Assembly (NCBI GenBank): GCA_031270075.1
Contig: JAISYG010000022.1
Span: 1-50,381, forward strand
Origin: Dysgonamonadaceae bacterium
GTDB lineage: Bacteria > Bacteroidota > Bacteroidia > Bacteroidales > Azobacteroidaceae
Direction: 5' to 3'
Length of the DNA stretch: 50,381 bases
Below the pieces are notes generated by a model that saw only the letters and a program-made list of their open reading frames with translations, did no database searches and had not been told where the DNA came from. How positions within the stretch are numbered: position 1 is the first letter of the stretch; each line of letters opens with the position of its first letter. Shown in pieces: positions 1-50,381 of the stretch. The position numbers were made by a program, and so were the translations under genes.

Positions 1-31
1 TGTACAAAATTTCAAAGAACTTTTGACCGTT

Positions 32-110
32 TGTAAACGAACTGTTGATACAGTTTTACTCCTAACGTGTAAACGAACTGTTGATACAAATTTGTAAACG
101 AACTTATGAT
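32..110. repeat. Cluster of short direct repeats at the window edge
   Basis: A 20-base motif, TGTAAACGAACTGTTGATAC, begins at 32 and again at 68, identical over the whole motif. A third, partial copy beginning at 93 keeps the first 12 bases. The intervals between starts (36 and 25 bases) differ, so this is not a simple tandem repeat. It lies directly downstream of rnfE, where rnfA would be expected. It could be a set of protein-binding sites, the edge of a larger repeat, or the place where an assembly broke. I do not recognise the motif. Confidence 0.7.
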
Positions 111-119
111 ATTTATCAC

Positions 120-701
120 TTACTTCTTAAATCGGTTAATCAACGCAATCAAATACCCCAGCACAATAAATCCGCCGGGTGCGAGGACGAACAGCAGCGA
201 GCCGAACGATTCGGGATACACCGTAGCCCCGAATAACTTGCCCGTACCGAGCAACTCGCGGAGGCTGCCGAGCGCTGTCAGCGCAAGCGTAAATCCCAAT
301 CCCATGCCCAGTCCGTCGAGCAGGGAAAGGAAGACATTGTTTTTGGAGGCGAAAGCTTCCGCCCGTCCGAGTACGATGCAATTGACTACGATAAGGGGGA
401 TGAACAGTCCCAAGCTTTCGTACAGCGCCGGAACGTATGCCTCCATCGCCAACTGGATGATGGTTACGAAGGTGGCAATCAATACGATGTAGGCCGGTAT
501 CCGCACCTGGTCGGGAATCAGGTTTTTGAACAGCGAGATGGTCATATTGGAACAAATCAGTACGAAAGCGGTGGCCAATCCCATGGATAAGCCGTTGATG
601 GCCGATGCGGTGGTTCCCAACGTCGGGCACATTCCCAGCAGGAGTACGAAGATGGGGTTTTCGGTAATGATCCCGTTGAATAAGACTTTCCAGTTTTTCA
701 T
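120..701 (-). CDS. rnfE: Electron transport complex subunit RnfE
   Basis: This is an integral membrane subunit (193 aa) of the ion-translocating ferredoxin:NAD+ oxidoreductase (Rnf). The sequence begins MKNWKVLFNGIITENPIFVL and continues as a series of hydrophobic helices with the family signatures LLLGMCPTLGTT near the N-terminus and SLRELLGTGKLFG near the C-terminus. The open frame extends further upstream, but that part is the shadow of rnfG. The ATG at 701 overlaps the rnfG stop by 4 bases, as expected for a translationally coupled operon. In related operons the closely similar subunit RnfA follows, but the 119 bases left in the window contain only repeats. Length and sequence fit RnfE rather than RnfA. 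Confidence 0.93.
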   Translation of the reverse strand: MKNWKVLFNGIITENPIFVLLLGMCPTLGTTASAINGLSMGLATAFVLICSNMTISLFKNLIPDQVRIPAYIVLIATFVTIIQLAMEAYVPALYESLGLFIPLIVVNCIVLGRAEAFASKNNVFLSLLDGLGMGLGFTLALTALGSLRELLGTGKLFGATVYPESFGSLLFVLAPGGFIVLGYLIALINRFKK

Positions 702-1333
702 TGATAACCTCCTTCCCCGTCGACGGTACTTGTTGCACTTGAAACAGCATCTGCACGGTTGCCTGAATAGGCGGCGTAAGCCCGGTTCAGAGCATCCAGG
801 AATGCACGCGACGAGATGGTGGCGCCCGTAATGGCGTCTATTTCGCCCTTGTCTTTCGTTACTTTCAGGCTGCCGCGCGACAGATCTTGGCCGAGAACGC
901 TTTGCCGGTTCTTGTCTGTCCGGAACCATTCGTCCATCTTGGAACCCAAGCCCGGCGTTTCGGCATGTTCCAGTACTTTGTAATTGATGAGTTTCCCTTG
1001 GGTATCGAATCCGGCAATCACCCGGATGGCACCGGAAAAGCCTTTCATCGAATGGCTTTCGATGGCGGTTCCCACCCATTGCCCGTTTTTCGTAGCCGGA
1101 TACACTTTCAGGGAATCGCCTTCCGTGAGGCCGACCCAATGCGCTTCGTCCGATGGGGCATTGTCGAAGCCGGGCAACACACCTTTCAGTGCGTTTTCCA
1201 GTTTGGCTTTTTTGGAAACGGCAATCGGTTGGCGGGTGATGTCGTTCACCGTGGCCAAAATGCCTCCCGCCACGATGCAGATACTGCCGAGCGAAAGGAA
1301 CATGTTGCGAAAAGAGGATGCGAGTTTAGCCAT
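698..1333 (-). CDS. rnfG: Electron transport complex subunit RnfG (FMN-binding)
   Basis: A periplasm-facing flavoprotein subunit of Rnf (211 aa). One N-terminal membrane helix (about residues 10-28) anchors an FMN-binding domain. The motif DAITGATISS (T169-G-A-T172) is the S/TGAT site at which RnfG and NqrC carry FMN attached to the last threonine through a phosphoester bond. The gene overlaps rnfD by 8 bases and rnfE by 4, so it is part of the same transcript. The C-terminus has a short Ser/Thr-rich tail without recognised function. Identification rests on the motif, size and operon position. Confidence 0.93.
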   Translation of the reverse strand: MAKLASSFRNMFLSLGSICIVAGGILATVNDITRQPIAVSKKAKLENALKGVLPGFDNAPSDEAHWVGLTEGDSLKVYPATKNGQWVGTAIESHSMKGFSGAIRVIAGFDTQGKLINYKVLEHAETPGLGSKMDEWFRTDKNRQSVLGQDLSRGSLKVTKDKGEIDAITGATISSRAFLDALNRAYAAYSGNRADAVSSATSTVDGEGGYQ

Positions 1334-2300
1334 TGTTTATTACCTCCCCGAATCGTTTGGGTTTAACATACCGGTTGATGAGCGGCGTAAATGCATTCAT
1401 AATCAGAATGGCGAACGACATGCCTTCGGGATAGGCGCCGAACAGACGGATAGCCACGGTAATGATGCCGATGCCCGCGCCGAAAATCATCATGCCTTTG
1501 GGGGTCATGGGCGAAGTTACATAATCGGTTGCCATGAAAATCGCTCCCAGCAACAACCCGCCCGACAACAGATGTACGAAGGGATTTGCATATTGGGTAG
1601 AATCAATGCCGTACATCACTCCGGTAAAGACGGCCACCGTTAACAGGATGGATACCGGAATGTGCCAGGTAATAATCTTTTTCCAAAGCATATATACGCC
1701 TCCGATAAGCAAGGCGATGGCGCTGACTTCGCCCAGGCTGCCGCCCATTTTTCCGGACAGCATCGCCGCGTAAGAAGGCCATTCGCCGAAATGTCCCTTC
1801 AGCATCGCCAGCGTAGTCGCCCCGCTGACGGCGTCGGTATAGTGAAGGGGGAACAGTCCCGGTTCCGGCCAGTTCGTCATTTGCACGGGAAATGAAATGA
1901 GCAGGAACACCCTTCCCACTAAGGCCGGGTTGAAGATGTTGTTGCCTAATCCGCCAAACGACATTTTCCCGATGCCGATGGCCGCCAGTGCGCCGATAAG
2001 GATTATCCATACCGGCAGACTGGAAGGCAGGTTAAACGCCAGTAACGTTCCCGTGATAAGGGCCGACCCGTCGCCAACAGTTATCCGTCCTTTTATCAGA
2101 AATCGCTGGATAAGGTATTCAAACAAAACGCAGGAGGCGATAGATACCGCGGTAACAATCAGTGCGCCCAGTCCGAAGAAGACGAGCGAAACCATCCAGG
2201 CCGGAACGAGGGCAATCAGCACCCCGTACATGTTTTTCTCCACACTGTCGCCGCTGTGGATGTGCGGGGAAGGCGATATAATCAGTTTATCGGTTGTCAT
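1326..2300 (-). CDS. rnfD: Electron transport complex subunit RnfD
   Basis: An integral membrane subunit of Rnf (324 aa) related to NqrB. Several hydrophobic helices are visible, and the motif DAVSGATTLAML (S159-G-A-T162) matches the covalent FMN site of RnfD. The N-terminal stretch (SPHIHSGDSVEKNMYGVLIA) is typical of the family. RnfD and RnfE/RnfA are thought to form the ion-conducting core while RnfG and RnfB pass electrons. The start lies 12 bases after the rnfC stop. Nothing looks damaged. Confidence 0.94.
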   Translation of the reverse strand: MTTDKLIISPSPHIHSGDSVEKNMYGVLIALVPAWMVSLVFFGLGALIVTAVSIASCVLFEYLIQRFLIKGRITVGDGSALITGTLLAFNLPSSLPVWIILIGALAAIGIGKMSFGGLGNNIFNPALVGRVFLLISFPVQMTNWPEPGLFPLHYTDAVSGATTLAMLKGHFGEWPSYAAMLSGKMGGSLGEVSAIALLIGGVYMLWKKIITWHIPVSILLTVAVFTGVMYGIDSTQYANPFVHLLSGGLLLGAIFMATDYVTSPMTPKGMMIFGAGIGIITVAIRLFGAYPEGMSFAILIMNAFTPLINRYVKPKRFGEVINNG

Positions 2301-2312
2301 TCTTTCTTCCGT

Positions 2313-3629
2313 TTATTTAGCAGCGGCAGCAAGCCGCAGTTCGTTTTTACCCCATTTAATGTGATCCAGTATCGGACGATTGGCCGGGCAAACATAGCTG
2401 CAAGAGCCACATTCAAGGCAGTCCATCATTTTGTTTTGTTTCATCGGTTCCCATTCTTTCCATTCGGCCAGGTTCATCAGGCGCCAGGGTTCCAATCCCA
2501 TGCAGCAGATATTTGCGCATTTCGCGCAGCGGATGCAATGCCGCGCCGGTTTCCGTTGCGCTTCGGAAGCGGGAATCAGCAGAATGCCGGACAGTCCTTT
2601 GGTAACCGGAACGTCGGCGTTGAGCAAAGCGCGTCCCATCAGGGGGCCGCCTCCGACGATTTTTCCGGTATCCGCCGGTATCCCGCCGGCCTGTTCAATC
2701 AGGTAGCGGATGGGCGTTCCGATGCGTACCCGGAGGTTGCAGGGATGCGCCAGGTGGTTTCCGGTAACGGTTACTATTCGTTCGATTAAAGGTTTGTTGT
2801 TAACGACGGCTTCGTAGACAGCGAAAGCGGTTCCGACATTCTGCACAATAGCGCCTACCGAAACGGGCAATGCGCCGCTGGCTACCTGCCGGCGGATCAA
2901 TGCGTCGATCAACTGTTTTTCGCTGCCTTGCGGGTAACGCGGTTTCAGCGGGACGATCGTGATGCCGGGAACTGTGGCGGCAAGGCTCGACAGAAGAGCG
3001 ATGGCATCCGGTTTGTTGTTTTCGATGCCGACGATCGCCTTTTGCACCTGCGCCGCTTTCATCAGCAGACGAATGCCTTGTAGGATTTCTTCGCCCTTTT
3101 CCAGCATCAGGACATGGTCGTCGGTGAGGTAAGGCTCACATTCCGCCCCGTTGATAATCAGGACTTCGGCTCGGCTTCCGGGCGGCGGCGTCAGTTTTAC
3201 GTGTGTGGGAAAGGTGGCGCCGCCCAGTCCGACAATCCCCGCCTGCCGGATCTTTTCGATGATTTCCTGCGGCGATAATTCATCGGGGAAACGACCCTGA
3301 ACAATACTGTCTTCCCAAACGTCGCCCTGTACATCAATGATAATGGCCGGTTTCCTGTATCCGCTGGCATCGACAATGTCTTCTATCTTAGCTACCGTAC
3401 CCGATACGGAGGAATGTACGGGGGCCGAAACAAATCCTGCGGCTTCGGCAATGAGCGTTCCTGCTTTCACGGTATCGCCTTTGGCCACCAGGGGTTTGGC
3501 CGGCGCTCCGATGTGTTGCGAGAGTAGAATCATCACCTGTTCGGGCAAAGGAAGCGTTACCGGCCACCGATCGGCCGACAGTTTATGGGCCGGTGCATGG
3601 ATGCCTCCTATACGAAAAGTTTTTAGCAT
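2313..3629 (-). CDS. rnfC: Electron transport complex subunit RnfC (NADH-binding, two 4Fe-4S)
   Basis: A peripheral cytoplasmic subunit (438 aa) that reacts with NAD(H). The N-terminal RnfC barrel-sandwich region begins with the characteristic GGIHAPAHK; the central part carries GLGGATFPTHVKL and INGAECEPYLTDDH, the nucleotide/FMN-binding signatures shared with NuoF. The C-terminal part holds two ferredoxin-type cysteine sets, C365/C368/C371/C375 and C404/C407/C410/C414, for two 4Fe-4S clusters. It overlaps rnfB by 7 bases. Length is normal for Bacteroidales RnfC, which lacks the long Ala/Lys-rich tail of gammaproteobacterial versions. Confidence 0.95.
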   Translation of the reverse strand: MLKTFRIGGIHAPAHKLSADRWPVTLPLPEQVMILLSQHIGAPAKPLVAKGDTVKAGTLIAEAAGFVSAPVHSSVSGTVAKIEDIVDASGYRKPAIIIDVQGDVWEDSIVQGRFPDELSPQEIIEKIRQAGIVGLGGATFPTHVKLTPPPGSRAEVLIINGAECEPYLTDDHVLMLEKGEEILQGIRLLMKAAQVQKAIVGIENNKPDAIALLSSLAATVPGITIVPLKPRYPQGSEKQLIDALIRRQVASGALPVSVGAIVQNVGTAFAVYEAVVNNKPLIERIVTVTGNHLAHPCNLRVRIGTPIRYLIEQAGGIPADTGKIVGGGPLMGRALLNADVPVTKGLSGILLIPASEAQRKPARHCIRCAKCANICCMGLEPWRLMNLAEWKEWEPMKQNKMMDCLECGSCSYVCPANRPILDHIKWGKNELRLAAAAK

Positions 3630-4492
3630 ACTATTTCTTTCGTTTGTAGATATTCAACAATGGATGCGGTGGGACATTCGCTCACGCACCGTCCGCAGAG
3701 CGTACACTTGGAATCGTCGATATAGGCCAGGTTGTTGGCGATAACGATGGCCTCCGATTCGCAGTTTTTCAGGCACTTGGAGCAGCCGATGCAAGCTGCG
3801 CTACACGCCTTCCGGGCTACTCCGCCTTTGTCCCTGTTCATGCAAGCGACATAAATGCGGTGCAGGGTGTCTGCATCGTCCGGTTTCACCGTCCGGTGAA
3901 AGCCGGAGCTTTTTCTCCGCAGTTCGATCAACTGTTTGGGACAGGCTTTGACGCAGGCGCCGCAAGCGGTGCACCGGGTTTCGTCCACTTCCGGCAACCG
4001 GGTTTCGGGATGGATGCGGATGGCGTCGAAGAGGCAGGCGGTTACGCAATCGCCCCAACCTAAGCATCCGTAAGGACAACCGGTTTCGCCGCCGTACAAG
4101 GCGGATGCGATGGCGCAATTGCCTGTGCCGTCGTATTGGTTGGTATGCGGTCGTTTTTCGCAGCTTCCGTTGCAGCGCACTACGGCCACCCGGGGTTCAC
4201 AGGCTACGGCGCTGTATCCGAGTACCGTTGCAATCCGATTCATGGTTTCCGTTCCTCCGACGGGACAGAGCAGTCCGTCCAACGAGGCCGCTTGGGTGCA
4301 GGCCGCCGCAAAGCCCGAACAGCCGGGATAGCCGCAGCCTCCGCAGTTGGCCGACGGCAGGAGGGCTTGTATTTCTGTTATGCGCGGGTCGTCCTGTACT
4401 TCAAACTTCTTAGAAACGAAGTACAGGATGATGGCGCTGATAATGCCCATCCCTCCCAAAGCAATCACGGCCGGTAATAGAAACTCCATCAT
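3623..4492 (-). CDS. rnfB: Electron transport complex subunit RnfB (ferredoxin-type)
   Basis: This subunit accepts electrons from reduced ferredoxin (289 aa). An N-terminal membrane helix (about residues 4-26) is followed by the four-iron domain with C50-x2-C53-x4-C58, then several 4Fe-4S ferredoxin motifs, including CTACGACVKACP, CIGCSKCLKNCE and CTLCGRCVSECP. The number of clusters is higher than in the E. coli protein, as in other anaerobes. The open frame extends 100 codons upstream, but those codons are the shadow of rseC. I chose the ATG pair ending at 4492, two bases after the rseC stop; the second ATG is equally possible. Confidence 0.94.
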   Translation of the reverse strand: MMEFLLPAVIALGGMGIISAIILYFVSKKFEVQDDPRITEIQALLPSANCGGCGYPGCSGFAAACTQAASLDGLLCPVGGTETMNRIATVLGYSAVACEPRVAVVRCNGSCEKRPHTNQYDGTGNCAIASALYGGETGCPYGCLGWGDCVTACLFDAIRIHPETRLPEVDETRCTACGACVKACPKQLIELRRKSSGFHRTVKPDDADTLHRIYVACMNRDKGGVARKACSAACIGCSKCLKNCESEAIVIANNLAYIDDSKCTLCGRCVSECPTASIVEYLQTKEIVC

Positions 4493-4494
4493 CG

Positions 4495-4902
4495 TTATTG
4501 AATCGTAAAAGTAAATGTTTGTTTGAACTTGTTCCTGAAAAGATAGATACCTAAGTAATAGAGAACCAGCGCCGCAAGGCTGACGAAAGCCGCTTGATGC
4601 TCGTGCAGTCCCATCGAAGAAGCGACAGGCAAGAGAACCGCCATAAGCGCCATCGGCAGGACGAAAGCGATGCATACCGCCCATAATCCCGTCGAAGCTT
4701 TTCCTGCCACTGTTACCGTATCGCCCGGACGGTAATCGCCGGAGGTGAACGGAATATCCATCCGCTTCTCCCGCGCGCCGGACATGCAGCACGACTTTTG
4801 CGCCGAACAGGCGTCACAAGCCGTTTCGTCGTGGATTTCTATTTGCAGGATACCGCTATGTACTTTGGTAACGACGCCCCGGTAGGTGATTGTTTTACTC
4901 AT
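4495..4902 (-). CDS. rseC: RseC/MucC family protein (SoxR-reducing system)
   Basis: A small inner-membrane protein (135 aa). The N-terminal cytoplasmic part has a cysteine cluster (CDACSAQKSCC) and is followed by two membrane helices (about residues 73-95 and 101-121). RseC-type proteins precede rnfB in many Bacteroidales and are assumed to assist or modulate Rnf. In E. coli RseC belongs to the system that reduces SoxR; whether that role applies here is unknown. The start is only three bases after the GH105 stop, so the gene may be co-transcribed with the uronate genes upstream or use a promoter inside the GH105 gene. Confidence 0.85.
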   Translation of the reverse strand: MSKTITYRGVVTKVHSGILQIEIHDETACDACSAQKSCCMSGAREKRMDIPFTSGDYRPGDTVTVAGKASTGLWAVCIAFVLPMALMAVLLPVASSMGLHEHQAAFVSLAALVLYYLGIYLFRNKFKQTFTFTIQ

Positions 4903-4905
4903 TAT

Positions 4906-6078
4906 TTATTTGTCCAGTAACACGCTCGCCATAATGAACGGACCAACCGCTTTCGGATCGTTGTCCCGTATGGGTTCGGAAATATAGTATTGGAAACTAC
5001 CGTCGCGGTTGCCGCTTCCTCCCAGACCGGAAACGACACAGCATTGGGTGATGCTGATGGTTCCGTCGGGGTTTTCCACGACAAACTGTTTGAGAAACCG
5101 GTCGTAAGCCGTCCGGCTTTTTTCCAGGTAGCTGCTGTCCAGATAGCCTTTTTGCGCGCCTTTCGCCCAGAAATAGATAAACATGATGGAACCGGTCGAT
5201 TCCAGGTAATTGCCCGGCTCGCTGGCTTTGTCGGTTACCTGATACCACATGCCGGTTGCCGGGTCGCTGTATTTTTCCAGTGCGGCCGCCAGGCCCTGTG
5301 CGATTTGGATGATTTCGGGGCGCTTCGGATGGTCCTCCGGCAGGAAATCCAGCACATCTACCAGCGCCATCGCGTACCAACCGATACTTCTCGACCAGAA
5401 GTTGGGCGACAGGCCGGTTTCGGGATTCGCCCAGATCTGTACCCGTTTTTCGTCCCATCCGTGGTAGTACAAACCGGTTTCGGGACTGTACGTCTTTCGA
5501 GCGACTAAGGTAACCTGATGCGCCACATCGTCGAACAGCGCCGGTTCGTTGAACACTTCTGCGTATTGGGCCAGGAACGGCGAAGCCATATACACGCCAT
5601 CTAACCACAACTGGTAGGGATAGATTTGTTTATGCCAGAAGCCGCCTTCCGATGTTCGCGGATGGGTCAGCATCTGGTTGCGTAACAGTGTCAGGGCGTT
5701 TTTGTATTTTTCTTCACCGGTTTCCTCGTACAGGGCAAACAGAAATTTCCCCGAATTAATCAGGTCGATGTTGTATATTTCCGGCCGGTATGTACGGATT
5801 TGATTGCCGTTGTCCAACAGCATGGTATCGGCGTAGCTTTCGATGTAATCGAAATAATATTTATCGCCCGTTTGTTCGTAGGTTTGCTGGAAAGCCAACA
5901 ACAGCAGTCCGGGACAATAATTCCATTTGGGCGCTTTGGAGAAGTCGAGCATCCACGATTCGGGATTGCGTTTGATTTCCGAGTCCGTCATACGAACGTA
6001 ATTTTTCGTTTCTTTGGCGGGAGCCGAGCAGCTGCATACACTTGCGAGCGCTAAAAATACAATTAAATAGTGTTTCAT
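4906..6078 (-). CDS. Glycoside hydrolase family 105 (unsaturated uronyl hydrolase), lipoprotein
   Basis: A 390-aa protein of the GH88/GH105 (YteR-like) family. It removes the unsaturated uronic acid left at the non-reducing end of pectin or rhamnogalacturonan oligomers by lyases, releasing the substrate of KduI. The motif QLWLDGVYMASPF contains D160, matching the catalytic Asp that protonates the 4,5-unsaturated ring; the alpha/alpha-barrel signatures WSRSIGWYAMALVDVL and YLESTGSIMFIYFWAKG are present. The N-terminus (MKHYLIVFLALASVCSCS) is a signal peptide with a plausible lipobox Cys at 16, so it is probably periplasmic or membrane-anchored. It overlaps the transporter gene by 4 bases. The exact oligosaccharide specificity cannot be read from sequence. 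Confidence 0.88.
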   Translation of the reverse strand: MKHYLIVFLALASVCSCSAPAKETKNYVRMTDSEIKRNPESWMLDFSKAPKWNYCPGLLLLAFQQTYEQTGDKYYFDYIESYADTMLLDNGNQIRTYRPEIYNIDLINSGKFLFALYEETGEEKYKNALTLLRNQMLTHPRTSEGGFWHKQIYPYQLWLDGVYMASPFLAQYAEVFNEPALFDDVAHQVTLVARKTYSPETGLYYHGWDEKRVQIWANPETGLSPNFWSRSIGWYAMALVDVLDFLPEDHPKRPEIIQIAQGLAAALEKYSDPATGMWYQVTDKASEPGNYLESTGSIMFIYFWAKGAQKGYLDSSYLEKSRTAYDRFLKQFVVENPDGTISITQCCVVSGLGGSGNRDGSFQYYISEPIRDNDPKAVGPFIMASVLLDK

Positions 6079-7514
6079 CTTACAACAGGTTTATATTTGG
6101 GTACCAACATTTTCATTATCACCCAACCGATGAGGTAGGCGACGGCGCAAATGGAGAATATAATAAAATATCCGGAGTCGACTCCTTCAAAACCAAACAG
6201 GCGCATTTGGGTTGTTTCCGCATGGTCGAACAACACGCCCGAACTTTGGTTGATTATGTACGAACCGACGCCGCCGGCCATGCCGCCAATGCCGGTAATA
6301 GTAGCAATGGCCGATTTTGGGAACATATCGCCCACCGTCGAGAATATGTTGGCCGACCACGATTGATGCGCCGCTCCGGCAATACCGATAATCACCACGG
6401 GAATCCAATAGGAATATCCGCCCAAAGGCTGAGCCAGCAAAGCCAGCAAGGGGAAAAAGGCAAAAATCAACATGGACTGCATCCGCGCAGCATAGGGATC
6501 TTTACCGGTTTTGTTGATAATGATGGTCGGCAGTTTTCCGCCGTACAGCGAAAGCATAACAACCGTATACAGCACGGTAAGCGGAAGAATTTGTTGATTG
6601 CCTTTCAAATTGAATACCGATTCCAGATACTTCGGCATCCAGAACAGATAGAACCACCACACGCCATCGGTCATAAACTTGCCGACAGCGAAGGCCCAGG
6701 TCTGTTTGAACTTGAAGCATTCCAGGAAAGAAAGTTTGCGTTCCGGTTGGGCTGTTTCCGACGAGTGGTTGGCGCCGTCCTCTTTGTCGGAAAGGATGTA
6801 TTCCAGTTCGGCCTTGTTTACTTTGGGATGCGCTTCGGGTTTCTTGTAAATAAAAACCCAGAATCCCATCCAGACAAAACCTAAAAGCCCGATAATAATG
6901 AACGAAGCTTCCCATCCGAATGCGGAAGCCAGCGGAAGAATACAGGCCGGAGCAATCATTGCGCCGATGGTAGCCCCCGAATTAAAGATACTCGTTGAAA
7001 ACGCCCGGTCTTTTTTGGGAAAGTATTCGGCGGTAGCTTTGATGGCTGCCGGAAAGTTACCGGCTTCGCCGAGAGCCAGCACTGCGCGGGCGAAGATGAA
7101 AAGTGTTACGCCGAGAGAGGCAATTTTACCGGCCTCGCCGAGGCCTTCAATCGTTTCGCGTGCACCGCTGAAACTGAATATCCAGGAACCGGATGCAATT
7201 CCCGCCGTGGCAATGCCGCAAAACGCATGAAGACAGGCGCCAATCGACCAGATTCCAATCGCCCAGAGAAATCCCTTTTTTGTGTCTAACCAATCGACAA
7301 AGCGACCGGCAAACAACATGCAGACCGCATAAAAGAGGGAAAAGAACGAAGTGATTCTACCGTAGTGAACGTTTGTCCAATGAAATTCCGGCCCTATAAA
7401 ACTCGGATAAGTTAATGACAAGACCTGCCTGTCGAGATAATTAACTGTGGTTGCGAAGAACAGCATGGCGCAAATCATCCACCGGTAATTCGTCATTTTT
7501 GTTTGTTGATTCAT
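6075..7514 (-). CDS. exuT: Hexuronate transporter (MFS, anion:cation symporter family)
   Basis: A 479-aa major facilitator with about twelve hydrophobic helices. The opening MICAMLFFATTVNYLDRQVL and the loop around FAGRFVDWLDTKKGF are characteristic of the ExuT/GudP anion:cation symporters, which import galacturonate, glucuronate or related sugar acids with protons. The segment ARAVLALGEAGNFPAAIKA is another family hallmark. The gene sits between a uronyl hydrolase and kdgK, which supports uptake of (unsaturated) hexuronates. Exact substrate choice among uronates is inferred from context. Confidence 0.88.
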   Translation of the reverse strand: MNQQTKMTNYRWMICAMLFFATTVNYLDRQVLSLTYPSFIGPEFHWTNVHYGRITSFFSLFYAVCMLFAGRFVDWLDTKKGFLWAIGIWSIGACLHAFCGIATAGIASGSWIFSFSGARETIEGLGEAGKIASLGVTLFIFARAVLALGEAGNFPAAIKATAEYFPKKDRAFSTSIFNSGATIGAMIAPACILPLASAFGWEASFIIIGLLGFVWMGFWVFIYKKPEAHPKVNKAELEYILSDKEDGANHSSETAQPERKLSFLECFKFKQTWAFAVGKFMTDGVWWFYLFWMPKYLESVFNLKGNQQILPLTVLYTVVMLSLYGGKLPTIIINKTGKDPYAARMQSMLIFAFFPLLALLAQPLGGYSYWIPVVIIGIAGAAHQSWSANIFSTVGDMFPKSAIATITGIGGMAGGVGSYIINQSSGVLFDHAETTQMRLFGFEGVDSGYFIIFSICAVAYLIGWVIMKMLVPKYKPVVR

Positions 7515-7532
7515 GATATTTAAATTATATGT

Positions 7533-8558
7533 TTATCGTTGTACTCTGCCGCTCGCATCGCCGCCGGCCAGTGTTTCTACTTCTTCTACCGACACCAGAT
7601 TGAAATCGCCGTTGATGGTGTGTTTCAGTGCCGAGGCGGCTACTGCAAATTCCAGCGCTTCGCCCTGATTGGGTTTCGTGAGCAAACCGTGAATGATGCC
7701 GCCGGAGAAAGAATCGCCTCCGCCTACGCGGTCGATAATCGGATAGATGTCGTAGCGTTTGGATGTATAAAACTCCTTCCCGTTGTAAATCATCGCTTTC
7801 CATCCGTTGTGCGTAGCGGAAAACGATTCGCGCAAAGTGGAAATCACGTATTTGAAACCGAACTCCTTTGCCATTTGGATAAAAATATCTTTGTATCCTT
7901 CGGCGTCGGTGTGTCCGGATGTTACATCCGCATCGGGTTTGAAACCGAGGCAGAGTTCGGCGTCTTCTTCGTTGCCAATGCAAACATCTACATACTGCAT
8001 CAGCGGGCGCATGATGGATTGGGCTTTTTCTTTTGTCCACAGTTTTTTGCGGAAATTCAAATCGACCGAAACCGTAACGCCGTGGCGCTTGGCGGCTTCG
8101 CACGCCAATTGGGTCAATCCGGCCGCCTGGTCCGAAATAGCCGGCGTAATGCCCGACCAGTGGAACCAGTCGGCGCCTTTCATGATGGCGTCGAAATCGA
8201 AATCGTCCGGACCGGCTTCTGCAATGGCCGAATGTGCCCGGTCGTAAATCACTTTGCTGGGACGCATGGATGCGCCGGTTTCCAGATAATAAATACCGAC
8301 ACGATCGCCGCCCCGCGCAATGAACCCGGTCTTTACTCCGTATTTACGCAAGGCGTTGACAGCCGATTGTCCGATTTCGTGTTTGGGCAATTTGGTTACG
8401 AAGTAGGCGTCGTGCCCGTAATTGGCGCAACTGACGGCTACATTGGCTTCGCCGCCGCCATAAACCACATCGAAGGCATCGGATTGGACGAAACGGGTAT
8501 GGCCCGGAGTGGACAGGCGTAGCATGATTTCGCCTAATGTTACTATTTTTTTTGCCAT
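7533..8558 (-). CDS. kdgK: 2-keto-3-deoxygluconate kinase (PfkB family)
   Basis: Phosphorylates 2-keto-3-deoxygluconate, the common product of the uronate branches here, to KDPG for cleavage by KDPG aldolase (not in the window). The 341-aa protein has the ribokinase-fold signature VVYGGGEANVAVSCANYG near the N-terminus and VGGGDSFSGGIIHGLL near the C-terminus, with D282 as catalytic base. The second Gly in GGGD replaces the more usual Ala of GAGD. The length is normal. It starts 13 bases after the DUF4861 stop, so it is in the same operon. Confidence 0.9.
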   Translation of the reverse strand: MAKKIVTLGEIMLRLSTPGHTRFVQSDAFDVVYGGGEANVAVSCANYGHDAYFVTKLPKHEIGQSAVNALRKYGVKTGFIARGGDRVGIYYLETGASMRPSKVIYDRAHSAIAEAGPDDFDFDAIMKGADWFHWSGITPAISDQAAGLTQLACEAAKRHGVTVSVDLNFRKKLWTKEKAQSIMRPLMQYVDVCIGNEEDAELCLGFKPDADVTSGHTDAEGYKDIFIQMAKEFGFKYVISTLRESFSATHNGWKAMIYNGKEFYTSKRYDIYPIIDRVGGGDSFSGGIIHGLLTKPNQGEALEFAVAASALKHTINGDFNLVSVEEVETLAGGDASGRVQR

Positions 8559-8571
8559 TATTGATTCAGAT

Positions 8572-9690
8572 TTAGAATGAGGTTACTTTCAACGGATTCT
8601 GTTTCGCTTGAACAAATTGTTCCAAAGCGCTTTGCCATTCCTGTTCCGTTGTGAACTTCCAACCGCTCCATGTGCCTCCGAAATAATAAGTGAATTCGTC
8701 GCCCACCTTGTAATCGGAAGCCAAAACAAACTGTTTGTCCAACACAAAAGGAAGTCCATGGGCCGTGGGCAGATAGACGCTTATAAAGGTTTGCTTTTGC
8801 GGAACCCCTTTGTTGGTAACGGCATTTTTTGTAAAGGTGATCAATTTGTTTTCAGCGTCGAAAAGGGTGTTTACACTGTCGCCGTGCATATAAATTCCGG
8901 CTGCCAATTGCATGGGTTGTTCCAGTCCTTGAAACGTAACCACCGCTTTGAGCAAGGGACTGCCGGCATCAACCGTAACGGTATATGTTTCAATATAATT
9001 GTTGCCGTTCACGAGCAAAGTGTCGTATTCGAGCGTAAATACCGATCGTAGTGCGCCCGATTCGGCTATACTGTACTGATTGAAACCGTCGCCTGTCCAA
9101 ATTTTTCCATCTACATACGGATCGATACCTCCGGCTCCTAATGTATAGCCCACATCATAGCAATCGAAGCCGCCCAAACCGTTGTCTTCGTGGTAAGACT
9201 TGCTGTCGCGTGCGGCGTAAATGTCGTCCATCACCGGTGTATCCTTGTATTTCATCCAAATATCCACACCGTTGCTCGGATGTTGGTTGGGTTGTTTTTC
9301 CAATTTGGCGCCATACATTCGGTAAGCTGCCATGTCGTTTTCAAAAGCCCAATCGTCGAAACGTTCGGGTACCAAACGGGCATTCGTGCGTTTTTCTACC
9401 GGCGCCGGTTTTCCTTCCGTTAGCGTGTAAGTTGCCGAAGCGTTGGCCGGAACATGTGCCGGAAAAATCAGCGTTTGCTTGTCCGACAGGAGTTGATAGC
9501 CGACTTCCTGTCCCTGTGCATCTTTCAGGACATAGGTTTTACTCGCCAAATCGACCGGCAGACCGGCGGTTGCGACTTCCACGATTTCGCCGTTGCGGTC
9601 GAAATCCAACGCGTTTTCCACTGTGATTTTTATGGGCTTCGTGCAGGAAGCCAACAAAAACATGCTGAGAAATAGAATGATGTTTTTCAT
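8572..9690 (-). CDS. DUF4861 domain lipoprotein
   Basis: A 372-aa protein beginning MKNIILFLSMFLLASC, a clear lipoprotein signal with the lipobox Cys at 16. The rest matches DUF4861, a beta-rich domain found in pectin and uronate utilisation loci of Bacteroidota, with motifs such as HEDNGLGGFDCYDVGYTLGA and GTWSGWKFTT. No catalytic residues are established for the family, so its role (a lyase accessory or sugar-binding protein) is unknown. The frame is open for 63 more codons upstream, but these encode an unrelated DUF1016 remnant, so I place the start at 9690, directly before the signal peptide. Confidence 0.82.
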   Translation of the reverse strand: MKNIILFLSMFLLASCTKPIKITVENALDFDRNGEIVEVATAGLPVDLASKTYVLKDAQGQEVGYQLLSDKQTLIFPAHVPANASATYTLTEGKPAPVEKRTNARLVPERFDDWAFENDMAAYRMYGAKLEKQPNQHPSNGVDIWMKYKDTPVMDDIYAARDSKSYHEDNGLGGFDCYDVGYTLGAGGIDPYVDGKIWTGDGFNQYSIAESGALRSVFTLEYDTLLVNGNNYIETYTVTVDAGSPLLKAVVTFQGLEQPMQLAAGIYMHGDSVNTLFDAENKLITFTKNAVTNKGVPQKQTFISVYLPTAHGLPFVLDKQFVLASDYKVGDEFTYYFGGTWSGWKFTTEQEWQSALEQFVQAKQNPLKVTSF

Positions 9691-9720
9691 CTTGTGATTG
9701 TATTTTATTTGTTCAGTAAT

Positions 9721-9879
9721 TCCTTCCCTGCTATTTTTAGAAATAGATTCGCCTATTCCAAAATAAAGTGAAAGCCTTTCGCGATTGGCCCATGACGCCG
9801 CTCTGTAACGACTTTGCCCTATCGCTTGCTTGATGGCTTGGATAGCTTCTGTGTAATTATATGTGAGATTTTGTATCAT
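9721..9879 (-). pseudogene. N-terminal fragment of a DUF1016 (YhcG-like) nuclease gene
   Basis: About 53 codons starting at an ATG at 9879 read as the N-terminus of DUF1016/YhcG proteins: IKQAIGQSRYRAASWANRE followed by LSLYFGIGESISKNSREG. DUF1016 proteins are usually over 300 aa with a C-terminal PDDEXK-type nuclease domain. Here the similarity stops after REG, and the frame then runs without a stop into the DUF4861 lipoprotein gene. It lies between kduD and the lipoprotein gene inside an otherwise tight operon, so it is most likely a recombination scar. Remnants of the middle and C-terminus of the same family are near 22473-22708. Confidence 0.65.
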
Positions 9880-9885
9880 GAATAA

Positions 9886-10692
9886 TTACGGCTGCTTCCC
9901 AATATAAGCCAGAATACCGCCGTCCACATACAAAATATGCCCGTTCACAAAATCCGACGCTGCTGATGCCAGGAACACTGCCGGGCCTTGCAAATCTTCG
10001 GGCGTTCCCCAGCGGGCAGCCGGCGTTTTGGCAATGATGAACGAATCGAAAGGATGACGGGAGCCGTCGGATTGACGTTCGCGCAAGGGTGCCGTTTGAG
10101 GCGTTGCAATGTATCCCGGACCTATGCCGTTGCACTGGATATTGTGTTCGCCGTATTCGGAGGCGATGTTGCGCGTGAGCATTTTCAAACCGCCTTTGGC
10201 TGCCGCATACGCCGATACGGTTTCGCGTCCCAATTCACTCATCATCGAACAAATGTTGATGATTTTGCCGCCTCCTTTCTTGATCATGCCCGGAATAACC
10301 GCTTTGGCAACAATGAAAGGCGCATTCAAATCCACATCAATTACCTGACGAAATTCCGCAGCGCTCATCTCAATCATCGGTATTCGCTTGATGATTCCGG
10401 CATTATTAACCAGAATATCGATGACGCCGACTTCTGTTTCGATTTGTTTGACTACGGCATTGACTTGTTCTTCGTTGGTTACATCGCAAACGTACCCTTT
10501 GGCGTCGATGCCGGCTGCTTTATAAGCCGCCAAACCTTTATCCACAAATTCGGGTTTCAAATCGTTGAACACAATTTGGGCACCGTTTTTGGCAAGTGCC
10601 GATGCAATGGCGAAACCAATGCCGTAGGAGGCGCCGGTTACCAAAGCTATTTTTCCTGTTAAATCAAAAGGATTGTTCATATTTCCATTCAT
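9886..10692 (-). CDS. kduD: KduD-type SDR dehydrogenase (2-deoxy-D-gluconate 3-dehydrogenase)
   Basis: A short-chain dehydrogenase (268 aa) that reduces 2,5-diketo-3-deoxygluconate, the product of KduI, to 2-keto-3-deoxygluconate using NAD(P)H. The cofactor motif TGASYGIG, the NNAGI motif, the catalytic Ser in NICSMMSELGRE and the YAAAKGG (Tyr-x3-Lys) are all intact. The ending GHILYVDGGILAYIGKQP is typical of KduD. Two ATGs are possible: the one at 10692 used here, or the one at 10680 (264 aa), which has GGAAAT just before it and fits the family start better. The gene lies 23 bases after the kduI stop. Confidence 0.92.
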   Translation of the reverse strand: MNGNMNNPFDLTGKIALVTGASYGIGFAIASALAKNGAQIVFNDLKPEFVDKGLAAYKAAGIDAKGYVCDVTNEEQVNAVVKQIETEVGVIDILVNNAGIIKRIPMIEMSAAEFRQVIDVDLNAPFIVAKAVIPGMIKKGGGKIINICSMMSELGRETVSAYAAAKGGLKMLTRNIASEYGEHNIQCNGIGPGYIATPQTAPLRERQSDGSRHPFDSFIIAKTPAARWGTPEDLQGPAVFLASAASDFVNGHILYVDGGILAYIGKQP

Positions 10693-10715
10693 TATTAATA
10701 ATGTTCGTCTTTCGT

Positions 10716-11558
10716 TTATTTTAAGTCTGTTTCTTTGAAAAAATCCTGGTCGCCGTAATCGAGGTTTTCGCCGGCCATTCCCCAAATAAAAGTATAGTTG
10801 CGGGTAGCTGCCGCCGAGTGGATCGACCATTGGGGCGAGATCACCGCCTGATCGCCTTTGAGCCAGATGTGGCGGGTTTCCGCCGGTTCGCCCATGAAAT
10901 GGCAAACGGCTTGGCCTTCGGGAACTTCAAAATAGAAGTAAGCCTCCATGCGGCGACTGTGGATATGCGCCGGCATGGTGTTCCAAACACTTCCGGGCAG
11001 CAATTCGGTCATTCCCATCTGTAGCTGGCAGGTCGGCAATACTTGAGAAACCAGCATTTTGTTGATGTTCCGATGATTGGAACCTTCCATCGACCCCATT
11101 TCAGCGACTATGGCATCGGCTTTCGTTACTTTTTTGTCGGGATAATGGCGATGCGCCGTTGCCGAATTGAAGTAAAACTTTGCCGGATGAGCCGCATCGA
11201 GGCTTTCAAAAAATACTTCCCGGTCGCCGGAACCCAGATACAGGGCTTCTTTGTAATTCAAATCGAAAACCGTTCCGTCGACTGTAATTTTTCCGGCGCC
11301 GCCTACATTATATATTCCTGTTTCGCGCCGCGAAAGGAAGTACTTCGCTTTCAGGTGGTCGATCGTTTCCAAAGGAAGCTTTTCCTTTACAGGCATAGCT
11401 CCGCCCACAATCAGGCGGTCGTAAAGGGTATACACCATATTCACTTCGTCGGGAGTAAACAGGGTTTCAACCAGATGCTCTTTCCGCAAACGAGCGGTAT
11501 CATAATGCTTTACATCTTCCGGATGCGCTGCATATCGTAGTTCGTAATTTGTCTTCAT
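10716..11558 (-). CDS. kduI: 5-keto-4-deoxyuronate isomerase
   Basis: Converts 4-deoxy-L-threo-5-hexosulose uronate, formed spontaneously from unsaturated uronate monomers, to 2,5-diketo-3-deoxygluconate. The 280-aa cupin protein has the expected zinc ligands: H198 and H200 in PAHIHSRRMEAYFYF, E205 in the same motif, and H247 in QWSIHSA. Its length matches E. coli KduI. With KduD and KdgK it forms the complete route from GH105 products to KDPG. Confidence 0.95.
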   Translation of the reverse strand: MKTNYELRYAAHPEDVKHYDTARLRKEHLVETLFTPDEVNMVYTLYDRLIVGGAMPVKEKLPLETIDHLKAKYFLSRRETGIYNVGGAGKITVDGTVFDLNYKEALYLGSGDREVFFESLDAAHPAKFYFNSATAHRHYPDKKVTKADAIVAEMGSMEGSNHRNINKMLVSQVLPTCQLQMGMTELLPGSVWNTMPAHIHSRRMEAYFYFEVPEGQAVCHFMGEPAETRHIWLKGDQAVISPQWSIHSAAATRNYTFIWGMAGENLDYGDQDFFKETDLK

Positions 11559-11582
11559 ATTCTATTATTATTGATTATCCAT

Positions 11583-13067
11583 TCATAAAGTAACTCCTGT
11601 TTTGAAAATAGCGATTTCCCGAAATCCTTTTTTCTCGTTATTAACCGGTTTACCGCTTGCTGTTTGGAGCACAAAGTTAATGAATTTTTCCTTCACTTCG
11701 TCCATGGTTTCATTTTCGACCATCGTACCGGCGTTGAAATCGATCCATCCCGGTTTGCGGCGGTATAAATCCGAATGGGTCGAAATCTTTACAGTCGGAA
11801 CAAAGGTTCCGAAAGGCGTTCCGCGACCGGTGGTGAACAATACCAAATGACATCCGGTTGCGGCCAAAGCGGTTGCCGCCACTAAATCGTTTCCCGGAGC
11901 GCTCAACAGGTTTAATCCTTTGGTTTGGATGCGGTCGCCGTACCGCAATACATCTTGCACCAGCGATTGGCCGCATTTTTGAGTGCATCCCAGCGATTTC
12001 TCTTCCAAAGTGGAAATGCCGCCGGCTTTGTTTCCCGGCGAAGGGTTTTCGTAAACCGGTTGTTCGTTCCGCATGAAATAATCTTTGAAATCGTTGATTA
12101 AATGCACCGTTTTATTGAATATCTCTTCATTGATGCAACGGTTCATAAGGATGGTTTCTGCGCCGAACATTTCCGGTACTTCGGTCAATACGGTGCTTCC
12201 GCCCTGTGCAATCAGGAAATCGGAAAAGACGCCCAAGAGCGGGTTGGCGGTAATGCCGGAAAAACCGTCCGAGCCACCGCATTTCAGTCCGATTTTCAAT
12301 TCGGAAACGGGCGCATCTTCCCGCACATCCTGCGAAACCATATCGTAGATTTCCCGTAGCAGGGACATGCCTTCTTCTATTTCGTCCGCTACTTTCTGCG
12401 TTTCAATAAACTTGACGCGCGATTCGTCTATTTCGCCCAGTATTTCGCGGAAAGCGCTCAACTGGTTGTTTTCGCAGCCCAAACCGACTATCAACACACC
12501 GCCGGCATTGGGATGCAGTACCATATTGCGCAATATTTTGCGCGTGTTTTCATGATCGTCGCCCAACTGCGAACAACCGTAATTGTGCGGGTAAGCCACG
12601 ATGGCGTCCACGCCTTTACTTTGTGTTTCGTTGCGCAATCTTTCGGCCAGCGTATGGACGGTTCCGTTCACACAGCCCACGGTTGGAATAATCCAGATTT
12701 CGTTGCGGATGCCCACTTCGCCGTTCGCACGCCGGTATCCTTTGAAAGTCAGATGCCGGTTCGGAATTGCCGGTTGAACGCCTTGCGGATGATATTCATA
12801 ATCCAATAATCCGGACAAGTTGGTTTTGACGGTTTTTTCGTTGACCCATTCGCCCGGCGCAATGGTTTGACGCGCATGTCCGATGGGATAACCGTATTTG
12901 ATAACATTGCCGTTTTCGGGAATCGCTTCCAATGCCCATTTATGTCCGGCGGGAATATCGGATACGAGGGTAATTGCCGTATCGCCCGTTACGATGGATT
13001 CGCCCGAATGTAAATCGGTCAGCGCTACGGCCACATTGTCGGACGGATTGATTTTAATGTATTGCAT
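11583..13067 (-). CDS. uxaA: Altronate dehydratase
   Basis: Dehydrates D-altronate to 2-keto-3-deoxygluconate in the galacturonate branch. The 494-aa protein has an N-terminal SAF domain (about residues 1-95, with IPAGHKWALEAI and YGYPIGHA) and the large UxaA catalytic domain starting at KGYRRANGEVGIRNEIWIIP. Cys-containing motifs PHNYGCSQLGDD, LGCENNQLS and LGCTQKCGQS are those expected for metal binding in this family. It overlaps uxaB by 14 bases. A similar galactarate dehydratase is the main alternative, but the neighbouring uxaB makes altronate the likely substrate. Confidence 0.92.
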   Translation of the reverse strand: MQYIKINPSDNVAVALTDLHSGESIVTGDTAITLVSDIPAGHKWALEAIPENGNVIKYGYPIGHARQTIAPGEWVNEKTVKTNLSGLLDYEYHPQGVQPAIPNRHLTFKGYRRANGEVGIRNEIWIIPTVGCVNGTVHTLAERLRNETQSKGVDAIVAYPHNYGCSQLGDDHENTRKILRNMVLHPNAGGVLIVGLGCENNQLSAFREILGEIDESRVKFIETQKVADEIEEGMSLLREIYDMVSQDVREDAPVSELKIGLKCGGSDGFSGITANPLLGVFSDFLIAQGGSTVLTEVPEMFGAETILMNRCINEEIFNKTVHLINDFKDYFMRNEQPVYENPSPGNKAGGISTLEEKSLGCTQKCGQSLVQDVLRYGDRIQTKGLNLLSAPGNDLVAATALAATGCHLVLFTTGRGTPFGTFVPTVKISTHSDLYRRKPGWIDFNAGTMVENETMDEVKEKFINFVLQTASGKPVNNEKKGFREIAIFKTGVTL

Positions 13068-14496
13068 ACAGCACGGTTTCTTTCATCCCTTTGGTTTGGA
13101 TGGATTGCAAATATCCGGTTAGTTTTTCCGTCAATCCCGGAATAGTATTCAGGTCTTCGCCCCAAATAAATGCTGCTGCTAAAACCCCTTGGGCTACTGT
13201 GGCGATATCGTTGGTTTTCCAAAGCCCGGTCAGTAAATCGAGAATGGCTTTATCATCGTTGGGTACAATTTCGTCGTTGCCCCGTTTCCCGCCTTTGTAG
13301 TAGGTGATGATGGCGGCCAATCCGAGAATTAAGCCCGAGGGTAGCTGACCGGTTCGCTCCAGATATGTTTTCAACCCGGGCAAATCGCGCGTCTTGTATT
13401 TCGGGAACGAGTTAAGCATAATGCTGGTAACGAAATGCTTGACAAACGGATTGCGGAAACGGTCGAGTACGTCACTTGCGTATTGCGCCAATTCTTCTTT
13501 CGGCAAATCCAGCGTTGGCAATAATTCGTTGTACATCACTTGGTGGACAAACTTTCCAATCGTTTCATCTTCCACACATTCGCGCACGGTATCCAAGCCG
13601 GACAAGTAGCCGACGGGTGACAGCACAGTGTGCGGGCCGTTCAACAACGTAACTTTCCGCTCGTGGTAGGGTTTTTCGCTCGGAACAAACAACACGTTCA
13701 GGCCGGCTTCTGCGGCTGGAAACTCCTTCGCTACCGATTCCGGCGCTTCGATGACCCATAAATGGAAAATTTCAGCTTTCACCACCACTTGGTCGTTGAA
13801 TTGAATCCGTTGACGGATTTCGTCGATAGTATCTTTCGGGAAACCCGGCACAATGCGATCGACCAGCGTGCTGTATACGCCGCAAGCCGTATCGAACCAT
13901 TGACGGAAATCGTCGCCTAACTGCCAGAGGTCGATGTATTGATGGATGCACCTTTTCAATTCCGCGCCGTTGTGGAAAATCAATTCGCAGGGGAAGATAA
14001 TCCATCCTTTATCGTTCGCGCCGTTGAATGTTTGGTAGCGATGATACAATAACTGCGTCAATTTACCCGGATAAGATTTGGCAGGTTTATCGTCTAATTT
14101 ACAGGTGTTATCGAAAGCAATTCCCGCCTCGGTGGTATTGGAAACGACAAAACGCATTTCCGGATTCCCGGCTAATTGCAAGTACTCGTCGAATTGCGAA
14201 TAGGGATTGATTCCGCGAGTTACCACATCAATCAACTCGATGCTGTCAATCGTTTGCCCGTGGTCGATGCCCTGTAAATTCAGGTGATACAAACCATCCT
14301 GTTCATTCAACACATCCACCATTCCGGCAGGAAGCGGTTGTACGATAACGACTCCGGTATCGAAATGCACCTTTTTATTCATATTGTAAACAATCCAGTC
14401 TACAAAAGCGCGCAGGAAATTTCCTTCGCCGAACTGGATAATGCGTTCGGGATAGCGATGAGCCTTTTTTGCTGTTTTTCTGTTCAGATTTTCCAT
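13054..14496 (-). CDS. uxaB: Tagaturonate reductase (altronate oxidoreductase)
   Basis: An NADH-dependent reductase (480 aa) of the mannitol dehydrogenase family that turns D-tagaturonate from UxaC into D-altronate for UxaA. The N-terminal nucleotide-binding start IIQFGEGNFLRAFVDWIV and the motif KVTLLNGPHTVLSPVGYLSG, containing the catalytic Lys/Asn/His region, are intact. UxuB (fructuronate reductase) is the alternative, but the pairing with uxaA and the lack of a mannonate dehydratase gene support UxaB. The gene is one base from the upstream YhcH-like gene. Confidence 0.92.
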   Translation of the reverse strand: MENLNRKTAKKAHRYPERIIQFGEGNFLRAFVDWIVYNMNKKVHFDTGVVIVQPLPAGMVDVLNEQDGLYHLNLQGIDHGQTIDSIELIDVVTRGINPYSQFDEYLQLAGNPEMRFVVSNTTEAGIAFDNTCKLDDKPAKSYPGKLTQLLYHRYQTFNGANDKGWIIFPCELIFHNGAELKRCIHQYIDLWQLGDDFRQWFDTACGVYSTLVDRIVPGFPKDTIDEIRQRIQFNDQVVVKAEIFHLWVIEAPESVAKEFPAAEAGLNVLFVPSEKPYHERKVTLLNGPHTVLSPVGYLSGLDTVRECVEDETIGKFVHQVMYNELLPTLDLPKEELAQYASDVLDRFRNPFVKHFVTSIMLNSFPKYKTRDLPGLKTYLERTGQLPSGLILGLAAIITYYKGGKRGNDEIVPNDDKAILDLLTGLWKTNDIATVAQGVLAAAFIWGEDLNTIPGLTEKLTGYLQSIQTKGMKETVLYAIH

Positions 14497-14497
14497 G

Positions 14498-14944
14498 TTA
14501 TATTTTTACTTTGATAATTACTTTCCTGATTTTTCCCTGGGCGATGCAAGGTTGATGTCCGTCTTCGGGGAAGAAAACGGCAAATGCACCCGGTTGCACA
14601 CCGATTAAATTTGCTGTTTTATCGGCGTAGAATGTGATGTCTTTGTCCGCATGGTAGGCATCGGCTACCTGTTTCAGGTTTTTACGGGCTATCCAGCCCA
14701 TGGTTTCCGTTGCGGAGAGCGGAACCTGAATGTCGATATACTCGTCGTGCGTTTCCATCCGGGCCGTTTCCGGCGTTCGGCCATCCACTTCCTGTACGTT
14801 GGCGTACAGATTTTTGCCGTCCAATTCCACTTTTCCCAAGGGCAAAGAAGCCAAATCCGTGGTTTTCAGAAAGTCGAATGCCTGTTTGAAGCGAGGATTC
14901 AACCTTTCGTAGCGAGCTGTGTTTTCCAATACATCCAGAATCAT
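14498..14944 (-). CDS. YhcH/YjgK/YiaL family protein (DUF386)
   Basis: A 148-aa cupin-like protein of the YhcH/YiaL family. It has the conserved HDEYIDIQVPLSATETMGW and FAVFFPEDGHQP motifs, whose His and Glu side chains bind a metal in solved family members. Members are commonly encoded beside sugar-acid and sialic-acid genes and are thought to act as sugar isomerases, anomerases or epimerases, but the substrate here is unknown. It lies between the regulator (4 bases away) and uxaB (1 base away), so it is part of the uronate operon. Confidence 0.85.
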   Translation of the reverse strand: MILDVLENTARYERLNPRFKQAFDFLKTTDLASLPLGKVELDGKNLYANVQEVDGRTPETARMETHDEYIDIQVPLSATETMGWIARKNLKQVADAYHADKDITFYADKTANLIGVQPGAFAVFFPEDGHQPCIAQGKIRKVIIKVKI

Positions 14945-14948
14945 GTGT

Positions 14949-16025
14949 TTATTCTTTAAAATTCATATAATAGTCGATATTCTCCTTCATCAAAATGTCG
15001 ATCGGCACATAATTGATTTTTGTAACCGATTGTTTGAAAATCAATTCGCGGCACATGTCGCGCACCGAACAATACACCTGTTTTTCGGGACGCTGCGCAA
15101 TCAGGTACGACACAACGCCCTGTTTCAGGTATGCGGCATTTTTTTGCAACAAATCGTAGCCCAACAGACGAACGCCGGTTAACTGTAAGCTTTCCAAATA
15201 ACCAACCAATCGGTACACTTTTGAATTAAACGTAACGGCCGCTTGAATCGAACCGTGCCGTATAATAATTTCCCTCAACAACAGCAGGTTGAAATCGTCG
15301 TCATCTTTCAGAAGGAGGTCGATCAATTGCAAACGCTTGTGCAAACCGTGTTCTTCGATGTATTTCAAAAACCCTTTATGGCGGTTAGACGTTTGATTTG
15401 AAAATACGCCTTGCTTGCGTTGGGTGCGCGTTACCAGCACTTTAGCCTTTTCCGGCAGGTCGGCAAGCAACAGTTTGGCAGCCACATAGCCGCTTTGGAA
15501 TGAATGTTGCCCGTAGTAAGTAAGAAACCCCGTATCGTCCATCATGGAATCGAAAAAAGAAAACGGGATATGCCGCTCCGCAAGTTTAGCCGTGAAAGCC
15601 AGCGTTTCTTTTTGGAAAACAGGCGGGAAAATAACCGCTTCCGGCGACCGGGAGAAAACGCTTTCGGTCGCTTCCACAAACGAAGAAGCATCCAATGGGT
15701 CGAAATAATTTTTTTCGATCGATACGTTGTAATTTTCAAACTCGCGGGCAGCCTCGTCGAAACTATTGTCTACCACTGCCCAGTAATCTCCCGATTGGTG
15801 GCTGGGAAGGAGGCACATAAACAGGTAATGCTTTTTAGAAGCCAGCGAGCGGGCCAGTAAGTTAGGCGAATAATCCAGTTCTTTCAATACCTTATTAACT
15901 GCTTCGGCGCTTTTGGCGGAAACATCGCCACGGTGATGAATCACCCGGTCGACCGTTCCTTCCGAAACGCCGGACAGGCGGGCGATATCCTTGATGCGGA
16001 TTTTATGTTGCGGGTGTATGTCCAT
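14949..16025 (-). CDS. LacI-family transcriptional regulator of uronate genes
   Basis: A 358-aa repressor-type protein. An N-terminal helix-turn-helix (IKDIARLSGVSEGTVDRVIH) is followed by a hinge (YSPNLLARSLASKK) and a periplasmic-binding-protein-like sensor domain. I chose the ATG at 16025, directly before the DNA-binding domain; an ATG 13 codons further upstream would add residues unlike the family. As first gene of the uronate cluster and divergent from uxaC, it probably controls both, with a uronate or KDG-type metabolite as inducer. Candidate operators with a central CG, as LacI proteins prefer, are present in the divergent spacer. The ligand is inferred. Confidence 0.85.
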   Translation of the reverse strand: MDIHPQHKIRIKDIARLSGVSEGTVDRVIHHRGDVSAKSAEAVNKVLKELDYSPNLLARSLASKKHYLFMCLLPSHQSGDYWAVVDNSFDEAAREFENYNVSIEKNYFDPLDASSFVEATESVFSRSPEAVIFPPVFQKETLAFTAKLAERHIPFSFFDSMMDDTGFLTYYGQHSFQSGYVAAKLLLADLPEKAKVLVTRTQRKQGVFSNQTSNRHKGFLKYIEEHGLHKRLQLIDLLLKDDDDFNLLLLREIIIRHGSIQAAVTFNSKVYRLVGYLESLQLTGVRLLGYDLLQKNAAYLKQGVVSYLIAQRPEKQVYCSVRDMCRELIFKQSVTKINYVPIDILMKENIDYYMNFKE

Positions 16026-16054
16026 ATGCTTTCGTGTTTTATAAATGCGGTACC

Positions 16055-16066
16055 GTGTACGCACAC
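16055..16066. promoter_or_regulatory. Candidate LacI-type operator O1
   Basis: GTGTACGCACAC is a dyad with 10 of 12 symmetrical positions and a central CG. It shares the pattern GTGnnCGnnCAC with the second palindrome at 16128. It lies 14 bases beyond the -7 element of the regulator's own promoter, suggesting autoregulation. Binding is inferred only. Confidence 0.5.
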
Positions 16067-16080
16067 AGATAAATTTTTTA

Positions 16081-16111
16081 CAAAAATACGATGGATTTTA
16101 TATTTATCAAA
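16081..16111 (-). promoter_or_regulatory. Promoter of the lacI-like/uronate operon
   Basis: On the minus strand TTTG (16108-16111), a 19-base spacer and TATTTTTG (16081-16088) match the Bacteroidetes -33/-7 consensus exactly. It would start transcription about 50 bases before the regulator gene. Confidence 0.6.
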
Positions 16112-16120
16112 ATTTTTTCT

Positions 16121-16139
16121 TACTTTTGTGGGCGCCCAC
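16121..16139 (+). promoter_or_regulatory. uxaC -7 element overlapped by a perfect palindrome (operator O2)
   Basis: TACTTTTG at 16121-16128 fits the Bacteroidetes -7 element; only a weak TTTA is seen at the -33 position. The perfect 12-bp palindrome GTGGGCGCCCAC (16128-16139) starts on the last base of this element and covers the expected transcription start. A repressor bound here would block uxaC transcription. Confidence 0.55.
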
Positions 16140-16194
16140 GGAAGGTTATTCATCTTAATGGGGTATAAAATACAATTTTAATAAATAACATATC

Positions 16195-17601
16195 ATGAAA
16201 AAATTTATGGACAAAGACTTTCTGCTGCAAACGGAAACGGCGCGGCAGTTGTATCACGAACATGCAGCCAAACAACCGATTATCGACTATCATTGCCATT
16301 TGAATCCGGCGATGGTGGCCGGCGATTATTCATTCCGTTCGCTGACGGAAATCTGGCTGGGCGGCGACCACTACAAATGGCGGGCGATGCGTACCAATGG
16401 TATCGACGAAAAATACTGCACCGGCGCCGACACTTCCGATTGGGAAAAATTTGAAAAATGGGCGGAAACAGTGCCTTACACGATGCGTAATCCGCTTTAC
16501 CATTGGACGCACTTGGAACTGAAAACCGGTTTCGGTGTGGAAAAGTTACTGTCGCCCCGTACCGCCCGTGAAATTTACGAAGAATGTACCGCTAAACTGC
16601 AAACGCCCGAATATTCGGCGCGCAACCTGATGCGAAAATATAAAGTAGAAGTGGTTTGCACTACCGATGATCCTGTGGATTCGCTCGAACACCATATTCA
16701 AACGCGGAAAGACGGTTTTGAAATCAAAATGTTGCCGACCTGGCGTCCCGACAAGGCGATGGCGGTGGAAAATCCGCTTGCTTTCCGTTCTTACGTCGAA
16801 ACATTGTCGAGGGTTTCAAACATAAGTATTTCCTCGTTCGACGATTTGATTGCCGCCTTGCGCAAACGGCAGGATTTCTTTGCGGAACAGGGCTGCAAAC
16901 TGTCCGATCACGGCATTGAAGCATTTTATGCCGAAGATTATACCGAAAGCGAAATCAAAGCTATGTTTAATAAGGTGTATGGCGGCCGCGAGTTGACGCC
17001 TTACGAAATCCTGCAATTCAAATCGGCCATGCTGGTCATTTTCGCCGAAATGGATTGGGAAAAAGGGTGGACGCAACAGTTTCACTACGGCGCCATCCGG
17101 AACAATAATACCCGTTTGTTCAAACAATTAGGACCTGATACCGGTTTCGATTCCATCGGCACATTCCTTACGGCGAAAGCAATGGCTAAATGTTTAGATA
17201 CGCTTGATAAAAAAAATAAACTGGCCAAAACAATCATCTACAACCTGAATCCGGCCGATAACGAAATGGTAGCCACGATGATCGGCAATTTCCAGGACGG
17301 AAGCGTTGCCGGGAAAATCCAATTCGGATCGGGCTGGTGGTTCTTAGACCAGAAAGACGGCATGGAAAAGCAGATGAACGCTTTGTCGATGCTGGGCCTG
17401 TTGAGCCGTTTCGTCGGCATGTTGACCGATTCGCGCAGCTTTCTGTCGTATCCGCGCCACGAATATTTCCGCCGCACGTTGTGTAATTTAATCGGAAACG
17501 ATGTCGAAAACGGCTTGTTGCCTGTGGAAGAAATCGACTTTCTGGGAAAAATGGTAGAAAATATTAGCTATTACAATGCAAAGAACTTCTTCAAATTTTG
17601 A
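16195..17601 (+). CDS. uxaC: Uronate (glucuronate/galacturonate) isomerase
   Basis: Isomerises D-galacturonate to tagaturonate and D-glucuronate to fructuronate, the entry step for UxaB/UxaA. The 468-aa TIM-barrel protein of the amidohydrolase superfamily has the metal-binding motif DYHCHLNP (H33 and H35), and the expected WWF motif in GSGWWFLDQKDGM. The divergent placement from the operon with shared regulatory spacer suggests co-regulation. A second ATG four codons later (16207) is also possible. Confidence 0.94.
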   Translation: MKKFMDKDFLLQTETARQLYHEHAAKQPIIDYHCHLNPAMVAGDYSFRSLTEIWLGGDHYKWRAMRTNGIDEKYCTGADTSDWEKFEKWAETVPYTMRNPLYHWTHLELKTGFGVEKLLSPRTAREIYEECTAKLQTPEYSARNLMRKYKVEVVCTTDDPVDSLEHHIQTRKDGFEIKMLPTWRPDKAMAVENPLAFRSYVETLSRVSNISISSFDDLIAALRKRQDFFAEQGCKLSDHGIEAFYAEDYTESEIKAMFNKVYGGRELTPYEILQFKSAMLVIFAEMDWEKGWTQQFHYGAIRNNNTRLFKQLGPDTGFDSIGTFLTAKAMAKCLDTLDKKNKLAKTIIYNLNPADNEMVATMIGNFQDGSVAGKIQFGSGWWFLDQKDGMEKQMNALSMLGLLSRFVGMLTDSRSFLSYPRHEYFRRTLCNLIGNDVENGLLPVEEIDFLGKMVENISYYNAKNFFKF

Positions 17602-17627
17602 TAGAACAAAAAAAATTTCTACCTTTG
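17597..17627 (+). promoter_or_regulatory. Promoter of the rpsF operon
   Basis: TTTG at 17597-17600, a 19-base spacer and TACCTTTG at 17620-17627 match the Bacteroidetes consensus closely. The -33 element overlaps the end of uxaC, so the ribosomal operon begins immediately after it. The start codon of rpsF is 43 bases downstream. Confidence 0.65.
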
Positions 17628-17670
17628 CGCCTCAATTCAATTTTTAGTATCAATTATTAATTCAGTTTTT

Positions 17671-18018
17671 ATGAACAATTATGAAACCGTTTTCATTTTG
17701 ACTCCCGTTTTGTCTGATGCTCAGATGAAGGAAGCGGTTGACAAATTCAAAGACTTTCTCACGGCCGAAGGCGCCAAGATTGTCAATGAAGAAAACTGGG
17801 GCTTGCGCAAACTCGCCTACCCCATTCAAAAGAAATCGACCGGATTTTATTCCTTGCTCGAATTTAACGGCGAACCAACAGTTATCGCCAAGTTGGAAAC
17901 CCAGTTCCGTCGCGACGAGCGAATCCTTCGTTTCCTGACCTTCCGTCAGGATAAGAATTTTGCAGAATATGCAGCTAAGAGAAGAAACAAATCGAAAGAA
18001 ACTAAAAAGGAAATTTAA
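17671..18018 (+). CDS. rpsF: 30S ribosomal protein S6
   Basis: A 115-aa ribosomal protein that binds 16S rRNA together with S18. The start [19 protein letters not shown] and the motif [19 protein letters not shown] are characteristic of S6. The basic C-terminal tail ([15 protein letters not shown]) is common in this group. rpsR follows 2 bases later, the usual S6-S18-L9 order. Confidence 0.97.
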
Positions 18019-18020
18019 TT

Positions 18021-18293
18021 ATGGCAGCACATAACAACTCGGAAATCCGTTACTTAACGCCTCCTACCGTCGATGTTAAGAAGAAAAAATATTGTCGTTT
18101 CAAGAAGATCGGGATTAAATTTATCGATTACAAAGACCCCGAGTTTTTGAAGAAATTTCTGAACGAGCAAGGGAAAATTCTTCCTCGCCGCATTACCGGC
18201 ACCTCGTTGAAATTCCAACGCCGTATCGCTCAGGCTGTGAAGCGCGCCCGTCATTTGGCTTTGCTTCCCTATGTAACCGATTTAATGAAATAA
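18021..18293 (+). CDS. rpsR: 30S ribosomal protein S18
   Basis: A 90-aa basic protein, partner of S6 in the small subunit platform. The motif [20 protein letters not shown] followed by [13 protein letters not shown] is the family signature. The N-terminal region [19 protein letters not shown] is normal for Bacteroidota and keeps only one Cys. It lies between rpsF and rplI with very short gaps, showing a single transcript. Confidence 0.97.
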
Positions 18294-18310
18294 CAAAAGG
18301 AGGAAACACA

Positions 18311-18754
18311 ATGCAAGTTATATTATTAGAAGATATTAACAACCTGGGTTACAAGGACGATATTGTTACCGTAAAAAGTGGTTACGGACGCAATTATCTG
18401 ATTCCCCAGAAGAAAGCGATCATCGCTTCCGAACCGGCGAAAAAAGTATTGGCCGAAAATTTGCGCCAACGCGCCCATAAAGTGGAAAAAATTAAAATGA
18501 ATGCACAAACGTTGGCTACCCAATTAGAGGGCATTTCGTTAATTATCGGCGCTAAAACAAGTTCTACCGGTACGATTTTCGGTTCGGTCAACAGCATCCA
18601 AATCGCCGAAGAATTGGCGAAAAAAGGATTTGAAATCGACCGGAAAATCATCCTGCTGAAAGACTCTGTCAAAGAAGTGGGTGCTTACAAAGCGACGGTG
18701 AAACTGCACAAGGATATTTCGATAGAAATTCCGTTTGAAGTGATTTCGGAATAA
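18311..18754 (+). CDS. rplI: 50S ribosomal protein L9
   Basis: A 147-aa protein of the large subunit. The N-terminal RNA-binding domain begins [19 protein letters not shown] and includes [16 protein letters not shown]; a long helix and the C-terminal domain follow. A good AAAGGAGGAAA ribosome binding site precedes the ATG, unusual among the genes here and in keeping with high expression. Last gene of the operon, followed by a terminator. Confidence 0.97.
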
Positions 18755-18786
18755 AATTCGTTTATTAATTACATACTTTACTGAAA

Positions 18787-18822
18787 GGAAGGGATGTCCG
18801 GAGAGGGATCTCCCTTTTTTAT
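18787..18822 (+). terminator. Terminator of the rpsF-rpsR-rplI operon
   Basis: GGAGA-GGGA-TCTCC (18800-18813) forms a 5-bp stem with a 4-base loop, and an alternative outer pairing AAGGGA/TCCCTT encloses it; a run of six T follows. The remaining spacer up to 19027 has no gene; it holds only a 9-bp hairpin with one bulge at 18952-18974 without a T run. Confidence 0.65.
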
Positions 18823-19027
18823 TTGCTTTTTGTAGTTGTGAGGCTTAAAGGTGAGTGTGTTATTTTCACTGTCCCGGTAAATATTTGAATCGGCCCAAAC
18901 AAGTTCTTCCCGGAAGGAAGATGATCCAACGGACATGTGATTATCGGTATGCCGGATTCAAGCGGTTGAACCGGATGTGAATTTATATAAATTATTGATT
19001 GATAAAAAAGTCTGCGGGGAGCCGTAT

Positions 19028-21058
19028 TCAGGGTTGTGGTTGGGAAGAGATGGACTTTCGGATAATCAAAGTAGAAGGCATAGTTTGCAATGCTTCTTTT
19101 TCGTGTTCAGAAACATCTATCCACGTATCATAACTGATTAACATGAAATTCCTGTCCGACAAAAATTCCGGGGTAAGTGCCGCCGACCGCAAGTCTAAGA
19201 CCGCTATTTGCGCCTTATTAAAAGCCATCAGATTTTTGGCATAACGGAAAAGAAAAACATCTTGCGGGTCTTTCAGTATGACTGCCACACGAGTGGCCTG
19301 TTCAAAATGGCGGTTCACAAAAATCCCGACAGCGGCCTTCGATGCTTCAATGAATTGCCGGGTTTTATCTTTCAGTAAATCGCCCGGATAAAACCAGCTG
19401 TGTTGCCTGGCCGCTTCGATATCCTGTGGCGAAGCCGACAGGGAGAGTCCCGCACCTACTAACAGGAAATCGAAATGATCTTCATTGATCCGGTCAACAA
19501 TGTACTGGCCTACATCGTTGGTTACATCATACTGGGTTTCGATGGGAAAGCCGAGTTTTTGAGCTTCTTCCCGGATAGGAGCAAAGCTGACTTCAGCAAA
19601 ATTGCCGGTATAGATGGGATTAATTTCCGTACCTACAGTCAAGTGCAAAGCAGTGATTTCCGGTTTTCGGCTTCCTTTGGAAAAGACTTGTTGCGCTACA
19701 TCTAATAGGAGTTTTCCATTGCTTGCCCTGCCGAAAGAGAGCAATACACGGAAATGGTTACTTCTTTTCCGGCTAACGGACGGAGATTGGGTTCGGTAGC
19801 ACCATGCGATAAATTTTAGTAGCGGGCCGGTCATAAAGGTAGTAACCAAAGTCATCAGGACTAACATGGCAAAAACCGGAGGCGACAGGATTTGCATTTC
19901 GTATCCGATGGTTAAGACAATGAGTTCCATCAATCCGCGGGTGTTCATCAGAGCGCCCAGCAACCAACTGTCTTTCCATGATTCGCCGGACAAGCGTGCG
20001 GGAACGGCTGTCCCAATCACTTTACCGAAGATGGCGACAAAGATAAATACACCGCAAAAAAGCCATTCTTGTGGACTATTAATCAATCCGATGTGCGTTT
20101 TTAGTCCGGTCGAAACAAAAAAGAGCGGAAGAAAAATCGTCAACGATACATCTTCCACTTTTTCGATCAAGAGTTTCCGGAATTGAACATGTGAAGGCAT
20201 AGCAACCCCTGCCGCAAATGCCCCAAACAGAGCATGAATGCCTAATATTTCGGTAAAATAAGCCGATGCAATCAGAATAAAGAACATCAGCGCAACAATT
20301 TCCTTGCTCAATACTTCTTTGTTGTGATACAGGTTTCCGATAATATTCAGGAACGGTCGTAGGATAAAGAACATAAACACGATAAACAGGATGGTAAACA
20401 GGATGGTGTAAATGGCGCCGGATAGGGTACCTGTTTGGATAATGGCAATCACAACGGCCAGCAGACACCAGGCAAGTACATCCCCACTGGCAGCGCTCAC
20501 CAACGACAGCGTTCCTAAATGCGATTTGGTTAATCGTTTTTCCTGAATAATTCGGGCCAATATAGGAAAAGCCGTGATACTCATAGAAATTCCGATGAAT
20601 AAAGCATAAGAAAGAAAAGTAGTCGTTTCTACAGCGTAATAGGGATAGGTGAAATACGCTACCGCTACTCCGCATAAAAAAGGAAACACAATCCCGGTCT
20701 GACTAATCAAAATGGTTTCCTTAAATGTTTTCCGTACAGCCGTGATATCCAACTCCATTCCAATGACGAACATGAAGAAAATCAATCCTATTTGACTTAA
20801 AGTCGTAATATTACCCAGGGTTTCGGGAGCAAAGAGAAAATTGGAAACACCCGGCAGGAAATTTCCCAATACGGACGGTCCCAGTAGAATTCCGGCCAGA
20901 ATTTCCCCGACCACAGATGGCTGCCCGATTTTGACAAACAGTGAACCGAAAATTCTTGCAACAAATAAGATGGCGATAACCTGTAATAACAGCATAGCCA
21001 CCGGCGATTGAATACCTTCGCCCAGTGAGTGTATAAAGAGATTAAATCCTTCGCTCAT
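19028..21058 (-). CDS. Monovalent cation:proton antiporter (CPA2 family) with Usp-like tail
   Basis: A 676-aa membrane protein. Residues about 20-415 form a Na+(K+)/H+ exchanger domain with some twelve helices, including GQPSVVGEILAGILLGPSVL, typical of CPA2/Kef proteins, and LLGALMNTRGLMELIVLTIG. Residues about 430-670 are soluble and resemble paired universal-stress-protein-like domains rather than a TrkA-N nucleotide-binding domain, so the regulation differs from classical Kef. It likely takes part in pH and ion homeostasis. Which cation is exchanged cannot be read from the sequence. It is a single gene with its own promoter. Confidence 0.85.
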   Translation of the reverse strand: MSEGFNLFIHSLGEGIQSPVAMLLLQVIAILFVARIFGSLFVKIGQPSVVGEILAGILLGPSVLGNFLPGVSNFLFAPETLGNITTLSQIGLIFFMFVIGMELDITAVRKTFKETILISQTGIVFPFLCGVAVAYFTYPYYAVETTTFLSYALFIGISMSITAFPILARIIQEKRLTKSHLGTLSLVSAASGDVLAWCLLAVVIAIIQTGTLSGAIYTILFTILFIVFMFFILRPFLNIIGNLYHNKEVLSKEIVALMFFILIASAYFTEILGIHALFGAFAAGVAMPSHVQFRKLLIEKVEDVSLTIFLPLFFVSTGLKTHIGLINSPQEWLFCGVFIFVAIFGKVIGTAVPARLSGESWKDSWLLGALMNTRGLMELIVLTIGYEMQILSPPVFAMLVLMTLVTTFMTGPLLKFIAWCYRTQSPSVSRKRSNHFRVLLSFGRASNGKLLLDVAQQVFSKGSRKPEITALHLTVGTEINPIYTGNFAEVSFAPIREEAQKLGFPIETQYDVTNDVGQYIVDRINEDHFDFLLVGAGLSLSASPQDIEAARQHSWFYPGDLLKDKTRQFIEASKAAVGIFVNRHFEQATRVAVILKDPQDVFLFRYAKNLMAFNKAQIAVLDLRSAALTPEFLSDRNFMLISYDTWIDVSEHEKEALQTMPSTLIIRKSISSQPQP

Positions 21059-21083
21059 GGTGTTTTTGTTTGCAAATGGTACG

Positions 21084-21115
21084 CAAAATTACTCTTTTTT
21101 AAGAAACCGTCCAAA
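21084..21115 (-). promoter_or_regulatory. Promoter of the antiporter gene
   Basis: On the minus strand TTTG (21112-21115), a 20-base spacer and TAATTTTG (21084-21091) match the Bacteroidetes consensus. The ATG of the antiporter gene is 25 bases downstream of the -7 element. Confidence 0.6.
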
Positions 21116-21234
21116 TCGGTTTAGAGAGGACATCCCTCACATTTTGGTTTGCGGGGCGATGATTCTATGCCCTACTGTAGGTTTGTAATTGAAAACTCGA
21201 AAAAACAAAATATCGGATAAATTGTAATATAGAG

Positions 21235-21265
21235 TTTGCAATTCGGAATATATTGTGTACTTTTG
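21235..21265 (+). promoter_or_regulatory. Promoter of the AAA ATPase gene
   Basis: TTTG (21235-21238), a 19-base spacer and TACTTTTG (21258-21265) match the Bacteroidetes consensus exactly, 26 bases upstream of the ATG. Confidence 0.65.
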
Positions 21266-21291
21266 TAGAGGTTTTTTAGAGATAGAAACGC

Positions 21292-22470
21292 ATGGAATCG
21301 CTGTATAAGACACATCAATATCTGGTAGAACATCTGAATCTTCCGTTACGGAGGAAATTGATGGACGAAATTGACTGGAACGATCGATTGATTGGTATCA
21401 AAGGTTCGCGTGGAGTGGGGAAAACCAGTTTCCTGCTCCAGTATGCGAAGGAAAAATTTCCTCCTTACGATAAGCAATGCCTGTATATTAACCTGAACAA
21501 TTTTTATTTCAGCGTGAAAACCATTCAGGATTTTGCGCGGGAATTCCACATGAAAGGCGGAAAAGTGCTGTTGATCGACCAGGTTTTCAAGTATCCCGAT
21601 TGGGCTTCGGAATTGGTGTATTGTTACGATCATTTTCCGGATTTGCAGATTATCTTTACCGGTTCGTCCGTGTTGCGCTTGAAGGACGAACATTCGCCGC
21701 TCATCCGCAAAGTAGTGTCGTATAATTTGCGGGGATTTTCGTTCCGCGAGTTTCTGGAGTTACAGACCGGTTCCGAATTTCCATCCTATTCGTTGAGTGA
21801 AATTATGCAGTATCATACCGATATCGCCAAGCAGATAATAGCTTCGGTAAAGCCCTTGGCGTATATCGACGATTATTTTCATCATGGTTTTTATCCTTTT
21901 TATTTAGAGAAGCTCAATTTTTCCGAAAACTTGCTGAAGACCATGAATATGATGCTGGAAATAGATGTGGCGTTTATCAACCAGATCGAACAAAGTTACC
22001 TGTCCAAATTGCGGAAACTGTTGTATCTTTTATCCACAGCGGCTCCGGGAAGTCCGAATATCAGTCAGTTGAGTATCGATATTGATACTTCGCGCGCTAC
22101 GGTAATGAATTATCTTAAATATCTGAAAGACGCCCGTTTGGTTAATATGCTGTATCCCAGGGAGGAGGAATTTCCCAAGAAACCGGAAAAGATTTATCTG
22201 CAAAATCCCAATTTGCTGTATGCTACGCGGATGATTAATGTGGAAAGGCAGGCTTTGCGCGAAACATTCTTTTACAATCAGGTGCATAAGGATTATAAAG
22301 TCCATTCCGGCGACAAAGACTGCCTTTTTTTAATCGACGAGCAATACCATTTTGCTGTTGGCGAACAGATTCAAGGGAAGTCCGCTCCGGAGATGTATTA
22401 TGCGGTCGACGGCATCGAAGTAGGGGAGGGGAAGGTGATACCGCTTTGGTTGTTTGGTTTTTTGTATTGA
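21292..22470 (+). CDS. AAA ATPase with DUF4143-type C-terminus
   Basis: A 392-aa protein of the AAA_14/DUF4143 family, common in prokaryotes and without a settled function. Walker A is GSRGVGKTS (K44). Walker B reads VLLIDQVFKYPDW: D96 is present, but Q97 stands where the catalytic Glu (…DEV…) is expected. Sensor-like FTGSSVLRL follows. The C-terminal half holds a winged-helix-like segment (ISQLSIDIDTSRATVMNYL) and the DUF4143 nuclease-like region. The E-to-Q change would be expected to let the protein bind but hardly hydrolyse ATP. DUF1016 remnants follow directly. Confidence 0.85.
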   Translation: MESLYKTHQYLVEHLNLPLRRKLMDEIDWNDRLIGIKGSRGVGKTSFLLQYAKEKFPPYDKQCLYINLNNFYFSVKTIQDFAREFHMKGGKVLLIDQVFKYPDWASELVYCYDHFPDLQIIFTGSSVLRLKDEHSPLIRKVVSYNLRGFSFREFLELQTGSEFPSYSLSEIMQYHTDIAKQIIASVKPLAYIDDYFHHGFYPFYLEKLNFSENLLKTMNMMLEIDVAFINQIEQSYLSKLRKLLYLLSTAAPGSPNISQLSIDIDTSRATVMNYLKYLKDARLVNMLYPREEEFPKKPEKIYLQNPNLLYATRMINVERQALRETFFYNQVHKDYKVHSGDKDCLFLIDEQYHFAVGEQIQGKSAPEMYYAVDGIEVGEGKVIPLWLFGFLY

Positions 22471-22472
22471 TG

Positions 22473-22708
22473 ATGAACGGATTAAAATGGCAAAAAAAGA
22501 GTTCTCTCTATCTGCGTTTGGCAGCTTCGCGCGATAAAGAAGAATTAAAGAAACTAATTAATAATGAGTAAGAACATTAGAAATATAAATAATTCTTTGT
22601 TCGGAAGATAATACCGAACACATCGAATATCTGATGCTTGAAGAAAGCAATATCAAAGTGGCGCAATATTACACACAATTGCCCGACAAAAAATTGTTAA
22701 GCGAGAAA
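22473..22708 (+). pseudogene. Remnants of the middle and C-terminal parts of a DUF1016 nuclease gene
   Basis: Two fragments in different frames are visible. At 22473-22571 a 32-codon frame ends SSLYLRLAASRDKEELKKL, resembling the segment before the nuclease domain in DUF1016/YhcG proteins. At 22589-22708, without a start codon, a frame reads ILCSEDNTEHIEYLMLEE and then IKVAQYYTQLPDKKLLSEK, which resembles the end of that family. The catalytic PDDEXK core that should lie between them is missing. The remnant occupies the gap between the AAA ATPase gene and nifJ. Family assignment is from memory of the consensus. Confidence 0.6.
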
Positions 22709-22749
22709 AGGATAAATATAAATTTCATTCATAAACAAAATAGAAAATT

Positions 22750-25700
22750 ATGGCAAAACAAAAAAAGTTTTTAACCTGTGATGGCAATCAAGCTGCTGCG
22801 CACATCGCGTATATGTTCAGCGAAACCGCTTCGATTTACCCCATCACCCCCTCCTCAACAATGGCTGAGTATGTGGACGAATGGGCGGCAGCCGGAAGAA
22901 AAAACATCTTCGGAGAAACCGTTCGAGTGGACGAAATGCAGTCGGAAGCGGGAGCCGCAGGCGCCATGCACGGCGCATTGCAAGCCGGAACGCTTTCCTC
23001 CACCTTCACCGCATCGCAAGGGCTGTTGCTGATGATTCCCAACATGTATAAAGTGGCCGGCGAATTACTTCCGGGCGTTTATCATGTTTCGGCGCGGGCT
23101 TTGGCTTCGCACGCTCTTTCGATTTTCGGCGACCATCAGGACGTAATGGCGGTTCGTCAGACCGGGTGCGCCCTCTTTGCTACCGGTTCGGTGCAGGAAG
23201 TCATGGATTTGGCAGCAGTCGCTCATCTATCGGCGATTAAGTCCCGCGTTCCCTTTGTGCATTTCTTCGACGGTTTCCGTACTTCCCACGAAATACAGAA
23301 AATCGAACAGTTAGACAACGAAGATCTGGCACCGCTGATCGACCAAGAGGCTTTAGCCGCTTTCCGCCAACGCGCCTTGAATCCCGAAGCCCCCGTAGCC
23401 CGCGGAACGGCTCAAAATCCCGACATCTATTTCCAGGCCCGCGAAGCCTCCAATGTTTACTACAACAAAGTAGTGGCGATTGTAGAAGATTATGTCAACC
23501 AACTTTCGGCTTTGGTTGGACGCAAATACGGCTTGTTCGACTACTACGGCGCGGAAGATGCCGACCGTGTCATCATCGCCATCGGTTCGGTAACGGAAGC
23601 AATCAAGGAAACCATTGATTATCTGATTTCAAAAGGTGAAAAAGTAGGATTGGTATCTGTTCATTTGTACCGTCCGTTCTCGGCGAAGCATTTCCTGGCG
23701 GCTGTCCCGAAAACCGCCAAGCGCATCGCCGTCTTAGACCGCACCAAAGAACCCGGCGCAACCGGAGAACCGCTTTATTTAGACGTCAAAGATTCGTTCT
23801 ACACCTCGACGGAACGTCCCGTCATTGTCGGCGGACGTTACGGACTGTCGTCCAAAGACACTACGCCGGCGCAGATACTGGCAGTCTATGAAAACCTGTC
23901 GCTGCCTACGCCAAAGAATGGATTTACTATCGGCATCGTGGATGATGTAACGTTCACTTCGCTTCCCCAAAAGGAAGAACTGGCATTCGACGGCGGACCT
24001 TTTGAAGCCAAATTCTACGGCTTGGGCGCCGACGGAACAGTGGGTGCAAACAAAAACTCCATCAAAATCATCGGGGACAATACCGACAAGTATTGCCAGG
24101 CTTATTTCGCCTACGACTCCAAGAAATCGGGCGGTTTTACGGCTTCCCACCTGCGGTTCGGCGATAAACCCATCCGTTCTACCTATCTGGTTAATACGCC
24201 CGACTTTGTGGCTTGCCACGTTCAAGCCTACCTTCGTCTGTACGATGTAACCAAAGGTTTGAAGAAAAACGGCACTTTCCTTCTCAATACTGTTTGGGAT
24301 GAAGAACAGGTAAAACAAAATTTACCGGATAACGTGAAAAAATACCTGGCGAAGAACCATATCACTTTCTACATCATCAATGCAACGGGCATTGCCGGGG
24401 AAATCGGTTTGGGCAACCGGACGAATACCATTCTCCAGTCGGCGTTCTTTAAGATTACCGGCGTTGTTCCCTACGAACTCGCTGTGGAACAGATGAAATA
24501 TATGATTAAGAAATCGTATGGCAAAAAAGGAGATGATATTGTAAATAAAAATAACGCAGCTGTTGACCGCGGCGCCGACTACGTGAAAGTGGAAGTTCCG
24601 GCGGAATGGGCAAACATTCAAACCGAAAGATTTGTTTCGCCGGGCGTTGCCGATGCACCCGCATTTGTCAAGAAAACCGTTTTCCCCATCAATGCGCAAA
24701 CCGGCGACGACTTGCCCGTATCGACCTTCACCGGTCGCGAAGACGGCACTTGGGATCAGGGAACCGCCGCTTACGAAAAACGGGGCGTAGCGTCCCGCGT
24801 TCCGGTTTGGATTCCCGAAAACTGTATCCAGTGTAACCAGTGCGCTTACGTTTGTCCTCACGCTGCTATCCGTCCGTTTGTCCTCGATGGCGACGAACAG
24901 GCCAAAGCCCCGGCAGGATATACCGCGCTGAAAGCGACAGGCAAACAGTTCGACGGCATGCAATTCCGTATTCAAGTCAATGTTTTGGACTGTTTGGGCT
25001 GCGACAATTGCGTCGATATTTGTCCGGGAAACAAGAACGGCAACGCATTAAAGATGGTTCCGATTGAAGAAGAATACGATAATCAGGCCAATTGGGATTT
25101 CTCCGTCAAAGAAGTGAAGACCAAGCAACACTTGGTAGATACTTCGCTGAACGTGAAAAACTCGCAGTTCGCTACGCCTTTGTTTGAGTTCTCCGGCGCC
25201 TGTTCCGGTTGCGGTGAAACGCCTTACGTCAAATTGATTTCACAATTGTTCGGCGATCATCAGGTAGTAGCCAACGCAACGGGTTGTACATCCATCTATT
25301 CCGGTTCGGCGCCATCCACGCCTTATACCACCAACGAAAACGGACGCGGTCCGGCTTGGGCGAACTCGTTGTTCGAAGACAATGCGGAATACGGTCTGGG
25401 AATGAATATCGGAGCCGAAAAACTACGCGACCGGATCGAACGCTTGATGCACGAAGTTATCGCCGGCGGGAGACTTCCGGAAAATATCCAAACGCTCTTT
25501 GAGGAATGGATTGCCAACCGCAACAGTTACGTCAAAACAAGAGAATTAGCCGATATTTTAACGCCCGTTCTCAAAGAATATGCGGCAGCAAATCCCCTCT
25601 GCGAACATGGCCGGCAACTTGCAGGCTTAACGCATTATCTTGTAAAGCGTTCGCAATGGATTATCGGCGGCGACGGCTGGGCTTACGACATCGGCTTCGG

Positions 25701-26304
25701 CGGCTTAGACCATGTATTGGCTTCGGGACAAAACGTCAACGTCTTAGTAGTTGATACCGAAGTGTATTCCAACACGGGCGGACAATCGTCCAAATCCACT
25801 CCGGTGGGTGCGGTCGCCAAGTTTGCCGCTGCCGGCAAGCGGATCCGCAAGAAAGATTTGGGCATGATTGCCACGACTTAAGGTTATGTTTATGTAGCCC
25901 AGATAGCGATGGGCGCCAATCAGGCGCAGACATTGAAAGCGATTCGCGAAGCGGAAGCCTACGACGGACCGTCTATCGTTATCGCTTATTCGCCCTGTAT
26001 CGCCCACGGTTTGAAACTGGGCATGGGACACGCGCAAGCCGAACAGAAAGCGGCTGTGGAATGTGGTTACTGGCACCTCTGGCGTTACGATCCGCGTTTG
26101 GAAGCCGAAGGGAAGAATCCCTTCCAGTTGGATTCCAAAGAACCGGATTGGACGAAGTTCCAGGACTTCCTGAAGAATGAAGTTCGCTTTTCTTCCCTGC
26201 TGAAGCAATTTCCGGAAGAAGCGGTCGAGTTATTCAAAGTGACCGAAGAGAATGCCCAATGGCGTCTGAACGGTTACAAACGTTTGGCGGCGCAAACATT
26301 CTGA
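22750..26304 (+). pseudogene. nifJ: Pyruvate:ferredoxin (flavodoxin) oxidoreductase interrupted by one TAA
   Basis: Oxidatively decarboxylates pyruvate to acetyl-CoA and reduces ferredoxin, the electron donor for Rnf. The frame spans 1185 codons, the normal NifJ length, but codon 1044 (25879-25881) is TAA where relatives have Tyr in the motif (Y)GYVYVAQIAMG. Upstream, the N-terminal pyrimidine domain (IYPITPSSTMAEYVDEWA), two ferredoxin motifs (CIQCNQCAYVCPHAA, CLGCDNCVDICP), the CSGCGETPY cluster site and the TPP motif GDGWAYDIGFGG are intact. The 141 codons after the stop are also intact and include C in YSPCIAHG, the fourth ligand of the proximal cluster in the Desulfovibrio enzyme. A truncated 1043-aa product should be inactive. 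Sequencing error or readthrough are alternatives. Confidence 0.88.
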
Positions 26305-26321
26305 TAATTAGTTTTTTATTG

Positions 26322-26350
26322 AAAGGGGAAACTTCAAATTTCCCCTTTTT
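26322..26350 (+). terminator. Terminator after nifJ
   Basis: AAAGGGGAAA (26322-26331) and TTTCCCCTTT (26339-26348) form a perfect 10-bp stem with a 7-base loop, ending in a T run. It lies 17 bases after the nifJ stop. Confidence 0.85.
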
Positions 26351-26625
26351 TATTTGTATTCCAACGATGAAAAAAGACAAGCGTTTCACACGGCTGAAAC
26401 CCATCAAATGACCTTGTCCGGTATCCGAAGGCCGGAACATGCTCCTTTTCGGCTTGACTGTTTCTAAACTCCTGAAACAATACCGGGCAGTGGAATCTTC
26501 CGACATCGATTCGGAAAAAATCGCAGTTTCGCGGCAACGGATTGCGAATACCCAGTGGCGTATGCAACGTTTCTCCATCTTTCCACATCTATATTAAAAC
26601 ATCATAATACAAAAAAAGGAATTTT
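26351..26625. other. Spacer without a recognised gene
   Basis: Together with the terminator this makes a 321-base gap. A 52-codon frame starting at the ATG at 26439 (MLLFGLTVSKLLKQYRAV…) and a short frame before it are present, but neither resembles a family I know and codon use is not convincing. It may be the remains of a degraded gene. Confidence 0.35.
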
Positions 26626-27237
26626 ATGTTAAAAAAATCACTTATCCTTGCAAGCGTATTCTGTATCGTTGCAATGACGTCTTTTGCCCAGCGGCCGTCT
26701 GAAACCGGGAAATGGATCAGTTATACCGAAGGTGGGGTGCTTTATGGAAGTCCGGACAATGAGAGTAAAGCGCCTTTTATTTTTCATTCGTCGCTCAATT
26801 ATGCTTTTCACAGGAATTTATCGGCCGGAATAGGCGCCGGTTTTGAATTTATGAAAGAAACGTATCTGCCGGTTACGGCGAATGTGCTGTATCAGTTTGG
26901 GAATAAAAAAGTAAGTACTCCCTTTGTCCGGTTTCAGGCGGGATACCAGGTGCCGTTGGAAAGTAATACTTTTATGCCGGATTATACTTACTATTATAAT
27001 GCCTTCTCCTCTTATTATCCGGGTTATTATCCGTCAGTGTCATCCGTCCAATTGGATTCCAAAGGCGGGTTTATGGCCCATCCGTCGGTGGGAGTCATTG
27101 TTTACAACTCAACCGGATTAGGCATTAGCTTATCGGCCGGTTATCGTTACCAGCAATTGACTTATCAAGGTGCCAACGACTATACACTCCATATCCAATA
27201 CAACCGTTTGTCGCTTACATTAGGTATTATCTTTTAA
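26626..27237 (+). CDS. Outer-membrane beta-barrel protein
   Basis: A 203-aa protein with a signal peptide (MLKKSLILASVFCIVAMTSFAQ, cleavage after A-x-A-like SFA). The remainder alternates hydrophobic and polar residues in strands rich in Tyr, Gly and Phe, such as NLSAGIGAGFEFM and GLGISLSAGYRYQQL, and ends with the aromatic residue F (LTLGIIF), as expected for a small eight-strand barrel in the outer membrane. A Tyr-rich loop lies at about residues 115-142. No enzymatic motif is seen. It is 11 bases before the LVIVD lipoprotein gene, so the two are probably co-expressed. Confidence 0.75.
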   Translation: MLKKSLILASVFCIVAMTSFAQRPSETGKWISYTEGGVLYGSPDNESKAPFIFHSSLNYAFHRNLSAGIGAGFEFMKETYLPVTANVLYQFGNKKVSTPFVRFQAGYQVPLESNTFMPDYTYYYNAFSSYYPGYYPSVSSVQLDSKGGFMAHPSVGVIVYNSTGLGISLSAGYRYQQLTYQGANDYTLHIQYNRLSLTLGIIF

Positions 27238-27248
27238 TTCTTACAGAT

Positions 27249-28547
27249 ATGAAAACAGTATATACAGTCCTTTTTTGCCTGTCGGCAGTTCTTTGTACCA
27301 CTTCCTGTGCGGATAAAATAACGGAAGAACAAAACATGAATGTTCCCGTTTATCTGAGTTATGAAACCTTGCGCTCGTCGGTGCGTTCGTCGGCGGCACG
27401 GGAATTGGTTCATCCGGGGAAAATCTATTTCAAAGACCATTACATCCTGATTGTCGAATACCGGCAAGGCATTCATCTGGTCGATATATCCAATCCGTCC
27501 CAACCGCAAAACAAAGTGTTTATCGAAGTTCCCGGTTGTACGGATATGGCCATAAAGAACCATTCGTTGTATGCGGACAGTTATGTCGATTTGGTTGTTA
27601 TTGACCTCTCCGACCTTGCCGCTCCGCAAGAAACCCAACGTTTGAAGGATGTTTTACCCTATACTCTTCCTGTTCCTGAAAATACAGCGTTACCTTATGC
27701 CGCTATAGATGAAGAAAAAGGCATAGTAACCGGCTGGGAAGTGAAACGGGAAAAACGGGAATTGGAACGGCGCTATTATCCGTCTTATCCGGTTTACTAT
27801 GAAGACAGCTATGCAAAAAACGATTTCATTTCGGGTAGTTACGGTGCTGAGAGAGGTGGCTCCGGCGCTGCTTCTTTCGGGAAAAGCGGGTCGATGGCGC
27901 GATTCGGATTGTACGACAACTATCTTTATATTGCCGATAATTATCAATTGTATCTGTTTAATGTATCCGATGCAGCCAAACCTCACCTGTCGGGGCAACA
28001 GTGGGTGAGCGGTTTGGTTGAAACCCTGTTTATTTACGACGGTCATGTGTTTTTCGGAACGCCAACCGGCATGACGGTGTACAGTCTGCGCATACCTTCC
28101 ACGCCGCAGTTGGTGGGCAGCTTCTGGCATGTAACCAGTTGCGATCCGGTAGTTGTTCAGGACGGTTACGCCTACATTACTTTGAGAGGAGGAACGAATT
28201 GCAACAACTCGACAGTCAATCGTTTGGATGTTGTCCATTGCTCAGCCGATTACAAATACTATGATTTGATTAATTCTTACGATTTAACGGAACCCTACGG
28301 ATTGGGCATCGATAATCATACGCTGTTTGTTTGCGACGGCAAAGCCGGCCTCAAAGTCTATGATGTTGCCGATAAGCAAAACATCGACAAGCATTTGCTG
28401 GCGTCGTTCCCGTCGATACAGACTTACGATGTGATTCCCGTGGACGGCTATTTGTTTATGATTGGAAGCGACGGTTTTTATTTGTACGATTATTCCGATA
28501 TTCAAAACATTCGGCAAGTTGGGCATATTCCGGTAACTAAGGACTAA
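27249..28547 (+). CDS. LVIVD-repeat beta-propeller lipoprotein
   Basis: A 432-aa protein with a lipoprotein signal (MKTVYTVLFCLSAVLCTTSC, lipobox Cys at 20). Several repeats of the LVIVD type are visible: GIHLVDISNPSQPQ, DLVVIDLSDLAAP, LYLFNVSDAAKP, MTVYSLRIPSTPQLV, GLKVYDVADKQN and FYLYDYSDIQN, which fold as blades of a propeller. Such proteins in Bacteroidota are surface or periplasmic and of unknown ligand. A Gly/Ser-rich stretch lies near residues 195-212. It seems to form a unit with the barrel protein upstream. Confidence 0.82.
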   Translation: MKTVYTVLFCLSAVLCTTSCADKITEEQNMNVPVYLSYETLRSSVRSSAARELVHPGKIYFKDHYILIVEYRQGIHLVDISNPSQPQNKVFIEVPGCTDMAIKNHSLYADSYVDLVVIDLSDLAAPQETQRLKDVLPYTLPVPENTALPYAAIDEEKGIVTGWEVKREKRELERRYYPSYPVYYEDSYAKNDFISGSYGAERGGSGAASFGKSGSMARFGLYDNYLYIADNYQLYLFNVSDAAKPHLSGQQWVSGLVETLFIYDGHVFFGTPTGMTVYSLRIPSTPQLVGSFWHVTSCDPVVVQDGYAYITLRGGTNCNNSTVNRLDVVHCSADYKYYDLINSYDLTEPYGLGIDNHTLFVCDGKAGLKVYDVADKQNIDKHLLASFPSIQTYDVIPVDGYLFMIGSDGFYLYDYSDIQNIRQVGHIPVTKD

Positions 28548-28579
28548 GAAATTTCCCCGGAAATGCTTACCTTTGACAC

Positions 28580-29620
28580 ATGAAAAAGCATCCTTATTCC
28601 AGCTTGAGAAGCTTCTTTTGTCTGTTTTCTCTTGTGTTTGGCTTTGTTGGATACGCACAGAACCGTTTGTTGATTCCGTCCGACACCATCGCCGTGCAAT
28701 CGGTTTTCCCGGTCGATACGACCCGATCTTACACAACGGAACAGGTAAACGACAGCACATGGGTCCGCTATTACGCCCCTCGATGGCACGATTTTGTCAC
28801 CCATATCCCCGGCGATGCGGTTGTTGCGGGAAAAACGCTTTTCAGCAAGCAAAGTATTAAGCCGTTGGCCCTGATAGCCGGTTCGACGGCTTTGCTGTAT
28901 GTATTCGACAGGCAATTGGTGGATGGCGTTCAAACCTTTAGCCGCGATATCGGTTTGGATCCGCAGTCGCGGTTCGAGTCGTTCATTAAAATAGGCGATA
29001 TCAATATCATGCAGGTTCCGGGAAATCTGAACACGGGTTTCTATTTCTTTGGGGAAGGGTGGACGAGCCTATTGCTGTTCAGCGGTATCGGCTTGCATGG
29101 CGCTTTCACCAACAATCACAAAGAGATCTTGATGCTAAGTCAGTTTTTAGAAGGCTATATTGAAATGGGAATCACTACGCAGATACTGAAACGTTCGTTC
29201 GGAAGACAAACGCCCAAAGCAGCTACGACCGACAGGGGAAAATTCCAGTTCTTCCCGTCTTTTGCCCGTTACCAGCAAAATGTAAGCCATTTCGACGCGA
29301 TGCCTTCCGGACACATGGCGACCATGGCTTTCACCGTAACCTTGCTTGCAGAACATTATCCCGACAATCGGTGGATTCGCCCCGTTGGATATACCTTAAT
29401 GGGCATTTGCGGTTTCTCGATGCTAAACAACGGCGTGCATTGGGCCAGCGATTACCCGTTGGGCTTCGGTATCGGTTATCTGTTTGCCAAAGTCGTTTCC
29501 CAAAGAGGGAAAGTGGTGCATCACACAGGGCGCAAACCAAATATTCTGAACCGGATTGAGCTTTCCCCGACACTTTTTGAAACCGGAGAATCGGGAATTA
29601 CGCTTTCGTTTCAATTATAA
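28580..29620 (+). CDS. PAP2-superfamily phosphatase
   Basis: A 346-aa protein with a signal-anchor N-terminus (ending GFVGYAQ) and a C-terminal PAP2 domain. The three catalytic motifs are recognisable: KRSFGRQTPKAA (motif 1, a variant of KxxxxxxRP), MPSGHMATM (PSGH motif with the catalytic His) and NNGVHWASDYPLG (third motif, His and Asp). Enzymes of this family remove phosphate from lipids such as undecaprenyl pyrophosphate, phosphatidic acid or lipid A; the exact substrate is unknown. It follows the LVIVD gene by 32 bases. Confidence 0.85.
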   Translation: MKKHPYSSLRSFFCLFSLVFGFVGYAQNRLLIPSDTIAVQSVFPVDTTRSYTTEQVNDSTWVRYYAPRWHDFVTHIPGDAVVAGKTLFSKQSIKPLALIAGSTALLYVFDRQLVDGVQTFSRDIGLDPQSRFESFIKIGDINIMQVPGNLNTGFYFFGEGWTSLLLFSGIGLHGAFTNNHKEILMLSQFLEGYIEMGITTQILKRSFGRQTPKAATTDRGKFQFFPSFARYQQNVSHFDAMPSGHMATMAFTVTLLAEHYPDNRWIRPVGYTLMGICGFSMLNNGVHWASDYPLGFGIGYLFAKVVSQRGKVVHHTGRKPNILNRIELSPTLFETGESGITLSFQL

Positions 29621-29891
29621 GAACAACGAGAAGCATTATTGAGTAATTTCACACATTCTAACAATCAAAATTCCACTATGGATGGTTGGGTTTCTATAGT
29701 AAAAACAATCCTTTTAGTGAATTGGATGCTATTTCCAACTCTATTTACATTATTTAACTTTGTTTTATAACCTAAAATTAAAATAAATTCATTATAAATA
29801 ACTACCTTTACCGATTGATTTATCAACCTGGCCGGACAGGCCTGCAACGGATGATTTTTTGCGATGAAAAAAGAAAATAAAATACATATAA

Positions 29892-31634
29892 ATGACAAGC
29901 AAATGGAATTATCAATCTCCAACAAACGAACAATTACTTAAGCGGGACGAACTTTCTCGGAAATTTATATTAAGCCCTGCTGTCTGCCTCCTGTTAGTAC
30001 AAAGGGGTATAATGGAAGAGAAAGAGGTACAACAATTCTTTAATCCCCATTTGAAGGATTTACATGATCCCTTTGCACTTCCCGATATGCCTGTGGCGGT
30101 CAGACGTTTAGAAAAAGCATTGGGTAATAAAGAAAAGATATTGGTTTATGGAGATTATGATGTAGATGGTACTACGGCTGTAGCGCTCGTTTACAAGTTT
30201 TTAGAACAATTTTGTCTGAAGTCCAAACTGGACTATTACATCCCCGACCGTTCGGATGAAGGCAGCGGTATTTCTGTGCAGGGCATTGATTATGCGCATG
30301 AAAACGGAATCAAGTTAATCATTGCATTGGATTGCGGAATAAAAGCGAAAGATGTGATCGAATACGCCGCTACTTTAGGCATTGATATTATTGTGTGCGA
30401 TCATCACATGCCCGATGAAGAATTACCTCCTGCACTTGCTGTGGTAGATGCTAAACGAGCCGATTCGATTTATCCTTACGAACATCTTTCCGGTTGCGGC
30501 GTAGGCTTTAAGTTTATGCAAGCTTTTGCCTTGAATAACGGTATCGAATTTTCCACCCTGAAAAATCTGTTGGATTTGTGTGCGGTGAGTATTGCATCGG
30601 ATATTGTCCCGATTACCGGCGAAAACCGGGTGTTGGCGGCTTATGGTCTGAAACAATTGAACCAAAATCCCAGTAAAGGCCTCAAAGGAATTATTGATGT
30701 TTGTGGCCTCACCGGAAGAGAAATTACGATGAGCGATATTGTGTTCAAAATCGGGCCGCGAATCAATGCTTCCGGCCGGATGATGAACGGAAAAGAAGCC
30801 GTCGATCTCTTATTGGCTAAGGATTTGAAAAGTGCACGGGAAAAAAGTGAAAACATTGATCAGTACAATGACGATCGTCGCGAGTTGGATAAAAAAACAA
30901 CCGACGAGGCCTACACCATTATCGAACAAAATCCGTATCTGGCAGACGGGAAAATCATCATGGTTTTTAACCGGGAATGGCATAAAGGCGTCATTGGAAT
31001 CGTGGCTTCCCGTTTGACGGAGAAATATTACAAGCCGGCCATTGTCCTGACCGAATCCAATGGATTTATTTCCGGTTCGGCGCGTTCGATAACCGGTTTC
31101 GATATTTACGCCGCCATTGAATCGGCTAAAGATCTCCTCGAAAATTTCGGCGGACATACGTTTGCTGTAGGCGTTACCATCCGTGAGGAAAACCTGGAAC
31201 TTTTCAAGGATCGTTTGGAGGCTTATGCCGACGAGTTTATGATTGCCGAACAGATGACTCAAAAGTTGGATATTGATGCAGCCTTGTCTTTCAACGAAAT
31301 CAATAACAAATTGGTTTTCGATTTGAAACGGATGAATCCCTACGGGCCGGACAATCAGAAACCGGTATTTTGTTCCTTTGGTGTCCGGGATGCAGGAGGC
31401 AGTAAATTGGTTGGTAAAGAATTGGAACATATCAAATTGGAATTGGTCGACGATTCGTCGGAAAACGTAATGCAAGCCATTGCATTCGGCATGTCAAATT
31501 TCTATGACGATATGAAGGCCGGCCGGTCGTTTGATATCTGCTATACGATCGAAGAGAATAATTACAATAATACAACAACCATCCAGTTGATGATTATTGA
31601 TATACGTATACATCCTGTAAATACTCCCCCATAA
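29892..31634 (+). CDS. recJ: Single-stranded-DNA-specific exonuclease RecJ
   Basis: A 5'-to-3' ssDNA exonuclease (580 aa) for recombination and mismatch repair. DHH-family motifs are intact: ILVYGDYDVDGTTA (motif I), ALDCGIK (motif II), VCDHHMPDE (motif III, DHH) and SGCGVGFK (motif IV), followed by the DHHA1 domain with SGSARSITGFDIYAAIE and GGHTFAVGVTI. The length is typical. In the 271-base spacer upstream I see no gene and no convincing promoter, only a TACCTTTA box. The stop codon overlaps the ATG of the next gene by one base. Confidence 0.95.
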   Translation: MTSKWNYQSPTNEQLLKRDELSRKFILSPAVCLLLVQRGIMEEKEVQQFFNPHLKDLHDPFALPDMPVAVRRLEKALGNKEKILVYGDYDVDGTTAVALVYKFLEQFCLKSKLDYYIPDRSDEGSGISVQGIDYAHENGIKLIIALDCGIKAKDVIEYAATLGIDIIVCDHHMPDEELPPALAVVDAKRADSIYPYEHLSGCGVGFKFMQAFALNNGIEFSTLKNLLDLCAVSIASDIVPITGENRVLAAYGLKQLNQNPSKGLKGIIDVCGLTGREITMSDIVFKIGPRINASGRMMNGKEAVDLLLAKDLKSAREKSENIDQYNDDRRELDKKTTDEAYTIIEQNPYLADGKIIMVFNREWHKGVIGIVASRLTEKYYKPAIVLTESNGFISGSARSITGFDIYAAIESAKDLLENFGGHTFAVGVTIREENLELFKDRLEAYADEFMIAEQMTQKLDIDAALSFNEINNKLVFDLKRMNPYGPDNQKPVFCSFGVRDAGGSKLVGKELEHIKLELVDDSSENVMQAIAFGMSNFYDDMKAGRSFDICYTIEENNYNNTTTIQLMIIDIRIHPVNTPP

Positions 31635-32494
31635 TGGCGGATAATCATTCCATACAAGCGGTTGTGGCGGCTTTATCTGAATCTACGACGAAAGAATACG
31701 CTTATATTCCGCGTCCCGAGCAATCCTTACCCGATATCGAAGGCATACGGCGGTTGATGACGGAAGTGAAAGCCGTTCTTTTCCCGGGCTTTTTCGGCGA
31801 TTGGAATACCGTGGATCATTTGGAATGTCTGTATGCCGTTCTATCCGCTCAGATTCGCCACGGACTGCGTTTTTTTAGCAAGAAAATCGAACAGCCCGCC
31901 GAAGAAGTAACATTGGCTTTTATTTGTAAACTTCCTGAGATTAAACGGTTACTATCTACCGATGTAAAGGCGGTTTTCGATGGCGACCCGGCCGCTACCG
32001 ACTATGGCGAGGTGATTATATGTTATCCGGCCTTGCTGGCTATGATGCATTATCGTGTGGCACATGAATTATGGTTGCTTAAAGTGCCGGTGCTACCACG
32101 CATTATGACGGAATTGGCGCATTCGGCTACGGGTATCGATATTCATCCGGCTGCCACCATCGGCGAATATTTCAGTATCGACCACGGAACCGGCGTCGTT
32201 ATCGGCGAAACCTGCTTGATTGGTAATCATGTAAGCCTGTATCAAGGAGTAACGCTCGGCGCTAAAAGTTTTACTTACGACCACCAAGGCCTGCCTATGA
32301 ACGTACCACGCCATCCGATTATTGAGGACAATGTGGTGATTTATTCCAACTCTACCATTTTAGGACGCATTACGATTGGGCACGATTCGATTATCGGAGG
32401 AAACGTCTGGCAGGCTACCAGCGTACCGCCTTATTCGCGGATTGTACAACATAAAGCTACTACTGCTTCGTTTATTGACGGGTCGGGAATTTAG
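31634..32494 (+). CDS. cysE: Serine O-acetyltransferase
   Basis: Makes O-acetylserine, the acceptor for sulfide in cysteine synthesis, from serine and acetyl-CoA. The 286-aa protein has an N-terminal helical region and a C-terminal left-handed beta helix of hexapeptide repeats: GIDIHPAATIGEYFSIDHGT, with the catalytic HPAA and DHGTG segments, then VVIGETCLIGNHVSLYQGV. It resembles the EpsC/plant-type rather than the short E. coli CysE. The start overlaps the recJ stop (TAATG), a sign of coupling. Confidence 0.9.
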   Translation: MADNHSIQAVVAALSESTTKEYAYIPRPEQSLPDIEGIRRLMTEVKAVLFPGFFGDWNTVDHLECLYAVLSAQIRHGLRFFSKKIEQPAEEVTLAFICKLPEIKRLLSTDVKAVFDGDPAATDYGEVIICYPALLAMMHYRVAHELWLLKVPVLPRIMTELAHSATGIDIHPAATIGEYFSIDHGTGVVIGETCLIGNHVSLYQGVTLGAKSFTYDHQGLPMNVPRHPIIEDNVVIYSNSTILGRITIGHDSIIGGNVWQATSVPPYSRIVQHKATTASFIDGSGI

Positions 32495-32553
32495 TTCGGA
32501 TAACGGCGCCCCGACAAAAAAAACGGTATCTTCCTGAAAAAATTGGCATAAAA

Positions 32554-32584
32554 TTTGATATAATAAAAAAAAGGATTACCTTTG
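32554..32584 (+). promoter_or_regulatory. Strong Bacteroidetes-type promoter in a gene-free stretch
   Basis: TTTG (32554-32557), a 19-base spacer and TACCTTTG (32577-32584) match the consensus exactly. The next annotated start codon (33012) is over 400 bases away and a terminator lies in between, so this promoter should make a separate RNA. Confidence 0.65.
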
Positions 32585-32589
32585 ATCCG

Positions 32590-32895
32590 TAAAAATTGCT
32601 TGGTAAACAGCGAATTATATAAAATATTTTACAATAATACTTACAAAGCAAACACAAGAAGGGCATGTACGGAAGCAAAAGAAATAGATATACCGGCAAG
32701 GGGGTTCATCCCCTGGTTATCGTGCTCAATAACAAAATGAAGCTGCCGGAATCCCCCCCCCTCGGCAGATTGACTGTAAATCAATAAGTTACATAATATT
32801 ATCTCTGCTTCAAACGCTTGAAGTAAAGGAAGGAATAGCAACAAGTCCGTCCGGTTTTTTTCCTGTTGGGAAGAAAACCGGGCGGGCTTTTTTAT
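32590..32895 (+). ncRNA. Candidate structured non-coding RNA or leader of about 300 nt
   Basis: Bounded by a consensus promoter and a strong terminator. Internal hairpins include AGGGG/CCCCT around 32700-32714 and CTGCCG/CGGCAG (32743-32748 with 32763-32768), whose loop contains a run of nine C. The only frame of note is 40 codons from the ATG at 32665 to 32787 (MYGSKRNRYTGKGVHPLVIV…), which reads across the C run and resembles nothing I know. I could not match it to 6S RNA, tmRNA or RNase P RNA. It could also encode the small protein. Confidence 0.4.
32845..32895 (+). terminator. Long-stem terminator
   Basis: GTCCGTCCGGTTTTTTTCC pairs with GGGAAGAAAACCGGGCGGGC around a TGTT loop with a few mismatches and G:T pairs, followed by TTTTTTA. 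It is the end of the putative RNA above. Confidence 0.75.
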
Positions 32896-32958
32896 TAACG
32901 ATTGAACACCTAAACAGGTGGATTATACCTTATTCGGCTATGAAAACGCAGTCTGATT

Positions 32959-32978
32959 TTTGTCCCTAACGGGACAAA
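32959..32978. other. Perfect 8-bp hairpin upstream of the small gene
   Basis: TTTGTCCC and GGGACAAA enclose a TAAC loop, 34 bases before the start codon at 33012. There is no T run afterwards, so it is more likely an operator or a structured 5' leader than a terminator. Confidence 0.5.
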
Positions 32979-33011
32979 TGATTGAATGTCTAATTTAATT
33001 TTTGAATAAAG

Positions 33012-33272
33012 ATGCCCTATTTACAAAAAAAGAAGCCGGAGGCCTTCCCTCAGAAAAGCGGGACGCTCTGCGGCATGTCCGGTGCAGGCGTTGCACCCGC
33101 CGGCAAGCATAAATCGAAACAGCCCTATGTGGCTCCCTCTTTCACGACAATCGATGTGGCCATCGAACCCTTCTGTGGGGATGCTTCCATTAAGTTAAAT
33201 TCCTCCTATCTGCTGATTGAGGACGAGATAGTCGAGGGTCCCCTTTACGACATAGAGATTATTGGGCTATGA
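33012..33272 (+). CDS. Small protein of unknown function
   Basis: An 86-aa protein without signal peptide or membrane helix. The N-terminal third is basic and rich in Lys, Pro and Gly; then follows KQPYVAPSFTTIDVAIEPFC. This Y-x2-P-x4-I-x3-E-like arrangement recalls the short proteins of Bacteroidales that precede fimbrillin or secreted-protein genes, and the C-terminal part is acidic (IEDEIVEGPLYDIEIIGL). Two Cys are present (GTLCG and EPFCG). The layout of basic leader and acidic, Cys-containing end could suit a peptide precursor, but there is no modification enzyme nearby. It is 70 bases before the fimbrillin-like gene. Confidence 0.55.
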   Translation: MPYLQKKKPEAFPQKSGTLCGMSGAGVAPAGKHKSKQPYVAPSFTTIDVAIEPFCGDASIKLNSSYLLIEDEIVEGPLYDIEIIGL

Positions 33273-33342
33273 CGGGAATCGCTTATAGCTAACAGCTAAT
33301 GACTTAAAAAAGAATTATATCATCTTTAAACATTAAACGGAT

Positions 33343-35325
33343 ATGACTACTCCATCAGTATCATTTGTTTTTGCCGCTGTTCTATCGGCGGTAGTATTTT
33401 CTTTCTCCTCCTGCTCGGAGGACGAAGGAGGCGTTTCCGTTTCCGGCAAGGCTTCGCTCCGCATCAACGTCGCGGGGATTTCCGCCGGAGGAGAGGAATC
33501 GCTGACGCGCGCCGCCCTCGAACCCGAAACGGTCGTGCTGACTGCCGACGACGGCACACCCGTGGAGTTCACCCTTTCGGTCGACCCTGCTTCCGTGACG
33601 CGCAGTACAACTCTGATGGCCACGAACACTAAGTACCGCGTCATCGTTTACAAGGCATCGGACAACAGTTTCGTGACGGAAGCCGCATTCACGGCGGGCA
33701 CGGCGGGCAGCATCACGGGACTGGAACAGGACACACCCTACAAGCTGGTGGCCATCTCTTACAACACGACAACCGCCCCGCCCAGTGTCGGTTCGGGGAA
33801 CACGACCATCACGGTTGACCCGTCGAACGACCTGTTGCACTGGGTGGGCAGTGTTACGATAGCCTCCGGATCCGTTTCGCCGACGGTAGAGATCACGTTC
33901 AAGCACCGGTTTCCGAAACTGACGGTGAGTATCGATACTTCGCTGACGGGTGAAAACATAACGGGGCTGACTTCCGCCACGCTCACTCCGGGTTACCAGG
34001 GCGTGCAGACGCTGCTGACGGACGGTACGCCCAACGAGGGAGCCTCCATTTTGACGCAGACTTTCACGACGTGGACTGCATTCAACGCGACATCGGTGTC
34101 GAGCCAATCGCGCTATGTTTTCACGGGCAACGACAGCCCCTTGACGGTGGCTTTTTCCGGCCTGATATTGCACGGTACCTCGTTTAATCCCACGACGAAG
34201 TTCTCCAAGTCGGGCGGCCTGGTGTCGGGTCACTCCTACACGCTGACGGCGCGCGTGGAGGCGAGCAAGGGGAATTACTACCCGATCGTGGGCGGTTCGG
34301 CTTACGAGGTGACCATTCCTTTGAGTTCCTCTAACGCCTATTCTTACACTGACAAGGACGGGAACACCGCCACTGTCGGTACCCTGACTTTCCTGCGTTA
34401 CAATCTCGGCGCCGACCCAAGTATGACACCCAAGCAACAGATGGCTTATCCGCACACCGACAGCAAGAATATCCGGGTGTATGGCGGCTTATTCCAATGG
34501 GGACGGAAGGACGTTTACCATGCTTTGCGTGACGCTAAAGCCGATGTTCCGGATTTTTTCACTTCCACTCAATATTCTATTGCCTCAGGTACCAACCACT
34601 ACGATCCTTCCACTTCCCATAAGTTTGTCTGGGGGAATACTTTTTCTCCCCTTTACTGGTGCTCCGATGACGTTATGCTATCAAATCTGTGGGGTAACGG
34701 TCACAATAGTACTAACCAGACGGACTTCCGTCTTTCACAGGCCACAAAGACTCCGATTACCGCCATTGCTAATTCTTACAATCCCTGCCCGGATGGTTAC
34801 CGCGTTCCCACCCAGTACGAATGGGCTTTGATCCTGTATGAGAACGGTAATATCGCTTCCGTCGACGATAAATTCGAGAGTAACGGATTGAATACGAGTC
34901 GTAACGGTACTACCTGGTATATTACTTCGAGTAACCTGAATGTGGTTTGGGTTCGCGTGTCTAACGGGAAGCCTTCCACAGTATGGTCTTCTCTTTATAA
35001 CACGATGAACGGTTATGCCGTCTATAGCTTTTCCGCTTTGGGTAGTCCTTCCTCCGATGACATTTTAAATGCAACTTTTGCCATTGACAAAAACCTCGCG
35101 GACATCAATGCTCCTGACCCTCTTATGTTCCTGCCTGCGGCCGGTTTCCGGAGAGGCACTGATGGTATTGTGAGCTATGTGAACCAAGGCGGCTTCTACT
35201 GGAGTACTACGAATAGCAACCTCGGCTCGTTAGACTTGCGCATCTACGATACCGGCATATACGTGCACGGCGACAACGGTCGCCTACGCGGCTACTCGGT
35301 ACGCTGCATCAAAGAATTCTTTTGA
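33343..35325 (+). CDS. Fimbrillin-family lipoprotein with C-terminal FISUMP-like domain
   Basis: A 660-aa surface protein. The N-terminus is a lipoprotein signal ending FSFSSC (Cys 24), after which an acidic stretch follows. Residues about 35-320 have the Mfa/FimA-like beta-sandwich character (SLRINVAGIS…, KHRFPKLTVSI, GHSYTLTARVE). Residues about 345-660 resemble the Fibrobacter-succinogenes-major-paralogous (FISUMP) domain, a C-type-lectin-like fold: FLRYNLGADPSM, NPCPDGYRVPTQYEWALI, GGFYWSTTNS and the end GYSVRCIKEFF. The first 1 kb uses many ACG, CTG and GGC codons whereas the later part is more AT-rich, hinting at a mosaic gene. Likely an adhesin or pilus-associated protein; function unproven. 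Confidence 0.75.
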   Translation: MTTPSVSFVFAAVLSAVVFSFSSCSEDEGGVSVSGKASLRINVAGISAGGEESLTRAALEPETVVLTADDGTPVEFTLSVDPASVTRSTTLMATNTKYRVIVYKASDNSFVTEAAFTAGTAGSITGLEQDTPYKLVAISYNTTTAPPSVGSGNTTITVDPSNDLLHWVGSVTIASGSVSPTVEITFKHRFPKLTVSIDTSLTGENITGLTSATLTPGYQGVQTLLTDGTPNEGASILTQTFTTWTAFNATSVSSQSRYVFTGNDSPLTVAFSGLILHGTSFNPTTKFSKSGGLVSGHSYTLTARVEASKGNYYPIVGGSAYEVTIPLSSSNAYSYTDKDGNTATVGTLTFLRYNLGADPSMTPKQQMAYPHTDSKNIRVYGGLFQWGRKDVYHALRDAKADVPDFFTSTQYSIASGTNHYDPSTSHKFVWGNTFSPLYWCSDDVMLSNLWGNGHNSTNQTDFRLSQATKTPITAIANSYNPCPDGYRVPTQYEWALILYENGNIASVDDKFESNGLNTSRNGTTWYITSSNLNVVWVRVSNGKPSTVWSSLYNTMNGYAVYSFSALGSPSSDDILNATFAIDKNLADINAPDPLMFLPAAGFRRGTDGIVSYVNQGGFYWSTTNSNLGSLDLRIYDTGIYVHGDNGRLRGYSVRCIKEFF

Positions 35326-35344
35326 CTATTCCCATTTTCCGGCA

Positions 35345-35373
35345 GTTTTCCCTTGCCCCCAGGCGGGGAAAAC
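35345..35373. other. Hairpin between convergent genes
   Basis: GTTTTCCC (35345-35352) and GGGAAAAC (35366-35373) form a perfect 8-bp stem. No T run follows on either strand, so it is only a possible terminator for the fimbrillin-like gene and rimM. Confidence 0.4.
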
Positions 35374-35440
35374 GAGCGGGAAGAAAATCTATGTCTATAA
35401 ATCCGAATGAGGGAAGAAGGCTATTTTCAGAGCGGGATTT

Positions 35441-35971
35441 TCAGATTGACCCTGTGTCAAACAATCCCTCGGGAAGTGTCAAATAAATTTTCTTTCCGGC
35501 TTCGTCAATATACGTAATCATTTCTTCGGCAGCGGGAATCAGGAGTTCTTCATCGTTCCTGTCAATAATAAACAAAGTGTTTAATGTTGAATCATCAACG
35601 GACGAAACCGTTCCGATTTCTCCTAATTTCTTATCGATCAATGCGAAACCGACAAAATAGTCCCATGTCTGTATTTCGTCTTCGCCGGAAGTCCGGATCC
35701 GGTTTTTGGGAAAATACACCTCCCGGTTGGTCAGTCGCCGGGCTTTACTGTCGGAGTCAATGGTTTTGAGTTTGACTAAGGCCGCCGAACCGGAAATAAA
35801 ACGGTATTCTTCCAAGCGGAAAGGCACAAAGATGCCGTCCAGTTCGCAAATCAGAAACGGATTTTCCCCTTCGTCGAACGAATCATCTGTAAAGGAAAAT
35901 GAAAGTTCGCCTTTCATTCCGTGCGGTTTGTGGAATTTCCCGATTTTTACTAACGCTTCCCGTTGTATCAT
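35441..35971 (-). CDS. rimM: Ribosome maturation factor RimM
   Basis: Assists assembly of the 30S subunit head through contacts with S19. The 176-aa protein has the N-terminal RimM barrel (LVKIGKFHKPHGMKGELSF) and the C-terminal PRC-barrel (WDYFVGFALIDKKLGEIGTV and LLIPAAEEMITYID). The start codon overlaps a TGA that ends a murA-like remnant (ATGA), exactly as intact murA overlaps a rimM fragment at 36912-36915. In relatives murA and rimM are often adjacent; here two other genes separate them. Confidence 0.93.
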   Translation of the reverse strand: MIQREALVKIGKFHKPHGMKGELSFSFTDDSFDEGENPFLICELDGIFVPFRLEEYRFISGSAALVKLKTIDSDSKARRLTNREVYFPKNRIRTSGEDEIQTWDYFVGFALIDKKLGEIGTVSSVDDSTLNTLFIIDRNDEELLIPAAEEMITYIDEAGKKIYLTLPEGLFDTGSI

Positions 35972-36033
35972 ATCCTTGTGATTTTTGCGCCCAAACGATT
36001 CAACCGCCTGTCGATTTCCTGTACTGCATTCTT
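35968..36033 (-). pseudogene. Remnant copy of the murA 3' end
   Basis: The codons before the rimM start read QEIDRRLNRLGAKITRI followed by TGA. This matches the last residues of the intact MurA (QEIDKRLNVLGARITRI) at 14 of 17 positions. Similarity ends a few codons further upstream, close to the retropepsin gene stop. It shows that the murA-rimM junction exists twice. Confidence 0.85.
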
Positions 36034-36045
36034 AATTTTCTTGTG

Positions 36046-36513
36046 TTATGAATTTGCTTTCCGAATAATTTCCTGCACAAAATCAATTTCATGAGTAGAA
36101 GGAACTTGAAACGACATTTTTGTATCACCATCGGAAGAAGTTACGGCAAAATCACCCTCTGAAATAATGTCCATTCCAATTAGCACATCGGTATCGCTCA
36201 ATTGCCCTTCCGTTACCAAAAGAGAATGAAATTCAATTTCATTTTGTAACAATATATTTATGAGGTATGTATAAACCATTGATTCGCCATTGGCGTGAAA
36301 CACGCGGGCTTTGCCTATCGGTTTCAATCCTAATAAGTTTACTACGTTGGTTGAAATCATTGTTGCCATCGCTCCCGTATCCCACAAAGCATTGAATTTT
36401 GCGGGTTGAACAGAATTCTGATTTACAGGATTATACGCTGAAATTGAGCAACGGGTTGCAAGCATCGTTGCTAAACCTTTGTAATCGCATGTAAGTGCTT
36501 TAGGATTGTTCAT
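36046..36513 (-). CDS. Retropepsin-like aspartic protease family protein
   Basis: A 155-aa protein. The segment FNALWDTGAMATMIS contains the D-T-G active-site triad with the usual following hydrophobic residues, and VLIGMDIISEGDFAV is the second hallmark of bacterial retropepsin-like proteins (hydrophobic-G-MD). Single-domain members need to dimerise to be active. There is no signal peptide, so it is likely cytoplasmic. It begins 2 bases after the DUF5678-like gene, indicating a two-gene unit inserted between murA and rimM. The biological target is unknown. Confidence 0.75.
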   Translation of the reverse strand: MNNPKALTCDYKGLATMLATRCSISAYNPVNQNSVQPAKFNALWDTGAMATMISTNVVNLLGLKPIGKARVFHANGESMVYTYLINILLQNEIEFHSLLVTEGQLSDTDVLIGMDIISEGDFAVTSSDGDTKMSFQVPSTHEIDFVQEIIRKANS

Positions 36514-36515
36514 AA

Positions 36516-36752
36516 TCAGGTAAATGCAACACGCGAATGAAAGTGTAGAGTATAATCTTTATCGCCCGGCGAACATTTTTGCACGAGAAAAGTTCCCATT
36601 TCGTAACATTGGAGCGAATTTGTCAAAGCTTGTGCATAATCACCGTAATTGCCAACAACTTGTTCGCCAACAATCACAATGTATCGCCCATTATACTTTC
36701 TCACCAAAGCATTCTGATTATCAAGATAATATTGAAATTCTTTGTCAAGCAT
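36516..36752 (-). CDS. Small DUF5678-like protein
   Basis: A 78-aa protein with the pattern EFQYYLDNQNALVRKYNGRY followed by IVIVGEQVVGNYGDYAQAL, which resembles the DUF5678 family of small proteins frequently encoded beside retropepsin-like genes. A C-terminal part (VQKCSPGDKDYTLHFHSRV) is conserved in style with that group. Function is unknown. The partner relation with the aspartic protease suggests a shared role, possibly as protease regulator or substrate; this is inference. A promoter with a palindrome lies directly upstream. Confidence 0.6.
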   Translation of the reverse strand: MLDKEFQYYLDNQNALVRKYNGRYIVIVGEQVVGNYGDYAQALTNSLQCYEMGTFLVQKCSPGDKDYTLHFHSRVAFT

Positions 36753-36771
36753 AACCTTTTGTTTTCGACTG

Positions 36772-36810
36772 TAAAAGTAGTAAAAATTCCCATACGAACA
36801 AAATTTTGTT
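36772..36810 (-). promoter_or_regulatory. Promoter with overlapping 14-bp palindrome
   Basis: On the minus strand TTTG (36799-36802), a 19-base spacer and TACTTTTA (36772-36779) nearly match the consensus. The perfect palindrome AACAAAATTTTGTT (36797-36810) covers the -33 element, so a dimeric regulator could control the DUF5678/retropepsin pair. Confidence 0.5.
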
Positions 36811-36837
36811 TTGCCGTATATCCGGAAACATGCTGAA

Positions 36838-36915
36838 TTAGGTTAACCCTATGTCCAACACCCCATCAGGAAGCGCCACATAGATTTTCTTTCCGGCTTC
36901 GTCGAATTGTATCAT
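36838..36915 (-). pseudogene. Internally deleted rimM remnant
   Basis: A 25-codon frame begins with the same start as rimM (MIQ) and jumps directly to the rimM C-terminus: MIQFDEAGKKIYVALPDGVL. The intact protein has DEAGKKIYLTLPEGLFD near its end. About 150 codons have been lost. Its ATG overlaps the intact murA stop, preserving the ancestral murA-rimM junction. Confidence 0.85.
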
Positions 36916-38216
36916 ATCCTTGTGATTCTTGCGCCCAAAACATTCAACCGTTTATCAATCTCCTGATAGCCACGGTCGATTTGGTCGATAGTATTTATCC
37001 GGCTTACGCCGTCGGCGCTCATGGCAGCAATGAGCATGGCAATACCGGCGCGAATATCGGGCGATGCCATGGTGGTTGCACGTAATGGATATCTTCTTTC
37101 GGAACCGATGACTGTTGCGCGGTGTGGGTCGCACAGAATGATTTGTGCACCCATATCAATGAGTTTATCCACAAAAAACAGCCGGCTTTCAAACATTTTT
37201 TGATGAATCAACACGCTACCTTTGGCTTGAGTGGCAACGACTAAAAACACGCTCAGTAAGTCGGGAGTCAGTCCGGGCCAGGGTGCATCGGCGATAGTCA
37301 GAATCGAGCCGTCGATGAATGTTTCGATTTCGTAGAGATCCTGTTCCGGAATCAGAATATCGTCGTTTTCACGGTGGATAGTAATTCCTAATTTGCGGAA
37401 AGCGTCGGGAATAATACCCAATTCGTCGTAAGCTACATTTTTGATTCTCAGTTTGGAAGCCGTCATAGCTGCCATTCCGATAAAACTGCCGACCTCAATC
37501 ATATCCGGCAAAATCGTATGTTCGCAACCGTGTAAATTTTCAACGCCTTCAATCGTTAATCGATTGGAAGCTAATCCATTAATCTGTGCTCCCATGGCAA
37601 GCAACATTTTTGTCAACTGTTGCAGATATGGTTCGCAGGCCGCATTGTAAATAATGGTTTCGCCTTTCGCCAAAGCAGACGCCATCAGGATATTGGCCGT
37701 ACCGGTAACAGAGGCTTCGTCCAAAAGCATGTAACTGCCTGTCAAACGGGAAGTTTTCACTTCGTATATCTGTCGGCCGGCATCGTATTGAAAATCAGCG
37801 CCGAGTTTCTGGATTCCCAGAAAGTGCGTATCCAAACGGCGGCGACCGATTTTATCACCTCCGGGTTTCGGAATAATGGCGTATCCGAAGCGTGCTACCA
37901 GAGGTCCAACCAGCATGACCGAACCGCGCAAAGCCGTACTTTTCCGTAGAAAATCGTCGGTCTGCAAATAATCCGGATTGATTTCGTCTGCATGAAAAGT
38001 ATACGTGCCCGGTGCTGAATGATAGACTTTTACTCCCATATCGCGAAGCAAAACAATCAGGTTATTTACATCCAGAATATCGGGAATGTTGTGAATAGTA
38101 ACTTTTTCAGAAGTCAACAAAGTGGCGCAGATTACTTGCAACGCCTCGTTCTTCGCACCCTGCGGAATAATTTCACCCGACAGTTTATGTCCGCCCTCAA
38201 TAATAAATGAAGCCAT
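36912..38216 (-). CDS. murA: UDP-N-acetylglucosamine 1-carboxyvinyltransferase
   Basis: Transfers enolpyruvate from PEP to UDP-GlcNAc, the first committed step of peptidoglycan synthesis. The 434-aa protein has conserved K22-N23 (GAKNEALQ), LRGSVMLVGPLVARFG, and the closing GYQEIDKRLNVLGARI. The active-site loop reads PKPGGDKIGRRRLDTH: Asp121 replaces the Cys (Cys115 in E. coli) that is alkylated by fosfomycin. The same Cys-to-Asp replacement in mycobacteria and Chlamydia keeps activity and gives fosfomycin resistance. Divergent from ruvC with a short spacer. Confidence 0.95.
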   Translation of the reverse strand: MASFIIEGGHKLSGEIIPQGAKNEALQVICATLLTSEKVTIHNIPDILDVNNLIVLLRDMGVKVYHSAPGTYTFHADEINPDYLQTDDFLRKSTALRGSVMLVGPLVARFGYAIIPKPGGDKIGRRRLDTHFLGIQKLGADFQYDAGRQIYEVKTSRLTGSYMLLDEASVTGTANILMASALAKGETIIYNAACEPYLQQLTKMLLAMGAQINGLASNRLTIEGVENLHGCEHTILPDMIEVGSFIGMAAMTASKLRIKNVAYDELGIIPDAFRKLGITIHRENDDILIPEQDLYEIETFIDGSILTIADAPWPGLTPDLLSVFLVVATQAKGSVLIHQKMFESRLFFVDKLIDMGAQIILCDPHRATVIGSERRYPLRATTMASPDIRAGIAMLIAAMSADGVSRINTIDQIDRGYQEIDKRLNVLGARITRI

Positions 38217-38238
38217 ACGTGAATTGTATTTTTTATTA

Positions 38239-38276
38239 CAAAAGTAGTATTTTTCCTTAAATTCTGAGTATTTTTG
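38239..38276. promoter_or_regulatory. Divergent -7 elements between murA and ruvC
   Basis: TACTTTTG on the minus strand (38239-38246) faces murA and TATTTTTG on the plus strand (38269-38276) faces ruvC. Both fit TAnnTTTG; no clear -33 element is seen for either. Confidence 0.4.
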
Positions 38277-38290
38277 CGCTTATTTAGCAA

Positions 38291-38854
38291 ATGGGCAAGG
38301 AAAAAATTATATTGGGTATCGATCCGGGAACAACGGTAATGGGGTATGGTTTAATCCGGGTGACGGATAATATCCCTTCGCTGTTAGCTATGGGTGTCCT
38401 TGTACTGGATAAATACGAAGATCATTATTTGCGTTTGCGGCGTATTTTCGACCGGATTCTCGGTTTGATAGATGAGTTTTTGCCGGATGAATTGGCGATT
38501 GAAGCGCCTTTTTTCGGAAAAAACGTACAAAGTATGCTCAAACTGGGCCGGGCGCAAGGAGTAGCCATGGCCGCTGCTCTGTCGCGCGATATTCCGATTT
38601 TTGAATATGCGCCCTTGAAAATCAAAGTATCCATTACCGGAAACGGACGGGCGGCAAAAGAACAGGTGGCCGCTATGTTGCAGCGCTATCTGAAAATTCC
38701 CGATGAGAACATGTTGCCTCAATTAGATGCTACCGACGGTTTGGCTGCCGCCTTGTGCCATTTTTTTCAAAGTAATTCTCTCCAAAGCAAATCGCATTAC
38801 ACCGGCTGGAAAGATTTTATTCGTAAAAATGAAAAACGGGTAAAAGGAGGATAG
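38291..38854 (+). CDS. ruvC: Holliday junction endodeoxyribonuclease RuvC
   Basis: Cleaves four-way junctions in recombination together with RuvAB. The 187-aa protein has the RNase H-like fold with catalytic acidic residues in [15 protein letters not shown] (D11), [11 protein letters not shown] (Glu) and [15 protein letters not shown] (two Asp). Length is normal. The TSS would be very close to the start codon if the box at 38269 is used. Confidence 0.95.
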
Positions 38855-38884
38855 GATAAATGTTAACAACAGAAAAATAATACG

Positions 38885-41800
38885 ATGAAGCAATTCTTTT
38901 TACTTATCACCTGCGGCCTGATGTTAACCGCGATAACGACAAGCGCACAAACGCGCTCGCTTACATGGAGGTTAAACGAAGATACGCTTACCGTTAGTGG
39001 AAACAAGTATCCATTTGCAAAAGACCGGGAGCCGACGAAGGTAGGTTACGCTTCTATGGCATCAGAATCGGAAACCGGTTATTCCGCTACGCAAGGCGAA
39101 CCTCCATTCGCCAAAGACCGCGTACTCGTACAATTGGCAAACACACCGGCAATGCAAGCAAGGATGTCCGGTCCCGGCACAGCACAACGGGCACCGGATC
39201 TTGGAGTAGGCTTTTCCGAATTACGCCTGCTCAACCCGTCTAAAGGGAACACCAACATCGGCCATTTTTCTACAATGAACGTCAACGATAAGCAAAACAA
39301 TGTGTACGTTCTGACACTGAAAGAAACCGGCGAAAATGCCGTAGAAAGGGCATTGAAGATACTCAACGCCAATCCGGCAGTCGAAATAGCCGAACCCGTT
39401 TTTTATTATACACTCTACACCACACCGAACGACCCGCTGTTTCCGCAGCAATACGCACTCAATAAAATCAACGCACTGCAAGCATGGGAAATGACAACAG
39501 GCAGCAACAGTGTAGTTGTTGGAATCATCGACTCCGGCATCGACGGTACGCAGCCCGATTTGTCCGATAATCTTTGGACGAATCCCAACCCCAACCAAGG
39601 CGGATATGTGAACGATATACACGGCTACGATTTTGTCTATCGCCGAAGCGGCACTCCGGCGGATATGGGCACACACGGAACGCATGTTGCAGGTATTATC
39701 GGCGCCAAAGGCAATAATGGAACAGGAATTACCGGCGTTAACTGGAATGTAAGCCTGGCCTGGTTAGGTATTGGTATCGATGGAATGTATGTATCGTCCG
39801 ACGCTGCCATTGAGGCGTTGAATTATGCCAACAACCATCATATTAAGATAACAAACAACAGTTGGGGCGGTGAAGGTTACTCCGCATTATTGGAAGACGC
39901 TATCCGCAATTACAACGGTTTGTTTGTGGCAGCCGCAGGAAATAACGGAACGAACAACGACAATCGGCCTTTTTATCCATCCGCTTACAACCTTCCCAAT
40001 TTGATTGCCGTAGCATCAACCGACCCGGACGACAATCGGTCGCCGTTTTCAAACTACGGAGCAAACAGTGTGCATATCGCCGCTCCGGGCAGTGCTGTTT
40101 TGAGTACCATCGTAAACGGTCAATACCAAGAAATGAGCGGCACATCTATGGCTGCGCCGCATGTAACGGGAGTGGCCGCTTTAATGCTATCCGTCAATCC
40201 GAATGCAACAGCCTCCCATCTGAAAAGTGTTCTTATCCATAGCGCCGATACCATTACCATGGCCACACCATACGACGGAACACAACAGATAGGTCGGCTG
40301 AATGCTTCTAAAGCCATTCGAGGCATATTGACTTCCGTTCAGGATTTGACATCCGGCGTTTCGGGTTACAGTGTAACTTTGAATTGGCAAGCGCCTATTG
40401 ACGCAACCGGTTTACTTGGTTATCGCGTGTATCGCGACGCTACCCTTTTGACTCCTGCCAATATACCTGCCCTGACCTATACCGATACCCATGTGCCCAA
40501 TGGCATTTATACTTATACCGTAACCGCTGTCTATGCCAATGGCGAAACAGCCTCTCATTCCCTATCGGTAACCGCAGGCTACATCATCACCATTACCACC
40601 CAGCCCGCAGCCAATACACTTGTTGTAGACGGCAGTATCACCGGCAGCTTATCGGTAGCAGCCACGGTTACACAAGGCATTCCATTAAGCTATCAATGGT
40701 ACAGTAATATTGCATACAACAACGAAGGCGGCACACCAATCGGTGGAGCAACCCATGCAACATTCGATATACCCGCCACGCTCACGCCGGGAATCTATTA
40801 TTATTTCTGCGAAGTAAGCGCTGTGGGCGCCACCGCCGTCCGTTCAAAAGCAGCAACGGTAGGAGTAGCAGGTATCGGCCCTGTGCCTTATCTCGACGAA
40901 AACGGCCACATCCAAAACGTGGAGGCAACTACTTTAACCGGGGCGGAAACCACTTTAATCGGCGGCTGGTATTTCGTTCCCTCCGATATTACCTATTCCG
41001 AACGGCTTACAATATCCACTCCAGACAATAGCACGGTGGTTATTATCCTCGGCGACAACGCCCATATGGATGCAAGAAACGGCGGAATCAACGTTGGCGA
41101 AGGCAACAATCTGCGCATCTACGCCCAGTCCGAGGGCGCAAACAGTGGCAGGCTTACAGCCAATGGCGGCGCCGATCAAGCGGGTATAGGCGGCAATGCT
41201 CAGAGCGCCGGCGGTTCCATAAGCATTGTTGGCGGCAGAATCACGGCAAACGGCGGCGGTCTCAATAGCGGCGGCGGAAGTAATGGCGGCGCCGGTATTG
41301 GCGGTGGCGGCGGATACGATTTGGTCCATAGTCCCGTATTCGGCTGGTCGGGCGGCGCTATAAGCATCTCGGGCGGCGAAGTATACGCAAGTGGCAGTTG
41401 GGGCGGTTCGGGTATCGGCTGCGGTGGCGGCAGTTGGAGTAATACCGAAGGGTCTGTAAGCCTTACCGGCGGCACAATTACCGCAAGGGGCGGTAATTTC
41501 GCCGGCTATGGCATTGGTGGTGTAACCATTAGCGCCATTGGAGGCAATGCCGTTCTCATTTCCTCATCCATCGATTACGACTATTCCATTCAACCCGCCC
41601 TTCCCGCCGGCGACAAGCTGGGGTCTGCTATTGTTTATGATAACGGCATGGGAACGATGTACGGCCATGTGAGCCTCGCACGCAATGTTACCACTCCCGC
41701 AAGCAGCAGCCTCTTTGTTTGCAACGGCCAGACCCTGACCATTCAAAGCGGCTACACGCTGATCAACGACGGCGCCATCATTGTCAACGGCGGAAGTGTT

Positions 41801-43519
41801 GTGGGAGCCGTTGCCGGTAATCTGCCCGCCGCTCCCGCATTGACCGTTTCGGGAAGTCCGGCTTACAACTATTCGTGTTCCGGCGTTCTTGCCATCACCG
41901 GCAATGGAACCTATAGAATAGGTATGCGCGACGGCGCCAGCCTTACTACCTCGGAACGCATCGCAGTTTTACCCGGAGTAAACGCCGATATTACCCTCTC
42001 CGATGTAAACATCGACCTGAGCAGCCATACCGGCCTGAGCGCCTTCGATATGACCGGAGCCAATGTCAATCTTACCCTTACCGGCACCAATGTTCTCAGG
42101 AGTGGGAATAACCGCGCCGGACTGGAAGCGCCTTTGGGATCCAATCTGTTGATCACCGAAGCCAGCACCGGCTCCCTCACCGTATTCGGCGGTAATTACG
42201 GCGCAGGTATCGGCGGTCGCGGAGGAGGTTGGACACCCGGCATCGCCACCTGCGGCCACATCCATATGGCCGGCGGCACGTTAACGGCCACTGGAGGCTT
42301 TGCCGGAGCAGGCATCGGTGACGGTCAGAATGCTCAATCGAATGGAGAGATAAGCATTTCAGGAGGAACCCTAACGGCTATCGGCGGTCTCGGAAGCGCC
42401 GGTATCGGCGGCGGTCAGGCGGGCAATTCGGTTGTTACCATCCATATTTCAGGTGGAACGGTAACAGCAACCGGCAGCACAGTTCGCTTCGATTCCCCCA
42501 ATATCGGCGCCGGTATCGGCGGTGGCAATAGCAATGGTGCTACGGCTATCAACATCACCGGCGGCGCCATTAACGCCCAATGCACCAATGCCGACGTTGC
42601 CGATGACATTGGTACCGGACAAAGCGCAGCCGAAATCCCGGACATAAGCATCTCCATCACCGGCGGCTCGGTATTGGCAGCCAACAACCGCATCTCAGAC
42701 CGGTGGGCGGACGAAACAAGCCGTTATCCCGTAAAAGTTACAGTACTCGATTCCAGCAACGGCAAAACAGACGGTGCCACCGTCGTGCATAGCAATTACA
42801 CAGGACAGATACTGACGGGCGGCAATTACGCCACTACCGACTTCACCACACCCGACCCCGGCGTTGCCTGGCTTTGGCTTCCGGCAGGCAGTCAGACCAT
42901 CGGGGCGAATAAAGACACTTCCGGTGGGAGCAACACGGTCGACGTCTTACCCTCGGGCGACAACAACGATATAAGCATTGTCCTCACCACCGGCGATATA
43001 GCAGTTTATAATATCACAAACCTGCCGGCAGAAGCCATTGCAGGCACACCGCTAACACTGTCGGGAACCGTACAGCCGATCAATGCCACCCACCAAACCA
43101 TTGAATGGAGCATAGTCGACGCAGGCACAACCGGCGCAACCGTATCGGGACATACATTCAATGCCACGGCAACAGGAACAGCCACCGTCCGGGCAACCAT
43201 TGCCAACGGCTTGGCGCAGGGAATTTCCTACACACAGAACAGCATAATACAAGTAAGCTATGGCACAAGTATAGCCACTCGCGACGCACCGCTTGCCCGC
43301 ATATACCCCAATCCAACCGACGGCAGATTTACGCTGCAACTGAATGCAACGGGCAAACGTACTGTTACCCTGAGCGATCTGTCAGGCAAAACATTGCTCA
43401 GGCGAACAGAAACAGACCGAAGCATTCAAATGGACATTAGCAATTATCCTTCCGGCCTGTACCTGCTGGCAATTGATGACTGCAAACAACTGATCACCAT
43501 GCAGATAGTAAAGAATTAA
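38885..43519 (+). CDS. Secreted subtilisin-like (S8) protease with Gly-rich repeats and T9SS sorting domain
   Basis: A 1544-aa multidomain exoprotein. Order: signal peptide (1-21, ending ITTSAQ); propeptide-like region to about 190; S8 catalytic domain with D216 (GIIDSGIDG), H264 (THGTHVAGI) and S421 ([10 protein letters not shown]); a fibronectin-III-like domain (about 490-560); Ig-like segments; two tracts of repeats (about 750-880 and 1100-1240) built from (A/G)GIGG followed by I-x-I-x-GG-x-(I/L)TA-x-GG; another Ig-like domain (about 1380-1460); and a type A C-terminal sorting domain from [14 protein letters not shown] to the end IVKN, used for export by the type IX system. The repeats may form a beta-helix. 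The 3' end overlaps trpA by 26 bases on the opposite strand. Confidence 0.88.
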
Positions 43520-44297
43520 GCTTCTTCGGAAATAATATATTTTTCAATTCAACCACCGCGGAGGCCACATCCGGCGCAGCTTTCAAAAGAGAAATGAATT
43601 TGCTGCCGACAATGGCGCCGCCGGCATGGGCGCAGGCCGCCTCCATCGTTTCGCGATTGGAAATGCCAAAGCCGATCAAACGGGGATTCTTCAATTGCAT
43701 GGCATCGATCCGGCGGAAATAAGCCAGTTTGTGCTCGTCGAAACGGTTTTGTGCGCCGGTGGTCGCGGCGGACGATACCATATAAATAAAGCCATCGGTG
43801 TGTTCGTCGATCAAACGGATGCGTTCTTCGGATGTTTCGGGAGTGATTAGCATAACGATTTTTACGTCGTAACGGTCGGCAACGGGCTTGTATTCGCGGA
43901 TATAATCGTCGAAAGGTAGATCGGGGAGAATGGCGCCATCGATTCCGGTGTCCCGGCAACTGCGGCAGAAGTTTTCAAAGCCGAACTGCATAATGGGATT
44001 AAGGTAGCCCATCAGGATTAAAGGGATGTGCACCTCGCGGCGAATGGCTTTCAACTGTTGGAAAAGCAGTTTCAGGCTCATGCCGTTTTGCAGGGCGCAG
44101 GCGCCGCTTTCCTGAATTACGGGGCCGTCGGCCATGGGGTCGGAAAAAGGAATGCCGATTTCGACGAGATCAATGCCGTTCTTTTCCAGTTCTTTGATGA
44201 TAGTGGTTGTATCGTTCAATTCCGGATAACCGGCGGTGAAGTACACGGAAAGGATGTTGTTTTGTTTTTGCTCAAAAAGTTGTTTTATCCGGTTCAT
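43494..44297 (-). CDS. trpA: Tryptophan synthase alpha subunit
   Basis: Cleaves indole-3-glycerol phosphate to indole and glyceraldehyde 3-phosphate. The 267-aa protein shows [16 protein letters not shown] with catalytic E46 and D57, [11 protein letters not shown], and [11 protein letters not shown] with the phosphate-binding region. It is last in the operon and its start overlaps the trpF stop by 4 bases (ATGA). Its final codons overlap the end of the convergent S8 protease gene. Confidence 0.95.
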
Positions 44298-44914
44298 GAT
44301 TTCAGTGTTTCTATAAACGTTCGTAATAAGTCGATGTTTTTTATTCCCGGCGAGAGTTCAAAGCGGCTGTTCAAGTCCACGCCGCAGAACGACGGATGTT
44401 GGATGGCTTTTATCCGTCCGGCGTCGTCCGGCGCAATGCCTCCGCTCAGGAAAAAGGGCGTTGAACCGCGGTAGGCGTCGAGGATTTTCCAGTCGAACGG
44501 TTGTCCGGAGCCGCCGTATTGCGGGGTCTTTGTGTCGAAAAGGAAATAATCGCAGGCGGCGGCGTATGCCTTTGTCCGGTCGAAGTCGGCGGGTTCCGAA
44601 ACCGGAAAGGCTTTTATAACAGTTATTCCCAATTGTTTTATCTTTTTGCAGAAGTCCGGCGATTCGTTTCCATGCAACTGAATGGCTTGCAAATCGTATT
44701 GTTTCGTTCTATCTTCGATTTCCGCTTGGGGAGCATGGACGAAAACGCCCGCTTTCCGAATACCGGGCGACAGCGCCCGTATTTTTTCCGCCAGCAAATG
44801 TCCGGCATAGCGGCTCGATTTTTCGTAGAAGATCAGCCCTATCATATCGACCGGCAGCCGAATTAATTCATTGATATTATCGGTGCGGGTCATTCCGCAG
44901 ACTTTGATTTTCAT
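44294..44914 (-). CDS. trpF: Phosphoribosylanthranilate isomerase
   Basis: Converts phosphoribosylanthranilate to CdRP. The 206-aa TIM-barrel has the opening [17 protein letters not shown] with catalytic Cys7, [12 protein letters not shown], and the C-terminal [12 protein letters not shown] with a phosphate-binding Gly pair. Overlaps both trpC (4 bases) and trpA (4 bases), so all three are coupled. Confidence 0.94.
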
Positions 44915-45702
44915 AGTACATCAATAAAATCGGCCAGCGCTTTGCCCGGCGCAGGTGTTTTCATAAAGTTCTCACCTATCAGGAAGCCGCGGTAACCGGC
45001 CTGCTGCAAATGGCTCACGGTCTGCGGGTCAGACAGGCCGCTTTCCGAGATTTTCACATATCCGGATGGTATCTTATCCGCCAGTTGCAAGGAAAGTTCG
45101 ACGTCTGTTACGAAGCGCGTTAAGTCGCGGTTATTGACACCAACTACATCCACGGCCTCCGTCAGATAATCCAACTCGTGTTCGTTATGGATTTCGAGCA
45201 GGACTTCCATTCCCAGTTCATGGGCAACGGCAGCGAAGCGGGCGACTTCTTCTTTTGTCAAACAGGCGGCGATCAGTAAAATCACGTCGGCGCCCAGTAC
45301 TTTGGATTGATGTACCTGGTATTCGTCCACAATAAAATCCTTGCGCAAAAAAGGAAGATGCTCAACGGCTTTCCGTGCTTTTTTGAAATCAAAAAAACGA
45401 CCGCCGAAAAACGCTGTATCGGTGAGAATCGAAACAGCGGCAGCTCCGGCTTCGGCATACGCTTTTACGGTTTCTTTTGCCACCGCACCGGGATTGATCC
45501 AGCCTTTGGAGGGCGATTTTCGCTTAAATTCGGCAATAATTCCCGTGGGCGAATCCATCAAGGCTTTCTTGAAAGAAACGGTTTGATGTTCCGTTAAGTG
45601 GTAAAAATCTTGCAGGCGCTCGAATGGAGTATCTTGCTTTTGTTGCGCTACTTCAAGGCGTTTATTATCGCAGATTTGTTGGAGGATGTTCATGATACTC
45701 AA
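44911..45702 (-). CDS. trpC: Indole-3-glycerol-phosphate synthase
   Basis: Closes the indole ring from CdRP. The 263-aa protein has IAEFKRKSPSKGWIN (catalytic Glu and Lys), FLRKDFIVDEYQVHQ, EIHNEHELD, VGVNNRDLTRF and SESGLSD, all family signatures. Separate from trpF, unlike the fused E. coli protein. A second Met three codons in (MNILQQI) could be the true start. Confidence 0.95.
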   Translation of the reverse strand: MSIMNILQQICDNKRLEVAQQKQDTPFERLQDFYHLTEHQTVSFKKALMDSPTGIIAEFKRKSPSKGWINPGAVAKETVKAYAEAGAAAVSILTDTAFFGGRFFDFKKARKAVEHLPFLRKDFIVDEYQVHQSKVLGADVILLIAACLTKEEVARFAAVAHELGMEVLLEIHNEHELDYLTEAVDVVGVNNRDLTRFVTDVELSLQLADKIPSGYVKISESGLSDPQTVSHLQQAGYRGFLIGENFMKTPAPGKALADFIDVL

Positions 45703-45704
45703 TC

Positions 45705-46703
45705 TTAACGGTTAATTTCCAAAAACTTCAACAGCGCGGCTTTGGCTTTTCCCGATTCCAGCGATGTTCTCGCTTTATCCAAGCAGGTGTGAATGTCTAA
45801 CTGCGGTTCAATGGTTTGGATGGCGACCGCCGCATTGACAATTACTACATTTTTTTGCGATTGGGTAGCTGTATTATCCAAAACATCGTCGAAAATGCGG
45901 GCAGCCTCTTTTGGAGTGGCTCCACCGAACAATTCCTGCGGGTTGGCGCGGGGAAAGCCCAACTCTTCCGGTCGATACAACTTTTCTCCGAAGCGGTTAA
46001 TGATTTTGAAGGTATCGGTCAGCGATATTTCGTCGTAGCCGTCCAAGCTGTGGACAATAGAAAAATCGTTACCGCTTTCCTGGTAAATATAATTGTAGAG
46101 CCGCGCCATTTTCAAGTCGTAAACGCCCAAGACCTGACGTTTAGGCATCAAGGGATTGACGATGGGGCCTAAAATATTGAAAAACGTTCTTACGGCCAAT
46201 GCCTTCCGAATCGGCGATACGGCTTTCAGCGCCGGACTGAAAAACGGTGCATGAAGGTAGGCAAAATTGCTTTCGTCCAACGATTGTTTCAGCGCCGCAA
46301 TATCCGTTGTAAACCGGACACCATGTTCTTCCATTACATTGGATGCGCCGCTGACCGATGTGGCTCCGATATTCCCGTGTTTCACCACCTTGTAACCGGC
46401 CCCGGCCGTTACCAGACAGGCGGCTGTCGAAATGTTGAACGTGTTTTTACCGTCGCCGCCCGTGCCGACAATGTCGATGGGGTTGTAATCGCTCAGTTCG
46501 TCGACCTTGACGCGCATGTCCAGCAAGGCCTCGCGGAAGCCGAGAATCTCGTCCACGCTGATGCTTCGCATGAAATAGACGGTTACGAAGGCCGCCATCT
46601 GGCTTTCGTTGTACTTGCCCTCCGCCATGCTGGTTAAGACCTGTTTCGCTTCCTCGCGCGAAAGGTACTGGTGTTCAAACAGTCTGTTGAGTATTGCTTT
46701 CAT
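45705..46703 (-). CDS. trpD: Anthranilate phosphoribosyltransferase
   Basis: Transfers the phosphoribosyl group of PRPP to anthranilate. The 332-aa protein has IVGTGGDGKNTFNIST with the GTGGD PRPP-binding motif, VKHGNIGATSVSGASNVME, and NILGPIVNPLMPKRQVLGVY. The gene is 6 bases after trpG and separate from it. Confidence 0.95.
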   Translation of the reverse strand: MKAILNRLFEHQYLSREEAKQVLTSMAEGKYNESQMAAFVTVYFMRSISVDEILGFREALLDMRVKVDELSDYNPIDIVGTGGDGKNTFNISTAACLVTAGAGYKVVKHGNIGATSVSGASNVMEEHGVRFTTDIAALKQSLDESNFAYLHAPFFSPALKAVSPIRKALAVRTFFNILGPIVNPLMPKRQVLGVYDLKMARLYNYIYQESGNDFSIVHSLDGYDEISLTDTFKIINRFGEKLYRPEELGFPRANPQELFGGATPKEAARIFDDVLDNTATQSQKNVVIVNAAVAIQTIEPQLDIHTCLDKARTSLESGKAKAALLKFLEINR

Positions 46704-46709
46704 ATTTTG

Positions 46710-47276
46710 TTAATCTTCTAAAAAGTTTTTAATCATTGTTTTGCCTCGCGGCGTTAATACCGATTCGGGGTGAAACTGCACGCCATGCACATCCAGTGTC
46801 TGGTGCTTTAGCGCCATAATTTGTCCGGATTCATCCTCGGCCGTAATTTCCAAAACAGAAGGGAACTGTTCTTTCGATACAATCCACGAATGATAACGAC
46901 CCACTTCCAGCGTTTCCGGCAAACCGCGGAACAAACGATCGTGGCCGGTAATCCTGACAGGCGTAGCTACGCCGTGATACACATTTTCCAAATTGATCAA
47001 TTGTCCGCCGAAAGCTTCCGCCAGAGCTTGATGACCGAGGCAAACGCCCAGGATGCTTTTTGTAGCGGCAAACCGGCGAATCAAGGGCAACAGCAAACCG
47101 GCTTCGGATGGGATGCCCGGCCCCGGCGAGAGGATGATTTTGTCGAACCGTTCAATGTCGTCCAGCGAAATTTTATTGTTCCGGTGGACTTCCAGCTCTG
47201 TGTATCCCCACTCTTTCACAACATGCACCAAGTTGTAGGTGAAGGAATCGTAGTTATCGAAAATTAGAATATTCAT
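46710..47276 (-). CDS. trpG: Anthranilate synthase glutamine amidotransferase subunit
   Basis: Supplies ammonia from glutamine to TrpE. The 188-aa class I amidotransferase has the nucleophile C79 in ILGVCLGHQALAEAFGG and the His/Glu pair H169 and E171 in GVQFHPES. FDNYDSFTYNLV at the start is characteristic for TrpG/PabA. Located in the trp operon 3 bases after trpE, so anthranilate rather than aminodeoxychorismate synthesis is the role. Confidence 0.95.
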   Translation of the reverse strand: MNILIFDNYDSFTYNLVHVVKEWGYTELEVHRNNKISLDDIERFDKIILSPGPGIPSEAGLLLPLIRRFAATKSILGVCLGHQALAEAFGGQLINLENVYHGVATPVRITGHDRLFRGLPETLEVGRYHSWIVSKEQFPSVLEITAEDESGQIMALKHQTLDVHGVQFHPESVLTPRGKTMIKNFLED

Positions 47277-47279
47277 CGG

Positions 47280-48686
47280 TTAATTGATAATCTTTTCCGC
47301 CTCATCAATCGCTTTCTTCAAAGCGCCGAGCTTGTTATTGACCTCCTGCCATTCGGATTCCTCGTTGGAACGCGACACAATGCCAGCGCCCGCCTGATAA
47401 TACAACACATTGTTTTTGCTGATAAACGAGCGAATGGTTATGGCTTGATTCAAATCGCCGTTTAGCCCAATGTAGCCGATGCAGCCGCCGTAAGCACCAC
47501 GATTGTGGGGTTCGATGTCGCGAATCAGTTCCATGGCACGGATTTTCGGCGCACCGGAAAGCGTTCCCGCCGGAAACGTATCGGCGTAGATGCGAATAGT
47601 GTTTTTGCCTTCTTCCACTTCACCCTCCACGCGTGAAACCAAATGGATGACATGCGAATAATACTGTACCTCCTTGAAGAAATCGAGATGCACGTTGCGG
47701 GTATTCCGGCTTAAATCGTTGCGCGCCAAGTCGACCAGCATCACGTGTTCGGCGTTTTCCTTGGGGTCGGCCAGTAATTCCTGCACCAATGTTTTGTCCT
47801 TCTCGTCGTCGCCCGTACGACGGAACGTACCGGCAATCGGGTCGATATAGGCCCTGCCTTTGGCGATGCGGCAATGTGTTTCGGGACTGGAACCGAAAAT
47901 ACGGAACGAACCGAAATCAAAATAAAACAGGTAGGGCGAGGGATTGATCGAACGCAAGGCCCGGTACACTTTGAAATCATCGCCGGAGAAAGCCTGCGAG
48001 AAACAGCGCGACAGCACAATCTGAAACACATCGCCGCGTTTGCAATGGGCAATGCCCCGGCGTACCATTTCTTTGTACTGCGCATCGGTAACGGTGGCTT
48101 TTTCTTCGCCCTTCGCGCTAAAATTGTAAGAAGCATAATTCCGGTTGTTCAGAATAGCCATCACCTCGTCCATCCGGCTTGCTTCGCCTTCCTGCAAGTT
48201 TTCCACAATCGTCAGTTCATTTTTGAAATGATTGACAACCACAATGTACCGGTAAAAAAGGTACAGGATACTCGGAATGGAACTGGCCCCGGTTTCCTGT
48301 TTCTCCGGGTCGATTTCGTCGAAATACTTCACGGCGTCGTAGGCGGTGTATCCGAAGAAGCCGTTGAAGCCGGTAGGATTCCGGTCGTCAGTAATTTCAA
48401 AAGAATGGATAAAGCGATCTAACTGCTCCACCACAGAGGGTTGAATGGATCGGATCTCCGTTGTTCCGTCGGGATAGGCCAAACGGATGGTTCCCTCTTT
48501 TGCCTCGAACCGCGCAATGGGATGCAGGCCGATGAACGACACCGAGTTTTCGTTCCCGTGGAAATCCGAACTCTCGAGCAATGCCGATTCCGGATAAACA
48601 TCCCGGATGCGTAAATAGATACTTACCGGCGTCTGCAAATCGGCAAGAATGGTTTTGCTTCGCGTGTGAATAACTGTTTTCTTCAT
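47280..48686 (-). CDS. trpE: Anthranilate synthase component I
   Basis: Makes anthranilate from chorismate and ammonia. The 468-aa protein has the chorismate-binding C-terminal domain with GDVFQIVLSRCFSQ, IFGSSPETHCRIA, DPIAGTFRRTG, and FPAGTLSGAPKIRAMELI. The N-terminal motif ALLESSDFHG corresponds to the LLES site of tryptophan feedback inhibition. As the first structural gene after the attenuator it is controlled by both enzyme inhibition and (inferred) attenuation. Confidence 0.95.
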   Translation of the reverse strand: MKKTVIHTRSKTILADLQTPVSIYLRIRDVYPESALLESSDFHGNENSVSFIGLHPIARFEAKEGTIRLAYPDGTTEIRSIQPSVVEQLDRFIHSFEITDDRNPTGFNGFFGYTAYDAVKYFDEIDPEKQETGASSIPSILYLFYRYIVVVNHFKNELTIVENLQEGEASRMDEVMAILNNRNYASYNFSAKGEEKATVTDAQYKEMVRRGIAHCKRGDVFQIVLSRCFSQAFSGDDFKVYRALRSINPSPYLFYFDFGSFRIFGSSPETHCRIAKGRAYIDPIAGTFRRTGDDEKDKTLVQELLADPKENAEHVMLVDLARNDLSRNTRNVHLDFFKEVQYYSHVIHLVSRVEGEVEEGKNTIRIYADTFPAGTLSGAPKIRAMELIRDIEPHNRGAYGGCIGYIGLNGDLNQAITIRSFISKNNVLYYQAGAGIVSRSNEESEWQEVNNKLGALKKAIDEAEKIIN

Positions 48687-48707
48687 TCTAAATATACATT
48701 TATGAAT

Positions 48708-48739
48708 AAAAAAGCCTGTCGTGAGTACGACAGGCTTTT
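48708..48739 (-). terminator. trp attenuator terminator hairpin
   Basis: In the RNA, AAAAGCCUGUCGU (from 48739 to 48727) pairs perfectly over 13 bp with ACGACAGGCUUUU (48722-48710) around the loop ACUC, followed by six U (48713-48708, partly in the stem). It lies between the leader peptide and trpE, 21 bases before the trpE start codon, so it can only act on trpEGDCFA. Confidence 0.9.
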
Positions 48740-48810
48740 CTGTATTTTCAAACCAATATATCTTCGACTCACGACTTTTGAAGTTGAGAGTGCCACCACC
48801 AAGATATATT
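48718..48810 (-). promoter_or_regulatory. Alternative RNA pairings of the trp attenuator
   Basis: In the RNA the strand GUCGUGAGU (48775-48767), which contains the leader-peptide stop codon UGA, is fully complementary to ACUCACGAC (48726-48718), the loop and first half of the terminator 3' arm; this would be the antiterminator. A second pair, AAUAUAUCUU (48810-48801), immediately before the Trp codons, with AAGAUAUAUU (48764-48755), is a perfect 10-bp match enclosing the antiterminator strand. A ribosome stalled at Trp codons would open the latter and allow antitermination; one reaching the stop codon would cover the antiterminator. Mutual exclusivity is seen; function is inferred. Confidence 0.75.
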
Positions 48811-48825
48811 TACTATTGCTTTCAT
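48769..48825 (-). CDS. trpL: trp leader peptide with three tandem Trp codons
   Basis: An 18-codon frame encodes MKAIVNISWWWHSQLQKS. The three adjacent TGG codons (48793-48801) in such a short frame, located after a promoter and before a terminator upstream of trpE, are the hallmark of a tryptophan-sensing leader. The stop codon UGA sits inside the antiterminator strand. The ATG is preceded by an A-rich stretch without Shine-Dalgarno sequence, usual in this phylum. Too short for automatic detection. Confidence 0.85.
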   Translation of the reverse strand: MKAIVNISWWWHSQLQKS

Positions 48826-48841
48826 TTTTTTAATAACGGGG

Positions 48842-48871
48842 CAAAATTACAAATAAATTTTATATATCCAA
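48842..48871 (-). promoter_or_regulatory. Promoter of the trp leader/trpEGDCFA transcript
   Basis: On the minus strand TTG (48869-48871), a 19-base spacer and TAATTTTG (48842-48849) match the Bacteroidetes consensus. It starts 7 bases after the trpB stop and would produce a leader RNA of about 15 bases before the leader-peptide ATG. Confidence 0.65.
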
Positions 48872-48898
48872 CTATTTTTTATATTTTTTTGGTTGAAT
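48842..48898 (-). repeat. Duplicated promoter/dyad block, downstream copy
   Basis: This 57-base block aligns without gaps to 50094-50150 with 48 identical positions. It contains the promoter elements and a dyad (CAACCA … TAGTTG on the minus strand). It overlaps the last codons of trpB, so the TrpB C-terminal residues are encoded within it. Confidence 0.7.
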
Positions 48899-50081
48899 TT
48901 TCGATTTTAGAATACGTTTCCATATCCTTATCGCCACGACCGGAAAGGCAAATAACGACTACATCTTCCGGCCGGAATATTTTCTTTTTCAGTACACCCA
49001 GTGCATGAGCCGATTCGATGGCAGGAATAATGCCTTCCAATTGGGTTAACTCGAAAGCGGCATTCATCGCCTCATCATCGGTAATCGCCCATACTTCCGA
49101 ACGGCCGGTTTTGGCTAAATGGGCGTGCAAGGGGCCGATACCGGGATAATCCAAACCGGCGGAAATGGAATAAGGTTCTTCGATTTGCCCGTCATCCGAC
49201 TGCATCAGCAAGGTTTTGCTACCGTGGATAATGCCCAATCGTCCTAAGTGAATGGTAGCCGCCGACTGTCCGGAATCCACGCCTTTGCCGGCCGCTTCGG
49301 TCAATACAATACGGACGGACGGCTCGTCCAGGAAATGAAAAATCGTTCCGGCTGCATTGCTGCCGCCGCCCACGCAGGCAATGAGGTAGTCGGGCGTTTC
49401 CCGGCTTTCTTTTTCCTGCAACTGCCATCGGATCTCCTCGCTGATAACCGATTGCAGCCGGGCTACCATGTCGGGATAAGGATGCGGCCCCACTGTCGAA
49501 CCGATAATGTAATAGGTGTCCGAAGGGTGGGAGCACCAGTCGCGGATGGCTTCGTTGGTAGCGTCTTTCAACGTCCGGTTGCCGCTGGTAACGGGTATGA
49601 CTTCGGCGCCCAGCATGCGCATTCGTTTTACATTCAGGTGTTGACGGGACACATCCGTAGCGCCCATATACACCACACACGGCATGTTCATCAGGGCGCA
49701 GACCGTGGCGGTGGCTACGCCGTGCTGTCCGGCGCCTGTTTCGGCGATAATCCGGGTTTTGCCCATGCGGCGCGCCAGCAGAATTTGCCCGATGGTGTTG
49801 TTTATTTTGTGTGCGCCGGTATGGTTCAAGTCTTCCCGTTTCAGGTAGATACGACAATTGTAGCGGTTAGAAAGTCTTTGGGCCAAGTAGAGAGGCGAGG
49901 GGCGTCCGACATAGTCCCGCAAGAGGGCGTGGTATTCTTGTTGAAACTGCGGGTCGTCCAGCACTTTCCGGTAATTGTTTTTCAGGTTTTCGACACTGGC
50001 GTACAGGATTTCAGGGATATAGGCGCCGCCGTATTCCCCGTAAAAACCGTTTTCATTTACGTTGTATGGTTGCATATTCAA
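48879..50081 (-). CDS. trpB: Tryptophan synthase beta subunit
   Basis: A PLP enzyme joining indole and serine to tryptophan. The 400-aa protein has GFYGEYGGAYIPEIL at the N-terminus, the PLP-binding K92 in LNHTGAHKINNTIGQ, the phosphate loop GGGSNAAG, and the ammonium-type C-terminal signature LSGRGDKDM. It is the first trp gene with its own promoter and is separated from trpE by the attenuator, so its expression should escape leader-based control. The C-terminal tail after ME (TYSKIENSTKKI) is partly encoded in the duplicated promoter block. Confidence 0.96.
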   Translation of the reverse strand: MNMQPYNVNENGFYGEYGGAYIPEILYASVENLKNNYRKVLDDPQFQQEYHALLRDYVGRPSPLYLAQRLSNRYNCRIYLKREDLNHTGAHKINNTIGQILLARRMGKTRIIAETGAGQHGVATATVCALMNMPCVVYMGATDVSRQHLNVKRMRMLGAEVIPVTSGNRTLKDATNEAIRDWCSHPSDTYYIIGSTVGPHPYPDMVARLQSVISEEIRWQLQEKESRETPDYLIACVGGGSNAAGTIFHFLDEPSVRIVLTEAAGKGVDSGQSAATIHLGRLGIIHGSKTLLMQSDDGQIEEPYSISAGLDYPGIGPLHAHLAKTGRSEVWAITDDEAMNAAFELTQLEGIIPAIESAHALGVLKKKIFRPEDVVVICLSGRGDKDMETYSKIENSTKKI

Positions 50082-50093
50082 TTATTTATGAGC

Positions 50094-50123
50094 CAAAAGT
50101 ACAAATTAATTTTTAATACCCAA
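50094..50123 (-). promoter_or_regulatory. Promoter of trpB
   Basis: On the minus strand TTG (50121-50123), a 19-base spacer and TACTTTTG (50094-50101) match the Bacteroidetes consensus and lie 12 bases before the trpB ATG at 50081. No leader peptide or terminator lies between. Confidence 0.65.
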
Positions 50124-50150
50124 CCATTTTTTATATATTTATGGCTGAAT
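50094..50150 (-). repeat. Duplicated promoter/dyad block, upstream copy
   Basis: Gap-free partner of 48842-48898 (48/57 identical). Contains the dyad CAGCCA … TGGTTG (minus strand) next to the -33 element, a possible operator for a tryptophan-responsive repressor. Confidence 0.7.
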
Positions 50151-50165
50151 CTTTGATTTCACAAT

Positions 50166-50300
50166 ATGGAACGGCAAATTTTTGAGAGTATCCGTCAACT
50201 TAAACGTGAATTGATACCCAACGAGCGTTTCAATTTGCTATTGGATTGGAAAATTGTTGTTCCCCAATGCCTCAAAAATGTCATTGACATCAATGGTTGA
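50166..50300 (+). pseudogene. Short frame resembling a nucleotidyltransferase N-terminus
   Basis: A 44-codon frame reads MERQIFESIRQLKRELIPNE before becoming unrecognisable. The first 20 residues resemble the start of small MNT-type nucleotidyltransferases, which continue with a GS motif and paired Asp; both are missing here. It is probably a truncated remnant; a real small protein is possible. Low certainty. Confidence 0.25.
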
Positions 50301-50352
50301 GGCGATTTTTTGTGGATTTTTCCCCATTGGACTGTTATTTTTTTGTTAAAAG

Positions 50353-50380
50353 TAAGGGCGAACACTGCGGCTCGCCCTTA
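50353..50380. other. 9-bp hairpin at the window end
   Basis: TAAGGGCGA and TCGCCCTTA enclose a 10-base loop. On the minus strand it is followed by CTTTTAAC, so it could terminate a gene beyond the window, or be part of a repeated palindromic element; the sequence ends here. Confidence 0.45.
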
Positions 50381-50381
50381 T

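Follow-up and report, generated by a model that had tools for sequence, protein, structure and literature searches.

In the window (the whole 50,381-nucleotide stretch of DNA analyzed), the spacer between trpB and trpE very probably holds a ribosome-mediated transcription attenuator that is homologous to the Rfam family RF01692, controls trpEGDCFA, and uses an antiterminator directed at the loop and 3' arm of the terminator. The anatomy, conservation, pairing, covariation, and geometry of this element were observed directly in the window and its relatives. Attenuation by tryptophan is a textbook system; its counterpart in Bacteroidota is little described. Our literature search of main article texts found no mechanism for trp attenuation in this phylum. 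The term "Bacteroid-trp" occurs in PMC4977773 and PMC6414381. In the parts of the papers that were consulted, the RF01692 family is named in one table row of PMC2864571, and PMC7366714, PMC4833913, and PMC2965389 describe no Bacteroidota trp attenuator.

The minus-strand segment 48708-48871 contains a promoter-like box, a leader open reading frame (ORF), an upstream hairpin, a terminator, and a 9-nt antiterminator strand. The predicted promoter (48842-48874) combines a -33-like TAGTTGG (48874-48868) with a -7 box, TAATTTTG (48849-48842), that matches TAnnTTTG; this motif, together with its spacing, is what we take to be the promoter consensus, and the prediction is based on it. Transcription is expected to start near 48836. 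The leader ORF (48769-48825) encodes the peptide MKAIVNISWWWHSQLQKS, with three tandem Trp codons at 48801-48793 and a TGA stop codon at 48771-48769. In the minimum-energy fold, strand 1 of the upstream (protector) hairpin, AATATATCTT (48801-48810), which lies inside a paired region of RF01692, forms a 10-bp pairing with strand 2, AAGATATATT (48755-48764). The intrinsic terminator AAAAGCCTGTCGT-ACTC-ACGACAGGCTTTT (48708-48739) is a perfect 13-bp stem (48739-48710) followed by a U run, with the 5' arm at 48739-48727, the loop at 48726-48723, and the 3' arm at 48722-48710. The antiterminator strand, GTCGTGAGT (48767-48775), includes the leader stop codon and is complementary at nine of nine positions to its target, ACTCACGAC (48718-48726), which comprises the terminator loop ACTC and the first five bases of the 3' arm, ACGAC; this assignment is backed by the swap, covariation, and folding tests described below. 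The leader RNA folds better than expected by chance (z = -4.13; 1 of 200 shuffled sequences was equally good). All these parts, including the 9-bp antiterminator with its embedded stop codon, had been proposed in an earlier, sequence-only reading of this DNA, and each was confirmed in the sequence.

The first gene downstream of the element is trpE (47280-48686), followed by trpG, trpD, trpC, trpF, and trpA down to position 43494, and trpB (48879-50075) lies upstream, with a similar promoter-like sequence of its own; all are on the minus strand. NCBIfam matches identified trpB, trpG, trpD, trpC, and trpA above the curated cut-offs, and trpE and trpF as the best matches, but under the cut-offs. 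At its 3' end, trpA shares 26 bases (43494-43519) with the end of a convergent 1,544-aa ORF (38885-43519), which by eye presumably encodes a subtilase that carries a type IX secretion tail. The closest named relatives by TrpE include records labeled Dysgonamonadaceae, Candidatus Symbiothrix, and Candidatus Azobacteroides. Organisms with these labels inhabit termite guts, and the source is a Bacteroidales bacterium, probably from this habitat.

The RF01692 model (Bacteroid-trp, Bacteroidete tryptophan peptide leader RNA) aligns to the window over all of its positions 1-131 of 131, including the Trp codons and the upstream hairpin, with a score of 46.2 bits (E = 1.4e-4 on 331 bases), which is 2.8 bits short of the gathering score (49 bits). 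A scan of the window with Rfam at gathering thresholds thus yielded no family, because the RF01692 score falls below the cut-off. A genome of the same genus (G018) scores 50.0 bits, and the window element, like the family members that precede Bacteroidota trp genes, has a trp gene, trpE, next downstream. From sequence comparison, the window element is a homolog of RF01692 just below the cut-off, without being filed as a member, and this kind of element is already known; the attenuator suggested by the sequence-only reading is thus not a new kind. Other weak Rfam matches in the window (STnc370, Thr_leader, and others), several of which fall on the terminator hairpin, were taken as chance.

To sample relatives, the RF01692 model was searched against genomes of the order (59 of 393 with a match at E up to 0.01, 21 above the cut-off), of the genus (15 of 38 at E up to 1, 1 above the cut-off), and of a draw from the phylum (42 of 395 at E up to 0.001, 37 above the cut-off). 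All non-repeated rows from the order, genus, and phylum searches (E limits of 0.01, 1, and 0.001, respectively) gave 112 sites. A leader ORF with at least two tandem Trp codons was present at 110 of these, although the model itself contains UGG codons. The same parts as in the window, a Trp leader and a terminator, recur at 107 of the 112 sites (106 unique), a count to be read with the caveat that the Rfam model itself selects Trp codons and the terminator finder selects a stem. The five sites left out are L047, whose contig is cut off ahead of the terminator; L062 and L074, where a terminator is visible by eye and was missed by the finder; and L072 and L076, weak genus matches without a Trp leader (E of 0.38 and 0.30). 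The TAnnTTTG motif occurs within 60 bases upstream of 89 of the 107 leaders, compared with a shuffled mean of 4.6.

Two further cases were not reported by the family searches and stand outside the 107. In L030 (G039), two leader ORFs with WWW are arranged in tandem before one trpE, starting about 325 and 162 bases upstream. A terminator follows each ORF, and on visual inspection each unit contains a strand complementary to its own loop and 3' arm. Upstream of trpE in L010 (G021), inspection by eye shows the leader MPQRVHIYWRWRLSFSRE, whose Trp codons are split (W-R-W), and a terminator of similar type; the genus RF01692 search at E up to 1 found nothing in this genome.

The side of the terminator that is gripped was examined by swapping targets among leaders: the 30 bases starting nine bases after the Trp codons were paired with their own target and with those of other leaders. 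The searches selected for the Trp codons and for the antiterminator strand; since the RF01692 model stops inside the 5' arm, pairing with the loop and 3' arm played no part in the selection. For the 106 unique leaders, own targets comprising the loop and 3' arm were bound far better than swapped ones (-10.25 vs -8.29 kcal/mol; z = -11.5; 0 of 5,000). No preference for the own sequence was detected for the whole 5' arm (z = +1.7), a weak excess was found for the 5' arm with the loop (z = -2.2; 76 of 5,000), and the whole 3' arm without the loop gave z = 0.2, so that the terminator loop matters. The loop and 3' arm stood out within the order (69 unique leaders; z = -8.9, compared with -1.0 for the 5' arm with the loop) and outside it (37 leaders; z = -4.8 and -3.6, respectively). 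With one leader per family from the order set (28 families), z ranged from -4.7 to -7.1, with 0 of 2,000 in each of 50 draws; close relatedness alone is thus an insufficient explanation. Taken singly, 78 of the 107 leaders prefer the loop and 3' arm, 12 prefer the 5' arm with the loop (by at least 2 kcal/mol), and 17 are undecided.

In the E. coli trp attenuator, a leader peptide with tandem Trp codons precedes alternative stems, and the position of the ribosome decides between them. When a like procedure was applied to E. coli K-12 (NC_000913), the known antiterminator was recovered on the 5' arm (-10.9 vs -4.9 kcal/mol); it formed in the stalled state only and was lost once the terminator was fully exposed. 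The method thus detects a 5'-arm antiterminator where one exists. As a comparison within the phylum, 60 of 130 matched places for hisG were taken as loci (L193-L252), and all 60 were scanned. A His-rich short ORF lies upstream in 49, accompanied by a terminator in 38. For these 38 his leaders, z was -8.4 for the 5' arm with the loop, -5.1 for the whole 5' arm, and -3.0 for the loop and 3' arm, in a test that used the whole spacer and is therefore alike, but not identical, to the trp swap test with its 30-base part. Per site, 27 of the 38 favor the 5' arm with the loop, 6 the loop and 3' arm (L196, L199, L202, L209, L213, and L222), and 5 neither.

Covariation was assessed on a 106-row alignment of relatives, an analysis that the sequence-only reading had proposed and that came out in favor of the pairing. 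Eight of the nine antiterminator pairs had changed on both sides (5.5 in shuffled alignments; 6 of 500 shuffles as high), in 43 cells compared with 20.0 (0 of 500). Antiterminator cells were paired in 79.3% of cases, vs 74.4% after shuffling (0 of 500) and at most 38.4% in slid versions. The column of the middle base of the stop codon in the window contains 83 G-C, 9 A-U, and 7 G-U pairs, 5 unpaired rows, and 2 gaps. An A in this column with a letter opposite is found in 10 rows, 9 of them with U opposite, and in 7 of those 9 A-U rows the A belongs, by eye, to an in-frame TAA stop codon. The outer pairs (columns 67, 74, and 75) are disrupted in 38 to 42 of the 106 rows, so the core of the antiterminator comprises about six pairs. 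In the terminator stem, for which the rows had been chosen, 97.4% of the cells are paired, with changes on both sides at all 12 of 12 pairs.

The antiterminator occupies a constrained position relative to the leader codons. Counted from the first base of the last Trp codon, it starts 14 to 25 nt downstream (20 nt in 57 of the 107 leaders) and lies 26 nt from the first Trp codon in 63 of the 107, a nearly fixed distance. With an assumed ribosome footprint of -18 to +13, a ribosome stalled at the Trp codons leaves it clear in all 107 leaders, and one at the stop codon reaches it in 104. Overlap between the stop codon and the 9-nt antiterminator occurs in 74 of the 107 leaders, and by a contiguous-run definition the stop codon lies within the antiterminator at 37 of 70 order sites; the notion that it is always inside was rejected on these counts. 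The built-in stop codon of the sequence-only reading accordingly holds for the window and most relatives as a common feature, but not as an essential one. In two leaders, L033 (G236) and L037 (G408), the frame runs on, with the stop codon 38 nt past the antiterminator start; these may work differently, as a ribosome at the stop codon would not mask the antiterminator by the footprint used.

Folding with the ribosome-covered bases masked distinguishes the states of the leader. In the window, with the ribosome stalled, the fold of lowest energy is the antiterminator pairing as long as 5 to 13 target bases are exposed; with the ribosome at the stop codon, the terminator alone forms; and with no ribosome, the upstream hairpin prevails up to 7 exposed bases, the antiterminator takes over at 9 and 10, and the terminator is favored from 11 onward. 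Across the 107 leaders, folded at eight exposures and counted if antiterminator pairing outranked the terminator at any exposure, the antiterminator came first in 35 with no ribosome and in 5 with the ribosome at the stop codon, the latter count being partly built in, as masking forbids most of that pairing. In the stalled state, it came first in 101 and failed to do so in 6, to be read against a control that is not low (31% with a shuffled spacer). At full exposure, the terminator had formed in 104 (stalled), 107 (at the stop codon), and 107 (no ribosome) of the 107 leaders. Because the fully exposed terminator is the minimum-energy fold in 104 of 107 even when the ribosome is stalled, antitermination must be kinetic; the E. 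coli attenuator shows the same behavior. A point against the attenuator model is that pairing of the antiterminator may still permit the lower part of the terminator stem to form, as a pseudoknot, which is outside the folding model.

From comparison and folding, we infer how the element would function, that is, its termination, ribosome stalling, kinetics, and the response of the cell. RNA polymerase would start near 48836, and a ribosome would translate the leader. When charged tRNA-Trp is scarce, the ribosome would stall on the Trp codons and cover strand 1 of the upstream hairpin, leaving free the antiterminator, which begins 20 nt downstream of the start of the last Trp codon. The antiterminator could then pair with the emerging loop and the first half of the 3' arm before the stem zips, resulting in read-through. 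When Trp is plentiful, the ribosome would reach the stop codon inside the antiterminator and cover this strand, so that the terminator would form. Without translation, the upstream hairpin would enclose the antiterminator strand, and termination is the likely default. The ribosome-sensed Trp attenuation with a 3'-directed antiterminator envisaged in the sequence-only reading is supported by the swaps, covariation, geometry, and masked folding.

The position of trpB outside the predicted switch is a feature of this genome. In the genome with the most similar TrpE (G019; 92% identical over residues 1-429), the leader is located before trpB; upstream of trpB in the window, the same promoter and start-codon context is kept, without the leader and terminator, and the promoter preceding trpE in the window resembles that preceding trpB. 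On sequence comparison, the switch appears to have been moved or copied, with trpB left outside; how this happened we can only suggest, and a tandem duplication perhaps separated trpB from the attenuator. The window contains near-duplicate minus-strand sequences at 48840-48915 and 50105-50175, i.e., before trpE and before trpB, and the last trpB codons fall within the duplicated stretch. G019 has the appearance of a metagenome bin, so its sequences may come from more than one organism; it contains two TrpE matches (identity to the TrpE of the window, 92% and 77%), with an RF01692 match near each (L063 and L075). A trp gene was matched downstream of 105 of the 107 homologous leaders, the first being trpE in 59, trpB in 42, and trpD in 4; for the other 2, fewer than 500 bases were available. 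The statement in the sequence-only reading that the attenuator spares trpB is thus correct for this genome but does not generalize, given the G019 leader before trpB and the 42 leaders with trpB first.

Several other readings of these sequences were weighed. That the leader is a real Trp attenuator with another sensing route, such as polymerase pausing at the upstream hairpin or Rho, the antiterminator pairing being secondary, seems very unlikely to us: the folding model does allow this pairing with no ribosome in 35 of the 107 leaders, and briefly in the window, but the pairing covaries and the stalled and unmasked states contrast. We regard as slightly less likely still an antiterminator of the classical E. 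coli type acting on the 5' arm, with the complementarity to the loop and 3' arm resulting merely from a leader copy of 5'-arm sequence. The weak advantage of the own 5' arm with the loop (z = -2.2, and -3.6 outside the order), the 12 leaders that favor this side, and the his leaders of the same phylum, mostly on the 5' side (27 of 38), are compatible with it; it is opposed by the contrast between z = +1.7 for the whole 5' arm and -11.5 for the loop and 3' arm, by the pairing energies of the window antiterminator (-15.0 kcal/mol on the loop and 3' arm vs -5.9 on the 5' arm), and by the E. coli control. Pairing with the 5' arm was rejected on the swap tests over relatives together with that control.

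The spaced inverted repeat GTCGTGAGT...ACTCACGAC could also be a protein-binding site in DNA or RNA, given that short conserved arms would covary too if bound symmetrically and that sequence conservation is high. We give this very little credence, as one arm coincides with a terminator loop and arm, and the other follows the Trp codons at a near-fixed distance (26 nt from the first Trp codon in 63 of 107), with the stop codon overlapping it in 74 of 107; both are better explained by ribosome logic. Least probable of all, in our judgment, is that the terminator is a plain 3' terminator of trpB and the leader a decaying remnant. The element directly adjoins the 3' side of trpB and is placed elsewhere in a close relative, but in the window the leader is intact, the stems are perfect, the complementarity is 9 of 9, and a promoter-like box is present; in the relative whose TrpE is closest to that of the window, the element precedes trpB and so is not a trpB terminator by origin, and on this placement the remnant and trpB-terminator interpretations were rejected. 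The preferred reading remains the ribosome-mediated attenuator with its antiterminator on the loop and 3' arm. Such a design predicts that changes in the terminator loop matter and that a change in the antiterminator requires a matching change in the terminator. To win, its antiterminator would have to form faster than a competing stem built on the same target strand, a contest relevant to how nascent RNA folding shapes transcription decisions.

Compared with known systems, the window element shares with RF01692 the leader, the Trp codons, the upstream hairpin, and the start of the terminator 5' arm, and members of that family likewise precede trp genes. The RF01692 consensus ends within the 5' arm and differs in having no antiterminator pairing, which was worked out in the present analysis. 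With E. coli trpL (RF00513, Trp_leader), the window shares tandem Trp codons followed by an intrinsic terminator, although RF00513 is absent among the 20 Rfam matches of the window with E up to 10. Whereas the E. coli antiterminator targets the 5' arm of the terminator, that of the window targets the loop and 3' arm; the stop codon overlapping the antiterminator, seen in 74 of 107 relatives, is a further difference from the E. coli trp attenuator. On sequence evidence, this architecture, unlike the textbook type, appears to recur in most relatives examined, inside and outside the order. The his leaders before hisG belong to the same phylum and have the same leader-then-terminator layout, but mostly use the opposite (5') side, and both architectures seem to coexist in the phylum, most trp leaders using the 3' side. 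On balance, we favor the view that the trp leaders represent a second, phylum-wide attenuation architecture, in which the loop and 3' arm would be captured on emergence, with the loop as the first contact; the stop codon, often in the antiterminator strand, would make the end of the peptide and the closure of the terminator one event, so that a stop-codon base would co-evolve with the terminator, and the his leaders, which show both architectures, would indicate that this topology can be swapped in evolution.
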